Notes under the pieces: generated by a model | Database searches by the model: none | The model's input: the letters and a program-made list of their open reading frames with translations, nothing else | What the model was told of the DNA's origin: nothing | Part shown: in pieces, positions 1 through 64,000 of the stretch | Numbering within the stretch: the stretch's first letter is position 1 | How the letters are laid out: the number at the start of each line of letters is the position of its first letter | Made by a program: the position numbers and the translations under genes | Assembly: GCA_025352795.1 (NCBI GenBank) | Contig: JANXSF010000008.1 | Coordinates: 1 to 64,000 of the forward strand | DNA: 64,000 bases | Direction: 5' to 3' | DNA from: Acidobacteriota bacterium | GTDB lineage: Bacteria; Acidobacteriota; Terriglobia; Bryobacterales; Bryobacteraceae

Positions 1-1635
1 GATGCAGCCAATATTTTAAAGCCGGCGTTGAGCCGAGGCGAAATTCAATGTATCGGTGCGACCACGCCAGCTGAGTTCCGCAAATCGATTGAAAAGGATC
101 GATCGCTGGAGCGCCGTTTTCAAGCAGTGAAAGTTCCACCGCCCAATGAAAAAGACGCGATCAAGATCATGTACGGCATCAAGGAACGCTACGAAAAGTT
201 CCATGCCGTTGCTTATCTTGATGAGGCGATCGAAAGCTCGGTTTATACATCTAGCCGCTTTATTCCGGATCGCTTTCTGCCCGATAAGGCGATCGATCTG
301 ATCGACGAAGCTGGTGCGCGCGTGAAGTTGCGCCAGACTACGCTGCCATCGGAAGTGGCCGACATTCAAAAGCGCATTAAGTTCATTGTGCATCGCATGG
401 AAAACGCCATCCAAAACCACGAGTTTGAAAAGGCCCGGTTCTATTCGGATGAAGAGCGCAAAGAGCGCGAAAATCTGCGGCTGTTGCGAGACAAATACAA
501 CTTGGACGATACCTCAACGGGTATTGTCACCAAGGAAGACATTGAAGAAGTGGTGGCCCGCTGGACAGGCGTGCCCATGCAGTCCATCAAAGAAGAAGAA
601 GTCAAAAAACTTCTGCGGATTGAAATCGAACTGCACAAACGAATCATCAGCCAGGAAAAGGCCATTAGTGCCCTGGCTAGGGCTATTCGACGCAGCCGGG
701 CTGGCTTGAAGTCCCCCAAGCGACCTTCTGGTTCCTTCCTGTTTCTGGGACCCACAGGGGTAGGCAAAACGGAAGTTGCCAGGGCATTGGCCGAATTTCT
801 CTTCGGAAGTGAAAAATCCCTGATTCGGTTCGACATGTCCGAATACATGGAAAAGCATTCGGTATCTAAGTTGATCGGATCGCCTCCCGGCTATGTTGGA
901 TACGAGGAAGGCGGCCAGTTAACAGAGCGCGTCAAACGATCCCCTTATTCCATCATTTTGCTGGATGAAATTGAAAAGGCTCACCCCGATATTTACAACA
1001 TCCTGTTGCAGGTATTTGAAGACGGCCAACTCACCGACGGCTTAGGCAATACGGTGGATTTCAAGAATACGATCATCATCATGACCTCGAATCTGGGCGC
1101 TCGATTCCTGGACAAGAAGTCGCAGTTAGGCTTCCAGGGACCAGCGGCGTCGGGCTTAGGGCCAAAGATGGAAGATCAGGTGATGGGCGAAGTGAAGCGG
1201 GCATTCAATCCCGAATTCCTGAATCGCCTGGATGAAATTATTCTCTTCACCGCTCTTGGTGATGAGGAATTGGTGAAGATCATTGGGTTGCTGGTGGAAC
1301 AGATCAACATCAATCTTGCGGAAAAGCAGATTAAAATCAACCTCACCGAAGAAGCGTCGCGCTACATTCTGGAAAAGACCTGCATGGATAGAAGCTACGG
1401 GGCCAGGCCGTTGCGTCGTGCGCTGCAAAAGTACATTGAAGATCCGTTGTCGGAAGCCTTGATCCAAGGATCTTTGCCCAGGCCCGGTGAGTTTGAAGTG
1501 TACTTGAGCGATACCGGGATCTACTGCCGTCAATTGAACAAGCCGGAAGAGAGTTTGGAAAATGTGGAAGCAGTAGTGGGTGCAGGAGGGACCGCCGTGG
1601 CCACCTACGAACCTACTGTGCTGTACGCATTCTAA
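1..1635 (+). CDS. clpC: ATP-dependent Clp protease ATP-binding subunit ClpC, C-terminal part
   Basis: The window opens inside this gene, and 544 residues are visible in frame 1. ClpC is a Hsp100 AAA+ unfoldase that feeds substrates to ClpP in the cytoplasm. The visible part starts at the end of the first AAA domain (IGATTPAEFRKSIEKD). A UVR-like coiled middle segment follows at about residues 134-158 (ENAIQNHEFEKAR), which separates ClpC from ClpB. The second AAA domain has Walker A GPTGVGKTE at about residue 250 and Walker B ILLDEIEKAHP at about 318. The C-terminal small domain contains YGARPLRRALQKYIEDP. Roughly the first third of a family-length protein (about 810 aa) lies upstream. A strong hairpin follows the stop codon. 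Confidence 0.97.
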   Translation, partial: DAANILKPALSRGEIQCIGATTPAEFRKSIEKDRSLERRFQAVKVPPPNEKDAIKIMYGIKERYEKFHAVAYLDEAIESSVYTSSRFIPDRFLPDKAIDLIDEAGARVKLRQTTLPSEVADIQKRIKFIVHRMENAIQNHEFEKARFYSDEERKERENLRLLRDKYNLDDTSTGIVTKEDIEEVVARWTGVPMQSIKEEEVKKLLRIEIELHKRIISQEKAISALARAIRRSRAGLKSPKRPSGSFLFLGPTGVGKTEVARALAEFLFGSEKSLIRFDMSEYMEKHSVSKLIGSPPGYVGYEEGGQLTERVKRSPYSIILLDEIEKAHPDIYNILLQVFEDGQLTDGLGNTVDFKNTIIIMTSNLGARFLDKKSQLGFQGPAASGLGPKMEDQVMGEVKRAFNPEFLNRLDEIILFTALGDEELVKIIGLLVEQININLAEKQIKINLTEEASRYILEKTCMDRSYGARPLRRALQKYIEDPLSEALIQGSLPRPGEFEVYLSDTGIYCRQLNKPEESLENVEAVVGAGGTAVATYEPTVLYAF

Positions 1636-1643
1636 ATTACAAG

Positions 1644-1676
1644 CAGGAAATCGGGGATACCATCCCCGATTTCCTG
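1644..1676. terminator. Bidirectional hairpin between convergent genes
   Basis: A perfect 15-bp inverted repeat, CAGGAAATCGGGGAT and its complement, is separated by the 3-base loop ACC. It lies in the 58-bp gap between the stops of clpC (+) and the M14 peptidase gene (-). Only a weak T-rich tract follows on either side, so termination is inferred from stem strength and position. Confidence 0.75.
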
Positions 1677-1693
1677 TGTCTTCATTCAATCTC

Positions 1694-4081
1694 TCACTGA
1701 TAAAACACAGCATTGAATAAAAGTTTCAAAGTCTGATAACTTTGTGCTCGATACTGTGGCCTCATCCCAAATAAAATCACTCGACCCTTGCCCATCGGCA
1801 GGTCCAGCAACGCTGATCGGCCAACCAAATATTTCTCCCCCAACAACCATCCCGATGCCAATATGCCCGATTTCCCATACGTCGCAACAACTCCCGATGG
1901 CGATTCCCACGCCGGACTGGCTTCAGACCAAATGGGGATCATTTGTGGCAATCCATATGTCAGCGGACTGGATTTATCCAGCGTGACGTTGAGCAACGAA
2001 CCCGGGCTGTAAAATTCCCGATTAGAAAGCCCCTTCAAACCGTTGTTCACTTCTATCCCCAACTTCGCCGCATATTCTGTGGAGTGGTTCAAGAATATAA
2101 CCGTGCCTCCATCTTCCACAAACTTCTTCAAACTAGCGACCCCCTTGGTCCCCAAGCCACCAATGTAGGCGTCGGGCATGCTGCCTTTGCGATACCCATC
2201 GGCAATGGATGCTGCTGATTGATCGGGAAACAGAATCACGTCAAAGTCCTTGCGCAGATCCTCATTTTGCAAATCTGTGATGCCAGCACTGCTGTACTTG
2301 AAACGGAACTGTTCCAAAATCCAGCGCGTCCATCCCTCATCCATTTGCGGCACGTGACTCTTAAATACCGCTAGCCGAGGCTGCTTCAACAGCGTCGCCG
2401 TGCCACTCGTAGGAGCGGCTTTCCCTGCATAAAAATCCCCGTTACCTCGATCACGCCAAATCTGTTGGCCAGTTTTCCAGCTCTCATTTACCATGCGGTA
2501 ACTATCCACATTGGCACTGTTTAACCACCCTGCACGCTGCGTCTCAGCGCGAAAATCGAAAGTGGTGGTCTTCGATGTTGAAGCCTTCAGCGGCGTGTTC
2601 CACTCCTTCACTGCAACTCCCATCAACATGGGCAAAGTATGCGCTGTGACATCGTAAGGCCGCTTCGGCGGACCTCCGGGATATATCCGTAAGTCAGGAT
2701 ACTTCTGCTGCTCCAACAACGTTTTGGCAAACGCAGAATAGGGCTGCTGCATACGAATCACAAAATCGCCTTCTTCCACTTTCTGCCCATCCGATTCAAA
2801 GGACGCAGTGGCCGTCTCCACTTCTACCTGCCCAAACGCCAACGTTTCCAGCATCTTTTTGGCAGAACCCGGATCCATCTGTTTTTTCGAAATTACCAAC
2901 GCTGCCGGAGTCGTTCTGGCAATGGCCCGCTTGCCCACCGTATAGAACATGCGCAGCAAATCCGCCTTGCGCACAGCAGCCTGCCACAGGACACTTTCCA
3001 TGGCGATCAGTTGGTAATCCACAATGTCGCGGACGTGCCATTCCCCGCCCTTCCAAGGCTCCAGATAATTCCAACTGGACTGACGCGGATCATAACCCAG
3101 CGCCGTCTCATTGATGTCTTCCAACTTCACTGTGATCGGGCTGGCCATCCGCGCACTAGCCGATTCACTCAGCAATCGCAGCGCCCCGTGGTACGACTGA
3201 TAATGCCGCGCTGGTGACCAATAATCGTAAAGCGCATTGATCGCCACGCCCTGCTTGCCCGCACTGGTCAGGTCCGCCGCCATGCCCGCACCCATCATGT
3301 TGCACCACTGCACAATCATTGGGTCAATATTCGGTTCCACTGGATCAAGCCACGGCGGAACAAACATTCTGGACGCAAACGCACCTTGCTGATGTACGTC
3401 GTAAACAATCTGCGGATGCCAGACGTTGTGTAATTTTTCAATGGTGGACCGGGTCTCTGGTTGGGAAAAGATATACCAATCGCGATTGTTATCGTGCCCC
3501 ACATAACGGTGATACAGCTCTGGCGGCGACGTCCCTTCATAGGGAGTTCCCAAAGTTTTGCGATACCAGTTGGTGACAATATCCACGCCATCAGGGTTCA
3601 GCGACGGAACCAGAATGAAAATCGTATCGTTCAAAATTGCCCGGAATTTGGGCTTGTCTTCGGTAATCAGGCGATACGCAAATTCCACCGCAGTGGATGT
3701 CGATGCCACCTCCGTTGCGTGAATGGAACAGGTCACCAAAACCACCGCTTTCCCCTGGGCAATCAACTGTTCCGACTCTGCGTCAGTAATCTTTCTGGGG
3801 TCGGCTAATTTGCGCTGAATCTCTAAATACTTGGGCAGGTCACGCAACGTTTCTGCTGAGGAAATAAACGTCGCCAGCATCGGTTTGCCATCCACAGTCT
3901 TCCCGTATTCGCTAACCCTTACCCGGTCGCTGGATTTTTCCAGCGCGTGAAAATAACTGACCACCTTGCTCCAATCCAGAAGCTTACGGTCTTCCCCCAT
4001 GGCATGGCCAAAATGGCTGATTGGCGTGGGGATCTGTGCGAAGGCTAGGCCAACGCTGAGTAATAAAAAAAGGAACTTCAT
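1694..4081 (-). CDS. Secreted M14-family zinc carboxypeptidase
   Basis: A 795-residue exported metallopeptidase that probably trims peptides in the periplasm or outside the cell. The start is the ATG at 4081, which overlaps the TGA of the upstream isomerase gene as ATGA and gives the signal peptide MKFLFLLLSVGLAFAQ. A longer frame reaches 4117 but lacks the signal at its N-terminus. The M14 zinc ligands are visible as HATE (His121, Glu124) and DVHQQG (His230), with the substrate-binding segment NNRDW between them. The remaining roughly 500 residues include a Rossmann/GATase-like C-terminal part (LFPDQSAASIADGYRKG, GLGTKGVASLKKFVEDGG), as in the long M14 proteins of Acidobacteria. Exact substrate unknown. 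Confidence 0.9.
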   Translation of the reverse strand: MKFLFLLLSVGLAFAQIPTPISHFGHAMGEDRKLLDWSKVVSYFHALEKSSDRVRVSEYGKTVDGKPMLATFISSAETLRDLPKYLEIQRKLADPRKITDAESEQLIAQGKAVVLVTCSIHATEVASTSTAVEFAYRLITEDKPKFRAILNDTIFILVPSLNPDGVDIVTNWYRKTLGTPYEGTSPPELYHRYVGHDNNRDWYIFSQPETRSTIEKLHNVWHPQIVYDVHQQGAFASRMFVPPWLDPVEPNIDPMIVQWCNMMGAGMAADLTSAGKQGVAINALYDYWSPARHYQSYHGALRLLSESASARMASPITVKLEDINETALGYDPRQSSWNYLEPWKGGEWHVRDIVDYQLIAMESVLWQAAVRKADLLRMFYTVGKRAIARTTPAALVISKKQMDPGSAKKMLETLAFGQVEVETATASFESDGQKVEEGDFVIRMQQPYSAFAKTLLEQQKYPDLRIYPGGPPKRPYDVTAHTLPMLMGVAVKEWNTPLKASTSKTTTFDFRAETQRAGWLNSANVDSYRMVNESWKTGQQIWRDRGNGDFYAGKAAPTSGTATLLKQPRLAVFKSHVPQMDEGWTRWILEQFRFKYSSAGITDLQNEDLRKDFDVILFPDQSAASIADGYRKGSMPDAYIGGLGTKGVASLKKFVEDGGTVIFLNHSTEYAAKLGIEVNNGLKGLSNREFYSPGSLLNVTLDKSSPLTYGLPQMIPIWSEASPAWESPSGVVATYGKSGILASGWLLGEKYLVGRSALLDLPMGKGRVILFGMRPQYRAQSYQTLKLLFNAVFYQ

Positions 4082-4836
4082 GCGCGGTTCAACTCCTTCC
4101 ACAATGCCGCGTACCATTTCAGAAATCGTTCCGGCTCTTTGCTTTCAGCCGCCTCGCACAAGGTGTAGCGTTCGTACTTAGCCTGGCGCAACAATGCGAA
4201 CAATTCTCTGTAGGGATAGTCACTCACCAGTTCATTAATATGGCAGTTCTTAATCCAAGGTTTCAATAATGCAAAGCTCTGCTTGATGCTGCCATTCACC
4301 ACATCGGTAGGGTTGGAATTCCAACACAAGCCCACATTCTGATGCTTAGTTGCCTTCATGATGTCTGCGCAAACTTCCGGAACCTGCGTTTTGGACCCAT
4401 GCACTTCCACCCAGATTTCCACACCATACCCGGAACCGTATTCCCCTAATTCCCGCAACGCGGTGCCAATGTTGCTGATGGTATTTTCCCTGGTCACGCC
4501 GTCGGGAAGACCGTTGGGACGCACTTTCACCGCCCAGGCACCAGTATCGTGGGCCAGTTCCACAAACTTTTTGGCCTCCGCCACATTTTTGCGACGTACC
4601 GCTTCGTCAGGGGAATGGAATTCGCAGGTGCTCCCGAAGCTCAGCAGCTTCACCTTGCTGCGTTCAAAGCGGGCTCTGACGTCAGCACGGGCACGTGCAT
4701 CCAGGGTCGGCTCCACACCATGTTTGTGCCCAGTACGCAGTTCCACTGCTTCAAATCCACTGCTTTCCAGGTTTTTAAGGATAGTTTCCACATCCCAATC
4801 CTTAAGAATGTTGTAGGTGACCGCTCCGAGTCGCAT
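4078..4836 (-). CDS. Sugar phosphate isomerase/epimerase, TIM barrel (AP endonuclease family 2 fold)
   Basis: A 252-residue protein of the xylose isomerase-like TIM-barrel family. The start MRLGAVTYNILKDWDVE (ATG at 4836) is chosen because the family begins at this first beta strand; the frame extends to 4917 without homology. Recognisable parts are SSGFEAVELRTGHKHGVEP, the central WVEVHGSK, and the C-terminal CHINELVSDYPYRELF, where acidic and His residues normally bind a divalent metal. It has no signal peptide, so it is cytoplasmic. It lies immediately upstream of the M14 peptidase with a 4-base overlap, so the two are probably co-transcribed. Substrate cannot be told from sequence; isomerase, epimerase and dehydratase members all exist. 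Confidence 0.8.
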   Translation of the reverse strand: MRLGAVTYNILKDWDVETILKNLESSGFEAVELRTGHKHGVEPTLDARARADVRARFERSKVKLLSFGSTCEFHSPDEAVRRKNVAEAKKFVELAHDTGAWAVKVRPNGLPDGVTRENTISNIGTALRELGEYGSGYGVEIWVEVHGSKTQVPEVCADIMKATKHQNVGLCWNSNPTDVVNGSIKQSFALLKPWIKNCHINELVSDYPYRELFALLRQAKYERYTLCEAAESKEPERFLKWYAALWKELNRA

Positions 4837-4845
4837 AATCGTTCC

Positions 4846-4851
4846 ATTATA
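4846..4851 (-). promoter_or_regulatory. Candidate -10 element (TATAAT) for the isomerase-peptidase operon
   Basis: A perfect TATAAT on the minus strand lies ten bases before the proposed ATG at 4836. No good -35 is visible at 16-18 bp. If it is used, the transcript would start only a few bases before the start codon. Confidence 0.35.
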
Positions 4852-4941
4852 GATTGGTACTAGTGCCGAGTTGCAGACGGTACGAATAGGACAACAGTAG
4901 GACTGTGCGCACCGCAATGTTCCCTGTATTCTGTTCGAGCA

Positions 4942-6915
4942 ATGATAGTTCGCCTTCCACTTCTAATCCTGTTCGCCACCCTTCCCGGATTTGCACAATC
5001 CACCTGCAAGCCGCAGGATCTTGTTCTGGACGCGGCAACCGCTTCCACTCTACTGGCAACAGATTGTCGTCTGCGCGATGCAGTGGGTACCAACATGGTG
5101 CCCGATGCTAAGGCCAAAGTGTTCTCCATTTCCGCTGACAGCGAAGGGGTACTCACCATTTCCCTTCAGTCCCAATTATTTGATCCGGCAATTTACTTGG
5201 CTGATTCCGATTCCCGCGTTCGCGCTCTGGCCGCCGGTAAGAACAAGGAAGGAAAATTGGTGGTCCATGTTCCCAAAGGAACGTTTAGCCTAATCGCATC
5301 GGCAACCACTGTGGCATTGGGCGATTTCCAAATTGCTGCGTCCTTTGAAACCATGCGCGATTGCGCGCCCAAAGATTTGATTTTAGGTCAAAGTTCGTCC
5401 TCTACATTCAACAACAAATCCTGTCGTGAACTGGATTTGACGCTTTATTCCACGCGCGATATTCCTGTTCAACTTTACAACTTGAAGGTTGTGAAACTGT
5501 CCGTTCTAACGGCAGAGATGAGTTCCATAGAACTGGATTCTGCGGTCACCTTACTTTCTGCAAAGAACATATTCATTGGGATGGATGATAACGGTGGTGG
5601 AGAAAAAGATGCCCGCTTACTGACCAGCATCGCTCCCGGCGATTACGTCCTGCACTTGAACAGTCAGGATAAAAATCCAGGCAATTTCAACTTTAATGTG
5701 AAGTTGGAAGATCCCCGCCCCTGCCCTGCCAAACCACTGCTTACCGGAACCCCTATCAATTCTACTTTCGATGATCAAGGTTGTCGCTACCTGGATATTT
5801 TTGTTCCCAGCGCCAGAACTTCTCCCATGGTTCGGTACGAATTCACCAACAATGAAAAAGGGTGGATTGACCTCATCATGACAGGCAGCACCGTTCAATC
5901 CAGTCTATTGATCTATGACGCAACCGCCACTTTACAGACCCGTCAGACGGCTGTTTTAGTGGGACAAAAAGCTCAAATTATCTACAGCATGAAGCCCGGT
6001 GTCTATACCTTATTTGCCAGCACAATCGGCAATCTGAACAATGACTATTCCCTGAATCTGCAGTTCAACAAACTGCCCGTGTGCGAGGTTCTGGATCTGC
6101 CTGCGGCGTTTGCATCGCGGACACTGGTTCGTACCAATTGCAGAATTTTGGACTACATTGTGCCCAGTCGCGATGCTGGCGTTGCCGAAGCTTTTCGTAT
6201 CCCAGGGAATAAATCGCGCATGTTGAATTCATTACTGCAATCCAGCAGCTTCGATTCTTACCTCTACTTGATCGATAGCGCCGGCCTGGTGGTGTTTGAA
6301 GATGACGATAGCGGCGGTGGGCCCGATGGGTACGATGCGTTGATTAACACACTCATTCCGGAAGGCGAACACCTGCTGCTGGTAACCAGTTTCGACGGTG
6401 GTCCGGGCAGCTATAAATTAACCTCTAGCATCACCGATGCGAAGAATTGCGATTCCGGTGCTTTGTCTTTGAATGGCATAAAATCCACTGCATTTGTGGT
6501 GTCCGATTGCGTAGCTCGGGAAGCCATTCCTTATTTTGACGTGGATTACAAAGCGCATTTATATTCGATCAACGTCCCCACCAAAGGGATGCTTAGCCTT
6601 ACTGCTTCCAGTAATGCCCTGCCTTTGCTAAGTGTGCTGTTTACGGATCGCTTTCAGGGAATCAGCTTGGGCAGTAATGCTGGGAACACACCCCTGTTGA
6701 TGAACGGACCACTTCCTGCCGGTCGATATCTTGTGGCAATGTTTGCGCCGCCTGGACGATTGGGTGAATATTCTCTGACACTAAATTTTGTTCCCGATAC
6801 TGGATCTATCGTTCAAAGTTCCAGAATGCCCCAGAGGAATATGAAGCTAATATTCCCCGCGAGCCAACCTGCGGACGAAATCAATGTCCCCTTCCAGAAA
6901 GTCAAAAGAAGGTAA
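4942..6915 (+). CDS. Secreted protein with repeated PPC-like beta-sandwich domains
   Basis: A 657-residue exported protein of unknown role. The signal peptide is MIVRLPLLILFATLPGFAQS. The rest is about five repeats of 110-125 residues, each opening with a Cys-containing phrase such as CKPQDLVLD, CAPKDLILGQ, CPAKPLLTGT, CEVLDLPAAF and CDSGALSLNG. Each is followed by a paired Cys (DCRL, SCREL, GCRYLD, NCRILD) and a late G-x-Y-x-L strand. This layout resembles bacterial pre-peptidase C-terminal (PPC) domains, which usually accompany secreted enzymes, but no catalytic domain is present here. DDNGGGEKD and DDDSGGGPDGYD look like calcium-binding turns. The 3' end overlaps the convergent NUDIX gene by 69 bp. 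Confidence 0.75.
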   Translation: MIVRLPLLILFATLPGFAQSTCKPQDLVLDAATASTLLATDCRLRDAVGTNMVPDAKAKVFSISADSEGVLTISLQSQLFDPAIYLADSDSRVRALAAGKNKEGKLVVHVPKGTFSLIASATTVALGDFQIAASFETMRDCAPKDLILGQSSSSTFNNKSCRELDLTLYSTRDIPVQLYNLKVVKLSVLTAEMSSIELDSAVTLLSAKNIFIGMDDNGGGEKDARLLTSIAPGDYVLHLNSQDKNPGNFNFNVKLEDPRPCPAKPLLTGTPINSTFDDQGCRYLDIFVPSARTSPMVRYEFTNNEKGWIDLIMTGSTVQSSLLIYDATATLQTRQTAVLVGQKAQIIYSMKPGVYTLFASTIGNLNNDYSLNLQFNKLPVCEVLDLPAAFASRTLVRTNCRILDYIVPSRDAGVAEAFRIPGNKSRMLNSLLQSSSFDSYLYLIDSAGLVVFEDDDSGGGPDGYDALINTLIPEGEHLLLVTSFDGGPGSYKLTSSITDAKNCDSGALSLNGIKSTAFVVSDCVAREAIPYFDVDYKAHLYSINVPTKGMLSLTASSNALPLLSVLFTDRFQGISLGSNAGNTPLLMNGPLPAGRYLVAMFAPPGRLGEYSLTLNFVPDTGSIVQSSRMPQRNMKLIFPASQPADEINVPFQKVKRR

Positions 6916-7248
6916 CTTCTGTGGTGTGGACCAGCGAATCTGTTCAAAAATAACGTTCGTCGGTTCACCTGTCCACTGCTGCACTCGGAAAAATATCAGA
7001 ACAATGGGAGGGCGTCCGGCATACTGATGCTCATAACGCACAATTTCAGAACCGATGGTGGCGGCAATCGCCAGTTCCTCTGAAAGCTCCCGAGCCAAGG
7101 CGGACCTTGGCTCTTCCTCCGCTTCCACTTTGCCACCGGGAAACTCCCACTTCAACGGGTGCTTATCCGTTTTCTTGCGCTGACAAATCAGGATCTTGCC
7201 GCCTAGTTGCATAACCGCTGCTACAACTCTAAGTTCGTTACGAGCCAT
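6847..7248 (-). CDS. NUDIX hydrolase, MutT-like (8-oxo-dGTP diphosphatase type)
   Basis: A 133-residue cytoplasmic NUDIX protein, the usual MutT size. The box is readable as GGKVEAEEEPRSALARELSEE, matching GX5EX7REUXEE. The final glycine of the consensus is replaced by alanine (EELAIA). The N-terminus RNELRVVAAVMQLGGKILICQRKK and the following WEFPGG are typical of MutT proteins that remove oxidised nucleotides. Specificity among NUDIX families cannot be fixed from the box alone. The last 69 bases lie under the 3' end of the convergent secreted-protein gene. Confidence 0.88.
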   Translation of the reverse strand: MARNELRVVAAVMQLGGKILICQRKKTDKHPLKWEFPGGKVEAEEEPRSALARELSEELAIAATIGSEIVRYEHQYAGRPPIVLIFFRVQQWTGEPTNVIFEQIRWSTPQKLPSFDFLEGDIDFVRRLARGEY

Positions 7249-7307
7249 GGTTTTTACTCGTCGTTCCTAACGGAAATAAGCCTGAAAGCACTACACTAGA
7301 GTACAGC

Positions 7308-7664
7308 ATGTATTCCGCCCGGCTTTTAGATCACTTTCAAACTCCCAGGAATGTTGGGGATTTACAGGACCCCTCCGCAGTAGTCGAAGTGGAAAATCCG
7401 ATTTGCGGTGATATTCTGCGGCTGGGAGTGAAGGTTTTGAACGGTACTTTGACAGAAGTTCGCTACAAAACTCGTGGATGCGCCGCATCCATTGCCGCAG
7501 GTTCCGCTCTTACGGAATGGCTCAATGGCAAAACCAAAACAGAGTTAATTGCATTTCAGCCCAGCATTGTGGAAGATCTTTTGGATGGCCTGCCCAACGA
7601 ATCTAAACATGCTGCTGTACTGTGTGCCGATGCGGTGAAAGCGCTGGCATTGAGGATTGTATGA
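7308..7664 (+). CDS. IscU/NifU-like iron-sulfur cluster scaffold
   Basis: A 118-residue cytoplasmic protein matching the NifU N-terminal/IscU fold. It holds nascent [2Fe-2S] clusters received from a cysteine desulfurase. It starts with the family phrase YSARLLDHFQTPRNVG. The three conserved cysteines are in NPICGD, TRGCAAS and VLCADA, and the Asp of CGD is retained. No iscS or other isc/suf gene is adjacent, so the sulfur donor must be encoded elsewhere. The stop overlaps the start of the YkgJ-like gene as ATGA, so the two are translationally coupled. Confidence 0.88.
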   Translation: MYSARLLDHFQTPRNVGDLQDPSAVVEVENPICGDILRLGVKVLNGTLTEVRYKTRGCAASIAAGSALTEWLNGKTKTELIAFQPSIVEDLLDGLPNESKHAAVLCADAVKALALRIV

Positions 7665-8179
7665 GTAAGCGTGAGTTAATTACAGATCTGGTGCAGATCA
7701 AACGGCTGGGCGAACAAAAGCGTGAGGAAAACCAAAGGCTGCGTCGTCATATGAAAAGCCACAATTTTGTGGAACGACGGTTGAAGCTGGTGGCTGCTCA
7801 AATTGAAGATGAGATTGATTGTCAAACCTGCGCCAACTGTTGCCGTGTGGCCACGGTAAAGTTAAAGCCGCGCGACGTGGACAAGCTGCAGCGCTTCCTC
7901 AGTATGCGCTTGAACGACTTTCGACGCGATTGCACGCAAGAGTCTCCCGAAGAAGGTCTGATCCTGAAACGAACGGAAAAAGGTTGCGTGTTCCTGGAAG
8001 GCAATGAATGCACGGTGTACGACGCCCGGCCGCATACCTGCCAAAATTTCCCTCACTTCGTGCGTGGCGAAGGAAGCCTGGTTTCGAGGATGTGGGAAAT
8101 GCCTGATCGGGCTGCTTATTGTCCCATTGCCTACAACACTCTGGAAGCTTTTAAGGATGAAGTAGAGTTTAAGAAATAA
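7661..8179 (+). CDS. YkgJ-family cysteine-cluster protein (metal-chelating)
   Basis: A 172-residue protein of the CxxCxxCC (YkgJ) family, thought to bind iron or zinc. The cluster reads CQTCANCC at about residues 57-64. Further conserved cysteines lie in GCVFL, ECTVYDARPHTCQNFP and AAYCP. The N-terminal 50 residues are charged and probably helical. The ATG at 7661 is preferred because it overlaps the TGA of the scaffold gene; a frame from 7622 exists but runs through the upstream gene. Cellular role unknown. Coupling to an Fe-S scaffold gene suggests iron handling, which is an inference. Confidence 0.82.
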   Translation: MSKRELITDLVQIKRLGEQKREENQRLRRHMKSHNFVERRLKLVAAQIEDEIDCQTCANCCRVATVKLKPRDVDKLQRFLSMRLNDFRRDCTQESPEEGLILKRTEKGCVFLEGNECTVYDARPHTCQNFPHFVRGEGSLVSRMWEMPDRAAYCPIAYNTLEAFKDEVEFKK

Positions 8180-8654
8180 GCCCGGCGTATCGGCTTCGAA
8201 AGTACAGCAGCGGTTCCCCGTCAAAAGATTCCGCACTGACCACTTCTCCCAGAAAAATGGAATGATCTCCCGCTTCAATTACGTTTGTGATGGCACACTC
8301 AAAGTGAGCGATGGCACCGTCCAGCAGGGGTACTCCAAATTGGCCGACGTGCCAGGAAACGCCGCCAAACCGATCCTGCCCACGCTCCGCAAATCGATTC
8401 GACAAGTTCATCTGACTTTTCTCTAATATATTGATACCAAAATGCTTAGCGCTCTTGAAATGATCAATAATGTTGGCTTTGTGATCAATACAAAGCAGCA
8501 GCATCGGCGGCTCCATGGAAACACTGGTAAACGAATTGGCCGTCAACCCGTGGGGAGTTCCGTCGCTTGCAATTACGGTTGAAATGGTGATGCCGGTGGC
8601 GAATCTGGCACAGGCTTGTCGGAAAGAATTCTGGGCGTGAAGGGAGTCAGGCAT
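8169..8654 (-). CDS. Flavin reductase-like domain protein (FMN-binding split barrel)
   Basis: A 161-residue protein of the HpaC/flavin reductase family, which reduces FMN or FAD with NAD(P)H, often for a partner monooxygenase. Family phrases are FRQACARFATGITISTV, GLTANSFTSVSMEPPMLLLC (the flavin-binding stretch), GINILEKSQMNLSNRFA and a late GDHSIFLGEVV. No monooxygenase gene lies next to it, so the partner is unknown. It converges on the YkgJ-like gene with an 11-bp overlap of the 3' ends. Confidence 0.87.
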   Translation of the reverse strand: MPDSLHAQNSFRQACARFATGITISTVIASDGTPHGLTANSFTSVSMEPPMLLLCIDHKANIIDHFKSAKHFGINILEKSQMNLSNRFAERGQDRFGGVSWHVGQFGVPLLDGAIAHFECAITNVIEAGDHSIFLGEVVSAESFDGEPLLYFRSRYAGLIS

Positions 8655-8655
8655 C

Positions 8656-8685
8656 TTGACAATCGTATAAACCTAATCCTATCAT
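8656..8685 (+). promoter_or_regulatory. Candidate sigma-70 promoter for the HU gene
   Basis: TTGACA (8656-8661) and TATCAT (8680-8685) are separated by 18 bp, a near-consensus pair. They lie about 55 bp before the TTG start of the HU gene. Confidence 0.6.
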
Positions 8686-8740
8686 GAGGTTTACTGGTTC
8701 TGTTGAGGTACTATGAATTGACTGAATCAGGAGGTTTCCT

Positions 8741-9010
8741 TTGATTAAACTCGATATTATTAACGAAGTAGTGAACCGCACAGGCATCACCAAAACAAAA
8801 GCGGAAATGGCAGTAGAGACTGTCTTTGAAAGCATGAAGCGTGCCCTGGCTCAAGGAGAACGCATTGAATTACGAGGGTTCGGCATCTTTAACGTGCGCC
8901 CACGCAAAACAGGCATCGGTCGCAACCCACGCACTGGCGCAGAAGTGGCCATCCCTCCAGGCAAGGCCGTCCGCTTTAAACCCGGCAAAGAATTACAAAG
9001 CCTGCAATAG
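8741..9010 (+). CDS. HU/IHF-family DNA-binding protein
   Basis: An 89-residue nucleoid protein. The start is a TTG with a strong Shine-Dalgarno AGGAGG about seven bases upstream; the nearest ATG upstream runs into a stop after two codons. The fold is clear: N-terminal helices (IINEVVNRTGITKTKAEMAV), GFGIF at 46-50, and the DNA-binding arm RNPRTGAEVAIPP at 61-73. HU and IHF subunits cannot be told apart safely; length and arm favour HU. It is preceded by its own promoter and followed by the membrane protease gene. Confidence 0.93.
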   Translation: MIKLDIINEVVNRTGITKTKAEMAVETVFESMKRALAQGERIELRGFGIFNVRPRKTGIGRNPRTGAEVAIPPGKAVRFKPGKELQSLQ

Positions 9011-9029
9011 GCAACCATAGAAACACCAC

Positions 9030-9947
9030 GTGTATCCCGAATTCAGGCCGAGGCACACCGCCAGCCAGTTAGTCCGGGCGGTGGTTCTGTTTTTTCTAAC
9101 GTTTCTAACCACTTCCACAGTAGGCGCAAACATGGCTTTAAAGTTTGAGTCTAACCAGGCGGCTTTTGACCTGGAAGCAGATTTGAATTTTTTCGCAGAA
9201 GTGTTTCACAACCCAAAACTCCTGCTGTTAGGACTCCCCTTCTCCTTAACTCTCCTCACAATTTTGATGGCTCATGAACTGGGTCATTATTTGACCTGCG
9301 TCTACTATCGCATCGACGCCAGCCCTCCCTATTTTCTTCCCGCACCCAGTCTAACTGGAACGTTCGGCGCGTTCATCCGCCTGCGATCACCTATCTATTC
9401 CATGCGTCAGCTTTTCGATGTCGGCGTGGCTGGCCCCCTGGCCGGTTTCGTTTTCATACTTCCAGCACTCTCCATTGGCGTGGCTTATTCCAGAGTCATC
9501 CCCGGGCTTGCCGAACAGGGCGACATTGTTTTTGGCACACCGCCTCTGCTGAGCCTGTTTGAACACTTTCTTTTCCCTGGAGTGCCGCCTTCCGATATCT
9601 CATTGCACCCCATTGCCCGCGCCGCCTGGGTCGGAATGTTTGCCACAGCACTCAATCTATTGCCCATTGGGCAACTGGACGGGGGGCACATTCTTTATTC
9701 GTTCTTTAGCCGATGGTTCAAGTATCTATCGCGCACCTTTGCTTTCCTACTGCTTCCCATGGGCTATTTTTGGAAAGGTTGGATTGTCTGGGCCATCTTC
9801 TTTCTATTCACCGGATGGAAGCGTCCGGCCATTTATGATTCGCAGACAATGGATCGTCCCCGACTCATCTTAGGATTACTGGCAGCCATTATTTTTCTGG
9901 TTTGTTTCAGCATTCAACCCATTCGTGAGGGCCTCGCTGCCAGATGA
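9030..9947 (+). CDS. Site-2 protease family (M50) membrane metalloprotease
   Basis: A 305-residue integral membrane zinc protease with the catalytic HELGH at 82-86 and the second metal-site motif LPIGQLDGGH ending at residue 220 (Asp217). Several hydrophobic segments flank both, including the N-terminal VVLFFLTFLTTS, LLTILMAHELGH, and the closing LILGLLAAIIFLVCFSI. No PDZ domain is visible, so it is not RseP-like but closer to the short S2P homologues. The GTG at 9030 is the best in-frame start, though its ribosome site is weak. The substrate is unknown. Its TGA overlaps the ATG of the glycosyltransferase that follows. Confidence 0.87.
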   Translation: MYPEFRPRHTASQLVRAVVLFFLTFLTTSTVGANMALKFESNQAAFDLEADLNFFAEVFHNPKLLLLGLPFSLTLLTILMAHELGHYLTCVYYRIDASPPYFLPAPSLTGTFGAFIRLRSPIYSMRQLFDVGVAGPLAGFVFILPALSIGVAYSRVIPGLAEQGDIVFGTPPLLSLFEHFLFPGVPPSDISLHPIARAAWVGMFATALNLLPIGQLDGGHILYSFFSRWFKYLSRTFAFLLLPMGYFWKGWIVWAIFFLFTGWKRPAIYDSQTMDRPRLILGLLAAIIFLVCFSIQPIREGLAAR

Positions 9948-10696
9948 AGATTTCCGCCACCATCATCACCTATAACGAAGAGCGCAATATTGCCCGGGCA
10001 ATGGAAAGTTTGCGATCAGCGGATGAAATTGTGGTGGTGGATTCCGGCAGTTCCGATAGAACTGTGGAAATAGCAACCAAACTTGGTGCGCGGGTTATTG
10101 AACAGCCCTGGCTGGGCTACGCTGGTCAAAAGAATTACGCCGCGGAACAAGCCTCTCACGATTGGATTCTTGCGTTGGATGCGGATGAGGCACTGAGCGA
10201 AATTCTGGAAGCCGAAATCTGGCATTTGAAAAAGAATGGCCCGCAATTCGACGCCTACTCCATGCCTCGTCTGGCGCAGTATTTGGGAAAATGGATCCTG
10301 CATTCCGGCTGGCATCCTGATCGCAAAGTGCGTCTTTACAACCGCCAGAATGCCAAATGGGTGGGCAAATACGTCCATGAAAGTGTGCAGGTGAATGGGT
10401 CCGTAGGCCGATTGGATGCAAATATTTTACACTTCACTTGCCAATCGCTTTCCGAACATCTGAAGACCATGGACCGTTATACTACCCTGGCAGCCGAGGA
10501 AATTGTGGCCAGTAATCGTAAGATTGGGTGGCGGCATTTGCTGGTAGATCCGTTGTGGACGTTCTTTCGTACCTTCATTCTTCAACGCGGTTTTCTGGAT
10601 GGCATGGAAGGTTTAGCGATTGCCTGGATGGGAGCACTCTACCAGTTCCTAAAGTTCGCCAAAGCTCGCAATATGCGGCCCGGCAGGGAGTCCTAG
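9944..10696 (+). CDS. Family 2 glycosyltransferase, WaaE/KdtX type
   Basis: A 250-residue inverting GT-A enzyme. The N-terminus MKISATIITYNEERNIARAM and VVVDSGSSDRT are the nucleotide-binding part. LALDADEAL carries the DxD-type metal site. The later segments GWHPDRKVRLYNR and YVHESVQV are typical of WaaE/KdtX-like lipopolysaccharide core glucosyltransferases. The C-terminus has an amphipathic helical stretch for membrane association. It overlaps the M50 gene by 4 bp and is followed after 3 bp by a GT-B glycosyltransferase, so the pair probably acts on the same surface glycan. Sugar and acceptor are not determinable. Confidence 0.88.
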   Translation: MKISATIITYNEERNIARAMESLRSADEIVVVDSGSSDRTVEIATKLGARVIEQPWLGYAGQKNYAAEQASHDWILALDADEALSEILEAEIWHLKKNGPQFDAYSMPRLAQYLGKWILHSGWHPDRKVRLYNRQNAKWVGKYVHESVQVNGSVGRLDANILHFTCQSLSEHLKTMDRYTTLAAEEIVASNRKIGWRHLLVDPLWTFFRTFILQRGFLDGMEGLAIAWMGALYQFLKFAKARNMRPGRES

Positions 10697-10699
10697 TTC

Positions 10700-11569
10700 T
10701 TGCGAGTTCTTCACCTGGATTGCGGCAAGGAAATGCGTGGTGGTCAATGGCAGGTGCTGCGCCTTATTGAACAACTCAATCAAATGGGGATTGAAAATAC
10801 ATTGCTGACATCGGCAGGTTCACCGCTGGCAGAGCATTACCCGGCCAGCAAGCCTTTCCGAGTGGATATACTGCGTAAAATCTGGCCCGCCTTCGATATC
10901 ATTCATGCTCACGATGCCCGCTCCCACACTTGGTGTGCCGTGCTTGGAGTGAAACCGCTTGTCGTGTCCCGACGGGTGGCTTTTCCCATCAAGAAGAGTT
11001 TTCTTTCTACCTGGAAATACAACAAGCCCCAAATGTTTATTGCTATCTCCAACAACGTATCGCGCACACTGGAAGATACTGGTATTTCGGCAGCTCGGAT
11101 TCGTGTAATTTACGATGGGGTAAAGGATTTCTCCTGGCACTCCGATCATACGGGGGGAGCTATTGCACCTGCATCGGATGATCCGCTTAAGGGGCAAGAC
11201 CTGCTGGCGGCATCAGAAATCAAGGTGAATTTTTCCACCAATTTGGAACAAGACTTACAAACAGCCAATTGCTTTGTATACATCAGCAGGCAGGAAGGGT
11301 TGGGATCGGCAATTCTGTTGGCCATGGCCACTGGAGTAACGGTAATTGCCAGCCGCGTCGGTGGAATTTCAGAACTGGTGGAACACGAAGTTACCGGACT
11401 GCTGGTGGAAAATGATCCTAAAGAAATCCGGTCGGCTTGGGAACGTTTACAAATGGACAAGCCGCTAGCGTTGAAGTTGGCGAACAACGCCAGGGAAAGA
11501 GTCAGGCAGGCCTTCACGGCGCAACACATGGCCGCACAGACCCTAAAGGTATACCAGGAGCTCCTTTGA
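10700..11569 (+). CDS. Short family 4-like glycosyltransferase (GT-B)
   Basis: A 289-residue GT-B protein starting at TTG. The N-terminal lobe has MRVLHLDCGKEMRGGQWQVL and FDIIHAHDARSHTW. The C-terminal donor lobe has CFVYISRQEGLGSAILLAMA and VIASRVGGISELVEHEVTGLLVE, which include the E-x7-E motif region. It is 60-90 residues shorter than most GT4 enzymes. The shortening lies between the lobes, where IRVIYDGVKDFSW passes almost directly to APASDDPLKGQDLL. Both lobes are otherwise intact, so a compact active enzyme is likelier than decay. Its TGA overlaps the TTG of the prepilin peptidase gene. Confidence 0.82.
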   Translation: MRVLHLDCGKEMRGGQWQVLRLIEQLNQMGIENTLLTSAGSPLAEHYPASKPFRVDILRKIWPAFDIIHAHDARSHTWCAVLGVKPLVVSRRVAFPIKKSFLSTWKYNKPQMFIAISNNVSRTLEDTGISAARIRVIYDGVKDFSWHSDHTGGAIAPASDDPLKGQDLLAASEIKVNFSTNLEQDLQTANCFVYISRQEGLGSAILLAMATGVTVIASRVGGISELVEHEVTGLLVENDPKEIRSAWERLQMDKPLALKLANNARERVRQAFTAQHMAAQTLKVYQELL

Positions 11570-12363
11570 TACCAGAAGCACTCATAGCCGCCTTGTTTGG
11601 TCTGCTGATCGGCAGTTTTCTGAACGTCTGCATCTTCCGCCTGCCTTACGACCTTACGCCAGCCAATCCTCCGCGCAGCTTTTGTCCGAAATGCGAAACC
11701 ACCATTGCCTGGTACGACAATATTCCTGTTCTCAGTTTTTTATTGCTGAAGGGAAAATGCCGATCCTGTGGGGAACCTATCTCTTACCGATATCCGCTGG
11801 TAGAGCTGCTCACTGCGGCCTGCTTCTTTTTGGCAGTGTATCGTTTCGGTACTTCCTGGGATGCGCTGAAACTCATCCTGATATCCATCATTTGCATTGA
11901 CCTTATTTTTACCGATTTTGAGGAACGAATCCTGCCCGATGAATTCACCATCGGCGGGGCAGTGGTTGGGTTTCTACTAGCGTTCAAAGTTACCCTGCCT
12001 CCCTATTTCGTCTTCTTCCTTCTGCCATCAGAAAGCAGAACCTGGGTAAGATCGCCATTGGAAGCGCTGCTCAGTGGTCTTTTTTGCGCTGGGGTGCTTT
12101 GGTTAGCCCGATTCATTTACTTCCAGATTCGGCACAAAGAAGGAATGGGACTTGGTGACGTAAAAATGGTTGGCATGCTGGGTGCATTCTTTGGGCTCAT
12201 GCCTGCCCTGTTCAGCTTAATGGCTGGGGCCATGCTTGGCTCTGTTTTGGGATTGCTGCTTATCCTCTTTGCCAAGAAAGATGCGGCCACTTACGAAGTG
12301 CCCTTTGGATCTTTTCTGGGCATTGCGGCCTTGGGCATTGCTCTCTTTGGGCCGCGTTTCTAA
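11566..12363 (+). CDS. pilD: Prepilin peptidase / N-methyltransferase (A24)
   Basis: A 265-residue inner-membrane aspartic protease that cleaves and methylates type IV pilin and pseudopilin leaders. I place the start at TTG 11566, overlapping the stop of the preceding gene and preceded by AGGAG. The frame stays open upstream but only over the glycosyltransferase gene. The zinc-binding N-terminal domain has CPKC and CRSC (Cys40/43/65/68). The catalytic aspartates are Asp117 (TDFEERILPD) and Asp198 in the GLGD motif (GMGLGDVKMVG). About eight hydrophobic segments follow. No pilin genes are in the window. Confidence 0.92.
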   Translation: MIPEALIAALFGLLIGSFLNVCIFRLPYDLTPANPPRSFCPKCETTIAWYDNIPVLSFLLLKGKCRSCGEPISYRYPLVELLTAACFFLAVYRFGTSWDALKLILISIICIDLIFTDFEERILPDEFTIGGAVVGFLLAFKVTLPPYFVFFLLPSESRTWVRSPLEALLSGLFCAGVLWLARFIYFQIRHKEGMGLGDVKMVGMLGAFFGLMPALFSLMAGAMLGSVLGLLLILFAKKDAATYEVPFGSFLGIAALGIALFGPRF

Positions 12364-12395
12364 AGCCACCTGGTGTAAACTAGAAAGTTGTCCGC

Positions 12396-13208
12396 ATGCA
12401 GGACCTTCTGGCCTTACTCAGTGAAAAAGATCCGGACCGCTCGCTTGCGCTAGCTGTCGATGGGGAACGTCTGCCTGGCCATATCGCCATTATCATGGAT
12501 GGTAACGGAAGGTGGGCCAAGCGCCGAGGCTTACCCCGAATCGCTGGTCATAAAGCAGGCGTTGAACCTGTGCGCACAGTAGTGGAAGCTTGTGCCCAAA
12601 TGGGAATCCGCGCCCTGACGCTGTACGCTTTTTCCATGGAAAATTGGAAACGACCACGCCAGGAAGTAGATACCCTGTGGCGCTTGTTACGAATCTACAT
12701 TCGTCGTGAAGTTCCCACCCTAATGCGCAATAACGTGCGGCTGAAGGCCATCGGCAGGCTGGATGCGCTGCCGTTACATGCCCGGGAAGAGTTGCAGGAA
12801 GCAGTGAATCGCTTAAATGGAAATACGGGGATGGTGCTCAGTCTGGCCATAAACTATGGCGGCCGCACCGAAGTGGTGGATGCTGTGAATTCTCTGATTC
12901 AAGAAGCTCGTCAGCATGGGACACTTGACGATTTGAAAATCGACGAGCAAGCCATTGCTTCGCACCTCTATACGCAGGGCCTGCCTGATCCTGATCTGCT
13001 TATTCGTACCTCCGGGGAAATGAGGATCTCCAATTTCCTGCTGTGGCAAATTGCCTATGCTGAAATCCACGTCACTGAGACTTTGTGGCCAGATTTCCGG
13101 CTGCGCAACTTGCTTTCCGCCATTATTGACTTCCAAAAAAGAGAACGTCGTTTCGGCGGTCTCAGCACCCAAGAAGAACGCTTAGTTGAGGCCGTCCCCT
13201 TAGGATGA
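12396..13208 (+). CDS. uppS: Undecaprenyl diphosphate synthase (cis-prenyltransferase)
   Basis: A 270-residue cytoplasmic enzyme that makes the C55 lipid carrier for peptidoglycan and surface glycans from FPP and IPP. Signatures are HIAIIMDGNGRWAKRRG with catalytic Asp35, YAFSMENWKRP, and the C-terminal DLLIRTSGEMRISNFLLWQ with YAEIHVTETLWPDF. Length matches the family. It precedes cdsA with an ATGA overlap, the common bacterial arrangement, and lies downstream of two glycosyltransferases that need such a lipid carrier. Confidence 0.96.
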   Translation: MQDLLALLSEKDPDRSLALAVDGERLPGHIAIIMDGNGRWAKRRGLPRIAGHKAGVEPVRTVVEACAQMGIRALTLYAFSMENWKRPRQEVDTLWRLLRIYIRREVPTLMRNNVRLKAIGRLDALPLHAREELQEAVNRLNGNTGMVLSLAINYGGRTEVVDAVNSLIQEARQHGTLDDLKIDEQAIASHLYTQGLPDPDLLIRTSGEMRISNFLLWQIAYAEIHVTETLWPDFRLRNLLSAIIDFQKRERRFGGLSTQEERLVEAVPLG

Positions 13209-13975
13209 AACGGATCTTAACCGCGTTGATCCTGGGCCCTTTCATGACCTGGGTTGTTTTTTGGGGCCGCTACGAGATTTTTGCGGTGACGGTGGCCGTT
13301 CTGGCCAGCTTATGTTGGTACGAATTCAGCAAAATCGCCAAACAGACGCATCCACAAATTCCCGGTTGGGCTGGTTATTTGCCTGGAATCACACTCTTAT
13401 TGGTGCCTCAACGAGCCGAACTTTTGATCATTTTGACGGCACTGCTGGCCCTGGTATTGGCCATGCGCGGCAGCGACCTATCTTTGGCGCTCCCCAGTGC
13501 TGGTATTTTTCTATTGGGGATCGTGTATATTTTTGGTGCCTGGCGCACGGCTATTTTACTCCGGGAAATTAGTCCGGCCTGGTTGTTTTTTTCCATTGTT
13601 ATTAACTGGATAGGAGATTCGGCGGCCTTTTATGCGGGAAGGGCGTTCGGGAAACATAAATTGGCACCCGCCATCAGCCCCGGCAAAACCTGGGAAGGTG
13701 CCATTGCGTCACTTTTATTCGGTAGCATTGTGGCGGTGGCCATACTTTACTACTTCATACCGACTTTGAATCTTCCCAAAGCATTATTGATGGCGGCCAT
13801 CGCCAATGCCTTTGGTCAAACTGGTGACCTGGCCGAATCGGCACTGAAACGCGGGGCCGGAGTGAAGGATAGCGGGACTATGTTGCCAGGACACGGCGGC
13901 TGGCTGGATCGGGTGGATTCCAGTCTGTTTACCATGCCGGTGGTGTACATTTTGTATCCCTGGTTGGCAAAATAA
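13205..13975 (+). CDS. cdsA: Phosphatidate cytidylyltransferase (CDP-diglyceride synthase)
   Basis: A 256-residue polytopic membrane enzyme making CDP-diacylglycerol from CTP and phosphatidic acid. The C-terminal family signature reads ESALKRGAGVKDSG followed by LPGHGGWLDRVDS. Upstream, INWIGDSAAFYAGRAFGKHK and SPGKTWEGAIASL are the usual catalytic-core segments. It is translationally coupled to uppS. The genes that often follow in other bacteria (dxr, rseP) are absent; the ArsR gene instead converges with only 3 bp between the stops. Confidence 0.95.
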   Translation: MKRILTALILGPFMTWVVFWGRYEIFAVTVAVLASLCWYEFSKIAKQTHPQIPGWAGYLPGITLLLVPQRAELLIILTALLALVLAMRGSDLSLALPSAGIFLLGIVYIFGAWRTAILLREISPAWLFFSIVINWIGDSAAFYAGRAFGKHKLAPAISPGKTWEGAIASLLFGSIVAVAILYYFIPTLNLPKALLMAAIANAFGQTGDLAESALKRGAGVKDSGTMLPGHGGWLDRVDSSLFTMPVVYILYPWLAK

Positions 13976-13978
13976 GCG

Positions 13979-14311
13979 TCACTTTTCTTCGGGTTCTGAA
14001 AGCAAATCGCCAAGCCGATCTAACCTCGTCTCCCAGGCAGAACGGAGATCATTCATCCATTGTTCAGCCACCAGGAGTCCCCCGGATTCCATGCGGCAAG
14101 TGCGCACGCGACCTACTTTTTCCGTACGAACCAACCCGCTTTTTTCCAATACTTGCAAGTGTTGAACCACCGCCGCCACCGTGATCTCCAGAGGAAAGGC
14201 CAGTCTCGAAACTGAAATGGGGCCCTTGCTGAGTTGTTCCACAATTGCCCGACGAGTGGGATCGCCCAGAGAATGAAAGACACCGTGGATGTTTTCCTGT
14301 TGGCTAAGCAT
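13979..14311 (-). CDS. ArsR-family winged-helix transcriptional regulator
   Basis: A 110-residue regulator of the ArsR/SmtB fold. It begins ENIHGVFHSLGDPTRRAIVEQLSKGP, and the recognition helix region is SRLAFPLEITVAAVVQHLQVLEKSGLV. The two cysteines present (CRMESGG and the N-terminal region) do not form an obvious metal site, so it is likely one of the many ArsR proteins paired with SRPBCC genes rather than a metal sensor. Its start overlaps the end of the SRPBCC gene by 8 bp. The operon promoter carries an inverted repeat, suggesting autorepression. Confidence 0.9.
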   Translation of the reverse strand: MLSQQENIHGVFHSLGDPTRRAIVEQLSKGPISVSRLAFPLEITVAAVVQHLQVLEKSGLVRTEKVGRVRTCRMESGGLLVAEQWMNDLRSAWETRLDRLGDLLSEPEEK

Positions 14312-14771
14312 GTTCGGCTAGCTGTTCCAGCAGTGTTCGCCAACCGTGTTCGCGCATTTGAGGGCCATCAGCACCTTCAAAAAAGGCGCCCTGATGGGTG
14401 AACAGCAGCTTGGTGCCTTGTTCCGTTGCAGTCAATTCCACAGTGGTCAGAGACGCCGAAATACACTTTTCACCAAAGCTCATAGTGGATGCAGAAACCA
14501 CTCGCAGGTTCGGCACAATGTCCTGATAAGTGGCTTTATTAGTTAACTTTGCGCCTGGAAATGGAGTGCTTTCGTTTAAGCGATACCGGAGGTGTTCCTT
14601 GCCCCCAATGCGAAAATCCATTTCAAATTCTTCGATATCGTGGCTCTTGCCTTCGGCAAACCAACGGCGCTTCTTAGTCGGGTCGGCGAAAGCGGCGAAC
14701 ACACGTTCCGGCGTGGCGGGGTAATTCCGTTCAATGGCGAACGTGCTGTGGATAACGGATTGATGTTCCAT
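14304..14771 (-). CDS. SRPBCC domain protein (AHSA1/START-like)
   Basis: A 155-residue protein of the activator-of-Hsp90 ATPase 1-like SRPBCC family: FAIERNYPATPERVFAAFADPTKKRRWF at the N-terminus, FRIGGKEHLRYR in the middle, and LLFTHQGAFFEG with a final WRTLLEQLAE helix. These small helix-grip proteins bind hydrophobic ligands. ArsR-SRPBCC pairs are very common, but their ligands are mostly unknown. It is the first gene of the operon, here ahead of its ArsR partner. Confidence 0.88.
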   Translation of the reverse strand: MEHQSVIHSTFAIERNYPATPERVFAAFADPTKKRRWFAEGKSHDIEEFEMDFRIGGKEHLRYRLNESTPFPGAKLTNKATYQDIVPNLRVVSASTMSFGEKCISASLTTVELTATEQGTKLLFTHQGAFFEGADGPQMREHGWRTLLEQLAEHA

Positions 14772-14797
14772 GTTGTTTTCTTGGGAGCGAATATTGC

Positions 14798-14841
14798 TTA
14801 AGTACGCACTTAAGTATCTTCAAAACGCCGGTGATTGTCAA
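14798..14841 (-). promoter_or_regulatory. Promoter with overlapping ArsR-type operator
   Basis: On the minus strand, TTGACA (14836-14841) and GATACT (14813-14818) are separated by 17 bp. Directly downstream at 14798-14813 is the inverted repeat TTAAGT-ACGC-ACTTAA, which sits over the expected transcription start. CTTAAGTA also recurs as a 12-bp-spaced direct repeat (14797, 14809), and another TACTTAA half lies just upstream of the -35 at 14847. The placement fits repression by the ArsR protein of this operon; binding is inferred. Confidence 0.65.
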
Positions 14842-14937
14842 GCGAATACTTAACTATTCAGTAAACCTACTTACTTCCCCTGGCCTAAAGTTCTCTAAGG
14901 GTTTTTCCGATAAGACACTTGATCTCAGTATTGAAAG

Positions 14938-17900
14938 GTGAATCCAAAAACAATGCCACCACGGGGACTTTGGTCTCTTAATTTTTCCGATTGGCTAGCA
15001 GTCAGTGCTATGTCCGACATGGCGTGGCTGCTCAAGCAATACTACAAGCGCGCGATTTTTTGTAGCCTGATGGGAGCTGCGCTTACTTGGGTATTGGTGT
15101 ATTTCTTTCCTGATCAATATATCTCAAGGGCGCAAGTCCGCTTTATTCCACCGCAGGTTGCAGAAAAGTATGTGACGCCAAACGTTGCCATGCAGGTGGA
15201 TCAGCGTATTTTCGCGCTTACCCAACTGGTAAATAGCCGATTGACCGGCACCAAAATGATAGAAAGTTTCGGACTGTATCCAGAGCGCAGAATGCTTTCC
15301 ACCATTGCCGACCTGGTCCCCAGATTTCAACAAAGCCTTCAAATGAAGGGTACAACCACCAATGAAAATGGTGTGAATCACAGTGTCCCTACCATTCAGA
15401 TCTCCTTTCAATATTCCAATCCGGCACAATCTCAAAAAGTTGTGCAACGGGTTGTGGAACTGATTTATGAAGAGAATCGTCGCTATCGCGGCGAACAATC
15501 CATTGGAACCACTGAATTCCTGCAACAGGAAGTGAAAAAGGTTTTGGATCAGTTGACGGAGATGGAAGCGAAAATCAGCACTTTACCCGCACCCACACAA
15601 ACAATAACCACGCAATATACCTTTGAAATTGAGGAGTTGCATCATGTGGACTCCAGACTCTCCGCAGTTCAAAAAGACCTGCGTGCGGCCAATGGCGAAC
15701 GGACGTTGAAACGAGCATTAATTTCGGCGCTGGAAGGCCAAATCGCCACGGTGGACCAATCGCCCCTATCGCAACCAGGGAGTGCGCCTCCGACGCTTAG
15801 CGGGGATCGAGCACGAGATATGGTGATGCTATTGCGGGCGAAGGTGGACGAAGCCAGGGCCCGTTATGTGGTGGGTCAACACGATAGGGTGTTTGTGGAG
15901 GAAGCTCTTTCGAAAGCAGAAAAGGCTTTGACCCGAATGGAAGAGCAGGAAGCCAAATTGAGTCGCGAAAGCAGTCGTGAACTGCTTATGAATCGCTATG
16001 TACAAGCTAAGGCGGAACTGGTGGCAGTTGAATCCTCCAGATCGGCATTGATGGCTGAAGAAGGGCAACTGAAACGTCAGATGAGTGCCTTGCGAGAGAG
16101 CATGTCCCCTGCCCCGGATAGCGAATTGGATCGACTGGTGCTGAACCGCGAATATGCGGTGATTAAGGAACAATATTCGGAATTGACTAAGAAGCAGAGG
16201 GAATCGCAAGTTGCCTCCAACATGGAACGGCGCGGTCAAGGGGAGACGGTAGAGCTGATTGAACCTCCTGTGCTTCCAGATTCGGCTGAACAACCCGTGG
16301 CCGCCATTCGCATCGCTTCAGGGGCCATTGCGGGTATGGCTTTTGGCATGATGTTGGGACTATTTTCATTCCTTCGTCATCCACACATCCGCACAGCCCG
16401 TCATTTGACTTTGGTTGGCGGAATTACCACTTTGATTGAATTACCAGATGGTCCGGCACTGCTCACTTCCGCAGGAACGGCGGGAATTGGCGGACGGGGA
16501 CTTCTTGGCGGCCTAATTTGCCTGGCGCTGATGGTCACAAGTTGCGCCAGTCAATCGGCTGACTCCTTCTTGAAACGAGGGGAGCAGTTGGCGATGAAAG
16601 GCGACTATGATTCGGCCATCCTCCTTTATCGCCAGGCGCTGAAACGCGAACCTAAGAATGGCACCGTAAATTATCAACTTGCATTGGCACTGCAGGAGAC
16701 CGGGCAGATCAACGCGGCCCGCGATCAGTATGTTAGAGCCGTGGAACTATTGCCGCAACGCAAAGAGGCGTTGGTGCGGTTAGCAGAACTTACCTATCAG
16801 ATTTATTTCGGGGATCCGGGTAGGCCAACCACTCTATTACGAGAGGTAGAAGATCAAGCTGGAAAACTGATGGAGATGTGGCCCAAATCGCCAGAGGGCT
16901 ATCGCCTAAAAACGCAGGTTTTGATAGAACAACGACGGCCATCGGATGCCATTGATCTGCTGCAAAAAGCGATTTCCATGGGTGCTTCCGACCCGTCCTT
17001 ACTGGCCCAACTTTCGGCGGTTTATTACCAATTGCGAGAAGTGGCCAAAGCCAAAACAGTGTTGACAAGTTTGCTGGAAGATCATAGTAAATATGGACCT
17101 GGCTACGATCTTTTGTATTTGCAATTGATGGAACAGCATAAGACCCAGGATGCGCGAAAGATTCTAGAGAAAAAAGTGGCCAATATGAGTGGCATGGCTG
17201 TGGCACTGCAACTTGCTGCCCACCTGGACGCTTCCGGTGATCGGACAAGTTCGCTGGCGTTGGTCAGTCAGTCGGCAACAAAATATGCAAAAGAAGAACT
17301 CGCCCAAGCTCAAGCCGGCGATTTTTGGTTGCATCGCGGGCTATTTGACAAAGCTAAAGAATGGTTTGAATCGGGCAAATTATTGCATCCTGCGGCTAGA
17401 AACATTTATGCCATGCGCCTGATGGACATGGAGCTGGTGAAGAAGAATCCGTTGGCGGCAAAGGTAATCCTGGACACGGAACTGAAGCTTTCCCCAAACG
17501 ATCCGCTGTTGAATGCGTATCAGGCAGCATTGCAGATCGATTCCGAAGGTGAGCTTCAGCGCAATACCGCACGAGCCAAGCTGGAAACGATTTTGACAAA
17601 AATGCCGAACTCATCTTTTGTAAGGCTTCACCTTGGCCGGGCTTATTTGCGTGCTGGAGAATTGATGAAGGCCAGTCAACAACTGGAACGCAGTGTCACC
17701 TTGGACCCAAACTATGCGCCGGGTTGGATTGCGTTGGCGGAATCCGATCTTCTTTCGGGACGCCCGAATATGGCCAATGATCGCTTAAACGCCTTATTGC
17801 AGCGGGCTCCTGGGTATACTCCGGCCTTGATCCTTCAGGCAAAGGCAAGTTTAGCCAGAAAACGTCCGGCAGAAGCGGGTGAATCTTTGATGAAAATATT

Positions 17901-18729
17901 GGCGCAAGATCCCAACGACCTGGAAGCGATTCTGACCTTGGCCAGTGCCGAAGGCAGTCTGCAACATGGCAAGGAAGTAATCACGTTGCTGGACAGGGCA
18001 GAAAAGTTGGCACCAAAAGACGCCCGTCCCTTTCTGATGCGGGCGCAGTGGGATGCAACTAGCGGCCGAGCGGTACTGGCCCTCAGTGGACTGCAGAAGG
18101 CTCGGGATCGGTTCCCAATGAACTCGGACATGCGTTCCCTAACCGCTGGGTTGGCGATTCGCAACGGCAACCTGCCGTTAGCGATAAAAGAGTACAAATC
18201 GTTGATGGGCGAGTTTCCCAAAAATACGGAATTTCGATTGGGCTATGCCAATGCACTGGGTCTTTCGGGGGATCGGAAGCAGGCGGCAGAGGAATATAAA
18301 AAGATTCAGCAGCAAGGTGGGGACGACGGTCGGGCGTGGTTGAACTATGGGGTTCTGATGGCCACCGCAGGGGATCATGTGCAGGCTAAGATCGCTTATT
18401 CAGAAGCCATCAAGCGCGATAAAAATAACGGTTATGCTCTGAACAATCTGGCGTATTTGATGGCCCGTAGCGGGGACGACCTGCAGACGGCATTGCATTA
18501 TGCCGAAGAAGCCAAGCGATCTATGCCCAGAAGTCCAGAGATTCACGACACCTTGACCTACATCTATTTACGAATGGGCATGACCCGCAACGCATCGGCG
18601 ATTCTTGAAGAAATGATGCAGTGGCTTCCGCAGCAGGAAAAGAAAAATACGGAGAAACTTTTGGCAATGATTCGGCGTGGGGAATCGAACAAGGTTCGCA
18701 GTGAAATGGAACGGGCGGCGGTGAATTAA
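14938..18729 (+). CDS. Wzz-like chain-length determinant fused to a periplasmic TPR protein
   Basis: A single 1263-residue frame combining two proteins normally encoded separately in exopolysaccharide/exosortase loci. Residues 1 to about 485 are a Wzz protein: TM1 near 40-58 (AIFCSLMGAALTWVLVYFF), a long coiled-coil periplasmic part, the GNVR-type segment LDRLVLNREYAVIKEQYSEL, and TM2 (IASGAIAGMAFGMMLGLFSF). A third hydrophobic segment at about 518-536 (GLLGGLICLALMVTSC) resembles a lipoprotein signal. It is followed by about 20 TPR units to the end. The topology would place both the Wzz loop and the TPRs in the periplasm. GTG at 14938 has a GAAAGG site; ATG at 14953 is an alternative. The stop overlaps the kinase-like gene (TAATG). 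Confidence 0.85.
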   Translation: MNPKTMPPRGLWSLNFSDWLAVSAMSDMAWLLKQYYKRAIFCSLMGAALTWVLVYFFPDQYISRAQVRFIPPQVAEKYVTPNVAMQVDQRIFALTQLVNSRLTGTKMIESFGLYPERRMLSTIADLVPRFQQSLQMKGTTTNENGVNHSVPTIQISFQYSNPAQSQKVVQRVVELIYEENRRYRGEQSIGTTEFLQQEVKKVLDQLTEMEAKISTLPAPTQTITTQYTFEIEELHHVDSRLSAVQKDLRAANGERTLKRALISALEGQIATVDQSPLSQPGSAPPTLSGDRARDMVMLLRAKVDEARARYVVGQHDRVFVEEALSKAEKALTRMEEQEAKLSRESSRELLMNRYVQAKAELVAVESSRSALMAEEGQLKRQMSALRESMSPAPDSELDRLVLNREYAVIKEQYSELTKKQRESQVASNMERRGQGETVELIEPPVLPDSAEQPVAAIRIASGAIAGMAFGMMLGLFSFLRHPHIRTARHLTLVGGITTLIELPDGPALLTSAGTAGIGGRGLLGGLICLALMVTSCASQSADSFLKRGEQLAMKGDYDSAILLYRQALKREPKNGTVNYQLALALQETGQINAARDQYVRAVELLPQRKEALVRLAELTYQIYFGDPGRPTTLLREVEDQAGKLMEMWPKSPEGYRLKTQVLIEQRRPSDAIDLLQKAISMGASDPSLLAQLSAVYYQLREVAKAKTVLTSLLEDHSKYGPGYDLLYLQLMEQHKTQDARKILEKKVANMSGMAVALQLAAHLDASGDRTSSLALVSQSATKYAKEELAQAQAGDFWLHRGLFDKAKEWFESGKLLHPAARNIYAMRLMDMELVKKNPLAAKVILDTELKLSPNDPLLNAYQAALQIDSEGELQRNTARAKLETILTKMPNSSFVRLHLGRAYLRAGELMKASQQLERSVTLDPNYAPGWIALAESDLLSGRPNMANDRLNALLQRAPGYTPALILQAKASLARKRPAEAGESLMKILAQDPNDLEAILTLASAEGSLQHGKEVITLLDRAEKLAPKDARPFLMRAQWDATSGRAVLALSGLQKARDRFPMNSDMRSLTAGLAIRNGNLPLAIKEYKSLMGEFPKNTEFRLGYANALGLSGDRKQAAEEYKKIQQQGGDDGRAWLNYGVLMATAGDHVQAKIAYSEAIKRDKNNGYALNNLAYLMARSGDDLQTALHYAEEAKRSMPRSPEIHDTLTYIYLRMGMTRNASAILEEMMQWLPQQEKKNTEKLLAMIRRGESNKVRSEMERAAVN

Positions 18730-19637
18730 TGGCAACCGAAGACCAAACTACGCAGTCGCAAAAATCGGCGGAATCGCTGGCGCACAGAGCCATTGAAGAC
18801 CTGGCATTGGAAGCAGACAGCAGTGTGGAACAAATGCTGCGATTGGTGGACCGCCTCCATCGGGCGGAGCGACCGAAGCCGGAAGAAGCTGTTCCTATTG
18901 ATCTGGGCAAGGAAACAACTGCGCCGCAAGAAAAACGTTTGCCGCGGTTGGATTGGGATAAGTGCCTGCAAACTTTCCCGGTACTGCATCCTAAGTGCAA
19001 GCGCGAATATATAGAATCCTTCCGATTGTTGCGGGCTCGTGTGAGCTTGGCGAAACGAGAATGGGCAGCGGGTGGTGCGTTGCTGCAAGTGTTAGCCATC
19101 GTCAGCACTTCGTCTCGCGAAGGAAAATCGTTTGTGGCCACCAATCTTGCTGCAGCGTTGGCCATTGGGAGTGATGAGAAAGTATTGATTGTGGACCTGA
19201 ACCCTTTGTCCAATGAGTTAAGCTCTTCCCTGGGCATCTTAAAAGGGCCCGGCGTTTCTGAGGCAATGCACAGCGGGCAATGGGAAAGTTCTGTTCGTCA
19301 AGTGGGCGAAACCAACTTGTATGTATTACCGGCTGGAAGGGCAGCGGAGAACCGCTTGGATGGCATTGATTTCCGTCGCGTTCCAATGCTTTTGGAATCC
19401 CTGCGAGGCACCTTTGCCTGGATCATTATCGACGGTCCAGCACATGCGGATTCGTCCGATGCAGAGCTGTTGTCCAACTATGCCGACGCCAATTTACTGG
19501 TTGTCCAAAAAGGCGTGACTGAGTTCAACGAGGTGGCTCAGTTGAAGGAAGGCATCCCCGAAGGTCGATTGTTGGGGGCTGTGCTCAACAACCAAACTTT
19601 GAAGAAGTCGAAATCCTGGTTCCGTCGGGGTGAATAG
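18729..19637 (+). CDS. BY-kinase/CpsD-like ATPase, degenerate
   Basis: A 302-residue cytoplasmic protein with the fold of bacterial tyrosine autokinases that partner Wzz proteins in polysaccharide export. The P-loop region reads AIVSTSSREGKSFVATNLAAAL. Walker A-prime is LIVDLNPLSNE, where family members normally have DADLRRP, so the usual second Asp and Arg are missing. Walker B is WIIIDGPAH. The C-terminus (KKSKSWFRRGE) has no tyrosine cluster. The N-terminal 100 residues are helical and unlike the family. It may be a regulatory ATPase rather than an active kinase. It is coupled to the Wzz-TPR gene by a one-base stop/start overlap. Confidence 0.8.
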   Translation: MATEDQTTQSQKSAESLAHRAIEDLALEADSSVEQMLRLVDRLHRAERPKPEEAVPIDLGKETTAPQEKRLPRLDWDKCLQTFPVLHPKCKREYIESFRLLRARVSLAKREWAAGGALLQVLAIVSTSSREGKSFVATNLAAALAIGSDEKVLIVDLNPLSNELSSSLGILKGPGVSEAMHSGQWESSVRQVGETNLYVLPAGRAAENRLDGIDFRRVPMLLESLRGTFAWIIIDGPAHADSSDAELLSNYADANLLVVQKGVTEFNEVAQLKEGIPEGRLLGAVLNNQTLKKSKSWFRRGE

Positions 19638-19654
19638 TCTGCTGAAATAGCGGA

Positions 19655-20611
19655 ATGGTTATTTCACGCCGAGCGGTACTGCCGCTATCCATCGCTGTGT
19701 TGCAATCCTGTGCACGCAAGCATCCCAAATTGATCGCAGTGGTGCCCAAGGCGACTTCGCATTTATTTTTTGTGACCATTCACAAGGGTGTGGATCAGGC
19801 GGCTGCGGAATTCGGAGTGGACATTCTGTGGAATGGACCGAGTGAAGAAACCGATTACGGTCGGCAGATCCAAATTGTGGATGCGCTGGTAGCCCAGCAC
19901 GTCGATGCAATCGCAATTTCAGCCACTGATGAGCGAGCCCTGGCCGCACCCGTGCAACGGGCCATTGATACAGGCATCCCCGTTACTATTTTCGATTCAG
20001 GGGTGAACGTTCAAAACTACGTCAGCTTTGTTGCGACGGGAAATTTTGAGGCAGGATGCACGGCTGCCCGTCGGCTGGCCGGTTTTCTAAACGGCAAAGG
20101 GAAAATTGCGATTGTGGCGCATAAGCCCGGCGGGACATCCACTGTTTTAAGGGAACAAGGTTTTGAGCAAACTCTGGCTAAAGAATTCCCCTCCATCCAT
20201 GTGGCTGCAAAACAATTCGGCATGGCGGACAGAGCAAAGGCCAGGGCCATTGCCGAAAATATTCTGACGGCGAACCCGGATCTGAATGGAATGTTCGCAT
20301 CCAGTGAAGCCAGTTCGCTGGGGGCCATTCAGGCCCTTCGAAGCAGAAATCTTTCAGGCAAAGTGAAACTGATCACGTTTGATACCAGTGATACGCACGT
20401 GGAAGCGCTGCGTGAAGGGACCATTGATTTAATGCTGGTGCAGGACACGGTTCGCATCGGTTACGAAGCGGTGCGCACGCTGGCTGAAAAGCTGGCTGGA
20501 AAGACACCCTTGAAGCGGTTAGACCTGCCTGTTCGTGAAATTGAAAAAGCAGGTCTGGATAATCCCGATATTCGCAAGTTGCTTTTTCCGCAAGGGGAGT
20601 CGACGAAATGA
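19655..20611 (+). CDS. Sugar-type periplasmic binding lipoprotein (RbsB family)
   Basis: A 318-residue solute-binding protein. The N-terminus MVISRRAVLPLSIAVLQSCARKH carries a lipobox (LQSC). Peripla_BP_4 features follow: KLIAVVPKATSHLFFVTIHKGVDQAAAEFG, DAIAISATDERALAAPVQRAIDTGIPVTIFD, GMFASSEASSLGAIQAL and VQDTVRIGYEAVRTL. Family members bind ribose, xylose or related sugars for ABC import. No ABC permease or ATPase gene is adjacent; the next gene, with an ATGA-like junction near 20608, is a secreted PmoA-like protein. It may be an orphan that uses a distant transporter. Confidence 0.88.
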   Translation: MVISRRAVLPLSIAVLQSCARKHPKLIAVVPKATSHLFFVTIHKGVDQAAAEFGVDILWNGPSEETDYGRQIQIVDALVAQHVDAIAISATDERALAAPVQRAIDTGIPVTIFDSGVNVQNYVSFVATGNFEAGCTAARRLAGFLNGKGKIAIVAHKPGGTSTVLREQGFEQTLAKEFPSIHVAAKQFGMADRAKARAIAENILTANPDLNGMFASSEASSLGAIQALRSRNLSGKVKLITFDTSDTHVEALREGTIDLMLVQDTVRIGYEAVRTLAEKLAGKTPLKRLDLPVREIEKAGLDNPDIRKLLFPQGESTK

Positions 20612-20649
20612 GAAGGTGTGAAGCAATGAGATATGATCAATTCTGCAAT

Positions 20650-21618
20650 ATGAAAGTGCCTTTTGTTCTTCTTCTCAGCGCGGCCCTTTGCCCGGCGCAG
20701 GTTGTGATCACCAGCGAAACGGATAAGGTACACGTCCTGATTGACGGGAAACCCTTTACAGATTTCGTTCTGAGCGGCGGCGATGCCATGAAGCCTTACC
20801 TGCATCCACTACGATCCGCTACAGGAAAAGTGGTGACGCGTTATTTCCCAATGGAAACCGTTGCCGATGAGCCGACTGACCATCCGCATCAGCGCGGACT
20901 TTGGTTCGCCCATGAAAAGGTGAACGGGTTCGATTTCTGGAACAACGAAGCCAATTACAAGACCACCATTCGCGGTCGTATTGTGGTGGACAAGATCAGC
21001 AGTACCAAGAGTGGCAAGAACGCGGGCTCCATTACCGCCCAAATGAGTTGGAACGATCCCAGTGGCATCAAGCTGGTGGACGAACAACGGGTGATGACCT
21101 TCAGCAAGACGAAGACACTTCGCATGATCGATCTGGATATCACTCTGATGGCAACTGCGGATAAAGTGACTTTTGCAGATACCAAAGATGGCGTACTGGG
21201 CATCCGCATGGCCCGTGTTTTGCAGGAAGGAAAAAATAGCGGCAAGGGAATTACCGACGACCAGCCACACACCGGTATGATCCGCAATGCTGAGGGCCAG
21301 GAGAAAGAACCAGCAGTTTGGGGCAAGGCATCGGACTGGGTGGATTACACCGGCACTGTAGATGGGGAAAAGCTTGGTATCGCGATACTGGATCATCCTC
21401 AAAATTCACGTCGAGCTCGTTGGCACGTGCGGGCCTACGGACTCTTTGCGGCCAACCCCTTCGGTCGAAATACTTTTGCCAAGGAGAAGGGCGAGGATGG
21501 ATCGGTTGTGCTGGATAAAGGTGCCAAACTGCATTTTCGCTATCGGATTGTAATTCATCCAGGGGATGCCAATGATTCGGGGATCGCCGGCATTTGGACG
21601 ACTTACTCTAGCAAATAG
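20650..21618 (+). CDS. Secreted PmoA-like protein (DUF6807 family)
   Basis: A 322-residue exported protein. The start ATG 20650 is chosen because it gives the signal peptide MKVPFVLLLSAALCPAQ; the open frame begins at 20608. The family phrases are PYLHPLRSATGKVVTRYFP, DHPHQRGLWFAHEKVNGFDFW, and the late GIAILDHPQNSRRARWHVR with AANPFGRNTF. The domain is historically named methane oxygenase PmoA, but it is unrelated to particulate methane monooxygenase. Members occur in carbohydrate-utilisation settings of Acidobacteria, Planctomycetes and Bacteroidetes. The conserved His residues (HPHQRG, HPQN) suggest a metal or sugar site. Pairing with a sugar-binding lipoprotein supports a glycan-related role. 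Confidence 0.83.
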   Translation: MKVPFVLLLSAALCPAQVVITSETDKVHVLIDGKPFTDFVLSGGDAMKPYLHPLRSATGKVVTRYFPMETVADEPTDHPHQRGLWFAHEKVNGFDFWNNEANYKTTIRGRIVVDKISSTKSGKNAGSITAQMSWNDPSGIKLVDEQRVMTFSKTKTLRMIDLDITLMATADKVTFADTKDGVLGIRMARVLQEGKNSGKGITDDQPHTGMIRNAEGQEKEPAVWGKASDWVDYTGTVDGEKLGIAILDHPQNSRRARWHVRAYGLFAANPFGRNTFAKEKGEDGSVVLDKGAKLHFRYRIVIHPGDANDSGIAGIWTTYSSK

Positions 21619-21668
21619 TAAATTTAATTAGTGAATGGGTCTCCCTGTAATACTCCCTTTAAAAGAAA

Positions 21669-21686
21669 GCTCCCTTGCGAGGGAGC
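21669..21686. terminator. Hairpin, T-rich on the minus side
   Basis: GCTCCCT-TGCG-AGGGAGC forms a 7-bp stem. Read on the minus strand it is followed by TTTCTTTT, a normal intrinsic-terminator tail; on the plus strand no T-run follows. It lies 50 bp after the PmoA-like gene. The rest of 21619-21880 shows no gene I can support. Confidence 0.45.
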
Positions 21687-21880
21687 GGATACTGTCGCAA
21701 CGGTGATGTCGTTCCACCGATTTCGCGTGCCCCAAAAGAATGCGAAGGTAATGAAATCAATACGTTCGGATCTGCGCGATTCGCTTGCAAAGCCGCACCT
21801 GCTTGTATTCGATGACTGGGAAGCAGTACATTGGAATCACGTGGCGAATCTGCTGTCCACCACGTCGGGAGATTCCAACG

Positions 21881-22348
21881 TTGCGTTTGCTTTGCCTTAA
21901 CCTTTTCCTATTCACGACAGCTTCCTCGCTTTGTATGGCGGAACAGCCCTTGCCCTACAGCCACAAAACGCATTTGAAAATGGGGTTGAAGTGTACCGAA
22001 TGCCACACCATGCCCGGCACAGGCGAAGTGGCAACGTTTCCCGCAGAAACCAAATGTATGACCTGCCATGCGAGCGTCAAAACCGATAGCCCGCACATCT
22101 TAAAACTCACCGAGTATGCCAAAAAGAAAGAACCCGTACCTTGGGTGCGAATCTACAAATTACCGGAGTTCGTGTTTTTTTCGCACAAAGTTCATTTGAA
22201 GGTGACCGACTGTGCCAAATGCCATGGCCCGGTTGCCGATCGCGAAGTGATGACCAAGGAAAAGCCCATCGACATGAATTCCTGCATGGCATGTCACGAC
22301 GAACATAAGGCGTCTAACGAATGCAACTTATGCCATAACCCGGCATAG
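21881..22348 (+). CDS. Periplasmic multihaem cytochrome c (five CxxCH), c3/c7-like
   Basis: A 155-residue c-type cytochrome with five haem motifs: CTECH, CMTCH, CAKCH, CMACH and CNLCH. I start it at TTG 21881, which gives the export signal RLLCLNLFLFTTASSLCMAEQ and follows a GGGAG. The open frame extends to 21785 without a signal. PYSHKTHLKMGL and FFSHKVHLKVTD supply the distal His ligands, as in cytochrome c7 (class III) folds. It is a clear paralogue of the protein at 49870-50415. No dehydrogenase is encoded next to it, so its electron donor is not evident here. Confidence 0.87.
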   Translation: MRLLCLNLFLFTTASSLCMAEQPLPYSHKTHLKMGLKCTECHTMPGTGEVATFPAETKCMTCHASVKTDSPHILKLTEYAKKKEPVPWVRIYKLPEFVFFSHKVHLKVTDCAKCHGPVADREVMTKEKPIDMNSCMACHDEHKASNECNLCHNPA

Positions 22349-22365
22349 CTCGAAGAGGCCCGAGC

Positions 22366-23526
22366 TTACCGATCCATCGGACGTCTATACGGCGATGCCA
22401 GGTAGCGCTTCGCTTCCTTCCCGCCATCGGAATCGGGGGCACCATTCACAGCCTGACGATATGCGCCCAATGCCTTGGCCCGTTGACCTTTCATGTCGTA
22501 ACACTGCCCAGTTCGCAGCCAGGCGTTCATTCCCGTGTTGCCGTCTATTTGATTTGCTCTGGGCGTTACTTTCGCTAAACTGGCCAGCGCGCCATCGTAG
22601 TCCCGATACCAAAACAGCAGATTTCCCCGCGAATAGTGAACGCGTGCCGCATCCAATCGCGGGTCTTTCAACTTCTCCAATTCGTCCAGCACGCGCAACG
22701 CGTCATCTTTGCGACCGGCATCGGCAAGCATCTGCACCAATTCCAATCGAAATAAATAATTCCTGGGAAAGCGCTGAATTAAGGGCTCCAGTAACGGGAT
22801 CGCTTTTTGGGGCTGGCGTTCCCGCCTATACGTTACGCCCAAAACAATTTGCGCATCCCAGCGGCTGGTCTCTCCTTTTACGGCAACCATTTCCAGCGTC
22901 CGGATTCCCTGTTCTTTATCGCCACGGATTCCGGCCATGAATCCAAGCATCCGATAGCCTAGCGGCAAGCTGCCCACAATGTAATCATGCAAGCCCTGCA
23001 ACAAATGGGCATCTACCAAAGTTGGTTCAATTTCGGAAACTTTATTGTGGGTTTGACGAGCCGTGGTGGCATCACGCAGCGCATCGCGCCAGGCCTTGCG
23101 CACCAGGAAATTGTAATTCGACCGAATCGCGTAGGTGATTCCCAACGAGTACAACGCCTTCGCATCGCGCGGATTCTTCGTCACTGCTTGCGAACTCAGT
23201 GCCATTGCCCGACGCACTGCTTCATCGAACACTATGTGATCCTCTTCCGTTGTCGCCAACTTGCTGCGAGCGTAAAACGGATTGTTCCCACTCACCAATT
23301 CACTTTCCAGCGCGCCGCCACGGAACATTGCCCGATATAAAATCGCTTGCGCCAAGTGGTTCCAATGGTCAGCATTGGCCGGTTCGGTATCCACTACTTT
23401 TTGGAAAGTTTCAATGGCCTGATCGCATTCCAGGTTGTAGAAATGGTCGAAGCCCTTCACCGTCAATGGATTTTCAGCAGCCAATACAACGCAAAGCGAT
23501 AGCACTACAATGACGACACTTTTCAT
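22366..23526 (-). CDS. Exported TPR-repeat protein
   Basis: A 386-residue protein with a signal peptide (MKSVVIVVLSLCVVLAAEN) and tetratricopeptide repeats from about residue 25 to the end, for example GFDHFYNLECDQAIETFQKVVDTEPANADHW, DAKALYSLGITYAI and CYDMKGQRAKALGAYRQAVNGAPDS. TPRs mediate protein contacts, and no catalytic domain is visible. The ATG at 23526 overlaps the queG stop as ATGA. It is the last gene of the SIMPL-queG-TPR operon. Function unknown. Confidence 0.8.
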   Translation of the reverse strand: MKSVVIVVLSLCVVLAAENPLTVKGFDHFYNLECDQAIETFQKVVDTEPANADHWNHLAQAILYRAMFRGGALESELVSGNNPFYARSKLATTEEDHIVFDEAVRRAMALSSQAVTKNPRDAKALYSLGITYAIRSNYNFLVRKAWRDALRDATTARQTHNKVSEIEPTLVDAHLLQGLHDYIVGSLPLGYRMLGFMAGIRGDKEQGIRTLEMVAVKGETSRWDAQIVLGVTYRRERQPQKAIPLLEPLIQRFPRNYLFRLELVQMLADAGRKDDALRVLDELEKLKDPRLDAARVHYSRGNLLFWYRDYDGALASLAKVTPRANQIDGNTGMNAWLRTGQCYDMKGQRAKALGAYRQAVNGAPDSDGGKEAKRYLASPYRRPMDR

Positions 23527-24560
23527 GAGAGTTGCGTCAGCCCCCACTCCGCATGTTCACGAACCACTTCGTCTTCATGCATTGCCAGCGATTGCAATGC
23601 GCTTTCAAATTTCCGGTGTCCACTATTGCCCATAGCAATGGCCACGTTGCGCAGAAATCCACGATAGCGGGCACGCTCCACCGGCGTATGACGGTACTGC
23701 TGACGAAACTGTTGCGCGGTCATACGGGCCATCTGATCTAATGAGGGCGCAACGTTCAGGGCAGTAAACGCAGGGTCGGCAGTCACTGGGGCTTTGCGAT
23801 TCCAAGGGCACACATCCTGGCAAATATCACATCCAAAAATATGATTGCCCATTGCTTCGCGCATCGGTTCCGGCACAGTTCCACGCAGCTCAATGGTGAA
23901 GTAGGAAATGCAGCGGCGCGAATCTACTTCATGCGATGGCCCTGCACCGTTCACCGGAACAATCGCATCGGTCGGGCAAGCTTCAATGCAGCGGGTGCAA
24001 GTGCCGCAACGGTCCGGCGCAGGCATTGCTGCAGATTCCAATTCCAACGACAAAAGAATTTCGCCAAGAAAAAACCAGGACCCTTGTTGCTGATTAATCA
24101 AACAAGTGTTCTTCCCCAGCCATCCTATGCCAGCATGTTTGGCTAGCGCCCTTTCCTGCAGGGGGGCTGTATCCACGCATACTTTATATTCGCAAGGGGA
24201 GTCAGCGTCAATTCGCTGGGCTAAAACGGTGAGCCGCTCTTTCATGGTCAAGTGATAATCACGAGACCAGGCGTAGCGGGAAATCCACCCGTTGTCCGCA
24301 TTCTCTGCAGCAGTGGAATAAGGTTCGGCGGTGTTATACAGCTTGCCGACCACCAAAACTGATTTCGCCGATGGCAGCAGAGACCGAACGTCCCGCCGCA
24401 TTTCCGCGCGATGATCAATTAAGTAGCGCATCTCTCCGGCCAGCCCACGGGCGGCCCAGTCTATATAGTGATTCGATTCTGCAACCGGCCCGGCAGCGGC
24501 TATGCCTGCCAATTCAAAGCCACAGTCCTGGGCCATTGCAATCAGTTGGTGGGCCGTCAT
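23523..24560 (-). CDS. queG: Epoxyqueuosine reductase
   Basis: A 345-residue cytoplasmic cobalamin- and iron-sulfur-dependent enzyme for the last step of queuosine synthesis on tRNA. The two [4Fe-4S] motifs are CGTCTRCIEACP and CDICQDVCP with the extra Cys in RRCISY. The catalytic-region phrases CVDTAPLQERALAKHAGIGWLGKNTC are diagnostic. A HEAT-like C-terminal helix pair (FRRNVAIAMGNSGH-like, EVVREHAEWGL) ends the protein. It starts one base after the SIMPL gene stop. Other que genes are not in the window. Confidence 0.95.
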   Translation of the reverse strand: MTAHQLIAMAQDCGFELAGIAAAGPVAESNHYIDWAARGLAGEMRYLIDHRAEMRRDVRSLLPSAKSVLVVGKLYNTAEPYSTAAENADNGWISRYAWSRDYHLTMKERLTVLAQRIDADSPCEYKVCVDTAPLQERALAKHAGIGWLGKNTCLINQQQGSWFFLGEILLSLELESAAMPAPDRCGTCTRCIEACPTDAIVPVNGAGPSHEVDSRRCISYFTIELRGTVPEPMREAMGNHIFGCDICQDVCPWNRKAPVTADPAFTALNVAPSLDQMARMTAQQFRQQYRHTPVERARYRGFLRNVAIAMGNSGHRKFESALQSLAMHEDEVVREHAEWGLTQLS

Positions 24561-24561
24561 C

Positions 24562-25227
24562 TCATAAAATATCGGCTTGAAGAGTCACCGTGGCGGAAAC
24601 GTCTACCAGTCCTGGTTGGACCGGAGTGGCGGTGGTTGGGGCCAGTGCCGCAACGGAGAAATTACGAATAGATACAGTTCCACTTTCCTCCACAGCCGTT
24701 ATGTTTCCCAGCCGCATTCCTAGCGCGGAAGCAATCGCCTCGGCTTTTGTTTTGGCCAAAAGAGCGGCCTTCTTTAGAGCCTCAACTCGGGAAGGGCCAG
24801 GGTCGCTGAGCCCGAAAGTTAACGACCCAACATTGGTGGCTCCAGCCTGAATCGCCGTATCAATCACTTTCGCTGCCAACAGGATATTGGTCAAAGTCAC
24901 TTCAACGGTGTTTTGGGCAGTGTAAGTTGTCACCTGGACATTGCCATTGGTGCGGGTCACCGGATACACAGAATATCCCGTGGACTTGATGGCTTCAGGA
25001 GCATTCCCCACCACCTGACGCAATTGAGTTAGGACGTTGGTCATCAAAACAGCATTGCGATCAGCCGCTTCCTGAGCAGTGCTTGCCGAGTTGACGACAC
25101 TAGCGGTCAACTTGACCTGATCTGGACGCACAGAAATAATGGCATCGCCAGAAGCTCGCACGTAAGGTCGAGTCTGCCCCATCAGCGAGGTGGAAAACAA
25201 AATAAGTACCAGTGAGAAGCGAGTCAT
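24562..25227 (-). CDS. SIMPL-domain (DUF541) exported protein
   Basis: A 221-residue protein with the signal peptide MTRFSLVLILFSTSLMGQ followed by one SIMPL/DUF541 domain. Readable parts are VRASGDAIISVRPDQVKLTASVVN, the middle GYSVYPVTR, and LLAKTKAEAIASALGMRLGNITAVEES. Known relatives are periplasmic or outer-membrane proteins linked to oxidative stress defence (E. coli YggE) or of unknown role. It is the first gene of the operon with queG, with no obvious functional link. Confidence 0.87.
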   Translation of the reverse strand: MTRFSLVLILFSTSLMGQTRPYVRASGDAIISVRPDQVKLTASVVNSASTAQEAADRNAVLMTNVLTQLRQVVGNAPEAIKSTGYSVYPVTRTNGNVQVTTYTAQNTVEVTLTNILLAAKVIDTAIQAGATNVGSLTFGLSDPGPSRVEALKKAALLAKTKAEAIASALGMRLGNITAVEESGTVSIRNFSVAALAPTTATPVQPGLVDVSATVTLQADIL

Positions 25228-25395
25228 AATTTCCTCCTAGCCTTATCATCCCGCAAAAGGTTTGAGGACGCACCTGATGTTTAGGTGGAGGGTTGCGGAG
25301 GCATTTCCATTCACTAATTTCCGATGGCTAGGCCAATGGTTAGAAAGATGCCCCTCTGACTCAATCACTGGTATTATTTTGGAAGGAGCCCAGAC

Positions 25396-25701
25396 GTGAA
25401 CCGGAAGCAAGTTATAGCCACGTTGCGCGAACATGAACCGGAGTTACAAGCTGCCGGGGTGGTCAGTCTGTCCTTGTTCGGATCATCCGCGCGGAATGAG
25501 GCTGACCCTGCCAATGTTGATATGGCGGTTCGGCTGGAGTAGAGTTTTTCAAGCGGTGGTTTCGACTATTTCTATCAACTGGAACAGCTTCAAAAGCACT
25601 TATCCCGGCTGCTTGGCTGCAAGGTCGATGTGGTGCCGGAACCAGTGCGGAAAGCAAGTTTCCAATTTGCGATAGATAGGGACCGCGCCGTTGCCTTTTA
25701 G
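25396..25701 (+). pseudogene. MNT-type nucleotidyltransferase (MntA-like antitoxin) with internal TAG
   Basis: From GTG 25396, behind a good GGAAGGAG site, the frame encodes 101 codons interrupted only by TAG at 25540-25542 after codon 48. Before the stop are the nucleotidyltransferase motifs FGSSARNEADPANVDMAVRLE (GSxAR and the Asp strand, here VDMAV for the usual DIDLLV). After it, in the same frame, comes SFSSGGFDYFYQLEQLQ, then LLGCKVDVVPEPVRKA, ending at TAG 25699-25701. The total length matches MNT antitoxins of MNT/HEPN modules, which AMPylate the HEPN toxin. The second catalytic Asp of the motif appears changed. Most likely a recent pseudogene. Confidence 0.78.
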
Positions 25702-25762
25702 CCAAGTTCTCCGCCGGTTACAAGACATCATAATAGTCAACGCTCAGGAAACCTGGACATGA
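25691..25762 (+). pseudogene. Remnant of HEPN (HepT/DUF86) toxin gene
   Basis: Overlapping the end of the nucleotidyltransferase in the next frame, TTG 25691 opens 23 codons reading MPFSQVLRRLQDIII and then VNAQETWT before TGA. The first part matches the usual N-terminus of HEPN toxins that follow MNT genes by a few overlapping bases. No further HEPN sequence, and no R-x4-6-H motif, is seen up to the transporter gene at 25873. The toxin is therefore truncated. Calling so short a remnant is uncertain; its position is the best argument. Confidence 0.5.
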
Positions 25763-25811
25763 TCCCTGTGTCACAAGCATCGAATGGCGACGATATTTCT
25801 GCTCACTTACG

Positions 25812-25851
25812 GTCACAATGTGACTGGCAGCCCTTGACCAAAGGCTTGGTC
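25812..25851. promoter_or_regulatory. Two palindromes upstream of the GRP-type transporter
   Basis: GTCACA-A-TGTGAC (25812-25824) and GACCAA-AGGC-TTGGTC (25836-25851) are perfect 6-bp inverted repeats within 62 bp of the transporter ATG. A shorter TGTG-T-CACA lies at about 25767. They look like regulator sites or small hairpins; no regulator gene is adjacent. Confidence 0.4.
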
Positions 25852-25872
25852 GCATAGTACGCTCATGACTTC

Positions 25873-26886
25873 ATGATCATTCCGGCGAATAGTTCGTCTA
25901 CTCTTTTATTGCTTGTTTTTTCAATGATCTGCCTTGCTGGTTGGGCCAACACCCAAAAAGCTGCTGGGAAATGGCGCTTTGAACTTTACTACATTGATTT
26001 TGGGCTGGGAATGTTGCTGTTTGCCTTGGCCTTAGCTCTCACTTTTGGCAGTTTAGGCAGTGATTTGTCTGTAGAAGACAATTTGGCGATTGCCGGGAAG
26101 CGCAATATGGCCTACGCAATGGTTGCCGGGGCAGCTTTCAGCCTGTCTAACATGCTGCTGGCGGCGGCGGTTTCTGTGGCGGGAATGTCGGTTGCCTTTC
26201 CTATATCTTTTGCAGTAACCATGATCCTTGGCGCATTCCTTAACTTTATATTCAAAGTTCCTGCCAACATTCCCTATGCTGTGGTGGGGATGTTGTTTCT
26301 TTTAGGTTCCATCACCACCATGGCCTTTGCCCATGCCGGTAATTTAGAAGAGATGCGAAAGAATCTTACGCCCGCTGCCCGAAGACGAAGAGATTCTGCA
26401 GCCAAGGGCATTTTGCTCAGTTGTATTTCCGGGTTCTTTATGACCCTTTTTATACCCTTAGTTGACATGTCCAAAGCGTCGGAGATTGGGTTGGGACCAT
26501 ACACGGTTGGGATTTTTATGGCGCTGGGAGCATTTCTTATCATATTTCCATTAAACCTGTACTTTATGAATTTACCGGTGAGTGGGGAATCGATCAATTT
26601 TCTGCTGTATACCAAAGGCACCATGAAACAGCATTTTCTAGGGTTTTTAGGTGGCTTAATGGCTTCAGCAGGAATGATTGGAGTGCTGGTGGCCTATAGT
26701 GCACCTAAGCAGGCGCTATCATTGATGTCGGCATATGCGCTGACTCATGCGGTACCCTTATTGAGTATTGCCTTTGGGATGTTGGTGTGGAAGGAGTTTT
26801 CCGGAGCCACCGGAAAAACTCCCCTGTTTCTAGGACTTGGGGGTTTGCTATTTGCCGCCGGGTTAGGATGTCTAGCCATCGCTTAA
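25873..26886 (+). CDS. Ten-helix drug/metabolite-superfamily transporter (GRP/ureide permease-like)
   Basis: A 337-residue polytopic inner-membrane protein with about ten hydrophobic segments. The first, TLLLLVFSMICLAGWANTQK, carries the G-W-x-N signature of the glucose/ribose porter and ureide permease group. The internal duplication of DMT-superfamily carriers is visible: GMSVAFPISFAVTMILGAFLN in the first half mirrors ALTHAVPLLSIAFGMLVWKEF in the second. A charged cytoplasmic loop (EEMRKNLTPAARRRRDSAAKG) lies between. The substrate could be a sugar or ureide. It stands alone with its own upstream palindromes. Confidence 0.8.
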   Translation: MIIPANSSSTLLLLVFSMICLAGWANTQKAAGKWRFELYYIDFGLGMLLFALALALTFGSLGSDLSVEDNLAIAGKRNMAYAMVAGAAFSLSNMLLAAAVSVAGMSVAFPISFAVTMILGAFLNFIFKVPANIPYAVVGMLFLLGSITTMAFAHAGNLEEMRKNLTPAARRRRDSAAKGILLSCISGFFMTLFIPLVDMSKASEIGLGPYTVGIFMALGAFLIIFPLNLYFMNLPVSGESINFLLYTKGTMKQHFLGFLGGLMASAGMIGVLVAYSAPKQALSLMSAYALTHAVPLLSIAFGMLVWKEFSGATGKTPLFLGLGGLLFAAGLGCLAIA

Positions 26887-27019
26887 ATTGAACTTTGTTC
26901 ATTCTGCGAATGGCTATGTTGTTGAAGTAATGGTACACTCGGGTGAATAAGTATCATCCGTGGTTCGACTTCCGCAAGGTTACCCCCACTTTTACGACCT
27001 GCAGGAAGGGGAGGTTTAC

Positions 27020-27331
27020 ATGGACAAATTAGCACAAAATATCCAAGAAGCGTTTTTGAATAACGCTCGCAAAGACAAAACGTTTCTTACTATCTACCTG
27101 ATGAGTGGAGTGAAGCTTTCTGGACGCATTAAGAGCTTCGATAAGTACTCCGTGATATTAGAATCAAATAATCAGGAACAGTTGATCTTTAAGCACGCAA
27201 TTTCCACAGTTGTGGTTGCCAAACCGGTTCACGCTGGTGGTCCCCATCACCCAACTGCCCATGCCACTACTCCAGGTGCGCCCTTAACGGCAACCGCTGC
27301 AGTTGGTTCGGCAGAACCGCAAGAAGGGTAA
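27020..27331 (+). CDS. hfq: RNA chaperone Hfq
   Basis: A 103-residue Sm-like protein that pairs small RNAs with mRNAs. ATG 27020 follows AGGGGAGG; the upstream extension from 26960 is not conserved-looking. Sm1 is [28 protein letters not shown] and Sm2 is [12 protein letters not shown], with the conserved KHAIST. The C-terminal tail of about 35 residues is rich in His, Pro, Ala and Thr ([19 protein letters not shown]) and probably disordered. The stop TAA is followed in the same frame by the hflX coding region. Confidence 0.96.
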
Positions 27332-27367
27332 ACGACTACGGCAGAAGAACGGGCCATCCTTGTTGGT

Positions 27368-28606
27368 TTGGAACTGAAGCGAAAGAAACCTCGCGTCACT
27401 TCCAGCGACTTTACCTCCTCATTTTCTGCTGAAGATTCCTTAGAAGAACTGCAAACTTTAGCAACCAGTGCCGGGGCAGTTGTACTGGATAAAATCCTGC
27501 AAAGCAGAAGCGCAGCCGATTCGGCTACCTTCCTTGGATCAGGAAAAGCGGAAGAACTGCTGGCTGCCGTCCAGGCGCAAAACGCAAATCTCGTAATTTT
27601 CGATCAGGAACTCAGCCCATCGCAACAGCGCAATCTTGACAAGATGCTGGATGCCCGGGTGATTGATCGCACCCAACTGATTTTGGACATCTTCGCTAGG
27701 CGGGCGCGCACTCGTGAAGGACAATTGCAAGTGGAACTGGCCCAGCTCACTTACATGCTGCCTCGCTTAACCGGTCAAGGGATTAATCTGTCCGGACAGG
27801 CCGGTGGCATTGGTAGCAAAGGTCCCGGCGAAACAAAGTTGGAAACGGATCGTCGGCGGATTCATATCCGCATCAGCAAAATTGGAAGGGAAATTGACGC
27901 CGTTCGGGGGTCCCGTTCCATTCAAAGAAAACAGCGCCAGTCGGTTCCTTTAGCAACCATTGCATTGGTGGGTTACACCAATGCCGGTAAATCGACTCTG
28001 TTCAACAAGCTGACCAATGCACAAGTGGATGCCGATGCCCGCATGTTCGCCACCTTGGACCCAACGGTTCGCGCGCTGGAACTACCGTCGCGTCGTCGAG
28101 TTTTATTGAGTGACACCGTAGGGTTCATCCGCCAACTTCCCACCACTGTCGTGAAGGCATTCAGGGCAACTTTGGAAGAAGTATGTGAAGCCTCATTGCT
28201 GATTCATGTGGTGGATTTTTCAAGTCCGCATTGGCAGGAACACGCCCGCCATGTGGAGATGGTTCTTGAGGAAATTGGTGCCCGTGACACTCCCCGCCTG
28301 CTGGTTGCCAACAAAGTTGACCTTTGCCCGAATTCACCAACGCCGGCGGGTTCAGTAGGCATCTCCGCAGCAAGCGGCTTGGGAATTGGGGCGCTGCGCA
28401 CCGCGATGGATGTGGCACTGACTCTGGATCCGTTAGCCAACTGTCGTTTCCGCATTTCATCTACCGATGGAGCAACGCTGGGCCTGATTCATTCCGGTGC
28501 AAGAGTCCTATCCAAAACGTATCACGATGAAGAGATTGTGATTGAGGCGGAAGCGCCCGAATCCCTGCGCAAGCGACTTAGAGAGTATATTGATATTACG
28601 GAATGA
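27368..28606 (+). CDS. hflX: Ribosome-associated GTPase HflX
   Basis: A GTPase that splits stalled or stressed 70S ribosomes; 412 residues from TTG 27368. GTPase motifs are GYTNAGKST (G1), DTVGF (G3) and NKVD (G4). The HflX N-domain has ILQSRSAADSATFLGSGKAEEL and DRTQLILDIFARRARTREGQLQVELAQL. The conserved first strand of HflX (ERAILVGLELK) begins upstream of the TTG. The frame is open back to the hfq TAA at 27329-27331 with no ATG, GTG or TTG between, so the true start may be a rare codon near 27332-27356. Its TGA overlaps pgsA (ATGA). Confidence 0.93.
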   Translation: MELKRKKPRVTSSDFTSSFSAEDSLEELQTLATSAGAVVLDKILQSRSAADSATFLGSGKAEELLAAVQAQNANLVIFDQELSPSQQRNLDKMLDARVIDRTQLILDIFARRARTREGQLQVELAQLTYMLPRLTGQGINLSGQAGGIGSKGPGETKLETDRRRIHIRISKIGREIDAVRGSRSIQRKQRQSVPLATIALVGYTNAGKSTLFNKLTNAQVDADARMFATLDPTVRALELPSRRRVLLSDTVGFIRQLPTTVVKAFRATLEEVCEASLLIHVVDFSSPHWQEHARHVEMVLEEIGARDTPRLLVANKVDLCPNSPTPAGSVGISAASGLGIGALRTAMDVALTLDPLANCRFRISSTDGATLGLIHSGARVLSKTYHDEEIVIEAEAPESLRKRLREYIDITE

Positions 28607-29262
28607 ATCTTCCGAACTTACTGACGCTTTGCCGAATTTTCTTTGTACCATTGCTGGTAGCAGCGCTGGTGCAGGAAAACTTGCGTTTGTCGGTAGCCGG
28701 AATCGACATTGCCCAAGAGTTTTTGGCACTGGCTATTTTCCTTGCCGCAGCCACTACAGACATTCTGGATGGCTATTTAGCGCGACGCTGGAAACAGGTT
28801 ACAACGGTGGGAACATTGCTGGATCCGATTGCTGACAAGATGTTGATCTCAGCCGCGTTGATCTCTTTAGTGCAGGTTCGACTCATCCCAGGTTGGATGG
28901 CGGTGCTCATTATAGGTCGGGAATTTGCAGTCACCGGGTTGCGGTCCATTGCTTCGGCGGAAGGCTACACCATCCAGGCCAGCGATTTGGGAAAGACCAA
29001 GACAGTGACCCAGGTGATCGCCATCAGTCTTATTCTGTTGAGTATTCATTGGCCTGAAATTAAGACTTTCGCCATGTTTTCCATGTGGGTAGTCGTTTTC
29101 TTCGGGATGGCCAGCGCCGTTGGCTATTTCCACAAATTCTGGAGAAAAGTAGATACCGGAATCAAGCTTCGGCGTAGAAAGGAACTGTTGTTGGAAGAAC
29201 AACTTCGGCGTCGTGCGGAACGCAGCATGGCGGCATCGGCAGCAGATTCCTCGCAAATATAA
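28603..29262 (+). CDS. pgsA: CDP-alcohol phosphatidyltransferase, phosphatidylglycerophosphate synthase type
   Basis: A 219-residue membrane enzyme that joins glycerol-3-phosphate to CDP-diacylglycerol, the committed step to phosphatidylglycerol. The catalytic signature DG-x2-AR-x8-G-x3-D-x3-D reads DGYLARR followed by GTLLDPIADK. MNLPNLLTLCRIFFVPLLV is the normal N-terminus. The C-terminal 40 residues are strongly charged (LRRRKELLLEEQLRRRAE), longer than usual. With cdsA at 13205 it makes up part of phospholipid synthesis in this window. It is coupled to hflX by 4 bp. Confidence 0.93.
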   Translation: MNLPNLLTLCRIFFVPLLVAALVQENLRLSVAGIDIAQEFLALAIFLAAATTDILDGYLARRWKQVTTVGTLLDPIADKMLISAALISLVQVRLIPGWMAVLIIGREFAVTGLRSIASAEGYTIQASDLGKTKTVTQVIAISLILLSIHWPEIKTFAMFSMWVVVFFGMASAVGYFHKFWRKVDTGIKLRRRKELLLEEQLRRRAERSMAASAADSSQI

Positions 29263-29283
29263 ATCAGGTCGATAATAAACTAG

Positions 29284-30495
29284 TTGTCAATTTCCAAGTC
29301 AAGCAGTTCCTTCGCCGCTCTGAAGCATCGCAACTTTCGCGTCTTCCTGGCTGGTCAATTTGTTTCTCTCTCCGGCACTTGGATTCAAAGCATCGCCCAA
29401 AGCTGGTTGCTCTATCGACTTACCAAATCAGAAATGATTTTGGGCTTAGCCAGCTTTACTACTCACATACCGGTATTGCTGTTGGGACTGGCTGGGGGCG
29501 TAGCGGCTGATCGTTTTGAGCGGCGCAAAGTAGTGCTGATTACACAAACCCTGTTCCTGTTGCAGGCGGCAGTGCTTGCCGTCCTTACCTTGACGGGCCA
29601 TATTCAGGTTTGGCATGTGCTAGCTCTTTCCATCTTTTTTGGAACGGTGAATGCCTTTGACGTCCCGGCTCGCCAATCCTTGCTGATTCATATGGCCGAC
29701 CGAAAGGACATTCTCAGCGCTGTGGCACTCAATTCTGCAGCCTTCAACTTGGCGCGGGCGGTGGGTCCGTCGATTGGCGGAGTAGTCGTTGCCGCCCTGG
29801 GAGAAGGCATTTGTTTCGCGCTGAATGCGGTCAGCTTCCTTTTTGTACTGCTTAGCCTGACCATGATCCGCCTCCCCACCATTGAACGCAGTGGCGAAGG
29901 TGCGGCGATGGATCATCTTCGTGATGGGCTGCGCTATGCCTGGGGGCAACACAAGATCAGGGCCGTGCTAGCGCTGTGCGGTGCGGTTACCATGTCCATT
30001 GCCCCGATGATTGTGCTGGGGCCATTCTTTGCGGATCAAATTTTCCAAGCCGGATCCAAAGGCTTAGGATTCCTGATGGCGGCCTTCGGGGTAGGGGCTG
30101 TGTTGGGGACTTTGACACTCGCCAGCAGCGCTGCTACCAGGGATCTTCGTCGAGTTGCCATGCAAAATGCCTTTCTCGTTGGGTTGGGATTGCTGGGCTT
30201 GTCCGTGGCCCCCAACTTCATCGTTGGCGTATTTGTGATGCTGTTTTCCGGATTCGCAGTGTTCCGCCAAAATGCCGCAGCCAACACCTTTGTGCAGCAA
30301 AACGTTCAGGAAGAATTTCGGGGTCGTGTGACCAGCCTTTATTCGATGATGGCGGTGGGCATGATGCCGATTGGCAGCTTGGCGGCGGGGTTATTGGCTC
30401 ATAATCTGGGTGCCAGAATCACCGTGGCTTGCGGCGGAGGGGTGGCTTTGGTGGCTGCTGCTTTGTTCGCCCGCCATGTGACATTGGTCGAATAG
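29284..30495 (+). CDS. MFS exporter, EntS/MFS_3 family
   Basis: A 403-residue, 12-helix major facilitator. The N-terminus FAALKHRNFRVFLAGQFVSLSGTWIQSIAQSWLLYRLT is characteristic of the EntS-like subfamily, followed by GGVAADRFERRKVVL (motif A) and FGTVNAFDVPARQSLL. Some members export siderophores or drugs; the substrate here is unknown. It starts at TTG 29284 with only a weak ribosome site, 21 bp after pgsA, so it is probably read from the same transcript. Confidence 0.85.
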   Translation: MSISKSSSSFAALKHRNFRVFLAGQFVSLSGTWIQSIAQSWLLYRLTKSEMILGLASFTTHIPVLLLGLAGGVAADRFERRKVVLITQTLFLLQAAVLAVLTLTGHIQVWHVLALSIFFGTVNAFDVPARQSLLIHMADRKDILSAVALNSAAFNLARAVGPSIGGVVVAALGEGICFALNAVSFLFVLLSLTMIRLPTIERSGEGAAMDHLRDGLRYAWGQHKIRAVLALCGAVTMSIAPMIVLGPFFADQIFQAGSKGLGFLMAAFGVGAVLGTLTLASSAATRDLRRVAMQNAFLVGLGLLGLSVAPNFIVGVFVMLFSGFAVFRQNAAANTFVQQNVQEEFRGRVTSLYSMMAVGMMPIGSLAAGLLAHNLGARITVACGGGVALVAAALFARHVTLVE

Positions 30496-30612
30496 AACTG
30501 GCCATGCAGTACTATGCCCACCATTAGTACCGTAAAAACTCTTTTGGGGTAACTTTCGCGTTTTGTTCGGCTAGTCTTGTAAATATACTCATGAAAAATA
30601 CTAATACCAGCC

Positions 30613-30680
30613 CCAAATGGGGGTACTCTCCCCCACAAAAGCACCAAATGGGGGGAATAGGGACTTTCTTTTGTGAGGGG
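30613..30680. repeat. Direct repeats and long inverted repeat in the intergenic region
   Basis: CCAAATGGGGG occurs at 30613-30623 and 30644-30654, 31 bp apart. CACAAAAG (30634-30641) pairs with CTTTTGTG (30668-30675), extended past one mismatch by a C/G run. GTACTCT also recurs at 30623 and 30687. The 299-bp gap 30496-30794 holds this block and a terminator; I see no protein gene in it. Confidence 0.6.
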
Positions 30681-30751
30681 ATTGTAGTACTCTGAAGTTG
30701 GTCTTGGTCAGGTCCCTTCGTTCTAGTGACGAAAACTTTTTAAACTGGCCT

Positions 30752-30796
30752 GGCGGCGAGTGTCTTCCTCCGAGTGCTCGCCGCCTTTTGTTTTTT
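30752..30796 (+). terminator. Strong intrinsic terminator
   Basis: GGCGGCGAG (30752-30760) pairs with CTCGCCGCC (30777-30785), followed by TTTTGTTTTTT. It lies 257 bp after the MFS stop, so it ends either a long 3' untranslated region or a separate small RNA. The tail touches the stop codon of the convergent TPR gene. Confidence 0.85.
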
Positions 30797-32399
30797 AAAG
30801 CCCTGATTGCCGAGACACGTTGCACCCATCCAATCCTAACTGAGCCCTTTTCCACGCAGGAATTTCTTCGAGTGCAGTCTTAAACGCCGATTCCGCTTGT
30901 GGCAACTTTCCATGCTTGAAGGAAACATTTCCGACCACCACTGAAATGGGACGGGGATACCAGGGTGGTTCGGTGTAGCGTAGCGCACGCTGTTCCTCGG
31001 CAGCCTGATTCAACAATGCCAATCCCCTTTTCACTTTCCCTTTGGCAATCCAGATTTCTGCTTGCAGTTCCTTGTGCGCAACCAGTAATTCTTCTGGAGC
31101 GGCAAGTTTCAACCTTCTGGTAAATTCGCTGACCGCTTCATCCATTAAAGCCATTTCCTTGATGGCAAGCTTGGGATTTCCCTTCCCTGCCTGAGCCAAG
31201 CCCAATGCCCAATGCCTCCAGGCTTGTTGACGCGGCTTGTTCACCTGGGGCAGAATTTCGCCTTGCAGAATGTCATCCCAGCGTTCTGCCTCAACCAGCG
31301 TCCTTAACAACGCGAACCAACCTTGCTTATACGCGGTCTGGAAATTATCAAGAGCGGATGCTTCGCGTGGATTTTCAGGGAAAGCCAACAGTTCCTTAGA
31401 CGCCGCAATGGCTGTATCGTAATCCCCTTTGTAAGTGGCCACTGTTGCCAGGTAATGAACATTATGGCCATGATGACTGTTGCCGTACAGGGCATCGGAA
31501 TTCATCCAGAAACGTTCATTCACGGCGGCCTTGGTAAATGCTTCTAAGGCTTCTTCCAGTTTTCCGGTTTGCGAATAAATGTGACCGGGCATATGCAATG
31601 CATGGGGAATGTTGGTGACCAGTTCGGCATACTTCTTGGAACTGGCCCATGCGTCTTTGGCAAAAGTGGAACCTTCCCATCCATGAATTACGTAATGGTT
31701 CACCCCAGGATGTTCCGGGACGTCAATCATCAGTTGCTTTAAGAGTTCAACCGCCTCCATAGTTCCAGGACGGGGGTTGCGTGAGGGCGATTCAAAGCCT
31801 CCCATAGATTGCAGGGCCAAATAAGTGCGCGCCTCCACTTCATTGGGGTAGCGTCGCACCAATTCTTTCAGACCTTCCAGATATCCAGGGTCAGGATTTT
31901 TCACTTGCGTATCGCGCCGCGCGACGATTGAGGAGACGTACATTTTTTCAACATCTGTGGCTTTGCCTGGAACTGCGGCTAGTTCCATTGCCTTCAGTGC
32001 GGCTTTGATCGCCCGATGTTCTGGAGCCAATGGTTGATAGCCCAGGGCATTCCGAAACTGGTCTAACTGAAAGCGAGGACGATAATCGCCAGCAGACACC
32101 ATGGCCACACCCCACAACGGCATGGGGGCTTCTGGGTCTAACTGAGCCGCCTGCAGAAAGCTGCGTTCCGCTTCTTTTGACCAGAACGAATGCATTTGGG
32201 CAACTCCCTGATCAAAGAATTTCTGAGCCTCAGGGTTGGATGTGGTTATCGTAAAATGCACCTCCCCTTGTCCGGTGAGGATCTTTGCAGGCAGGGATGG
32301 GGCCACTGAAGACGGCGGCGGCATACACATGTCCTTGGGCTTAGCTTGGGACCATCCGAACTGGGCGAAAGCCAACATTGAAACCAAAAGCACTCGCAT
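30795..32399 (-). CDS. Exported TPR-repeat protein
   Basis: A 534-residue protein with the signal peptide MRVLLVSMLAFAQFGWSQA and TPR-like helical repeats: AQKFFDQGVAQMHSFWSKEAERSFLQAAQLDPEAP at the N-terminal end and KLEEALEAFTKAAVNERF further on. His-rich stretches HALHMPGHIYSQTG and GNSHHGHNVHYLATVATYKG are typical of a conserved family of long secreted TPR proteins in Acidobacteria. The ATG at 32399 overlaps the TGA of the SCO gene; the TTG one codon earlier is a less likely start. Role unknown; linkage to a copper chaperone suggests an envelope function. Confidence 0.82.
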   Translation of the reverse strand: MRVLLVSMLAFAQFGWSQAKPKDMCMPPPSSVAPSLPAKILTGQGEVHFTITTSNPEAQKFFDQGVAQMHSFWSKEAERSFLQAAQLDPEAPMPLWGVAMVSAGDYRPRFQLDQFRNALGYQPLAPEHRAIKAALKAMELAAVPGKATDVEKMYVSSIVARRDTQVKNPDPGYLEGLKELVRRYPNEVEARTYLALQSMGGFESPSRNPRPGTMEAVELLKQLMIDVPEHPGVNHYVIHGWEGSTFAKDAWASSKKYAELVTNIPHALHMPGHIYSQTGKLEEALEAFTKAAVNERFWMNSDALYGNSHHGHNVHYLATVATYKGDYDTAIAASKELLAFPENPREASALDNFQTAYKQGWFALLRTLVEAERWDDILQGEILPQVNKPRQQAWRHWALGLAQAGKGNPKLAIKEMALMDEAVSEFTRRLKLAAPEELLVAHKELQAEIWIAKGKVKRGLALLNQAAEEQRALRYTEPPWYPRPISVVVGNVSFKHGKLPQAESAFKTALEEIPAWKRAQLGLDGCNVSRQSGL

Positions 32400-33250
32400 C
32401 AATCATTTCTCCTATCCAATTGACTTTGAACTAAGGCGGCCAGTTGCGAAACCGAATAGCGGGACCCTTCCAGTCGCGCAACCAATCTTCCATCACGTCC
32501 GATGATTCCGGTGACTGAACTGTGGACAATGGAATCTTCTTCGGCCCAATAGACCATTCCAAAATATCCTGCCACGGTTGCAATGGCGTCTTTCCCACCA
32601 GTTAAGAATCGCCATCCATCCTTACTAGCATGCCATCTTGCGCTGTAGTTGGAAAGCACGGCTACAGTATCGAAAGCCGGATCCAGCGTCACAGAAAGCA
32701 GCACAACATCCGTCCCCAGGCCATTTGCGAACTTCTTCTGCAAATAAGCAAAGCCTGCTGAAAGGCGGGGACAAACATCGGGCAAAGGACAACGGGTATA
32801 AATGAAATTCACCACCACTACCTTGCCCAGGAAGTCAGCGGAATTCACGGTTTGCCCTGATTGATTTGTCAGTAGAAAATTGGGGACCAGCCCACCAATA
32901 GCCACTTGATTCTTTGGTGGCGCAAGCTTCAAAGATTCGCCATCTTCCAACTTGATTCCTTCCAGTGCTGAAGAATTCAATCGTAGCCGACGAACGCTGG
33001 TGCGCTTTGCACCAGGTTGGATATAGAAATTCACACGGGCGCCAGGATAGAGTCCAATCATTTGATGCTTCGTTACATGGAACGGCATGGTCATGGCGGG
33101 CATCAGCCCTTCCACCTCACGGTGGGAAATCACTACTTCCTGTAAATCTGGCCGAACTGCTATCACTAGCCCATCCACCGGATATCGGCGGGCGCAGCTT
33201 GTTGTGATACAGCTTGCGATACAGATGATCAGGATGAAGATGACTTTCAT
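32399..33250 (-). CDS. SCO1/SenC-family lipoprotein with N-terminal copper-binding domain
   Basis: A 283-residue exported lipoprotein (MKVIFILIICIASCITTSCARR). Residues about 30-100 match the periplasmic copper-binding (CusF/DUF-type) segment EVEGLMPAMTMPFHVTKHQ. The rest is a thioredoxin-fold SCO domain with VVVVNFIYTRCPLPDVCPRLS and the distal His in SIVHSSVTGIIGRDG. SCO proteins deliver copper to cytochrome oxidase or keep its thiols reduced. The two-residue insertion in the Cys motif (CPLPDVC instead of CPDVC) is seen in other acidobacterial homologues. The start at 33250 overlaps the PIG-L stop. No oxidase genes are nearby. Confidence 0.87.
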   Translation of the reverse strand: MKVIFILIICIASCITTSCARRYPVDGLVIAVRPDLQEVVISHREVEGLMPAMTMPFHVTKHQMIGLYPGARVNFYIQPGAKRTSVRRLRLNSSALEGIKLEDGESLKLAPPKNQVAIGGLVPNFLLTNQSGQTVNSADFLGKVVVVNFIYTRCPLPDVCPRLSAGFAYLQKKFANGLGTDVVLLSVTLDPAFDTVAVLSNYSARWHASKDGWRFLTGGKDAIATVAGYFGMVYWAEEDSIVHSSVTGIIGRDGRLVARLEGSRYSVSQLAALVQSQLDRRND

Positions 33251-33981
33251 TTTTTCGACGCTAGCATGGCCACGGCAAATTCTCTCCACGTTGCATAATT
33301 TATCCCCATATCGCGAGTCTCGTAATAAAGTTGGCCTTGGTGCGGCGGTTGAAGAAAATCGTATTCAGGTGCCAGCCGAAACAGTTCTTCAGTTGTGGAG
33401 AACCTGTCAAAAAGATGCTGCTGTGATTGGAAGCAAGCGAACATTTGCTTTTTTCGCGCGGTATCGGTTGCATTGAAAATAACCCGCTCCACCTTCACTT
33501 TTGGAAAGTTCGGGATAAATTGACTGGCAACCATTGACCCGCCCGCAGCATGATAGGCGGGAAACTCAAGGATAGGAATCCCAGTGCATCCAACAGCCAA
33601 TGCCACGGCGAACGCAGTCGCGTCGTGATCAGGATGGCCGCCTTCATAGGAATGGGTAATAATGCGATCCACCGGAAAATATTTGGCGATCTCGATAGTC
33701 AATAATTCAAGATGCATTACCGCTTCCTGATCGGCAACGGCCGCTACAGGACACTGGCTTTCCTGCACACCAACGATCTTCATGGCATCCAGAAATTCCA
33801 CCCGTCGATGGGCGGCGTAGGCTTCCTTTGTATGGAATCCTGCTCTGGTGAAGTATTTGGGATTGCGGGGTCCGCTATCGGTTGTGTGCAGAATCGTAAA
33901 TTCCTGGGGGCACTGCGCTAGCCAACGGCTGGCTGCAATCGTTTCATCGTCAGCGTGGGCCACCACAATCAGCGACTTCAT
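33247..33981 (-). CDS. PIG-L (LmbE-like) family deacetylase
   Basis: A 244-residue zinc-dependent N-acetylglucosamine deacetylase-type protein. The metal motifs are AHADDE near residue 8 (AHPDDE in most relatives) and HSYEGGHPDHD with the third ligand. It is read divergently from bshA with 30 bp between the starts, so a role as the bacillithiol deacetylase BshB is possible. However, it is unlike the classical BshB1/BshB2 forms, and other PIG-L enzymes act on many substrates. First gene of the PIG-L, SCO, TPR operon. Confidence 0.82.
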   Translation of the reverse strand: MKSLIVVAHADDETIAASRWLAQCPQEFTILHTTDSGPRNPKYFTRAGFHTKEAYAAHRRVEFLDAMKIVGVQESQCPVAAVADQEAVMHLELLTIEIAKYFPVDRIITHSYEGGHPDHDATAFAVALAVGCTGIPILEFPAYHAAGGSMVASQFIPNFPKVKVERVIFNATDTARKKQMFACFQSQQHLFDRFSTTEELFRLAPEYDFLQPPHQGQLYYETRDMGINYATWREFAVAMLASKK

Positions 33982-34011
33982 ACACCCATTCTCTCCTGTT
34001 AGTCTGTATTT

Positions 34012-35109
34012 GTGCGCATTGGAATTACTTGTTATCCAACCTACGGTGGATCGGGCATTGTCGCCACAGAGCTAGGACTTGAGTTGGCTAAGCGCGGGCA
34101 TCAGGTGCATTTCATCAGCTATGCCCACCCGATCCGCCTTGCCGACAACCCTGGAATTTTTTATCACGAAGTTGAAGTCAGCAATTATCCACTGTTCCAA
34201 TATCCGCCGTATTGTCTGGCGTTGGCTTCCAGAATGGCCGAAGTTGCGGCCAATGAAAAGCTTGACCTGTTGCACGTGCACTACGCCATTCCACACTCCG
34301 TATCGGCTATGCTGGCCCGCGGAATGCTTGAAAAAGATCGTCGACTCCCGTTTGTCACTACCTTGCATGGAACCGACATCACGCTGGTTGGCGTGGACAG
34401 ATCCTACTTTCCTATCACCAAATATTCCATTGAACAATCGGACGGGGTGACGGCCATCAGCAACAATTTAAGACAGCAGACGGTGGACGTTTTCGGCATC
34501 AGGAATCCCATTGAAGTAATTCATAATTTCGTTTGTACAGAAACCTATCGTCCGCAACCGGAAAAACGCAGTGCACGCAAGACCATGCTGCATATTTCCA
34601 ACTTTCGACCGGTGAAGCGAGTTCTGGATTGCATCCGAATTTTAGCCGAAGTTCGACAACATACCGATGCTGATCTTTGGATGATCGGCGATGGTCCGGA
34701 TCGCGGTGCAGCGGAACGGCTGGTGAGCGAACTGGGTTTGACTGGGCATGTAAAGTTTCTGGGCAAACAAAATAATATTCCTGATTTGTTACCGCAGGGC
34801 CATGTTCTACTGCTGCCCAGTGAATCGGAAAGTTTTGGTTTAGCGGCGCTAGAAGCCATGTCTTGCGGGTTGGTGCCAGTGGCGACCAGAGTAGGCGGGG
34901 TGCCGGAACTGATTGATGAAAGCGTTACGGGATATTTATGTCCGGTAGGGGACATTGCCGCACAGGCAGCTTGTGCGACCTCACTTTTGTTGAACGATTC
35001 ACTTCGCGATGCGATGGGAATTGCCGCAAGAAATACGGCGGAGAGCCGGTTCAACACAAAAATGATTATTCCGCAATATGAATCCATCTACCGTCAGGTG
35101 ACTGCTTAG
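34012..35109 (+). CDS. bshA: N-acetyl-alpha-D-glucosaminyl L-malate synthase BshA (GT4)
   Basis: A 365-residue GT-B enzyme that joins GlcNAc to L-malate, the first step of bacillithiol synthesis. Diagnostic stretches are MRIGITCYPTYGGSGIVATELG, HFISYAHPIRL, HVHYAIPHS, TLHGTDITLVG, VIHNFVCTETY and ESFGLAALEAMSCG. The start is GTG. Bacillithiol or related thiols are known in some Acidobacteria. The third enzyme BshC is not in this window; a divergent PIG-L deacetylase may supply the second step. Confidence 0.92.
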   Translation: MRIGITCYPTYGGSGIVATELGLELAKRGHQVHFISYAHPIRLADNPGIFYHEVEVSNYPLFQYPPYCLALASRMAEVAANEKLDLLHVHYAIPHSVSAMLARGMLEKDRRLPFVTTLHGTDITLVGVDRSYFPITKYSIEQSDGVTAISNNLRQQTVDVFGIRNPIEVIHNFVCTETYRPQPEKRSARKTMLHISNFRPVKRVLDCIRILAEVRQHTDADLWMIGDGPDRGAAERLVSELGLTGHVKFLGKQNNIPDLLPQGHVLLLPSESESFGLAALEAMSCGLVPVATRVGGVPELIDESVTGYLCPVGDIAAQAACATSLLLNDSLRDAMGIAARNTAESRFNTKMIIPQYESIYRQVTA

Positions 35110-35118
35110 GAGCTGTTT

Positions 35119-35754
35119 TCAAATCCACCCTTGCCATCGGTAGTAAAGTATTTTTGTTGTTTCATCGACTAAATCAAAAAATACTGGAAGTCTGCCTCGC
35201 CATCTTGATCCACGCTTGAGCCCTTCAGGAAAAGGACGGGGGGACACCTCCATACCCGCTTTACGAAAAACTCGAAGCGCTCTGTACATGTGAATATCAC
35301 TGCTCAACAACACTTTGCGTCCGGCCAGTTTTTCGAGAATAGGCTTAACGGCAAGGGCATTTTCATACGTGGAACGGGACTGCGTTTCCAGCACCATAAC
35401 TTCTTGAGGAATCCCATGGCTCACTAGGAAATCTCGCATCAAAATCGAAACGGGAGGTCCGCCAGTTGATCCACCGGACAGAACAATTGTTTTGTATTTT
35501 CGTTCTCTATAGGCAAGGATCGTGTACACGCAACGGCCATAGGTATTGTCACCCAGAATTCCTTGATCAAGCGCCCCACCGGCCAGGACAATGAGAATTT
35601 CTCTTTGATCTTTTGCTGGATCATTTGCCAGATCCAGAGGCCAATCACCAGATAGCCAGTTGGACCACCACAAGACCAGCGGAGTGCAGAGGATTATTAA
35701 CACAAGGCCGCCAAGCAATGCCAGTGCGGTTGTAACGTGTTTCAGCCATTTCAT
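35119..35754 (-). CDS. YdcF/SanA/ElyC-like DUF218 membrane protein
   Basis: A 211-residue protein with one N-terminal membrane segment (VTTALALLGGLVLIILCTPLVLWW) and a DUF218 domain: ILIVLAGGALDQG, TIVLSGGSTGGPP, ESRSTYENA-like QSRSTYENALAVKPIL and LLSSDIHMYRALRVF. E. coli relatives (SanA, ElyC, YdcF) affect cell-envelope integrity; the reaction is not established. The ATG at 35754 overlaps the stop of the beta-helix gene, so the two are co-translated. Confidence 0.86.
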   Translation of the reverse strand: MKWLKHVTTALALLGGLVLIILCTPLVLWWSNWLSGDWPLDLANDPAKDQREILIVLAGGALDQGILGDNTYGRCVYTILAYRERKYKTIVLSGGSTGGPPVSILMRDFLVSHGIPQEVMVLETQSRSTYENALAVKPILEKLAGRKVLLSSDIHMYRALRVFRKAGMEVSPRPFPEGLKRGSRWRGRLPVFFDLVDETTKILYYRWQGWI

Positions 35755-38300
35755 TTCGTGGTCCGCACCGATCCTCTTTCGGTTGCTCCACCACACATCA
35801 AACGGTAGTAATAATCGGTACCAGGATTGAGCGCCAAATTCCGCATCTGACCATTGTCATCGGCTTCCTGTTTGTTCTGGCCCACCTGAAATTTACGAAC
35901 TAATCTATCCTCACTTTGCGATGCGCGCTTGTTGGAACGGTCAGAATCAGCGCGAATAAAGTAGTCTGGCCGAAGTGCGTTTACCACCTGGTAGGAGCCA
36001 AGATCCGTCGTCAAATTACTATTCGGACTTACTTCCAACTGGCATCCCATAGTCTTCATGACAACGGGAACCCGCCAACTAAACAGCAACGAGTGGGCTT
36101 CCGCAGTTACACTCAATTCCCGAATCACAGCGACTTCTTCCATGTTTACACCCAGATCTTTTCCATCAGTGCCAGCGTTGGAATAAGGGGAACCAGGCAT
36201 CAGCGAAAAATCATTCTTCTGAGCATTGCGAAATTGTGGAGCATAAGTGCCGTCAATAAAATTACCTCGGCAATCCTCTGGGTCGCAAGGCTGAATGGCG
36301 CTGCCGCTTCCAACCATTGTGTTGTTGCGAAAGGAAACGTTTTTCAACAAGTCTGCGGCCACCATGGTTTTCACCTGACCCAGGCCGCCACCCATGTACG
36401 AAAACGGAAATAAGTTATTGCGGAAGCTTACATTTTCAATGGGCTGACCAGCATCCGCTTCCAATCGGAATAGTCGCGCATATTCAATTCCTGGCTTCCA
36501 ATTGGGATTTTCATACACCGTGTTATTTTCAAATTGGTAGTTTTTCCCGCGACAGCAAATGTAAAAAGGTGCTTTGTAAAAGTTCAACTTTGGATCAGCT
36601 TTGAAGTAAGGAGAATCGTACACCATCAGATTGTTCTTCATGATAATGTTTTCCGTCCGTACGGGATAGGGGGTGTCTTCACCCATAATTTGGATTGCGC
36701 CCGCAACATTCTTGAAGTAGTTCCCATACACCTGCACTTTGTCCACTTTTTGCCAAGGATTGGCGGAATACATAATGTTCAGATTTGTTTCGGCAACCTC
36801 ACTGCCGTAGGGCTCACTCATCATAAATCGATGCCCAGACTTATCTGCTGATACCAAGGTTCTCCATTGGTACTTCGCGCCCAATACTTTGGATCCCGTG
36901 TCCACTCCGATAACATGCCCGGCCATTGGATTCGCAAATTTGAGTTGCGGACAAGTCAACACAGTTTTAGCCGCATCCAGGCTGCAAGTTCCTTCTCCTG
37001 GAAAAGTAAATGATCTGGCACTGAAGGTGAATCCGTACCATTGCGACCCACCGCCGGAGAACTGGTTTTCACAAGTATTCCAACGAAAAATAGCATTGAG
37101 TCCGGTCTTCAGCTCAGAACAATTTTTAACAATGCTGCGGTTGGCATCGCCGACGTAGGTTGGAGAGGTTGGATAGTGTTTGGGGCTGGTATAAAAATGA
37201 TTATGTTCCAGCATAATGCCACTGATAATGGGGTTGCCTGTCGTGAAATCAGCAGCCCGAGCACCGAAGATGAAGGGAATCCCAATGGCACAACAGGTAT
37301 AGTTATTTCGAATTGTGAAGGGACCAAAAGACAACCCGACATTGGCTATGTAGGTTTCCTCATCGGATGGCCTGGGCATCATATCATCCACAAAATTATT
37401 GAGGAAGGAAAATCCTTTGACCTTCATGTTGATGGTATTTTTCCAACTGCTGCCCAGTTGATGATCATTGTAAAAAAGTGACCGGTCGAAGCTAATCCGC
37501 TGTGGCAAATCGCCTTCCCCAGCCATCGGTTCACTCAAACCAATTTCAAGGAAGGAATAGAGCGTGTAGGGCACCACTCCAATTTTTTGGAAGCCAACGC
37601 CAACGAACTTGAGTCCAGCTACTTTGTCTTCAACACCAAGCAGGGCGCGGTTTGCGGAATCTCCGACTAGCTGCAGGGTGGGTATTAAAGGCCTGTAGGA
37701 TGGCGTAATACGCATGTCCGCATCGGGCAACCAATCCTTCTTGGTGGTGGTGATAGTGATCTCATTGCCTTCACGGCAATTCTTTTTTGACGAGTCGTAA
37801 CGGATTAAAAATTTATCGGCAAACAGCGTCATTCCAGGATTTGTATAGGGGACATTCAAAATCGGAGAAACGGCGGTCAGAGTTAAAGTATTCAAGCTGG
37901 GTACTTCTGTGACAGGAAATTGATTGTCGTTTAATGAAGCGACCGTTCCGTCGAGTCCGGTAAGTTTAAGCTTATCCCCAACTACAAAATCGTGAGAATA
38001 AGAAGTGGTCACCGTCATGGTGGACCCATTGAAAACAATACTGGCCACTTCGGCACCGGTGCGCACAAATGCTCCAGCTTCAATTTGAATCTCATCCCCA
38101 CATTTTGCAAGGTCCAAGCCTTTCTGAAGGTTTTCACGATTGACGGGCGAGAGTGTGCCGCCTTCGGATGTGATTCGAATGACACCGCCTGGTCCCGACC
38201 GAAGGAACCAAATACCCAAGAACGCAAGAATAGCCGCCCCTGTCAGTAAGGGTGCCAATATTAGCCAAAGAGTTTTATTTTTGAAAGCCTGAAGCTGCAT
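35751..38300 (-). CDS. Membrane-anchored right-handed beta-helix protein
   Basis: An 849-residue protein with an N-terminal membrane anchor (LWLILAPLLTGAAILAFLGIWFL) and an extracytoplasmic body. The middle consists of parallel beta-helix-like repeats rich in N-N and F-x-N-N phrases (FLNNFVDDMMP, IRNNYTCCAIGIPFIFG, MKNNLMVYDSP, FENNTVYENPN, FRNNLFPFSY, FRNNTMVGSG), as in pectate-lyase-like folds. The C-terminal 130 residues look like a fibronectin-III module (SLLFSWRVP, LNPGTDYYYRLMCGG). It may bind or cleave a polysaccharide. No catalytic site is evident. Start region carries a 20-bp tandem repeat. Confidence 0.75.
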   Translation of the reverse strand: MQLQAFKNKTLWLILAPLLTGAAILAFLGIWFLRSGPGGVIRITSEGGTLSPVNRENLQKGLDLAKCGDEIQIEAGAFVRTGAEVASIVFNGSTMTVTTSYSHDFVVGDKLKLTGLDGTVASLNDNQFPVTEVPSLNTLTLTAVSPILNVPYTNPGMTLFADKFLIRYDSSKKNCREGNEITITTTKKDWLPDADMRITPSYRPLIPTLQLVGDSANRALLGVEDKVAGLKFVGVGFQKIGVVPYTLYSFLEIGLSEPMAGEGDLPQRISFDRSLFYNDHQLGSSWKNTINMKVKGFSFLNNFVDDMMPRPSDEETYIANVGLSFGPFTIRNNYTCCAIGIPFIFGARAADFTTGNPIISGIMLEHNHFYTSPKHYPTSPTYVGDANRSIVKNCSELKTGLNAIFRWNTCENQFSGGGSQWYGFTFSARSFTFPGEGTCSLDAAKTVLTCPQLKFANPMAGHVIGVDTGSKVLGAKYQWRTLVSADKSGHRFMMSEPYGSEVAETNLNIMYSANPWQKVDKVQVYGNYFKNVAGAIQIMGEDTPYPVRTENIIMKNNLMVYDSPYFKADPKLNFYKAPFYICCRGKNYQFENNTVYENPNWKPGIEYARLFRLEADAGQPIENVSFRNNLFPFSYMGGGLGQVKTMVAADLLKNVSFRNNTMVGSGSAIQPCDPEDCRGNFIDGTYAPQFRNAQKNDFSLMPGSPYSNAGTDGKDLGVNMEEVAVIRELSVTAEAHSLLFSWRVPVVMKTMGCQLEVSPNSNLTTDLGSYQVVNALRPDYFIRADSDRSNKRASQSEDRLVRKFQVGQNKQEADDNGQMRNLALNPGTDYYYRLMCGGATERGSVRTTK

Positions 38301-38307
38301 GAAGAAA

Positions 38308-38347
38308 CTGGTGAAGCTTCAATTCTACTGGCGAAGCTTTAATTCTA
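38308..38347. repeat. Two tandem 20-bp repeats in a divergent promoter region
   Basis: CTGGTGAAGCTTCAATTCTA (38308-38327) is followed directly by CTGGCGAAGCTTTAATTCTA (38328-38347), with two differences. Each copy contains AAGCTT. They lie 8 bp upstream of the beta-helix gene start, between it and thrC on the other strand, and could be paired regulator sites. Confidence 0.6.
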
Positions 38348-38398
38348 CAAGATCAATGGTCCCAGGAAAGCGATTGTTCGCTATGATGGGAAATTCTT

Positions 38399-39577
38399 AT
38401 GACCACAATCACACACCTGGAATGCAGTGTCACTGGCGAACGGTATGAAGCCGGTAAACTGCACAATCTTTCCACAGGCGGCTGGCCCCTGTTGGTTCGA
38501 TACGATTTGCAAAAGGTGAAAGAAAACTGGAATCGTGATTGGTTGGCCAATGGACCCCGAAGCATGTGGCGCTATGCCCCAGTGCTTCCGGCCCAAAAAC
38601 CAAGTTCAATCATCAGCCTTGGCGAGGGTTGGACCCCTTTGCTTCGGTTGAGCCGGATGGGATCGAAATTGGGTATGAAAGAACTTTGGCTGAAGGATGA
38701 AGGGATCAATCCTACAGGATCTTTCAAGGCCAGAGGACTTTCCTGCTGCATCACTATGTGTGCCGAATTAGGTGTGAAAAAAGTAGCTATTCCTTCGGCA
38801 GGTAACGCTGCCAGCGCCATGGCTGCTTACGCTGCGGCAGCAGGTATGGAAGCTCATATCTTTATGCCTAAGGACGTTCCGCAATCCAATTTCATTGAGT
38901 GCAAGGCGTTTGGAGCGCATGTGACTTTGATTGACGGATTAATCAGCGACTGCGCGAAAATTGTGGGCGATCGTAAGGAAGCCGAAGGCTGGTTCGACGT
39001 TTCAACGCTGAAAGAACCCTATCGCATTGAAGGCAAGAAGACCATGGGGTATGAATTGGCTGAGCAGATGCGGTGGAACTTGCCTGATGTAATTTTTTAC
39101 CCAACTGGCGGAGGCGTTGGCATCATCGGCATGTGGAAGGCGTTTGATGAAATGGAGAAGATTGGCTGGATCGGGTCGAAGCGACCGAAGATGATCGCAG
39201 TGCAGGTGGAAGGCTGCCAGCCTGTTGTGCGGGCCTTTGAACAAGGCGCGGAACGCAGTGAATTCTGGCAGAACGCCACAACCTGCGCCAGCGGTTTGCG
39301 TGTACCCAAGCCCTTGGGAGACTTTTTAATTCTGAAAGCTGTTCGGGAATCTGGTGGGACAGCCATTGCCGTGAGCGATGATGAATTGCTGGATGCGGGG
39401 GTCCGCTTGGCCGCTGATGAAGGGCAGTTTATTGCACCAGAAGGCGCGGCCTGTGTAGCGGCTCTGGAGAAATTGCTGGCCAGTGGATTCTTGAAGCCCG
39501 AAGAACAGATGGTGATTTACAATACTGGTTCCGGGTTGAAATACCTGGAAGCTTATTCAACGCTTTACCCGCGTTAA
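38399..39577 (+). CDS. thrC: Threonine synthase
   Basis: A 392-residue PLP enzyme converting O-phosphohomoserine to threonine. The cofactor lysine is Lys110 in NPTGSFKARG. The glycine-rich phosphate loop is FYPTGGGVGIIGMWKA, and IPSAGNAASAMAAYAA binds the substrate carboxylate. The short N-terminal Cys-containing part (LECSVTGERYEAGKLHNLS) is typical of the archaeal/plant-like class II enzyme. ATG start at 38399. No other threonine-pathway genes are adjacent. Confidence 0.93.
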   Translation: MTTITHLECSVTGERYEAGKLHNLSTGGWPLLVRYDLQKVKENWNRDWLANGPRSMWRYAPVLPAQKPSSIISLGEGWTPLLRLSRMGSKLGMKELWLKDEGINPTGSFKARGLSCCITMCAELGVKKVAIPSAGNAASAMAAYAAAAGMEAHIFMPKDVPQSNFIECKAFGAHVTLIDGLISDCAKIVGDRKEAEGWFDVSTLKEPYRIEGKKTMGYELAEQMRWNLPDVIFYPTGGGVGIIGMWKAFDEMEKIGWIGSKRPKMIAVQVEGCQPVVRAFEQGAERSEFWQNATTCASGLRVPKPLGDFLILKAVRESGGTAIAVSDDELLDAGVRLAADEGQFIAPEGAACVAALEKLLASGFLKPEEQMVIYNTGSGLKYLEAYSTLYPR

Positions 39578-39629
39578 GGTGTCTGCGGAAATCGCAACTT
39601 CTAAACCCTAACAGTGTTTTAATGACCTT

Positions 39630-42218
39630 ATGCCTTTTCGCGTGATTGTTGCAGTGCTGATGGTGTGCCTTGCTGGTCAGGGCCTCAACGGTCAAACTTG
39701 CAGTTCCATAATTTTGACCCCAAGTTCAGCCACGGCAAAAGCGGCCGGAGATAACCTTACCTTTTCGGCTTCAGGAAATCCCACGAATTGTTTGAAGGCA
39801 GCTACTTCCGATGTTCCATGGATCACAGTTTCGTTTGGCGGAGGCATGTCAAATCCATCGACGTTCGGAATCACGGTTGCGGCGAACCCCAGTTCCCAAG
39901 CACGCGTCGGTTCGGTCAATGTGAACGGTTCGTCGTTCAGCGTGACGCAATCGGGCATCACTTGTTCCTATAGTGTTGGCAATGGCAGCGCCACCGTCGG
40001 AAGTGCAGCAGGCTCGGGCACAATCAATTTGAATTCACCAACAGGCTGTAATTGGACAGCTTTGCCAAGTGATTCCTGGCTAAGACCAGCAGATACTTCT
40101 GGTTCAGGATCGAGCACAATAACCTACAGTTACGACGCCAATACGACAGCAGCTTCAAGGTCGGCATCGATTCAAATCGGCACTGCAACTTTCAATGTCA
40201 CGCAATCGGCAGCTTGTAGCTTCACACTCAATCCTGGTTCCCAATCGATTAGTTCCTCAGCCCTTACTGGGTCCATCGCCATTACAGCGAACGTTTCCAG
40301 TTGTAGCCGTACCGCCGTTAGCGATGCAACGTGGTTGACCATGTCTTCAGGAGCATCGGGCACTGGAAACGGAACCATTGCCTGGACGGCCACGGTGAAC
40401 AACACGCCCAATGCCCGTACAGCTCGTATTACTGTTGGCGATGCCGTGTTCACGCTGCAACAAGCGGGCGGCAGTTGTGTGTATTTGATTTCTCCGGCAA
40501 CGGCAACAGCGGTAGCAACGGGAGGATCAGGAAGCTTCAATATAACCACGCCATGCACTTGGCAGGTGGCATCGACAGCGATGTGGTTAACGGTGACATC
40601 GGACCAAAGTGGATCAGGCAACAGCCTAGTTAGCTGGGCGGCCACGGCGAATGCAACAGCCCAGGCAAGAACGGCTAGCATCACCATTGGTACAGCAGCC
40701 TTCACGGTAGCGCAAGCTGCGGCATCCTGCGACGTGAACATATCGCAAACCACTTTGGCTGCGGCAGCGGAAGGAATTTCCAGTAACTTGGAAATCATTA
40801 CGAACGTCGGCTGCAATTGGACAGCAACATCGAATGTTCCTTGGATCACATTTCAAAGTGCGGCCGCTGGAAACGGCGATGGCACGCTGGCTTTTTCAGT
40901 AGCAGCCAATGTGACGGCAACTACAAGAACTGGAAGTCTACTTGTGAATAACAAGGTGTTGACGGTGACCCAGTTGGGCCAGAACTGTGCAGTTGCCATT
41001 AGTCCGGCAAACGCTTCAGTGCTTGCATCCGGATCCAGCGGCAGCATTGCAGTAACCACCAACTGCGCTTGGACCGCCCGGAGTTCAGCCGCATGGTTAA
41101 CGCTGACAGGGGCCCAGTCTGGCAGTGCAAACGGCCAGGTTGATTATGGCGTGGCGGTCAATCCAGGGGCCGCAATTCGAACGGGCACCATCACCATCAA
41201 TGGGCAAATATTTACTGTTACTCAATCAGGCGGAAGTTGCACCTTAACTTTATTACCCACATCTGCCAGCATTGCTGGGACCACAAGCACTGGCAGATTC
41301 AACGTGCAAGGTTCAGCAGGATGCAGTTGGCAGCCCGCATCAGATTCCCCGTGGCTCACCATTCCATCCTGGTCTAGCGTGAATGGAAGTGGCGCGGTGG
41401 ATTTTGCAGCATCGGCAAATCCTTCAGGCACGCCAAGGGCTGGGACCATCAAGGTAGGCTCAGAAACGTTCAGCGTGAATCAAGCTGGTTCTTTACCAGT
41501 TATTTCTTTGAATGGAGTTGTGAATGCTGCCAGCTATGCGTCGGCAGCCATCTCTCCGGGACTGATTGTGACTGTGTTCGGCACTTTTCTGGGACCGCAA
41601 ACTTTGGCGACAGCGCAAGTATCGACCGACGGAAAATCGCTCACCAAAGATTTACAGAGTTCGCAGGTTTTGTTTGATGGAGTGCCTGGGGCCATGATTT
41701 ATTCCAGTGCCACGCAAGCGAGCGCGGTGGTTCCCTACTCCGTTTCAGGCAAACCCAACACCAAAGTTACTGTGCAATATCAAGGCATCACTTCCGCTGA
41801 AGTGACGGTTCCGGTGACTGCAGTGGTGCCTGCAATCTTCACGTTGGATCAATCAGGCAAAGGGCAAGGCGCGGTGCTACTGAACGATAACGTCAGCGTC
41901 AACGGACCTACCAATGCCGCAGCAAGGAATTCCATCATTGTAGTATTTGCTACCGGGGAAGGAATCACTAATCCGGTGGGAGTGGATGGGAAATTAACCG
42001 TTGCTCCGTTACCTGTTCCTGTAGCCACTCGAAGCGCCCGCATCGGGAACATTGATGCTCCCATCGTTTATGTTGGCGGGGCTCCGGGATTGGTTGCTGG
42101 TTTAGTGCAACTGAATATTCGCGTTCCACAAACAGCTCCAGTGGGCAACGCCGTACCACTGGTAATCACCATAGGCGCGGCCACAACACAAGCCAACGTT
42201 ACGATTGCGGTACGCTAA
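39630..42218 (+). CDS. Secreted protein with seven BACON-like repeats and Solibacter-type C-terminal domain
   Basis: An 862-residue exported protein (MPFRVIVAVLMVCLAGQGLNGQ). From about residue 23 to 620 it has seven repeats of about 85 residues, each ending FxVTQ-like and built around a Cys pair, W-L/I-T and R-T-x-x-I: for example CNWTALPSDSWLRP, SCSRTAVSDATWLTM, CTWQVASTAMWLTV, CNWTATSNVPWITF, CAWTARSSAAWLTL and CSWQPASDSPWLTI. These resemble BACON domains. The last 230 residues (GVVNAASYASAAISPGLIV to the end) match the domain described from Solibacter usitatus proteins (TIGR03437). Probably a cell-surface adhesive or glycan-binding protein; function unproven. Confidence 0.88.
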   Translation: MPFRVIVAVLMVCLAGQGLNGQTCSSIILTPSSATAKAAGDNLTFSASGNPTNCLKAATSDVPWITVSFGGGMSNPSTFGITVAANPSSQARVGSVNVNGSSFSVTQSGITCSYSVGNGSATVGSAAGSGTINLNSPTGCNWTALPSDSWLRPADTSGSGSSTITYSYDANTTAASRSASIQIGTATFNVTQSAACSFTLNPGSQSISSSALTGSIAITANVSSCSRTAVSDATWLTMSSGASGTGNGTIAWTATVNNTPNARTARITVGDAVFTLQQAGGSCVYLISPATATAVATGGSGSFNITTPCTWQVASTAMWLTVTSDQSGSGNSLVSWAATANATAQARTASITIGTAAFTVAQAAASCDVNISQTTLAAAAEGISSNLEIITNVGCNWTATSNVPWITFQSAAAGNGDGTLAFSVAANVTATTRTGSLLVNNKVLTVTQLGQNCAVAISPANASVLASGSSGSIAVTTNCAWTARSSAAWLTLTGAQSGSANGQVDYGVAVNPGAAIRTGTITINGQIFTVTQSGGSCTLTLLPTSASIAGTTSTGRFNVQGSAGCSWQPASDSPWLTIPSWSSVNGSGAVDFAASANPSGTPRAGTIKVGSETFSVNQAGSLPVISLNGVVNAASYASAAISPGLIVTVFGTFLGPQTLATAQVSTDGKSLTKDLQSSQVLFDGVPGAMIYSSATQASAVVPYSVSGKPNTKVTVQYQGITSAEVTVPVTAVVPAIFTLDQSGKGQGAVLLNDNVSVNGPTNAAARNSIIVVFATGEGITNPVGVDGKLTVAPLPVPVATRSARIGNIDAPIVYVGGAPGLVAGLVQLNIRVPQTAPVGNAVPLVITIGAATTQANVTIAVR

Positions 42219-42223
42219 GTCTG

Positions 42224-42583
42224 ATGCGGATTCTGGGGATCATTCTGGCAGGAGGAGCGGGCAGTCTGTGCCGCTATTGGGTTTCTATTTGGGGCAATTC
42301 GTTGGGATCGCGCATGCCACTTGGAACCCTTGCAGTAAACATTGCCGGATGTTTCATTATTGGTTTAGTAGGCGCGCTGTTCCTGAAACGACCAGAGCAA
42401 GAAACTTTGCGAATCATTCTGATTACTGGGTTTCTTGGTGGCTTCACAACATTTTCCGCCTATAGCTGGGAAACCATTGCGCTATTCCGTCAAGGCTCCA
42501 TAGAAAGTGCACTGGCCTACGTGCTTGCCAGCAATTTGGGTGGGTTGACCGCAGCTTGGTTGGGTTACCGGTTAGGCCCTTAG
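42224..42583 (+). CDS. crcB: Fluoride channel CrcB/Fluc
   Basis: A 119-residue, four-helix membrane protein that forms dual-topology dimers exporting fluoride. Signatures are GGAGSLCRYWVS, the GTLAVNIAGCFIIGL helix with its channel Asn, and GFLGGFTTFSAYSWE with the polar TTFS track. It begins 5 bp after the BACON gene, leaving no room for a fluoride riboswitch directly upstream. Confidence 0.93.
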   Translation: MRILGIILAGGAGSLCRYWVSIWGNSLGSRMPLGTLAVNIAGCFIIGLVGALFLKRPEQETLRIILITGFLGGFTTFSAYSWETIALFRQGSIESALAYVLASNLGGLTAAWLGYRLGP

Positions 42584-42608
42584 TAACAAAATAAACGACA
42601 ATAGAAAC

Positions 42609-43436
42609 ATGTTTGTGACGATTGACGGAGTAAAGCTGCAACTGGCCCATCCTGTGGAATGGGAAGTGGCCTGGGTTGGCCAAGAAGATGTTATGCGGCA
42701 GTTACTGGCAGCTTGGCTGGTTATTGAAGAACGCGACGTGCCCATGAATCCGCGCCTTGTGGGGAAACCTGGCGTAGGCAAAACAACGCTTGCTTATGCA
42801 GCGGCAAAACGGTTGGGTCAGGAAATTTTTCTGCTACAAGCAACGTCCGATACTCGCCCGGAAGATTTACTGATCACGCCTGTGATTGAAGGCGAAGGCA
42901 AGTTGAAGTATGTGGCCAGTCCGCTGGTATCGGCCATGATTCGCGGCGGCATTTGCATTCTGGATGAAGGCAACAGAATGAGCGAAAAGAGCTGGGCTTC
43001 CATGGCACCGCTGCTGGATACGCGCCGCTATGTGGAATCCATTGTGACTGGGTTGAAGATCAAAGCCGACCCACGATTTCGAATTGTGGCCACCATGAAT
43101 GACGACGCTTCCACATTCGATTTACCGGAATATATTCACTCGCGATTACAGCCGCAAATTCTGATTGATTTCCCAGGGTTCGATGAAGAGCTGGCGATTC
43201 TGAAACAAAACCTGCCATTTTCAGAAGATGAAATGTTGGAATATGTAGCGGAATTCCTGCAGCATGCCCACGCTGGGGATGAACACTATACAGCCCGCGA
43301 TGGCATCAACATTGCCCGCTATGCAACCAAGCTGATTCATATGGCCAAGGATAGGTATGGTGCGCGCACTGCGCTGCATCAATCCATTCTCCACACGCTC
43401 GGCGAAGAGGCCCTGCGCTATGTCCCCAGAACTTGA
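42609..43436 (+). CDS. MoxR-family AAA+ ATPase
   Basis: A 275-residue cytoplasmic AAA+ protein of the MoxR group, chaperone-like ATPases that usually work with a VWA-domain partner. Walker A is GKPGVGKTT at 52-60, Walker B ICILDE at 115-120, sensor 1 is MNDD with Asn164, and the arginine-finger region is EYIHSRLQPQI. MSEKSWASMAPLLDTRRYVE is the typical MoxR segment. The following gene overlaps it by 17 bp, so the pair is tightly coupled; the partner is not a VWA protein. Confidence 0.9.
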   Translation: MFVTIDGVKLQLAHPVEWEVAWVGQEDVMRQLLAAWLVIEERDVPMNPRLVGKPGVGKTTLAYAAAKRLGQEIFLLQATSDTRPEDLLITPVIEGEGKLKYVASPLVSAMIRGGICILDEGNRMSEKSWASMAPLLDTRRYVESIVTGLKIKADPRFRIVATMNDDASTFDLPEYIHSRLQPQILIDFPGFDEELAILKQNLPFSEDEMLEYVAEFLQHAHAGDEHYTARDGINIARYATKLIHMAKDRYGARTALHQSILHTLGEEALRYVPRT

Positions 43437-45258
43437 ACTTTTTTCCAGCCTGAAGCGGGGACGGTTCACTTACTTTCCAGTTGTTCCGGGACGCAGTGAA
43501 TTCGCCGCCGCAGTTCGCCAGGAAATTCTAAAGTTGAACCCCAAAGTGGTTGCCGTAGAATTGCCACAGGCACTGGAACGGCACGCTATGCAAGCCGTTA
43601 AACGACTTCCAGAAATGTCCGTGGTGGTGTTTCCAGAGCCGCTACAGAATGCTTTGGAAGAAGATTCGCTGATTTATGTCCCGTTTGAACCAGCCGATCC
43701 TTTTGTGGAAGCATTGCGAACGGCCCATGCCATTCATGCCGAACCATTGTTCATTGAGCCAAGCCTGGGACAGCGGCCCCATGTAGCCGATAACTATCCC
43801 GATCCTTACGTGATCCACTCCATCGGGATTGATTCTTATGTGGAGCAATGGAGGTTGCACAAGTCCGGCAGATCACAGGAAATGGAACAGCATGCGGCTG
43901 GCATGGCTTACCGATTACAAGGGACAGATCCATCGGCCAGCATCTTTGTGGTTGTTTCGTTAAACCTGCTGGACGCCCTGTTAGAGGCGATGGAAATTCC
44001 GCAAGAGGAACCGCCAGAAGAAGTGACCTCCCCTTCGGACGTTCAATTGCTGAACCTCCATCCTGATTGTCTGGCGGAAATTACTACCGACTACCCGTAT
44101 CATCAGGCGCGCTATGAAGCTTGGCGCATTGGTGGACAGGAAAATGAATATGTGGATCGGCGTCATGTGAACTTCGCTCTGCTAAAGGAAGCGGAGCTGT
44201 TCTATGAGGCCAATACTGGCGATAAGGTTACCCCCTGGCATCGACGGTTGTTGGCGCGATTCACACGAAATCTCGCACAAATTGAGCACCAGTTGGTTTG
44301 CGGATTGTTTGATCTCACTACTGCAGCGCGGGCCATTGTAGATGACAATTACGCGTGGGAAGTTTGGGAGTTGGCCAACCGTTACGAGTTTCAACGGGAC
44401 CATTGCCCGGAGCTGGAAACCGTGCGAATTTCCGCCGACGAAATTTTTCTCAACACTCGTCGTATCCGCCTGCAGCGCCGTCTTCCCAGGCCCAAACAAC
44501 GTTTGAAGCCAGCAACATTGAAGAGTCGCAAAATGGAAAAGCACGCTGGCGAATGGACATCGCAACTGGACGGCAGTTCTATTTGTTCTTTCCCTCCAGA
44601 GGATCTGGTAATTGAAGATTATGGACGTTGGTTGAAGCAGAAAGCGAAAAGTATCCTTTCTGCGGATCGATCACGAACTGAGAAATTCACGACGTCGATT
44701 TTGGATGGCGTAGACATTCGGGAAACCATCCGGAATTGGCACGAAGGAAAGATCTACGTTCAGGAACATTCCCGTGTTTCCGGTGAAGTGGGTGCCGTTG
44801 TCGTAATTTTTGATGAAGACAAAAACGATCGCTACACCTACTTAACAACTTGGTTGGGTGAAAATCAGAACGAAAGTGATATGGCCTTTTACTCCACTCA
44901 TCCATTTGAAAAAGTGGTTGGGCCAGGCATTGGCAGAGCTGAATACGGTGGCTACCTGATGACGCTTCCTCCGCGACGAATGTTCGACGTGTGGAGCGAT
45001 CCAGACTACGACTTTGCTGAATCAAAGTCGGAAAGGCTGCTGATGGCGGCATTGGATTACTCAATGGAAAAGCACGTGGTTTATGTTGCCGAAAAACCAC
45101 CGCGAACGGTGTTCCGGTCTATCGCAGCAAAATTAGGGAGGCAGATCATCTACATTCCTGTGGGCCAACTTTCACCCACAAAACTAAAACGGGTGAGGGT
45201 GGTTCACGTGCTGGATTCCCATCAGCGTCGCAACAATGCCAAGGACTATCTTTGGTAA
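43420..45258 (+). CDS. Large uncharacterised partner of the MoxR ATPase, TraB-like N-terminus
   Basis: A 612-residue cytoplasmic protein with no signal peptide or membrane segment, starting at ATG 43420 inside the 3' end of the MoxR gene. The first 130 residues resemble the TraB/DUF5682 class found beside MoxR genes: FAAAVRQEILKLNPKVVAVELP, then a P-x-x-x-ALRTAHAIHAEPLFIEP strand. The rest is not recognised. It includes a basic region (TRRIRLQRRLPRPKQRLKPA), VVIFDEDKNDRYTYLTTWLG, and the final IIYIPVGQLSPTKLKRVRVVHVLDSHQRR. Function unknown; it may be the effector or substrate adaptor of the ATPase. Confidence 0.75.
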   Translation: MSPELELFSSLKRGRFTYFPVVPGRSEFAAAVRQEILKLNPKVVAVELPQALERHAMQAVKRLPEMSVVVFPEPLQNALEEDSLIYVPFEPADPFVEALRTAHAIHAEPLFIEPSLGQRPHVADNYPDPYVIHSIGIDSYVEQWRLHKSGRSQEMEQHAAGMAYRLQGTDPSASIFVVVSLNLLDALLEAMEIPQEEPPEEVTSPSDVQLLNLHPDCLAEITTDYPYHQARYEAWRIGGQENEYVDRRHVNFALLKEAELFYEANTGDKVTPWHRRLLARFTRNLAQIEHQLVCGLFDLTTAARAIVDDNYAWEVWELANRYEFQRDHCPELETVRISADEIFLNTRRIRLQRRLPRPKQRLKPATLKSRKMEKHAGEWTSQLDGSSICSFPPEDLVIEDYGRWLKQKAKSILSADRSRTEKFTTSILDGVDIRETIRNWHEGKIYVQEHSRVSGEVGAVVVIFDEDKNDRYTYLTTWLGENQNESDMAFYSTHPFEKVVGPGIGRAEYGGYLMTLPPRRMFDVWSDPDYDFAESKSERLLMAALDYSMEKHVVYVAEKPPRTVFRSIAAKLGRQIIYIPVGQLSPTKLKRVRVVHVLDSHQRRNNAKDYLW

Positions 45259-45268
45259 CGGCTTTCCT

Positions 45269-46243
45269 CTAAACATAGGCCACGGCTTTGCCCAGAACCG
45301 AACGATTTGCTAAATCTCGTAACATGCGGGGGACTTCATTTAAAGGTCCAGAAGAACCCACCACTGGCATAATTTTCCCTTGCGCGTACATGCGCATCAA
45401 TGCGGCATGAGCTTGAGCCGGGTAATCAGGATTGTTGACTAAATGGCCTCCCCAGAACACACCGACGAGAGACATATTTTTCAGAAGCGCGCGATTCGCC
45501 GCCAGCGTAGGGATGCGGCCTGACGCAAATCCAATCACCAAATGACGACCAAACGGAGCGATGCATTTATTCGAGAGATCGAAAATATCGCCACCCACGG
45601 GGTCGTAAATCACATCTGCACCGCGGTTCCCGGTGAGCTTCTTCACTTCGTCCACCCAGGAAGCGTTCGTATAATCCAAAACAAATTGTGCTCCTTGTTC
45701 CAAAGCGAAATTTCGTTTGGCTTCAGTGGAAGCCGTTGCAATCACCTGGGCACCCATAGCGCGACCCAACTGAATGGCACTCATGCCCACCCCGCTGGCA
45801 CCCGCGTGAACAAGCAACCATTCGCCTTCCTGAAGCTTGGCGCGGCTTTCTAACGCAAACAAAGATGTCTGATAAACAATGGGGAGGGCCGCTGCTATAC
45901 CGAAATCCATTGCATCGGGCATGGGCAATACTTTGGTGGATGGCGCAATGCAGTATTCAGCAAAAGAGCCGCCTGCCGGAAGTGCGATGACCCGCGTGCC
46001 CAGTGCCCAATTGGGAACGCCATCACCAACCGCATCCACAATGCCCGATACTTCAGCACCTGGAGTAAAGGGAAACGGAGGCTTCACTTGATACTTACCT
46101 TGAACCTGAAGCACGTCGAAAAAGTTTAGCGCTGCGGCCATCACTTTAATGCGAATCTGACCCGCCGATGGAACGGGCACAAGAACATCGCTCCAAATCA
46201 TTTCTTCTGGTTCACCCCAGCCATGCATTAACCAAGCTTTCAT
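45269..46243 (-). CDS. NADPH:quinone oxidoreductase-like MDR enzyme
   Basis: A 324-residue zinc-independent medium-chain dehydrogenase/reductase. MKAWLMHGWGEPEEMIW at ATG 46243 is the normal start; the frame runs to 46282. The N-terminal domain shows AALNFFDVLQVQGKYQVKPPFPFTPGAEVSGIV. The Rossmann fold is LLVHAGASGVGMSAIQLGRAMGAQVIATAST with the later VIYDPVGGDIF. Zinc-binding cysteines of alcohol dehydrogenases are missing. The subfamily reduces quinones or enoyl compounds using NADPH. It stands alone, converging on the MoxR-linked gene. Confidence 0.87.
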   Translation of the reverse strand: MKAWLMHGWGEPEEMIWSDVLVPVPSAGQIRIKVMAAALNFFDVLQVQGKYQVKPPFPFTPGAEVSGIVDAVGDGVPNWALGTRVIALPAGGSFAEYCIAPSTKVLPMPDAMDFGIAAALPIVYQTSLFALESRAKLQEGEWLLVHAGASGVGMSAIQLGRAMGAQVIATASTEAKRNFALEQGAQFVLDYTNASWVDEVKKLTGNRGADVIYDPVGGDIFDLSNKCIAPFGRHLVIGFASGRIPTLAANRALLKNMSLVGVFWGGHLVNNPDYPAQAHAALMRMYAQGKIMPVVGSSGPLNEVPRMLRDLANRSVLGKAVAYV

Positions 46244-46363
46244 TGTGTCTCCCAAGTTTTCTAGCAACCCCGATGATCGCACGGCTGGTCGTGTACACTT
46301 CTAAAGGACGTACCGAGTCCCGTTTGGAAAATCTTGATTTAGAAAAGTAGGAGCGCGTTTTTA

Positions 46364-47611
46364 ATGAGAAGAAGAGAGTTTTTGCATTCCCTAGCCGCAG
46401 GTGCCATTGCCCTACCCTTGCATCTGAAAGCTGCACCCTTGCTTGGAAAAGTGAAGGTCACCGATGTGAAATGTATGATCATCCGCGGCACCTGGGATTG
46501 GAACCTGGTGAAGATTGAAACCGACGCTGGAATTTCTGGGATCGGAGAAGCATATTGGGGTCCAGGTGTAAAAGATCTGATCCTGAAGCAATTGAAGCCG
46601 TTGATCATTGGTGAAGATCCGTTGAACGTGGATAAGCTGTACACCAAGATGTTGATGCGCAGCGCCGGTGCAGGGGCCATTGGTGGAGTAACCGTAACGG
46701 CTGCCAGTGGCATTGAGATCGCCCTGTGGGATTTAGCAGGCAAACTCTTAAACACGCCCGCGGTGAATCTGCTGGGTGGCAAGTTTCGCGACAAAGTGCG
46801 TTTCTACCGGACGCTGCAAACCATCAATCCAATCGACAGTCGTGCCGCGTACAAAGAGACTATTGCGAAGGCGCGAGAGGAAAAGTTTGGTTGGAATGCG
46901 TTCAAGTTTCAAGGCGACGGAATTCCGCTTGCCGCCGATCCTGCATTTCAGGAAGTGGGGCACGACGCCTATAATCGCAACCTGACAGCCAAGGACCTGC
47001 GCCGCATTACACAAGGGATGGAATGGGTTCGTGAAGAGTTGGGTCCAGACTTTGACTTCGCCGTGGAAGCCCATTGGCGGTACGATACACGGGATGCCAT
47101 TAAGATGGCGAAAGCGATTGAACATGTGAAGCCGATGTGGCTGGAAGATCCGGTTCCGCCAGATAACGTCGAAGCCATGGCCAGGGTAACCCATGCCGTT
47201 GAAGTGCCGATTTGCACTGGCGAAAATCTGTATACAAAGCAGGGATTCCGTAAACTCATTGAGCTGCAGGCCTGTGACGCAGTCCACATAGACATACCGA
47301 AGAGTGGCGGATTATTGGAATCAAAGCGCATTCACGATCACGCAGATATGTACTATATTTGGTCGGCGGCGCATAATCCGGCAAGTCCTGTAGGAACAAT
47401 CGCATCAGCTCATGCTGCTGCCAGCATGCGTAACTTTCGCATTCACGAATTGGCAAAGTACATTGACTGGTGGCAAGATTTGATTGTCTACGACGGGCCA
47501 ATCATCAAGGATGGCTATCTGACAATCAGCAATAAGCCGGGTTATGGACTTTCGCTGAACGAAGATGTCGCCCGACGCCATTTAGCACCTGACGAAACCT
47601 GGTGGGGTTAA
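46364..47611 (+). CDS. Mandelate racemase/enolase-superfamily sugar-acid dehydratase with Tat signal
   Basis: A 415-residue enzyme of the galactonate/gluconate dehydratase type. The N-terminus MRRREFLHSLAAGAIALPLHLKA has a twin-arginine motif, so it is likely exported folded to the periplasm. The metal-ligand strands are VEAHWRYDT, LEDPVPP and CTGENLYT; the catalytic His lies in SAAHNPASPVGT. FKFQGDG holds the barrel lysine region. Superfamily members abstract the proton alpha to a carboxylate and eliminate water, giving 2-keto-3-deoxy acids. It begins an operon with an aldolase-like gene and a sugar-acid-type transporter. Confidence 0.85.
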   Translation: MRRREFLHSLAAGAIALPLHLKAAPLLGKVKVTDVKCMIIRGTWDWNLVKIETDAGISGIGEAYWGPGVKDLILKQLKPLIIGEDPLNVDKLYTKMLMRSAGAGAIGGVTVTAASGIEIALWDLAGKLLNTPAVNLLGGKFRDKVRFYRTLQTINPIDSRAAYKETIAKAREEKFGWNAFKFQGDGIPLAADPAFQEVGHDAYNRNLTAKDLRRITQGMEWVREELGPDFDFAVEAHWRYDTRDAIKMAKAIEHVKPMWLEDPVPPDNVEAMARVTHAVEVPICTGENLYTKQGFRKLIELQACDAVHIDIPKSGGLLESKRIHDHADMYYIWSAAHNPASPVGTIASAHAAASMRNFRIHELAKYIDWWQDLIVYDGPIIKDGYLTISNKPGYGLSLNEDVARRHLAPDETWWG

Positions 47612-47690
47612 TCGGGTGTAAGTCTCGAGATCCACTTCAATCCATTTACTCATTATGTCGACAAGCTGCCTACAGCCATGTACACTTTGA

Positions 47691-48650
47691 GTGAACCCGG
47701 TGTTGTCAACGCCGGAAGCATCGATAAAGGATTGGGAAAAAGTGACATCGGGAAAATTAGTCCAAGGCGTTCATGCAGCCGTGGGAACTCCAAGAGACAG
47801 CGCCGGACGTTTAGACGAATCTGCGTTGCGGGCCGTATTGGATTACCTCATGAAAGAGGGAATCAAAGGCTTTGCCATCAATGGAGCCACCGGCGAGTAT
47901 TGTTTAACCACTCCCCAAGAGTTGTCGCGAGTTGTTGCCATCGCCATCGAAATGACAAAGGGCCGGGCCGATGTAATTTGTGGAATCGGATCGGCTGGCA
48001 TTCACGGATGTGTTGAAAATATTCGCATGGCAAGCGTGGATGGCGTCAAAGCATTGCTGCTGCCCATGCCGTACTTCTTCCCATACGCACAAACTGATTT
48101 GGATGCGTTTTGTCGAGAAGTTGCACACAAAACTGACCGTCCGATCCTGATGTACAATCTTCCATTTTCTTCAGCACTCACCGCAGATACGGTGGAACGG
48201 TTACTGGAAGATTGCCCCAACATTATTGGAATTAAGGATAGCAGTGGCTCCCTTGAAATCCTTCGGCGACTTACTGCCGCGCAGCCCAGTGCCTGCCGCA
48301 TTGTAGGCAGTGATGGCGTTTTGGAACAAGCCCTATTGGAAGGCTGCTGCGATGGAGTCATTTCCGGAGTGGCCAGTATTCTGCCCCACCTGATCTTTTC
48401 TCTTTACAATGAAAGCCCGAAATTGCAGAACGAAATGTTCGTCCAGGCGGCAATTTCGCTGAAGAATTATATTGGCGCCATCAGCCACTTTCCAGTTCCT
48501 TGGGGCTTGAAACTATCCGGTGAATTACTGGGCATCGTCCCGGCCAGCTTTTCTCAGCCTCTATCGGAAGAACGCCGTGTGCAGGCGGCAACGTTAAAGG
48601 CATGGTTCGCTGCGCAACGGGAATTGGTTCCTGAGAAGGTCCTGCGTTGA
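47691..48650 (+). CDS. DapA/N-acetylneuraminate lyase-family aldolase
   Basis: A 319-residue TIM-barrel class I aldolase. Motifs are INGATGEYCL, MYNLPFSSAL with the catalytic Tyr, and IGIKDSSGSLE with the Schiff-base Lys. Placed between a sugar-acid dehydratase and a sugar-acid transporter, it is likelier to cleave a 2-keto-3-deoxy sugar acid than to make dihydrodipicolinate. GTG at 47691 is the annotated start; a GTG at 47742 (KVTSGK) would begin nearer the conserved barrel. The stop overlaps the transporter start (TTGA). Confidence 0.85.
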   Translation: MNPVLSTPEASIKDWEKVTSGKLVQGVHAAVGTPRDSAGRLDESALRAVLDYLMKEGIKGFAINGATGEYCLTTPQELSRVVAIAIEMTKGRADVICGIGSAGIHGCVENIRMASVDGVKALLLPMPYFFPYAQTDLDAFCREVAHKTDRPILMYNLPFSSALTADTVERLLEDCPNIIGIKDSSGSLEILRRLTAAQPSACRIVGSDGVLEQALLEGCCDGVISGVASILPHLIFSLYNESPKLQNEMFVQAAISLKNYIGAISHFPVPWGLKLSGELLGIVPASFSQPLSEERRVQAATLKAWFAAQRELVPEKVLR

Positions 48651-49873
48651 CACCTGCTAGAACCTGGCTGACCATTGCCCTTCTGTTTCTTGCGGCAGCT
48701 GTCAACTACATTGATCGCGGCAGTCTTTCCGTTGCGGCACCCAGTCTGATCAACGAATTCTCACTCTCTCCAGTTCAAATGGGCTTTCTACTTTCAGCCT
48801 TCTTTTGGACCTACACTGCATTCCAACTACTGGCAGGTTGGATGGTGGACCGCTATCCCATCACCTGGGTTTTCGGCATTGGATATTTTCTGTGGTCAGC
48901 GGCCACTATGGGTTCAGCCTTCGCTGCTGGAGTGGTGTCATTAGCAGTGTTGCGCATGTTGCTGGGCATGGGCGAAAGCGTGGCCTTCCCCTGTTATTCA
49001 AAGATCATCGCGGCTGGCTTTCCACTGGAACGGCGCGGCCTGCCGAATGCCCTGCTTGAAGCCGGAACCAAATTAGGACCAGCAATCGGAACGCTGGTGG
49101 GTGGTCTGCTGGTGGCCAATTATGGATGGCGAACTATGTTTTTTACTTTGGGATTGGGGAGCTTGTTTTGGCTAATCCCGTGGTCCATTTGGGCACCGCG
49201 TCCAGAGGCTGGGGCGGCGCGTGCCACAGTCTCAGCCACTGGACCTTCCATGTTACGCATCCTCAAGCGGCGTGACGCCTGGGGCACCTTCATTGGCAAT
49301 TTTTGCTACACCTACGCCTACTATTTTTTGCTCACCTGGCTTCCGTCCTATCTGGTTAAAGAGCGCCACGTTTCCCTGGCAGAGATGGGCGTAATGGGAT
49401 CCATCCCGTTTTTGTTCAGTGCTATTTCAGCAGTGATTTGCGGATGGGCATCGGATGCCTGGATACGCCGCGGCGGCTCTCCCACAAGGGTAAGAAAGAC
49501 ATTCGTCATCACTGGACTGCTGCTTTCCACAATCATGGTTCCCGCAGCGCTGGTTGAAAATCTGAGCGTTTCCATTGCGCTGCTCAGCGTGGCCTATGCT
49601 GCGTTTGGTATTTACGCATCCAATCATTGGGCCATCACGCAAACCCTTGCCGGGACCGAAGCAGCGGGAACATGGACCGGTTTGCAAAACACCATTGGCA
49701 ACCTTTCGGGAATTATTGCCCCAATCGCAACCGGTTATGTGGTTCAACAAACAGGCAGTTTCTTCTGGGCATTTGTATCGCCGGCGGCACTGGCGTTGGT
49801 TGGTGTGTGCTGCTACTTGTTTCTGGTAGGATCAGTAGCTCCAGTTGATTGGACCGAGCCTGAAATTACATGA
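48647..49873 (+). CDS. MFS transporter, anion:cation symporter (hexuronate/sugar-acid) family
   Basis: A 408-residue, 12-helix major facilitator starting at TTG. AAVNYIDRGSLSVAAPSLINEFSLSPVQMGFLLSAFFWTYTAFQ is typical of ACS-family carriers such as GudP, GarP and ExuT. Other features are GWMVDRYPITWVF (motif A) and LRMLLGMGESVAFPCYSKI. It probably imports an aldonate or uronate by proton symport. It lies after the dehydratase and aldolase genes, with 4-bp overlaps on both sides. Confidence 0.88.
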   Translation: MTPARTWLTIALLFLAAAVNYIDRGSLSVAAPSLINEFSLSPVQMGFLLSAFFWTYTAFQLLAGWMVDRYPITWVFGIGYFLWSAATMGSAFAAGVVSLAVLRMLLGMGESVAFPCYSKIIAAGFPLERRGLPNALLEAGTKLGPAIGTLVGGLLVANYGWRTMFFTLGLGSLFWLIPWSIWAPRPEAGAARATVSATGPSMLRILKRRDAWGTFIGNFCYTYAYYFLLTWLPSYLVKERHVSLAEMGVMGSIPFLFSAISAVICGWASDAWIRRGGSPTRVRKTFVITGLLLSTIMVPAALVENLSVSIALLSVAYAAFGIYASNHWAITQTLAGTEAAGTWTGLQNTIGNLSGIIAPIATGYVVQQTGSFFWAFVSPAALALVGVCCYLFLVGSVAPVDWTEPEIT

Positions 49874-50415
49874 TGCTTGCAGAACTGTGGCTGATGCGCA
49901 TCCACATACTGAAACGAGTTCGTACCAGTGCAAAGGTCGCTTTTGCTCGCTTTGCGCTGGCTAATTGCTTGTTGGCGCAATCACCAAAAACAACTGCTCC
50001 ACCGCTGCAACCGATTGCCTACAGTCACAAGACGCACATTGCCGTGGGACTGAAATGCCAGGAATGTCACACCAATCCCGAACCGGGTGAGCAGATGACA
50101 TTTCCCGTCACAACCAAGTGCATGGCCTGCCATCAAACGATTGCTGCCGATAGACCAGCGATCCAGAAGTTGTCCGAGTATCATCGCAATAAAGAACCAA
50201 TTCCCTGGGTGCGCGTTTATCGCAATCCAGATTGGATCTGGTTCAGCCATCGCGTTCACATTGAAGGTGGAGCGAAATGCGAAACCTGCCATGGGCCAGT
50301 GGCGCAACGCGATACGCTTTGGAAAGAAATGGCTATTACAATGGAAAGTTGTATGAACTGCCATCGCGAAAACAAAGTAAGCAACGCGTGTACCTATTGC
50401 CACGAGGGACGATAA
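49870..50415 (+). CDS. Periplasmic multihaem cytochrome c (five CxxCH), c3/c7-like
   Basis: A 181-residue cytochrome with CQECH, CMACH, CETCH, CMNCH and CTYCH. The N-terminal 40 residues include a basic stretch and the hydrophobic ARFALANCLLAQ, an export signal; the exact start is uncertain. IAYSHKTHIAVGLKCQECH and WFSHRVHIEGGAKCETCH align closely with the cytochrome at 21881-22348, so they are paralogues. It overlaps the MFS stop and precedes the PQQ dehydrogenase gene by 8 bp. A role in taking electrons from that enzyme is likely. Confidence 0.88.
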   Translation: MMLAELWLMRIHILKRVRTSAKVAFARFALANCLLAQSPKTTAPPLQPIAYSHKTHIAVGLKCQECHTNPEPGEQMTFPVTTKCMACHQTIAADRPAIQKLSEYHRNKEPIPWVRVYRNPDWIWFSHRVHIEGGAKCETCHGPVAQRDTLWKEMAITMESCMNCHRENKVSNACTYCHEGR

Positions 50416-50423
50416 ACGAGACT

Positions 50424-52397
50424 ATGAAAGCAGCATTGATATTTCTTTTCATCGGCACCTTGCCGCAAATAGGCGCGCAATCAATGGATGGCGATTGGCC
50501 TGTTTATGGCCACGATCCGGGTGGGCAGCGCTACTCACCGCTGAAGCAGATCAATACGAAAAATGTGGATCAACTGCATCCTGCATGGATTTACCATACC
50601 CGCGAAGACGTTGCCGCATCATCCCGAACCTTCGTTCCGCCAGATATGGATGCGCGCCCTAACTCTGCGTCAAATCCTGCTGTTGCGGCAACCAAAACAC
50701 CGCCGCCGCGACGTGGCCGACCACGCGCTTCACAAGCAACTCCCATCGTCATCAATCATGTGATGTATCTGCCCACAGCATATGATCGGGTTGTCGCGCT
50801 GGATCCGGAAACAGGCAAGGAAATATGGAAATATCAGGTTAAAGGTGGTGGACCGTCTACCCGTGGCGTGGCTTATTGGCCGGGAGATAAACAGACTCCA
50901 CCTCGCATTGTCTTTGGCACAAACACGGGCAAGTTGATCGTCCTTGATGCAAAGACCGGTCAGCCGATCCTCACGTTTGGCAATCAAGGAGAAGTAGATT
51001 TGCGGCAAGGTGTGGCTGACAATTTTCCCAATGCAAGCTATGGAGTGGAATCGCCGCCGTTGATCTACAAAGACCTGGCCATACTTGGTTCCAATGTTCA
51101 GGAGACTCCTAGCAAGGGCGCCCGTGGCGATATGCGTGCCTTCGACGTGCGCACAGGCAAGCTGGTGTGGACTTTTCACACCGTACCGCTGGACGGTGAA
51201 GCTGGCGCTGAGACATGGGAGACTCCCGAGAGTCGTGTGGATCGTTCAGGTACAAATGACTGGGGTTTCATGACGCTTGATGCGGAACGAGGCGTGGTGT
51301 ATGTGCCGCTTGGTTCGCCAAGTTACGATTTTTACGGAGCGGATCGGTTAGGCAAGAATCTGTACGCCAACTGTTTGGTGGCACTCAATGCCGCCACTGG
51401 CAAGTTAGTTTGGCACTTCCAATTTACACATCACGATCTTTGGGATTACGATCCTGCAGCGCCGCCCGCATTGGTTGAAGTCACCAAGGACGGCAAAAAG
51501 ATTCCCGCCGTAGTTGAAGTCACCAAAATGGGTCTGGCCTTTTTCTTGGACCGGCGCGACGGTAAACCTGTCTTCGGCATTGAAGAACGGGCCGTGCCCA
51601 AGAGTCTGGTTCCGGGGGAAGTGAGTTGGCCAACGCAGCCTTTTCCTATTAAGCCGAAGCCGTTGACCCGCGTCAGCATCAAGCGCGAAGACATTGCCAC
51701 GGTGACTCCAGAACATAAGAAGTTCTGCGAAGACTTGTGGGATAAAGATGGCGGCATGCACAACAACGGCCCCTACACCACTTACAATCCCGACAAGACT
51801 GCGGTGATCTTTCCAGGCACGCTAGGCGGCGCGAATTGGGGCGGTGTTTCATTTGACCCAACGCTAAATTTCGTCATCGTCAATACAATGGATCTGGGGC
51901 AAATTGGGCGCGTCGTAAAGCAGCCGGAAGAAAGTCGCATGTCGTATTCGCGCACCAGCACATTTGGTCCGTTTGGACGCTTTTGGAATCCCGATAATTT
52001 CTGGCCTTGTCAGCAACCGCCCTGGGGACAGTTACAGGCGATCAACACGAACACTGGGGAAATTGCCTGGTCCGTGACGCTTGGTATAACGGACGAACTG
52101 GAAGCGAAAGGGGTCCAAAATACTGGAGCTCTGAGTCTTGGCGGACCCATCAGCACGGCTGGCGGATTGACGTTTATTGCGGCAACCAACGACAGCCGTT
52201 TCCGCGCCTTCGATTCGCGCACCGGCAAGCAGTTGTGGGTCACAAAGCTGGATGCTGGGGGCCATGCCACCCCGATCACGTATCAAGGTCGCAATGGCAA
52301 GCAGTATGTTTTGATTGTGGCTACGGGTTCGAACTTCTTCGACCGTAGCACCGCTGATACAGTAGTTGCATTCACTTTGCCCGACGCGAAGAAGTAA
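50424..52397 (+). CDS. PQQ-dependent quinoprotein dehydrogenase
   Basis: A 657-residue periplasmic enzyme with the signal peptide MKAALIFLFIGTLPQIGAQS. It is an eight-bladed propeller of the membrane-glucose/alcohol dehydrogenase type: GDWPVYGHDPGGQRYSPLKQI, TPIVINHVMYLPTAYDRVVALDPETGKEIW, DVRTGKLVWTFHTVP, WHFQFTHHDLWDYD and LGGPISTAGGLTFIAATND are propeller signatures. No fused cytochrome domain is present; the five-haem cytochrome upstream may take the electrons. Substrate (sugar or alcohol) unknown; context favours a sugar oxidised to its acid. ATG 50424 is the proper start. Confidence 0.9.
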   Translation: MKAALIFLFIGTLPQIGAQSMDGDWPVYGHDPGGQRYSPLKQINTKNVDQLHPAWIYHTREDVAASSRTFVPPDMDARPNSASNPAVAATKTPPPRRGRPRASQATPIVINHVMYLPTAYDRVVALDPETGKEIWKYQVKGGGPSTRGVAYWPGDKQTPPRIVFGTNTGKLIVLDAKTGQPILTFGNQGEVDLRQGVADNFPNASYGVESPPLIYKDLAILGSNVQETPSKGARGDMRAFDVRTGKLVWTFHTVPLDGEAGAETWETPESRVDRSGTNDWGFMTLDAERGVVYVPLGSPSYDFYGADRLGKNLYANCLVALNAATGKLVWHFQFTHHDLWDYDPAAPPALVEVTKDGKKIPAVVEVTKMGLAFFLDRRDGKPVFGIEERAVPKSLVPGEVSWPTQPFPIKPKPLTRVSIKREDIATVTPEHKKFCEDLWDKDGGMHNNGPYTTYNPDKTAVIFPGTLGGANWGGVSFDPTLNFVIVNTMDLGQIGRVVKQPEESRMSYSRTSTFGPFGRFWNPDNFWPCQQPPWGQLQAINTNTGEIAWSVTLGITDELEAKGVQNTGALSLGGPISTAGGLTFIAATNDSRFRAFDSRTGKQLWVTKLDAGGHATPITYQGRNGKQYVLIVATGSNFFDRSTADTVVAFTLPDAKK

Positions 52398-52409
52398 GGA
52401 GAATCAAAT

Positions 52410-53363
52410 ATGAGAATTCAATTTATACATGCAGCATTCCTTTTGCTATTGGCGATTCCAGAAGCTCTGACCGCCCAGCCACAGCGACCTCCTCCAACTG
52501 ATCCATCGCCGCAAACAAGCCCTAGAAAAAAGCGGCTTCTGGCCATTGGCGATGCCCAGACATATGGCTTTCAGCATGAGTCGGTGTCCCACGCGTTGGC
52601 TGTCATTGAACGGCTTGGTCGCGATTCCGGCATCTATGAAACCACCATTCGCACTGATGCTCAATTACTAACCAAGCACCCCGTTATTCTGGCCAATGGA
52701 AAATCTCGAAACATTAAAAACTTGAATGACTTTGACGCAGTGTTCTTTTATACCGCCGGTAATCCGGTGATGAGCGATCAACAAAAAGCTGATTTTCTCT
52801 CGTTCATCAAAGAAGACGGAAAAGGCTTTATTGGGGGGCACAGCGCCACTACAACGTTTTATGAGTGGCCTGAATTCGGTTCTATGATTGGGGGCTATTT
52901 CGATGATCACCCATGGGGTGTCTTCGATGCTCCGGTGATTGTGGAAGATCCTAACTTTCCAGCGATGAAAGCCTTCCCCCGCAGCTTCACCCTGCGTGAC
53001 GAAATCTATCAACTGAAAGCACCCTATTCGCGCGATAAAGTACGCGTCCTGGCACGGCTGGATGCAAGTAAGTTAGATCTGAAGAATCCTCGCGTCCATC
53101 GCACCGATAAAGATTTCCCTGTCGCCTGGGCCGCTCAAGTGGGTAAGGGACGCGTGTTCAATTCGTCCATCGGCCATCCCGACGCATCGTGGGATCGCCC
53201 TGATGTGCAGACAATGTGGCTGGAAGCGATCAAGTGGGCCATGGGATTAACCAACGCTGACGTGACTCCGCGTCCGCTGTCCGCATCCCTACCCACACAA
53301 ACACCAACGACCGCCGCTGTGAAAGAGCGCTTTGCCGATGAGATTGAACTCTATCTCAAATAG
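52410..53363 (+). CDS. Secreted ThuA-like protein, ending at an in-frame TAG
   Basis: A 317-residue exported protein (MRIQFIHAAFLLLLAIPEALTAQ) with a ThuA-like class I glutamine-amidotransferase fold: KKRLLAIGDAQTYGFQHESV, DFDAVFFYTAGNPVMSDQQK, DGKGFIGGHSATTTFYEW, GGYFDDHPWG and KGRVFNSSIGHPDASW. ThuA domains occur with secreted sugar-processing enzymes. The last 15 residues (ERFADEIELYLK) are already the first helix of an SGNH hydrolase domain that continues in the same frame beyond TAG 53361-53363. The gene therefore looks like a ThuA-SGNH fusion cut by a nonsense codon. Confidence 0.85.
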   Translation: MRIQFIHAAFLLLLAIPEALTAQPQRPPPTDPSPQTSPRKKRLLAIGDAQTYGFQHESVSHALAVIERLGRDSGIYETTIRTDAQLLTKHPVILANGKSRNIKNLNDFDAVFFYTAGNPVMSDQQKADFLSFIKEDGKGFIGGHSATTTFYEWPEFGSMIGGYFDDHPWGVFDAPVIVEDPNFPAMKAFPRSFTLRDEIYQLKAPYSRDKVRVLARLDASKLDLKNPRVHRTDKDFPVAWAAQVGKGRVFNSSIGHPDASWDRPDVQTMWLEAIKWAMGLTNADVTPRPLSASLPTQTPTTAAVKERFADEIELYLK

Positions 53364-54008
53364 GATCAGACGAATCCGCCGCCACAGAATGGGATCCTAT
53401 TCATTGGCAGCAGTATCTTCCGCCGCTGGACGAATCTCAAGGCACAGATGGCTCCGCTGCCAGTTTTCAATCGTGCGTTCGGTGGATCGCAAACGCCTGA
53501 ACTTTTGCACTACATGGACAAGATTGTACTGCCATATTCACCCAAAATGATTGTCTACTACTGCGGAAGCAACGATGTTGGCGCAGGTCGATCCGCTGAA
53601 CAGATTGCCGATGGCTTCCGTCAGTTCGTAGCGCGAGTGCAGCAGCAATCGCCCATCACCAAGATCTTTTATGTTTCCATTAATCGCGCGCCACAAAAGC
53701 AAGATAAGTGGGATGTGGTGGATGCTGCCAATTCCTCAGTGAAAGCATTTTGCTCGCAAGACAAACGGTTGGAATACATTGATGTCAATCCGGCACTTTT
53801 TGATGCGACAGGCCAAGCTCGTCTGGATCGTTATCTGCCCGACAAGCTTCATTTCAAAGCGCCCGCATACAATGATTTCACCGCCATTATCAAGCCTGTG
53901 ATCGAAAAGCCTGGCAGGAATTGCAAAGACCCTAAATCGCCAATTACTTTTCGGCCTTCGACTTATCGTAATGTCCCAGCCCGGGCTTATAGCTCTTCTC
54001 GTCGATAA
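53364..54008 (+). pseudogene. SGNH/GDSL hydrolase domain separated from ThuA by TAG
   Basis: Directly after the TAG, in the same frame, the sequence reads DQTNPPPQNGILFIGSSIFRRW: block I of SGNH hydrolases with the nucleophile Ser in GSS. The domain goes on with FNRAFGGSQTPELLHYMD, VYYCGSNDVGAG (block III, GxND) and KLHFKAPAYNDF (block V His). The first in-frame canonical start after the stop is ATG 53448, beyond block I, so an active hydrolase cannot be made without readthrough. The C-terminal 35 residues overlap the ech gene on the other strand and look unlike the family. Confidence 0.8.
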
Positions 54009-54803
54009 ATTGCCGGATGCCTTCCTTTCTCCCTTCCGTCTTATCATGCGAATTGGCCGCTTCCTGCGCACGAATCAGGAAATCTTCGGCATTGTCATAC
54101 GTCATTTCCATGGATCGCCGCACAGCATCTTTGGTTGCCTTCAACGCCACCCAATTCTTTTGCAGTAGCTTTTGTGCCACCTCCGTAACCCGACCCTCCA
54201 GTTCCACCAATGGCATGGATTCATTTACCAAACCGACACGAGCCGCCGTCTGCCCATCCATCGTTTCGCCAAGCAGTGCATGATACATGGCCGTGCGCAT
54301 TGGCATCAATGTGGTGGCCACTTTCGTCGCACACCCGCCGGGTAGAATTCCCCAATTAATTTCCGACAATCCAAACTGAGCTTCATTGGCACAGAACGCC
54401 AAATCACAGCCGAATAACGGTCCGTATCCGCCGCCAAACACCAACCATTCACCATTGCGATGGTTGTTTTCTGATACCAGCGCAATCGCCTCCACCAGCC
54501 GTATGCTTCACTCTGGGCCTTTCGGATACCGCGCATTCCTTGGGCTTCTGTCTCACGAAAATATTCTTTCAGGTCCATGCCTGCGGACCATGCCGCACCT
54601 TCGCCTTTCAGAACAAGCACCCCCACATCATCGCGAAATTCCAGTTCGTCCAGAACTTCCATCATCCGACGATTGAGCTTGGGATTCATGCAATTGCGCT
54701 TTTCCGGACGATTGAAACTCACCCAGGCAATGCCGTTGCTCACAGTATAGGCAACCGTATCTTTCTCGTCACTCTCTTCTTTCTCTTTTTTCTCAGTTGC
54801 CAA
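53944..54803 (-). pseudogene. ech: Feruloyl/hydroxycinnamoyl-CoA hydratase-lyase with frameshift
   Basis: Two overlapping minus-strand frames together make one crotonase of the p-hydroxycinnamoyl-CoA hydratase/lyase type, which turns feruloyl-CoA into vanillin and acetyl-CoA. The 5' frame (54803 to about 54438) runs to TTIAMVNGWC. The 3' frame resumes at GGGYGPLFGCDLAFCANEAQFGLSEINWGILPGG. One base is missing in the expected Phe codon at about 54436-54438 (TGT TT- GGC GGC). The remaining family features, AAWSAGMDLKEYF and ATKDAVRRSMEMTYDNAEDFL, are intact. It leads the aromatic operon's last pair with vdh. Likely a recent lesion or a sequence error. Confidence 0.85.
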
Positions 54804-54817
54804 TTTGATCTCCTCCC

Positions 54818-56218
54818 TTAAATCGGATAATGACCCGGTTGAGTCTCAATGGTGATCCAGCGCAGTTCAGTAAAGGCGTCGATTCCTGCCTTCCCTCCAA
54901 ACCTTCCATACCCCGATGCCTTCACTCCACCAAAGGGCATTTGCGCTTCGTCATGAACGGTCGGTCCGTTAATGTGGCAGATGCCTGACTTGATCTGCTT
55001 TGCCACTTGCAAGCCTCGGGCTATGTCAGCCGTAAAGATTGAGGCCGCCAAACCGTATTCGGTATCGTTGGCCAGGCGGATCGCCTCTGCCTCATCCTTG
55101 GCCCGAATCACTGCAACCACTGGACCAAAGCTTTCTTCGCGGAACAGTCGCATGGTCGGCGTAACATGATCCACCACTGTTGCGGGCATCAACACACCGT
55201 TCGATGGTCCTCCGGTCAACAGCACCGCGCCGTTGCTCACTGCATCGGCCACCAGGCCTTCCACACGCAGCACTGCTTTCCGATCCACAACCGCACCCAG
55301 GGCAGCCTTACCTTCACGCGGATCGCCTACGGCAAGTGACGCTGCCTTCACTTTGAACTTCGCAGCAAACGCATCTGCCACTGCATCCACTACGATGATC
55401 CGCTCGGTAGACATGCAGATTTGCCCCTGGTTCATGAACGCACCAAAAGCCGCCGCCTTCACCGCCTCATCCAGATCTGCATCTTTCAACACAATCAACG
55501 GAGCTTTGCCACCAAGTTCCAGCAGCACAGGCTTCAAATGTTCTGCCGCACGCTTCGCCACAATGCGACCCACAGCAGTGGAACCTGTGAAATTGATGCG
55601 TCGCACGGCGGGATGGTCAATCAATGCACCCACAACATCGGCAGCATCTTCCGGAGCGTTGGTCACAATGTTCACCACTCCATCCGGGAAATCTGCTTCC
55701 TTGAACGCTTCTACAATCAAACTATGTGTTCGTGGACAAATTTCAGAAGCTTTCAGGATCACAGTGTTCCCGCAAGCCAGCGGTACGGCAATGGCCCGCG
55801 CGCCCAGAACCACAGGCCCATTCCAAGGTGCAATTCCCAAGATGACTCCAACCGGTTCTCGCAGTGCCATGGCAATGCAACCGGGCTTGTCAGAAGGAAT
55901 CACCTCGCCACCAATTTGAGTGGTCAGCGCAGCAGCTTCGCGGATCATCTCCGCTGCCAGTGCGACGTTGAACATTGCCCAGCCTTTGGTTGATCCAGTT
56001 TCGCTCATCATCGCTTCAGCGAATTCCCCAGCTTTTGCAGCCAAGATGGATGCCGCTTTGTTCAGCAGTTCACGACGTGCATTTGGGCCCAGCGCAGACC
56101 ACGCCGCCAGTGCGAGGTTCGCCTTGTCTGCAACCTGCCCCGCTTCAATCGCCGACATTGCGTGCGACGTGGATGCAACTTCACCCGTCAATGGGTTGAT
56201 ACGGTCAAAAGTCTTCAT
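54818..56218 (-). CDS. vdh: Aldehyde dehydrogenase, probable vanillin dehydrogenase
   Basis: A 466-residue NAD(P)-dependent aldehyde dehydrogenase. The general base Glu234 is in LLELGGKAP and the nucleophile Cys268 in GQICMST. PWNGPVVLGARAIAVPLACGNTVILKASE and FTGSTAVGR bind the cofactor. GICHINGPTVHDEAQMPFGGVKASGYGRFGG is typical of the vanillin/salicylaldehyde dehydrogenase group. It is adjacent to the ech gene whose product is vanillin, which supports vanillin to vanillate oxidation. Specificity from sequence alone is not certain. Confidence 0.87.
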   Translation of the reverse strand: MKTFDRINPLTGEVASTSHAMSAIEAGQVADKANLALAAWSALGPNARRELLNKAASILAAKAGEFAEAMMSETGSTKGWAMFNVALAAEMIREAAALTTQIGGEVIPSDKPGCIAMALREPVGVILGIAPWNGPVVLGARAIAVPLACGNTVILKASEICPRTHSLIVEAFKEADFPDGVVNIVTNAPEDAADVVGALIDHPAVRRINFTGSTAVGRIVAKRAAEHLKPVLLELGGKAPLIVLKDADLDEAVKAAAFGAFMNQGQICMSTERIIVVDAVADAFAAKFKVKAASLAVGDPREGKAALGAVVDRKAVLRVEGLVADAVSNGAVLLTGGPSNGVLMPATVVDHVTPTMRLFREESFGPVVAVIRAKDEAEAIRLANDTEYGLAASIFTADIARGLQVAKQIKSGICHINGPTVHDEAQMPFGGVKASGYGRFGGKAGIDAFTELRWITIETQPGHYPI

Positions 56219-57387
56219 GTTTTCCTTTGTTCTTCTAAACGTCGTTCTTCATCGATGGCGGTGTGAAAACCGGTATTTGCCGCAGGCACGCCTGCATAAA
56301 TCGCCACTTGCAACAGGACCTCTTTCAGATCGGTCAGCTCCAGTTCACTGGCCAGACCAGTACGAACGTGCAGCCGAAACTCTTCCCAACGTCCCAGTGA
56401 CGCAGTCATCGCCAGCACCAGCAGACGCCTGACTCGCAGATCAAGACCGGGCCTGGTCCACACCGTTCCCCAAGCGTAGCGAGTGATCATCTGTTGAAAA
56501 TCGCTTGTAAAATCAGTAGTCCCAGCAATCGATCTGTCCACATGCGCGTTGCCCAACACAGCTCGACGGACGCTCAACCCGGCATCGGATACATCGTCAG
56601 CCATTGCCGGAAGTAGAAAATCGAACAGTGCCGCAGAGAATGCAGAAGGACGTTCCACATTCGATAAATGCGCCGCATCCAGCATCAATACGCCAGCGCC
56701 AACGATGCCTTCAAACAGCACTTCTCCATGACCCGCATAGGGAGTGGAAATATCCTGCAAACCGGCAATCACAAGCGTTGGTACTTTGATGTCTGCAAGC
56801 AGTGTGCAGTGGTCCATGTCGCGGATGGCCGCGCAACATCCTGCGTAACCCACAGGGTTGGTTTGGCGCAACACGGTACGAATCGATTCCACCGTGGCGT
56901 TTGGTGAATCCAACATGCGTCCACAAAAGAATCGCTCCATCACCGTTTTGTGAACGGCCCTCATTCCTTGTTTTAAGACACTCGTTCGCCGCGTCTCAAA
57001 CAGATTTGGATTGTCCACTTTTGGTGATGTATTGGCCAGGACAAGCCCTGACAAAAGCTCGCCTGCATTGGCTCCCAGCCACTGCCCAATCATTCCGCCC
57101 AGCGATAAACCGCAGTATGCAAAACGTTCCCGCTTCGCTGCCTTCACCGCCGCAAGTACATCACCTCCTAACTCAGCAATTGTGTAGTCGCCAGTAGGAG
57201 CATCTGATGCACCATGACCACGAAGGTCCAGGCGCAGCACCTGAAACCGGGTTAACATAGCGGGCATTTGCAGGTCCCACATGCCATGATCGGTGCCTAA
57301 CGAATGCACCAGAACCAGCAGGGGCTTACTGGCCAAGCCCTCCAGACGATAGTAAATTCGGCAGCCGTTGGAATCAACAAAAGGCAT
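56215..57387 (-). CDS. pcaL: Bifunctional 3-oxoadipate enol-lactonase / 4-carboxymuconolactone decarboxylase
   Basis: A 390-residue fusion of PcaD and PcaC. Residues 1 to about 260 are an alpha/beta hydrolase: LVLVHSLGTDHGMWD, LDLRGHGASD, nucleophile Ser95 in GLSLGG, and the late AAHLSNVERP His. Residues about 265-390 are the decarboxylase: RRAVLGNAHVDRS, TRYAWGTVWTRPGLDLRVRRLLVLA and LLQVAIYAGVPAANTGFH. Together they decarboxylate 4-carboxymuconolactone and hydrolyse the enol-lactone to 3-oxoadipate. Such PcaL fusions are known in actinobacteria and others. It overlaps vdh by 4 bp. Confidence 0.93.
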   Translation of the reverse strand: MPFVDSNGCRIYYRLEGLASKPLLVLVHSLGTDHGMWDLQMPAMLTRFQVLRLDLRGHGASDAPTGDYTIAELGGDVLAAVKAAKRERFAYCGLSLGGMIGQWLGANAGELLSGLVLANTSPKVDNPNLFETRRTSVLKQGMRAVHKTVMERFFCGRMLDSPNATVESIRTVLRQTNPVGYAGCCAAIRDMDHCTLLADIKVPTLVIAGLQDISTPYAGHGEVLFEGIVGAGVLMLDAAHLSNVERPSAFSAALFDFLLPAMADDVSDAGLSVRRAVLGNAHVDRSIAGTTDFTSDFQQMITRYAWGTVWTRPGLDLRVRRLLVLAMTASLGRWEEFRLHVRTGLASELELTDLKEVLLQVAIYAGVPAANTGFHTAIDEERRLEEQRKT

Positions 57388-57390
57388 CTA

Positions 57391-58671
57391 TTATTCCTTC
57401 CCTTCTAGGAGCCGCAACCGGAAGATTTCGGCACTACCCAAATAATCTGCGGGCTCACGCAATCCTGGAATATCTGGCGGTGACCCCGTCATCCGCACCG
57501 CTTCATCCACTTCCTTGTGAGCTGCATCCCGACCAATTTCCGACGCTCGTAACATCATAGCTTTTTCAGCAAAAACTGCTCCTTCCGTCGACTCAATATT
57601 GCTCCGCATTCTTGTCGCATCCACAATTAACCCATCAGTCACTTCGGCCATCGATTCCGCCGCCACACCTGCCGATTGCACAATCCCCTGCACCGTGGTC
57701 CATTCCGATTGCCACCCACCCACAGCCCGTTCGTGTTCCTGCAACATGCCCGATAGGAAATTAGACATCAGGCCCGGCGTGCGCTTGGCCGCCGCAATCG
57801 TCAGCATACAAGCAGTGGGATTCCGTTTGTGAGGCATGGTGGAAGATCCGCCTCTTCCGTTGCCTCCCGGCTCAGCCGCTTCGCCAACTTCGTATTGCAT
57901 CAGCAAAGCAATGTCCAGCGCCATCTTGCCCAGGCTCGCCGTATAAATACTCAGTGCCGCCATCAATGCTGCCAGTCGATCCCTATGCCCATGCCACGGA
58001 CCGTCGGGGCACTTCAAATTCAGTTCCACGGCCAGCACGTCACTCACCGCCATGCCCTTGTCTCCTAATGCCGCAAGGGTCCCACTGGCCCCGCCAAACT
58101 GCAAGTACGCTGCCTCATCGAAACGACTTTCCACTCGCCGCCAGCCGCGCCGCACAGCAGCCAACCAACCCGCAGCCTTCAATCCAAACGTGATCGGTGG
58201 TGCCGGTTGCAACAAGGTGCGCCCCAGCATTACGGTGTTGCTGTGTTCATTGGAAATCCTCCGCAGTGCTTGCAAAATACGTTGATGGTCACGTTCCAAT
58301 ATTTTTCGACATTGGCCCAACAGCAGCACCATGCACGTGTCAATGACGTCCTGACTAGTTGCACCCCAATGCACAAATCCCGATGCCGCAGCGTTCTGCG
58401 CACGAACCGCTTCGGTCAGCATGCGGACCATTGGGATAGCTGGCGTTCCAGCTCGAAAAGATTCGCGTACCAGTCTAGGAATATCAAAACTTTGGGCCAT
58501 GGCCGCTTGGGTAATCACCCTTGCGGCATCGGCTGGAATCAATGCCACTTGCGCTTCAGCCTTGGCCAGCGCCCCTTCGAAGCGCAGCATGGTCTGCAAA
58601 ACAACCTCATCAGAGAAAATTTCCGATAAGGCTTCCGTTGCCGCCAAGCTGTCGATCAATCGAGTAGACAT
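57391..58671 (-). CDS. pcaB: 3-carboxy-cis,cis-muconate cycloisomerase
   Basis: A 426-residue member of the fumarase/argininosuccinase superfamily. The superfamily signature GGSSTMPHKRNP is at about 274-285, and GFVHWGATSQDVIDT and the HTH-like LGRTLLQPAPPITFGLKAAGW are typical of PcaB. It cyclises 3-carboxymuconate to 4-carboxymuconolactone. It sits between pcaG and pcaL, with 3 bp to pcaL. Confidence 0.94.
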   Translation of the reverse strand: MSTRLIDSLAATEALSEIFSDEVVLQTMLRFEGALAKAEAQVALIPADAARVITQAAMAQSFDIPRLVRESFRAGTPAIPMVRMLTEAVRAQNAAASGFVHWGATSQDVIDTCMVLLLGQCRKILERDHQRILQALRRISNEHSNTVMLGRTLLQPAPPITFGLKAAGWLAAVRRGWRRVESRFDEAAYLQFGGASGTLAALGDKGMAVSDVLAVELNLKCPDGPWHGHRDRLAALMAALSIYTASLGKMALDIALLMQYEVGEAAEPGGNGRGGSSTMPHKRNPTACMLTIAAAKRTPGLMSNFLSGMLQEHERAVGGWQSEWTTVQGIVQSAGVAAESMAEVTDGLIVDATRMRSNIESTEGAVFAEKAMMLRASEIGRDAAHKEVDEAVRMTGSPPDIPGLREPADYLGSAEIFRLRLLEGKE

Positions 58672-58689
58672 GAATTGATCTTATACGTC

Positions 58690-59253
58690 TTATAAATCAA
58701 AAAAGACAGTTTCTGCTTCCCCTTGCAAACGAATCTCAATAGACCACGTATTCGCCTGCCCCGGAGTTGGCTTGGCCATCAGCGTAGTTCGTCGATCCTC
58801 AGGTACCAGAGCCAGCACCGGATCATTGGCATTCAAAGCCTCGCCATCGAAATAAACGCGCGTGTGCAACTGCTTCAAAAGTCCTCGCGCAAACACCGCC
58901 ACATTAATATGCGGTGCCTGCAATCCGCCGCAGGAACCCGGCTTTACCGTTTCAAAAATACACGTGCCATTGGAATCTGTCTCCAGCCGACCGAAGCCAC
59001 AAAAGTTGGGGTCAGCATTGCAGGATTGAGAATCCAACGCATGCCCATACCGGCCATGTGCATCAGCCTGCCACAGTTCAATCATGGAATCAGCCGGTGT
59101 TGGAGCACCCTCACCATCCACCACTCGGAACACTAACCGCAAGCGTTCTCCCTGTGCACCCTCGCCAGCTAAAATCCCCAATGCGGCATTGGTGGTAAGT
59201 GCATAGTGGAAAAACGGACCCACCGTTTGGGAGGCACTCGGTGTCAAATTCAT
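58690..59253 (-). CDS. pcaG: Protocatechuate 3,4-dioxygenase alpha subunit
   Basis: A 187-residue intradiol dioxygenase subunit. LTPSASQTVGPFFHYAL is the classic N-terminus, followed by MIELWQADAHGRYGHALD and LQAPHINVAVFARGLLKQLHTRVYFDGE. It lacks the full set of iron ligands, as alpha subunits do, and lines the active site of the (alpha-beta-Fe) complex. It overlaps the beta-subunit gene upstream by 4 bp. Confidence 0.94.
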   Translation of the reverse strand: MNLTPSASQTVGPFFHYALTTNAALGILAGEGAQGERLRLVFRVVDGEGAPTPADSMIELWQADAHGRYGHALDSQSCNADPNFCGFGRLETDSNGTCIFETVKPGSCGGLQAPHINVAVFARGLLKQLHTRVYFDGEALNANDPVLALVPEDRRTTLMAKPTPGQANTWSIEIRLQGEAETVFFDL

Positions 59254-59954
59254 TTCCCGTGCTCCTCAAACGGAGTAGCTTTCCGTCCCCTTAATACAAT
59301 GTCGAAACGATACCCCAACGCCCATTCCGGCTCGGTCATCGACAAATCAAATTGCGACACTAACCGCTCCTGCGCATCTTTGTCGCGAACGGAATGCAGC
59401 ACCGGATCAAGCTGCAGAAGAGGATCGTTTGGAAAGTACATCTGCGTCACCAGGCGAGACACAAATGCTGTCCCAAACAACGAAAAATGAATGTGCGCTG
59501 GTCGCCATGCGTTGTGATGATTTCGCCAAGGGTACGCACCAGGCTTGATTGTCACAAACCGGTAATTTCCATCCTGGTCGGTAATCATCCGTCCAGCACC
59601 AAGAAAGTTTGGATCCAGCGGCGCCGGATGATTGTCCCGCTTGTGTTGATAGCGCCCTGCTGCATTGGCTTGCCATAGTTCAACCATGGCGTTGGGCACG
59701 CCTTTGCCATCTTCGTCCAGAATTCGACCCGCCACAATAATCCGCTCACCCTGTGGCGGCTCCGCAAAGTGCAATGTTAAATCGTTGTCCGTTGGGCCAA
59801 TCGGATTGTGCCCGTAAACTGGGCCTGTCAGTTCGCTGAGGGTGTGCGGTAACGCAATTAACGGTCGCAAGGGCGCGCGTACGATGGTGGACTTGTAGCC
59901 TGGGCTTAAAAACTCTGGTTGGCTGCCGGGTTTCATTCTGGGGTATTCATTCAT
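59250..59954 (-). CDS. pcaH: Protocatechuate 3,4-dioxygenase beta subunit
   Basis: A 234-residue catalytic subunit that opens the ring of protocatechuate between its hydroxyls. The iron ligands are visible: Tyr102 (AAGRYQH), Tyr141 (PGAYPWRNH), His154 and His156 (RPAHIHFSLFG). LGAGRMITDQDGNYRFVTIKPG is a family stretch. It is encoded upstream of pcaG. Its own start overlaps the end of pcaJ by 4 bp. Confidence 0.95.
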   Translation of the reverse strand: MNEYPRMKPGSQPEFLSPGYKSTIVRAPLRPLIALPHTLSELTGPVYGHNPIGPTDNDLTLHFAEPPQGERIIVAGRILDEDGKGVPNAMVELWQANAAGRYQHKRDNHPAPLDPNFLGAGRMITDQDGNYRFVTIKPGAYPWRNHHNAWRPAHIHFSLFGTAFVSRLVTQMYFPNDPLLQLDPVLHSVRDKDAQERLVSQFDLSMTEPEWALGYRFDIVLRGRKATPFEEHGK

Positions 59955-60730
59955 TCGTGTCCTCCGTCGGAACCGTGCGCCTTCGCTGTACGCGCCAGTA
60001 GATCTCGCAACACTTCCAATTCATCTTTGCCTGGTGGCACAGTTTCAGTCACTTCCTCAGCGAACTGCATTGGCCAACCAGTGGCTTCCACAACCTGCTC
60101 ACGACTGATCCCAGGGTGCAGACTAGTCACCATCATCTCACTGGTTTCAGGGTCGGGTCGTAGAATACACAAATCACTTACCAGCAGTGCTGGACCCTTG
60201 GTTTTGAAACCTAAGTCACGTCGTTCACGTCAGGTCCGCCCATGCCCCAATGAGGTTAAAAAATCCAACTGCTTCACAAAACTACGAGCCCCTTGCCGCA
60301 TGATGATGAAGATCTGCCCACATCCAGTGGCTATCTCCGTTGCGCCGCCGCTACCTGGTAATCGAACTTTCGGTTTAGCATAAGGTCCAATCACCGTGCT
60401 GTTCAGATTCGCAAACCGATCTACCTGAGCACCACCTAAGAAGCCTACTGAAATACGACCACCCTGCAACCAGTAGCGGAAAATCTCTGGCACCGAAACA
60501 GTTGTCAAAGCGGTTTCGCACAACTCACCATCGCCAATAGAAAGGGGCAGCACTTCTGGCTTTGTCTTCAACGTACCCGATTCATAAATCAACTTGATGT
60601 GCGGCGCATGAGTCAGCCTTGCCAGGTTGCACGCCGCCGATGGCAACCCGATTCCAACAAAACAAACATCCTCATTCTTCAGCGCCCGAGCTGCGGCAAC
60701 GGTCATCATTTCAGTAGGAGTGTAGGTCAT
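59951..60730 (-). pseudogene. pcaJ: 3-oxoacid CoA-transferase subunit B with internal TGA
   Basis: From ATG 60730 (overlapping pcaI) the frame encodes 258 residues but for one TGA at 60230-60232. The first part has the family's core: CFVGIGLPSAACNLARLTHAP, LIYESGTLKTKP and LPGSGGATEIATGCGQIFIIM, ending SLGHGRT. After the TGA, in the same frame, it continues RERRDLGFKTKGPALLVSDL to the end without gaps. Relatives have a Gly here, so GGA to TGA is the simplest change. The enzyme would activate 3-oxoadipate with CoA from succinyl-CoA. A truncated product would lose about a third of the subunit. Confidence 0.85.
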
Positions 60731-61530
60731 CGCAACACATTCTCCCGCATCCATTCCTGAAACTTTTCACGCTCGCGCGCAATGTCGTCCCAGGCAATGT
60801 AGAAGGCGTTGTCTCTGGCATAGTAGCCATGGGCATACGATGGGTGCGCTCCATTGGGTGCCAGCACCACCGCACTCAGCGTCCATTCCGGAAGAATCAC
60901 CGCGTTGGAACTGCGTGGCCCAAAGTCATCCACGATTTCTTCCACCGTCACCACCGCGCGCCGCGCCGCCAACACTGCTTCTTTTTGAACACCAATGATT
61001 CCTTCAATCAGGACGTTCCCTGCCCTGTCCGCTTTTTGCGCATGAACAATAGTTACATCAGGACGCAAGGAAGGAATGCATGTGAGTTCTTCACCGCTAA
61101 AAGGGCATTGCACAAAGCGGATGTCCGGGTTGACGCTGGGCAAATCACTACCGCGATAGCCACGAAAAAAGGGGCAAGGCAATCCCGCAGCACCCGCGTC
61201 ATAAGCGTTGGCCATGGCCGCATGACTGTGCTCGACAATTTCTAATGGTTGAGGCCAACCCCGTTCCACGGCATCACGAAAACGGTGCAGCGAACCAACG
61301 CCTGGATTTCCGCCCCAGGAAAATACCAGCTTACGAGCTAAGCCCATGCCAATCATCTGGTCATATAGCAGGTCGGGAGTCATGCGGATAAGGGTCAGGT
61401 CACGACGACCTTGGCGAATAATCTCATGCCCCGCAGCAAAAGGAATCAGGTGCGTAAATCCTTCCAAGGCGACCTGATCGCCGTCCATTACGTTTTTAGA
61501 GATAGCGTTTTGTAGACTTAAGAATTCCAT
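60727..61530 (-). CDS. pcaI: 3-oxoacid (3-oxoadipate) CoA-transferase subunit A
   Basis: A 267-residue CoA-transferase subunit starting at ATG 61530 (MEFLSLQNAISKNVMDGDQVALEGFTH); the frame extends upstream across the operator without homology. Features are GHEIIRQGRRDLTLIRMTPD, FSWGGNPGVGSLHRFRDAVE and VDDFGPRSSNAVILPEW. It is the first gene of the pca operon, next to the IclR regulator. Assignment to 3-oxoadipate rather than another oxoacid rests on the surrounding pca genes. Confidence 0.9.
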   Translation of the reverse strand: MEFLSLQNAISKNVMDGDQVALEGFTHLIPFAAGHEIIRQGRRDLTLIRMTPDLLYDQMIGMGLARKLVFSWGGNPGVGSLHRFRDAVERGWPQPLEIVEHSHAAMANAYDAGAAGLPCPFFRGYRGSDLPSVNPDIRFVQCPFSGEELTCIPSLRPDVTIVHAQKADRAGNVLIEGIIGVQKEAVLAARRAVVTVEEIVDDFGPRSSNAVILPEWTLSAVVLAPNGAHPSYAHGYYARDNAFYIAWDDIAREREKFQEWMRENVLR

Positions 61531-61538
61531 GGAGCCGC

Positions 61539-61590
61539 GCGAATATCGCCGATAAGGGCGATATTCGCATACAGCTCGCCCTCCCGTCAA
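61539..61590 (-). promoter_or_regulatory. Perfect inverted repeat and candidate promoter of the pca operon
   Basis: GCGAATATCGCC (61539-61550) and GGCGATATTCGC (61557-61568) form a perfect 12-bp inverted repeat with spacer GATAAG. On the minus strand, TTGACG (61585-61590) lies 18 bp before a weak -10 (GAATAT, 61561-61566) that is inside the repeat's right arm. The repeat sits between pcaI and the divergent IclR gene, the usual operator place for PcaU/PobR regulators. Confidence 0.7.
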
Positions 61591-61617
61591 GACCATTTAG
61601 CGTGCGATAATCGGCGA

Positions 61618-62394
61618 GTGCTGGATTATAAACAATTTGAAGGCAATCCCGACTTTGTGCTCTCCCTAGCCCGCGGCTTAACGGTCATTGAAGCTTTTCA
61701 AGACCGACCCGATGGGGTAACCGTTGGCGAGGTGTCTAACAAAACCGCGCTTTCCAGGGCAGCCGTTCGTCGACTATTGATTACGCTGGAGCACCTGGGC
61801 TATGCCAGCCGCAACGGTTCCAAATTTCAATTGGGAAGCCGGGTATTGCGACTTGGATTCTCGTTTCTTTCGTCGCATTCGCTGGCCACGCTTGCCCTGC
61901 CTATTCTGGAAGAAATCAGCGCCTCCATCCACGAATCCAGTTCATTGAGTGTTTTGGAAGGGGACCAGATCGTGTACCTGGCCAGGTCGGCCACTAATCG
62001 AGTCATGTCGGTGGGCTTATCCATTGGCAGTCGGCTGCCAGCCTACTGCACGTCCATGGGTCGGGTGCTTCTTGGAGCGCTGTCTGATTCGGAATTAAAG
62101 ACCTACCTGAAACACGTTGAATTGAAGGCCCACACACCCAAAAGCATTACTCAAAAGTCGAAACTAGTGGCAGAACTGCGGATTGTGCGGGCTCAAGGTT
62201 ATTCGATAGTGGATGAAGAGTTGGAACTGGGACTGCGGTCAATTGCTGTTCCAGTGGTAACGCGAAACGGTCGCACCGTTGCGGCTATGAACACAGGTGT
62301 GCACGCTTCCCGAGTGACGATTGAAGAAATGACTGTGCGATTTCTGCCAGTTCTACGAGAAGGCGCGCTGTCACTTGGACGGGCATTGGGATGA
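61618..62394 (+). CDS. IclR-family regulator of the pca cluster (PcaR/PcaU/PobR type)
   Basis: A 258-residue regulator starting at GTG. The N-terminal winged helix is FVLSLARGLTVIEAFQDRPDGVTVGEVSNKTALSRAAVRRLL. The effector-binding domain has LGFSFLSSHSLATLALPIL, SIGSRLPAYCTSMGRVLLGAL, GYSIVDEELELGLRSIAVPV and the final VRFLPVLREGA. The PcaR/PcaU/PobR subfamily responds to protocatechuate, 3-oxoadipate or 4-hydroxybenzoate. It is divergent from pcaI, with the 12-bp palindrome between them. Confidence 0.92.
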   Translation: MLDYKQFEGNPDFVLSLARGLTVIEAFQDRPDGVTVGEVSNKTALSRAAVRRLLITLEHLGYASRNGSKFQLGSRVLRLGFSFLSSHSLATLALPILEEISASIHESSSLSVLEGDQIVYLARSATNRVMSVGLSIGSRLPAYCTSMGRVLLGALSDSELKTYLKHVELKAHTPKSITQKSKLVAELRIVRAQGYSIVDEELELGLRSIAVPVVTRNGRTVAAMNTGVHASRVTIEEMTVRFLPVLREGALSLGRALG

Positions 62395-62422
62395 CCGCCA
62401 ATTTCCTTTTTTAAAGTCTGAA

Positions 62423-63865
62423 TCAGCGAGCGTGAACGGGGTCCGCCATTGGCGTCGGCGCCTCATCACCGGTCAAACCAAGTCCAGGCCAAGCTGGATC
62501 GGCAGCCGGATTCTTCACCGGAACAATAGCCCCAGACTTTTTTCGCCATGCAGCCAGCTTCGCCGCCAACCGTTTCGCAATGAGCGGATGCGCGGCCACC
62601 AGATTTACCTTCTCCCCCTCATCCACTGCTAAATGAAATAACTCCTGCCGACCATCCTTGAAAAATTCAATGAGCTTCCACTCGCCATCGCGAATCGCAC
62701 TTCCCGGTTCCCCGCCCTGATTTGAATAGTGCGGATAATGCCAGTACAGTTCACGTTGCTTCAAACTCCCGCCCCGCAACAGAGGCAACAGGCTAACGCC
62801 ATCCACGTCGCCCGCCGCCAGCCCTGCGCCATCGCACACCGTCGGAAAGAAATCAACGCTCGATACCGGAGTTCTCACCACACTTCCCGCCTTCACCACA
62901 CCAGGAAAACGCACAATCAGAGGCTCCCGGATTCCACCTTCGTAAAGATGGCCCTTGCCTGCTCGTAACGGCGCGTTGTCCGTCACCGCCTGCTTTGACT
63001 TACCTTCATAGCGCAAGCCACCGTTATCGGAGAAAAATAGAACCATCGTTCGCTCGGCCATCCCCGTCTGCGCCAGCGCTTCCAGGACACGCCCTACACT
63101 TGTATCCAAGCTCTCTACCATTGCTGCGTAAATCGGATTGTACCGGCCATTCGCTTTCGCCTGATGCTTGGCCACCTCCGCACTTCTGGCACCCAACGGA
63201 ATATGAACCGTGTAGTGCGCTAAATAAATCAGAAATGGATTATTCTTGTTCTGCTCAATGAACTTCACTGCCGCATCGGTCAACTTCTCAGTCAGGAAAT
63301 CGTCCTCGCTGGCAGTGATGCCAGGTAATTCAAAGGGTCCAAAATAGGGCTTGCCACTGCGAGGCGGACTGCCACTTTCGTTGCCGCCAACGTTCACATC
63401 AAAACCCTGATCGGTTGGAGAAAATCCGTTGCCTCCTAAGTGCCACTTGCCGATGCTGGCACTTTTGTAACCCAGCGGCTTCAACTTTTCGGCAAGCGTA
63501 AGTTCGGCAAGGTTCAATTGGGTGGCAGATTTCGGCGTCGTAATGGGGCCTTTCGGGTCTGAAGCGCGGCCCGGAATCCAATCGGTCACTCCAGTGCGCA
63601 CCGGATACTTGCCCGTAAGAATGCTGGCGCGCGTCGGCGAACAGACCGGGCACGCCGCGTAAGCATCCGTGAATCGCGCGCCTTCTTGAGCCAGCCGATC
63701 CAGGTTCGGTGTTTTGAAATACTGGTTGCCGTAGCACTCCAAATCGTTGCGGCCAAGATCGTCGGCCAGAATGATCACGAAGTTCGTCTTCGCCCGTACT
63801 TGGGAAAGACCGGGCATCGCACCTGCGGCCAGCGTCATCAGAAATTGTCGTCTGTCCAATGTCAT
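62423..63865 (-). CDS. Exported arylsulfatase (formylglycine sulfatase)
   Basis: A 480-residue sulfatase. The formylglycine motif is CSPTR (Cys75) in ACPVCSPTRASILTGKYP. Metal and active-site parts are IILADDLGRNDLECYG, ASIGKWHLGG, LAHYTVHIP and FFSDNGG. The N-terminus DRRQFLMTLAAGAM is a twin-arginine signal. A TTG at 63859 (DRRQFL) is better spaced from the AGGAG than the ATG at 63865 and may be the true start. It probably desulfates a glycan; next to a TonB receptor end, it may belong to a polysaccharide-use locus. An activating enzyme is not in view. Confidence 0.92.
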   Translation of the reverse strand: MTLDRRQFLMTLAAGAMPGLSQVRAKTNFVIILADDLGRNDLECYGNQYFKTPNLDRLAQEGARFTDAYAACPVCSPTRASILTGKYPVRTGVTDWIPGRASDPKGPITTPKSATQLNLAELTLAEKLKPLGYKSASIGKWHLGGNGFSPTDQGFDVNVGGNESGSPPRSGKPYFGPFELPGITASEDDFLTEKLTDAAVKFIEQNKNNPFLIYLAHYTVHIPLGARSAEVAKHQAKANGRYNPIYAAMVESLDTSVGRVLEALAQTGMAERTMVLFFSDNGGLRYEGKSKQAVTDNAPLRAGKGHLYEGGIREPLIVRFPGVVKAGSVVRTPVSSVDFFPTVCDGAGLAAGDVDGVSLLPLLRGGSLKQRELYWHYPHYSNQGGEPGSAIRDGEWKLIEFFKDGRQELFHLAVDEGEKVNLVAAHPLIAKRLAAKLAAWRKKSGAIVPVKNPAADPAWPGLGLTGDEAPTPMADPVHAR

Positions 63866-63868
63866 CTC

Positions 63869-64000
63869 CTAATATTTGATCTTCAACCCAAAGTGTAGGT
63901 AGCGCGGGAAACCGGGCGTAGAAGTAACCTTCCCAAACAACGTGCTGGTGGGATCACCGTTGGGCACCGCCAAATTGGAATGGTTCAACGCGTTCAACAT
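63869..64000 (-). CDS. TonB-dependent receptor, C-terminal end (partial)
   Basis: The last 43 residues of a gene entering from beyond the window. They read LNALNHSNLAVPNGDPTSTLFG and then TPGFPRYLHFGLKIKY before TAG. N-H-x-N-F/L followed by TSTLFGKVTS and a final strand ending in an aromatic residue is the standard C-terminus of Oar-like outer-membrane receptors of Acidobacteria. The stop lies 3 bp before the sulfatase ATG, so they are likely co-transcribed. Confidence 0.75.
   Translation of the reverse strand: MLNALNHSNLAVPNGDPTSTLFGKVTSTPGFPRYLHFGLKIKY

Follow-up and report, generated by a model that had tools for sequence, protein, structure and literature searches.

The 64,000-nucleotide window analysed here, the whole stretch of DNA taken from contig JANXSF010000008.1 of an Acidobacteriota bacterium (family Bryobacteraceae), contains a stop-free frame of 1263 codons (14938-18729, forward strand). 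This single gene codes for a Wzz-type chain-length regulator and a PrsT-type TPR lipoprotein as one frame (Table 1). The initial annotation had read it as the union of two usually separate proteins, and profile matches bear this out, since residues 36-499 match TIGR03007 and the TPR half matches TIGR02917. The frame without a stop also stands, but its start is shifted: the GTG at 14938 lacks a Shine-Dalgarno signal (computed energy +0.6 kcal/mol) whereas the ATG at 14953 scores -6.9 kcal/mol, and the product is therefore probably 1258 amino acids long (140.2 kDa). Residues are numbered below from the longest frame. The ATG of a BY-kinase-like ATPase gene overlaps the stop of the fusion (TAATG, as read in the sequence), and such a gene lies immediately downstream in 17 of the 21 loci with an intact fusion.

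Table 1. Features of the fusion gene and its surroundings, in window positions; residues follow the longest frame.
Feature	Position	Strand	Basis or remark
Wzz~PrsT fusion gene	14953..18729	+	probable start ATG; longest-frame start GTG 14938; stop 18729
Shine-Dalgarno AGGTGA upstream of probable start ATG 14953	14936..14941	+	read in sequence
Wzz/PCP-type chain-length regulator half, residues 36-499	15043..16434	+	TIGR03007, 104.2 bits; AF2 model
TM1, about residues 36-56	15043..15105	+	model helix 31-51
TM2, about residues 455-480	16300..16377	+	model helix 450-475
Presumed cytoplasmic linker	16378..16494	+	pLDDT about 40 for model residues 491-520
TTG, Leu499 (-37), the window's only in-frame start-like codon <=40 codons before the Cys	16432..16434	+	-4.8 kcal/mol
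Internal lipoprotein signal peptide (Arg520 followed by an uncharged 15-residue stretch ending VTS)	16495..16542	+	sequence
Lipobox Cys536, proposed Lgt site / first residue after LspA cut	16543..16545	+	invariant in 24/24 junctions
TPR solenoid (PrsT-like half), about residues 541-1263	16558..18726	+	TIGR02917; AF2 pLDDT 89.6, 42 helices
BY-kinase-like ATPase gene	18729..19637	+	TIGR03018, 91.5 bits, below cut-off 230.65

The Wzz half answers to a broad definition of Wzz/PCP proteins, as two transmembrane helices flank an alpha/beta and coiled-coil domain in the AF2 model. The model of the N-terminal part, whose numbering begins at residue 6 of the longest frame, comprises TM1, beta strands, a coiled coil and TM2 (mean pLDDT 81.9, pTM 0.37), and the domain between the two helices would lie on the periplasmic side. 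The match to TIGR03007, the XrtA chain-length determinant, remains under its curated cut-off (104.2 against 278.85 bits), as does that to PF13807 (20.6 against 27.7 bits), and PF02706 is absent from the Pfam matches of the fusion protein. The fusion shares with the XrtA determinant TM1, the presumably periplasmic alpha/beta and coiled-coil domain, TM2 and a BY-kinase-like gene as next downstream neighbour, but its C-terminus continues into a signal peptide and a TPR solenoid. Foldseek matched the N-terminal model to the Wzc co-polymerase (PDB 9r68 and 9r62, E 1.3e-7 and 9e-7, among the 50 matches listed); this likeness is weak (TM-scores 0.21-0.26), and most of the listed matches stem from the TPR part of the model.

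PrsT received its name in 2006 as a protein correlated with the PEP-CTERM system (PMC1569441). The fusion resembles PrsT (TIGR02917) in combining a TPR solenoid with a lipoprotein signal, although the signal is internal here; in the 25 unfused copies examined PrsT has a gene and a start to itself, whereas here it is placed behind Wzz. The TIGR02917 score (206.8 bits) is under the curated cut-off of 312.2, and Pfam TPR models match as well. A structure search by sequence returned designed, eukaryotic and some bacterial TPR proteins among the best 60 of 226 matches, and fold searches yielded TPR proteins and weak Wzc matches among the 50 listed per search. In the AF2 models the solenoid begins about 5 residues past Cys536 and the junction is disordered.

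TM2 and the solenoid are separated by the linker, with a net charge of +1 to +10 across 24 copies (in copy L048 TM2 is lost at a contig end), and by the signal peptide, modelled by AF2 as a short helix of low confidence (pLDDT about 47). The initial annotation had noticed what seemed a retained lipoprotein signal ending LALMVTSC near residue 536, and rightly so. The Cys is residue 536 itself, and the complete signal is kept at all 24 junctions: a basic n-region, 13-19 uncharged residues and [GSA]-Cys. Cys536 is encoded by TGC in 22 junctions and TGT in two, is the sole invariant Cys in the alignment of the 21 intact copies, and shares invariance between residues 439 and 560 with Leu499 alone, in a region of 53% mean column identity. 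The uncharged run is as long as in unfused PrsT signals (15.5±1.4, n=24, against 14.7±1.5, n=25; p=0.11). Fused and unfused signals are also alike in a net positive n-region in every copy, in having always Gly, Ser or Ala at -1 and in never having Asp at +2. At -3 the fused copies are less canonical, with Ala in 10/24 and Leu in 6/24, against Leu in 12/25 unfused copies. The lipobox pattern PS51257 fits at the junction Cys in 24/24; it matches 33 of the 106 Cys in these sequences, and the nine others lie within or next to TM2, 53-64 residues before the junction Cys. On these sequence features the internal signal seems to be no relic.

An intact, stop-free fusion is present in 21 of the 237 genomes of the host's family, i.e. 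in 20 besides the window's own, with identities down to 34%. The recurrence of the same fusion in 20 other genomes is more than chance would produce. A further three copies span the junction (24 in all), and 25 genomes hold all or part of the fusion. In trees of either half the fused copies form one clade with 100/100 support, a single branch setting them apart from the other copies, and the inner branching of the two trees is similar, as judged by eye. Relatives might have shown a stop and a start near 16440-16500, the place singled out initially; none of the 24 copies does. Beyond the family the fusion was not found in the roughly 20 such genomes of an order set of 257, nor, except for the window's own, among 396 genomes drawn across the phylum. 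With their strict cut-offs (1e-120 and 1e-100), these wider searches may have overlooked distant fusions.

This distribution bears on the explanation that sequencing error, misassembly or pseudogene decay removed a stop. The 23 named records retrieved are MAGs without exception, and two fragment copies are damaged: L049 has one TAG in its Wzz part and L050 has lost both ends. A third, L125 (the G189 copy, by equal coordinates), breaks off near the junction, close to the end of its contig, where the DNA looks foreign (43.5% GC against 59.8%), and is therefore uninformative on any remnant of a stop or start. Against this stand intact copies in different genomes, conservation at the protein level and the one-clade trees. 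A read error hiding a stop, which had been named as a possible refutation, and misassembly are excluded by the 21 intact copies among 237 genomes, and we consider an artefact or a decaying gene extremely improbable.

Alternatively, the TPR lipoprotein may be translated from a start codon within the frame, any read-through product being minor or irrelevant. In the window, three TTGs (-46, -44 and -37) make up all the in-frame ATG, GTG or TTG codons from 60 to 8 codons before Cys536. The TTG at -37 reaches -4.8 kcal/mol. An ATG occurs 12-40 codons before the Cys in 8/24 copies (e.g. L048 and L039), and rare starts such as ATT are conceivable on sequence grounds. However, codon 499 is TTG in only two of the 24 copies (CTG in 13, CTC in seven, CTT in two, hence CTN in 22/24), and seven junctions have no in-frame ATG, GTG or TTG 12-40 codons upstream. 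A start codon in that range with a Shine-Dalgarno energy of -5 kcal/mol or lower is found in 6/24 fused copies, no better than the background of 31.8% of 1267 positions, in contrast to 19/25 unfused PrsT genes. A two-gene system would, in addition, be expected to re-split in some lineages, which none of the 21 intact copies has done. Internal initiation, also foreseen as a refutation, is poorly supported by these sequences, and we judge it improbable. With its Cys at residue 536 and no conserved internal start, the lipoprotein signal is internal rather than at the N-terminus of the translated chain.

We favour, with some confidence, a conserved polyprotein whose internal signal is lipidated by Lgt and cut by LspA to give two proteins, the chain probably being split while it is made. 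The ribosome would make a single chain, whose Wzz part is anchored through TM1 and TM2 so that its domain faces the periplasm; on this predicted topology the chain returns to the cytoplasm, and the linker feeds the mid-chain signal peptide into a third insertion, from inside to outside, that exports the TPR solenoid. Cys536 would then be lipidated by Lgt and LspA would cut before it. Two products are presumed, formed at the same place in a fixed 1:1 ratio: an inner-membrane Wzz protein of 59 kDa, in which the signal peptide remains as a third membrane segment, and a TPR lipoprotein of 81 kDa whose +2 residue is not Asp. Lgt is encoded in 21/21 fusion genomes and LspA in 19/21; the latter was not found in G006 and G217, which are 84% and 88% complete.

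It is also possible, though in our view rather unlikely, that the chain stays whole, the hydrophobic segment being a plain third transmembrane helix and Wzz carrying a covalent periplasmic TPR arm, with or without a lipid on Cys536. Such a tether would suit a single conserved chain without a stop in 21/21 intact copies, the predicted topology places the TPR half in the periplasm in either case, and the retention of the fusion across a long divergence could as well reflect a benefit of the covalent link itself. A plain helix, however, has no need of a small residue before an invariant Cys, or of an uncharged run as short as that of unfused signal peptides. In the intact copies TM1 (uncharged run 16-33) and TM2 (12-24) mostly exceed the signal in the length of this run, although the ranges overlap with its 13-19. 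The invariant Cys (24/24) and a geometry equal to that of unfused PrsT point to lipidation and cleavage instead of a permanent tether, and the original conclusion, a direct tie between the inner-membrane regulator and a periplasmic TPR arm, does not follow.

The proposed processing of a polyprotein at an internal signal has a parallel in FbcH, the cytochrome b/c1 precursor of Bradyrhizobium, where cleavage at an internal signal sequence yields two membrane proteins from the product of one gene. FbcH is a case of type I signal peptidase and its proteins are unrelated, whereas the internal signal of the fusion is of the lipoprotein (LspA) type. No report of LspA cleaving an internal signal appeared among the literature matches listed. 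None of these matches describes this architecture in its title or the start of its abstract; they are open-licence papers, so absence from print does not follow. The available part of PMC6256036 contains no precedent either. If the chain is cut, a signal need not be N-terminal for lipoprotein processing, which can then serve to mature a polyprotein in bacteria, and predictors that scan N-termini alone would miss such signals. If it is uncut, a PrsT-type TPR arm would have a covalent inner-membrane link. Either way the role of PrsT becomes testable, grouped as it is here with a chain-length regulator and beside a BY-kinase-like gene.

The fusion may act in polysaccharide length control or export, tied to a PEP-CTERM surface protein. 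A linked PEP-CTERM protein family (alignment A4; presence at E <= 1e-15) occurs in 23 of the 25 genomes that carry all or part of the fusion, against 1 of the 212 others, and exosortase (PF09721) in 20/21 fusion genomes. The chances seem to us slightly better than even that, in this Acidobacteriota clade, one polyprotein matured by Lgt and LspA supplies both a polysaccharide co-polymerase and the TPR lipoprotein that is its partner. The signal would lie more than 500 residues from the N-terminus and, once spent, serve as the regulator's third helix, the 1:1 ratio serving a dedicated PEP-CTERM surface protein. Neither the A4 family nor exosortase was found in the window's own genome. Three of the five A4 members tested exceed a curated PEP-CTERM cut-off, and the window's own genome has 11 PEP-CTERM matches.

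The initial annotation had read one frame as a Wzz chain-length regulator joined to a lipoprotein-like TPR scaffold, and this single joined frame is borne out, running without a stop over its whole length. The likelier start codon is ATG 14953, preceded by AGGTGA and giving a product of 1258 aa and 140.2 kDa, rather than GTG 14938, from which residues are numbered here. The two halves are kin to TIGR03007 (XrtA chain-length determinant; residues 36-499, 104.2 bits, cut-off 278.85) and TIGR02917 (PrsT; TPR half, 206.8 bits, cut-off 312.2), each scoring under the curated cut-off.

Fusion gene and the gene that follows it in the window
Feature	Coordinates	Strand	Remarks
Fusion frame	14938-18729	+	open, 1263 codons
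BY-kinase-like gene	18729-19637	+	start overlaps the fusion's end (TAATG)

The same architecture, proposed as a search target in that annotation, was found complete and stop-free in 21 of 237 genomes of the window's family, the window's own counted (E <= 1e-60; 34-66% identity to the window's copy). Four further family genomes hold partial fusions: that of G114 stops at a contig end, and that of G081 has one TAG within the Wzz part as well as a contig end. The G204 piece (locus L050) lacks both ends and lies directly behind its own PEP-CTERM gene with the lipobox intact, a remnant of either decay or misassembly. The G189 piece, also at a contig end, is identical in coordinates to L125, from a Lake Baikal MAG, where the copy breaks off after the second transmembrane helix (TM2) into AT-richer DNA (L125:8230-8515); these final 285 bases are foreign-looking (43.5% GC vs 59.8%, without similarity to the fused genes) and represent either a chimeric contig end or an insertion. 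All 23 named fusion loci come from MAGs, labelled Acidobacteria, Bryobacter, Bryobacteraceae, Bryobacterales, Acidobacteriales, Paludibaculum or Sulfopaludibacter. Outside the family, the fusion was not seen in the remainder (about 20) of an order-wide set of 257 genomes (E <= 1e-120), nor, except for the window's own, in a phylum-wide sample (396 genomes, E <= 1e-100).

The trees point to a single origin of the fusion. For the Wzz half (21 fused and 18 unfused copies) and for the TPR half (21 fused copies and 27 unfused rows, which include two identical pairs) alike, one long-stemmed branch with 100/100 support separates the fused copies from the rest; the TPR tree is flagged because some unfused branches are long and some sequences, including fused ones, have an unusual composition. 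Small details apart, inner branching appears alike by eye. Of the 18 unfused Wzz loci, drawn from the family and the order, 12 have a kinase gene within the fetched stretch, 11 of them immediately next to Wzz; PrsT lies within the stretch in only two (L136, L148) and next to Wzz in neither. Besides the fusion, the window's genome has a stand-alone PrsT on contig C7 and two stand-alone Wzz-kinase pairs on C44 and C31.

In all 24 copies spanning the junction, TM2 is followed by a variable linker and then by every part of a lipoprotein signal, with basic residues ahead of a short run of uncharged ones and [GSA]-Cys at the end. This Cys536 is invariant (24/24; codon TGC in 22, TGT in 2) and is the sole invariant Cys of the 21-row alignment, in which residues 439-560 keep only Cys536 and Leu499 invariant despite a mean column identity of 53%. 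Fused (n=24) and unfused PrsT (n=25) signals share a net positive n-region, a small -1 residue and no Asp at +2, and their uncharged runs are of similar length (15.5+-1.4 vs 14.7+-1.5, p=0.11); Leu at -3 is rarer in the fused copies (6/24 vs 12/25). The lipobox pattern PS51257 fits the junction Cys in 24/24; over all Cys of these sequences it fits 33 of 106, the nine besides the junction Cys lying in or beside TM2.

Could translation restart before this signal? When an ATG, GTG or TTG 12-40 codons upstream of the Cys was sought, with an SD level of <= -5 kcal/mol, unfused PrsT genes had a start codon in 25/25 (ATG in 24) and the SD level in 19, whereas fused copies had any start codon in 17/24, ATG in 8, the SD level in 6 and none of these in 7; the SD level is reached at 31.8% of 1267 background positions in the same genes. 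Of the SD levels used, -5 discriminates best between fused and unfused genes, because at -7 and -8 only 6/25 unfused genes pass. In L037, no start codon was found from codon -60 to -8 relative to the Cys, and the window's candidate TTG sits at Leu499, a column encoded by CTG (13), CTC (7), CTT (2) and TTG (2). By these sequence criteria the fusion lacks a conserved internal start; initiation inside the frame at rarer codons than these three may occur.

A lipoprotein signal lying mid-chain appears to be translated through and kept by selection. In-line processing would explain this most simply: Lgt would put lipid on Cys536 and LspA would then cut the chain, releasing a 59-kDa Wzz protein and an 81-kDa TPR lipoprotein in a 1:1 ratio. 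The main rival, a tether that stays whole, accounts for the long-retained fusion but leaves the invariant Cys unexplained. In the N-terminal AF2 model (residues 6-735, 21 rows; pLDDT 81.9, pTM 0.37), TM1, beta strands, a long coiled coil, TM2 and a disordered linker follow one another, with a short, low-confidence helix ahead of Cys536. The TPR half is modelled as a 42-helix solenoid starting about 5 residues past the Cys (pLDDT 89.6, pTM 0.58) and by topology would be periplasmic; fold matches listed were TPR proteins and, at low TM-score, Wzc.

PrsT owes its name to co-occurrence with PEP-CTERM (PMC1569441). The fusion ties PrsT to a chain-length regulator, physically or stoichiometrically, and its parts may serve to control length, in export or in attaching the PEP-CTERM protein to the surface. 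This protein (~250 aa; PE invariant among 21 aligned members) is encoded near the fusion in 17/21 loci, in 16 as the nearest same-strand upstream gene. Across the bacterial family, this protein (E <= 1e-15) occurs in 23/25 genomes with a fusion or piece vs 1/212 others (Fisher p=1.3e-28, kinship between genomes ignored). The gene is absent beside the fusion in the window and its genus mate G001, and a search of the window's whole genome did not find it; G001, G155 and G156 carry it elsewhere.

An exosortase (PF09721) is present in 20/21 fusion genomes, LspA in 19/21 and Lgt in 21/21. Only in the window's genome (96.6% completeness) was no PF09721 exosortase matched; since that genome has 11 PEP-CTERM matches, a gap in the assembly is the likely cause, although the gene may truly have been lost. 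The next gene downstream of the fusion is BY-kinase-like in 17/21 loci. The window's protein retains a Walker A-like REGKS; because the P-loop looks degenerate by eye in several relatives (among L058, L067, L072-L075), some partners may be pseudo-kinases. The linked PEP-CTERM genes (L041, L058-L060, L063-L075, L160) are sometimes tandem duplicates, and G010 (L160) carries one without a fusion, beside a putative CPBP-like membrane protein.
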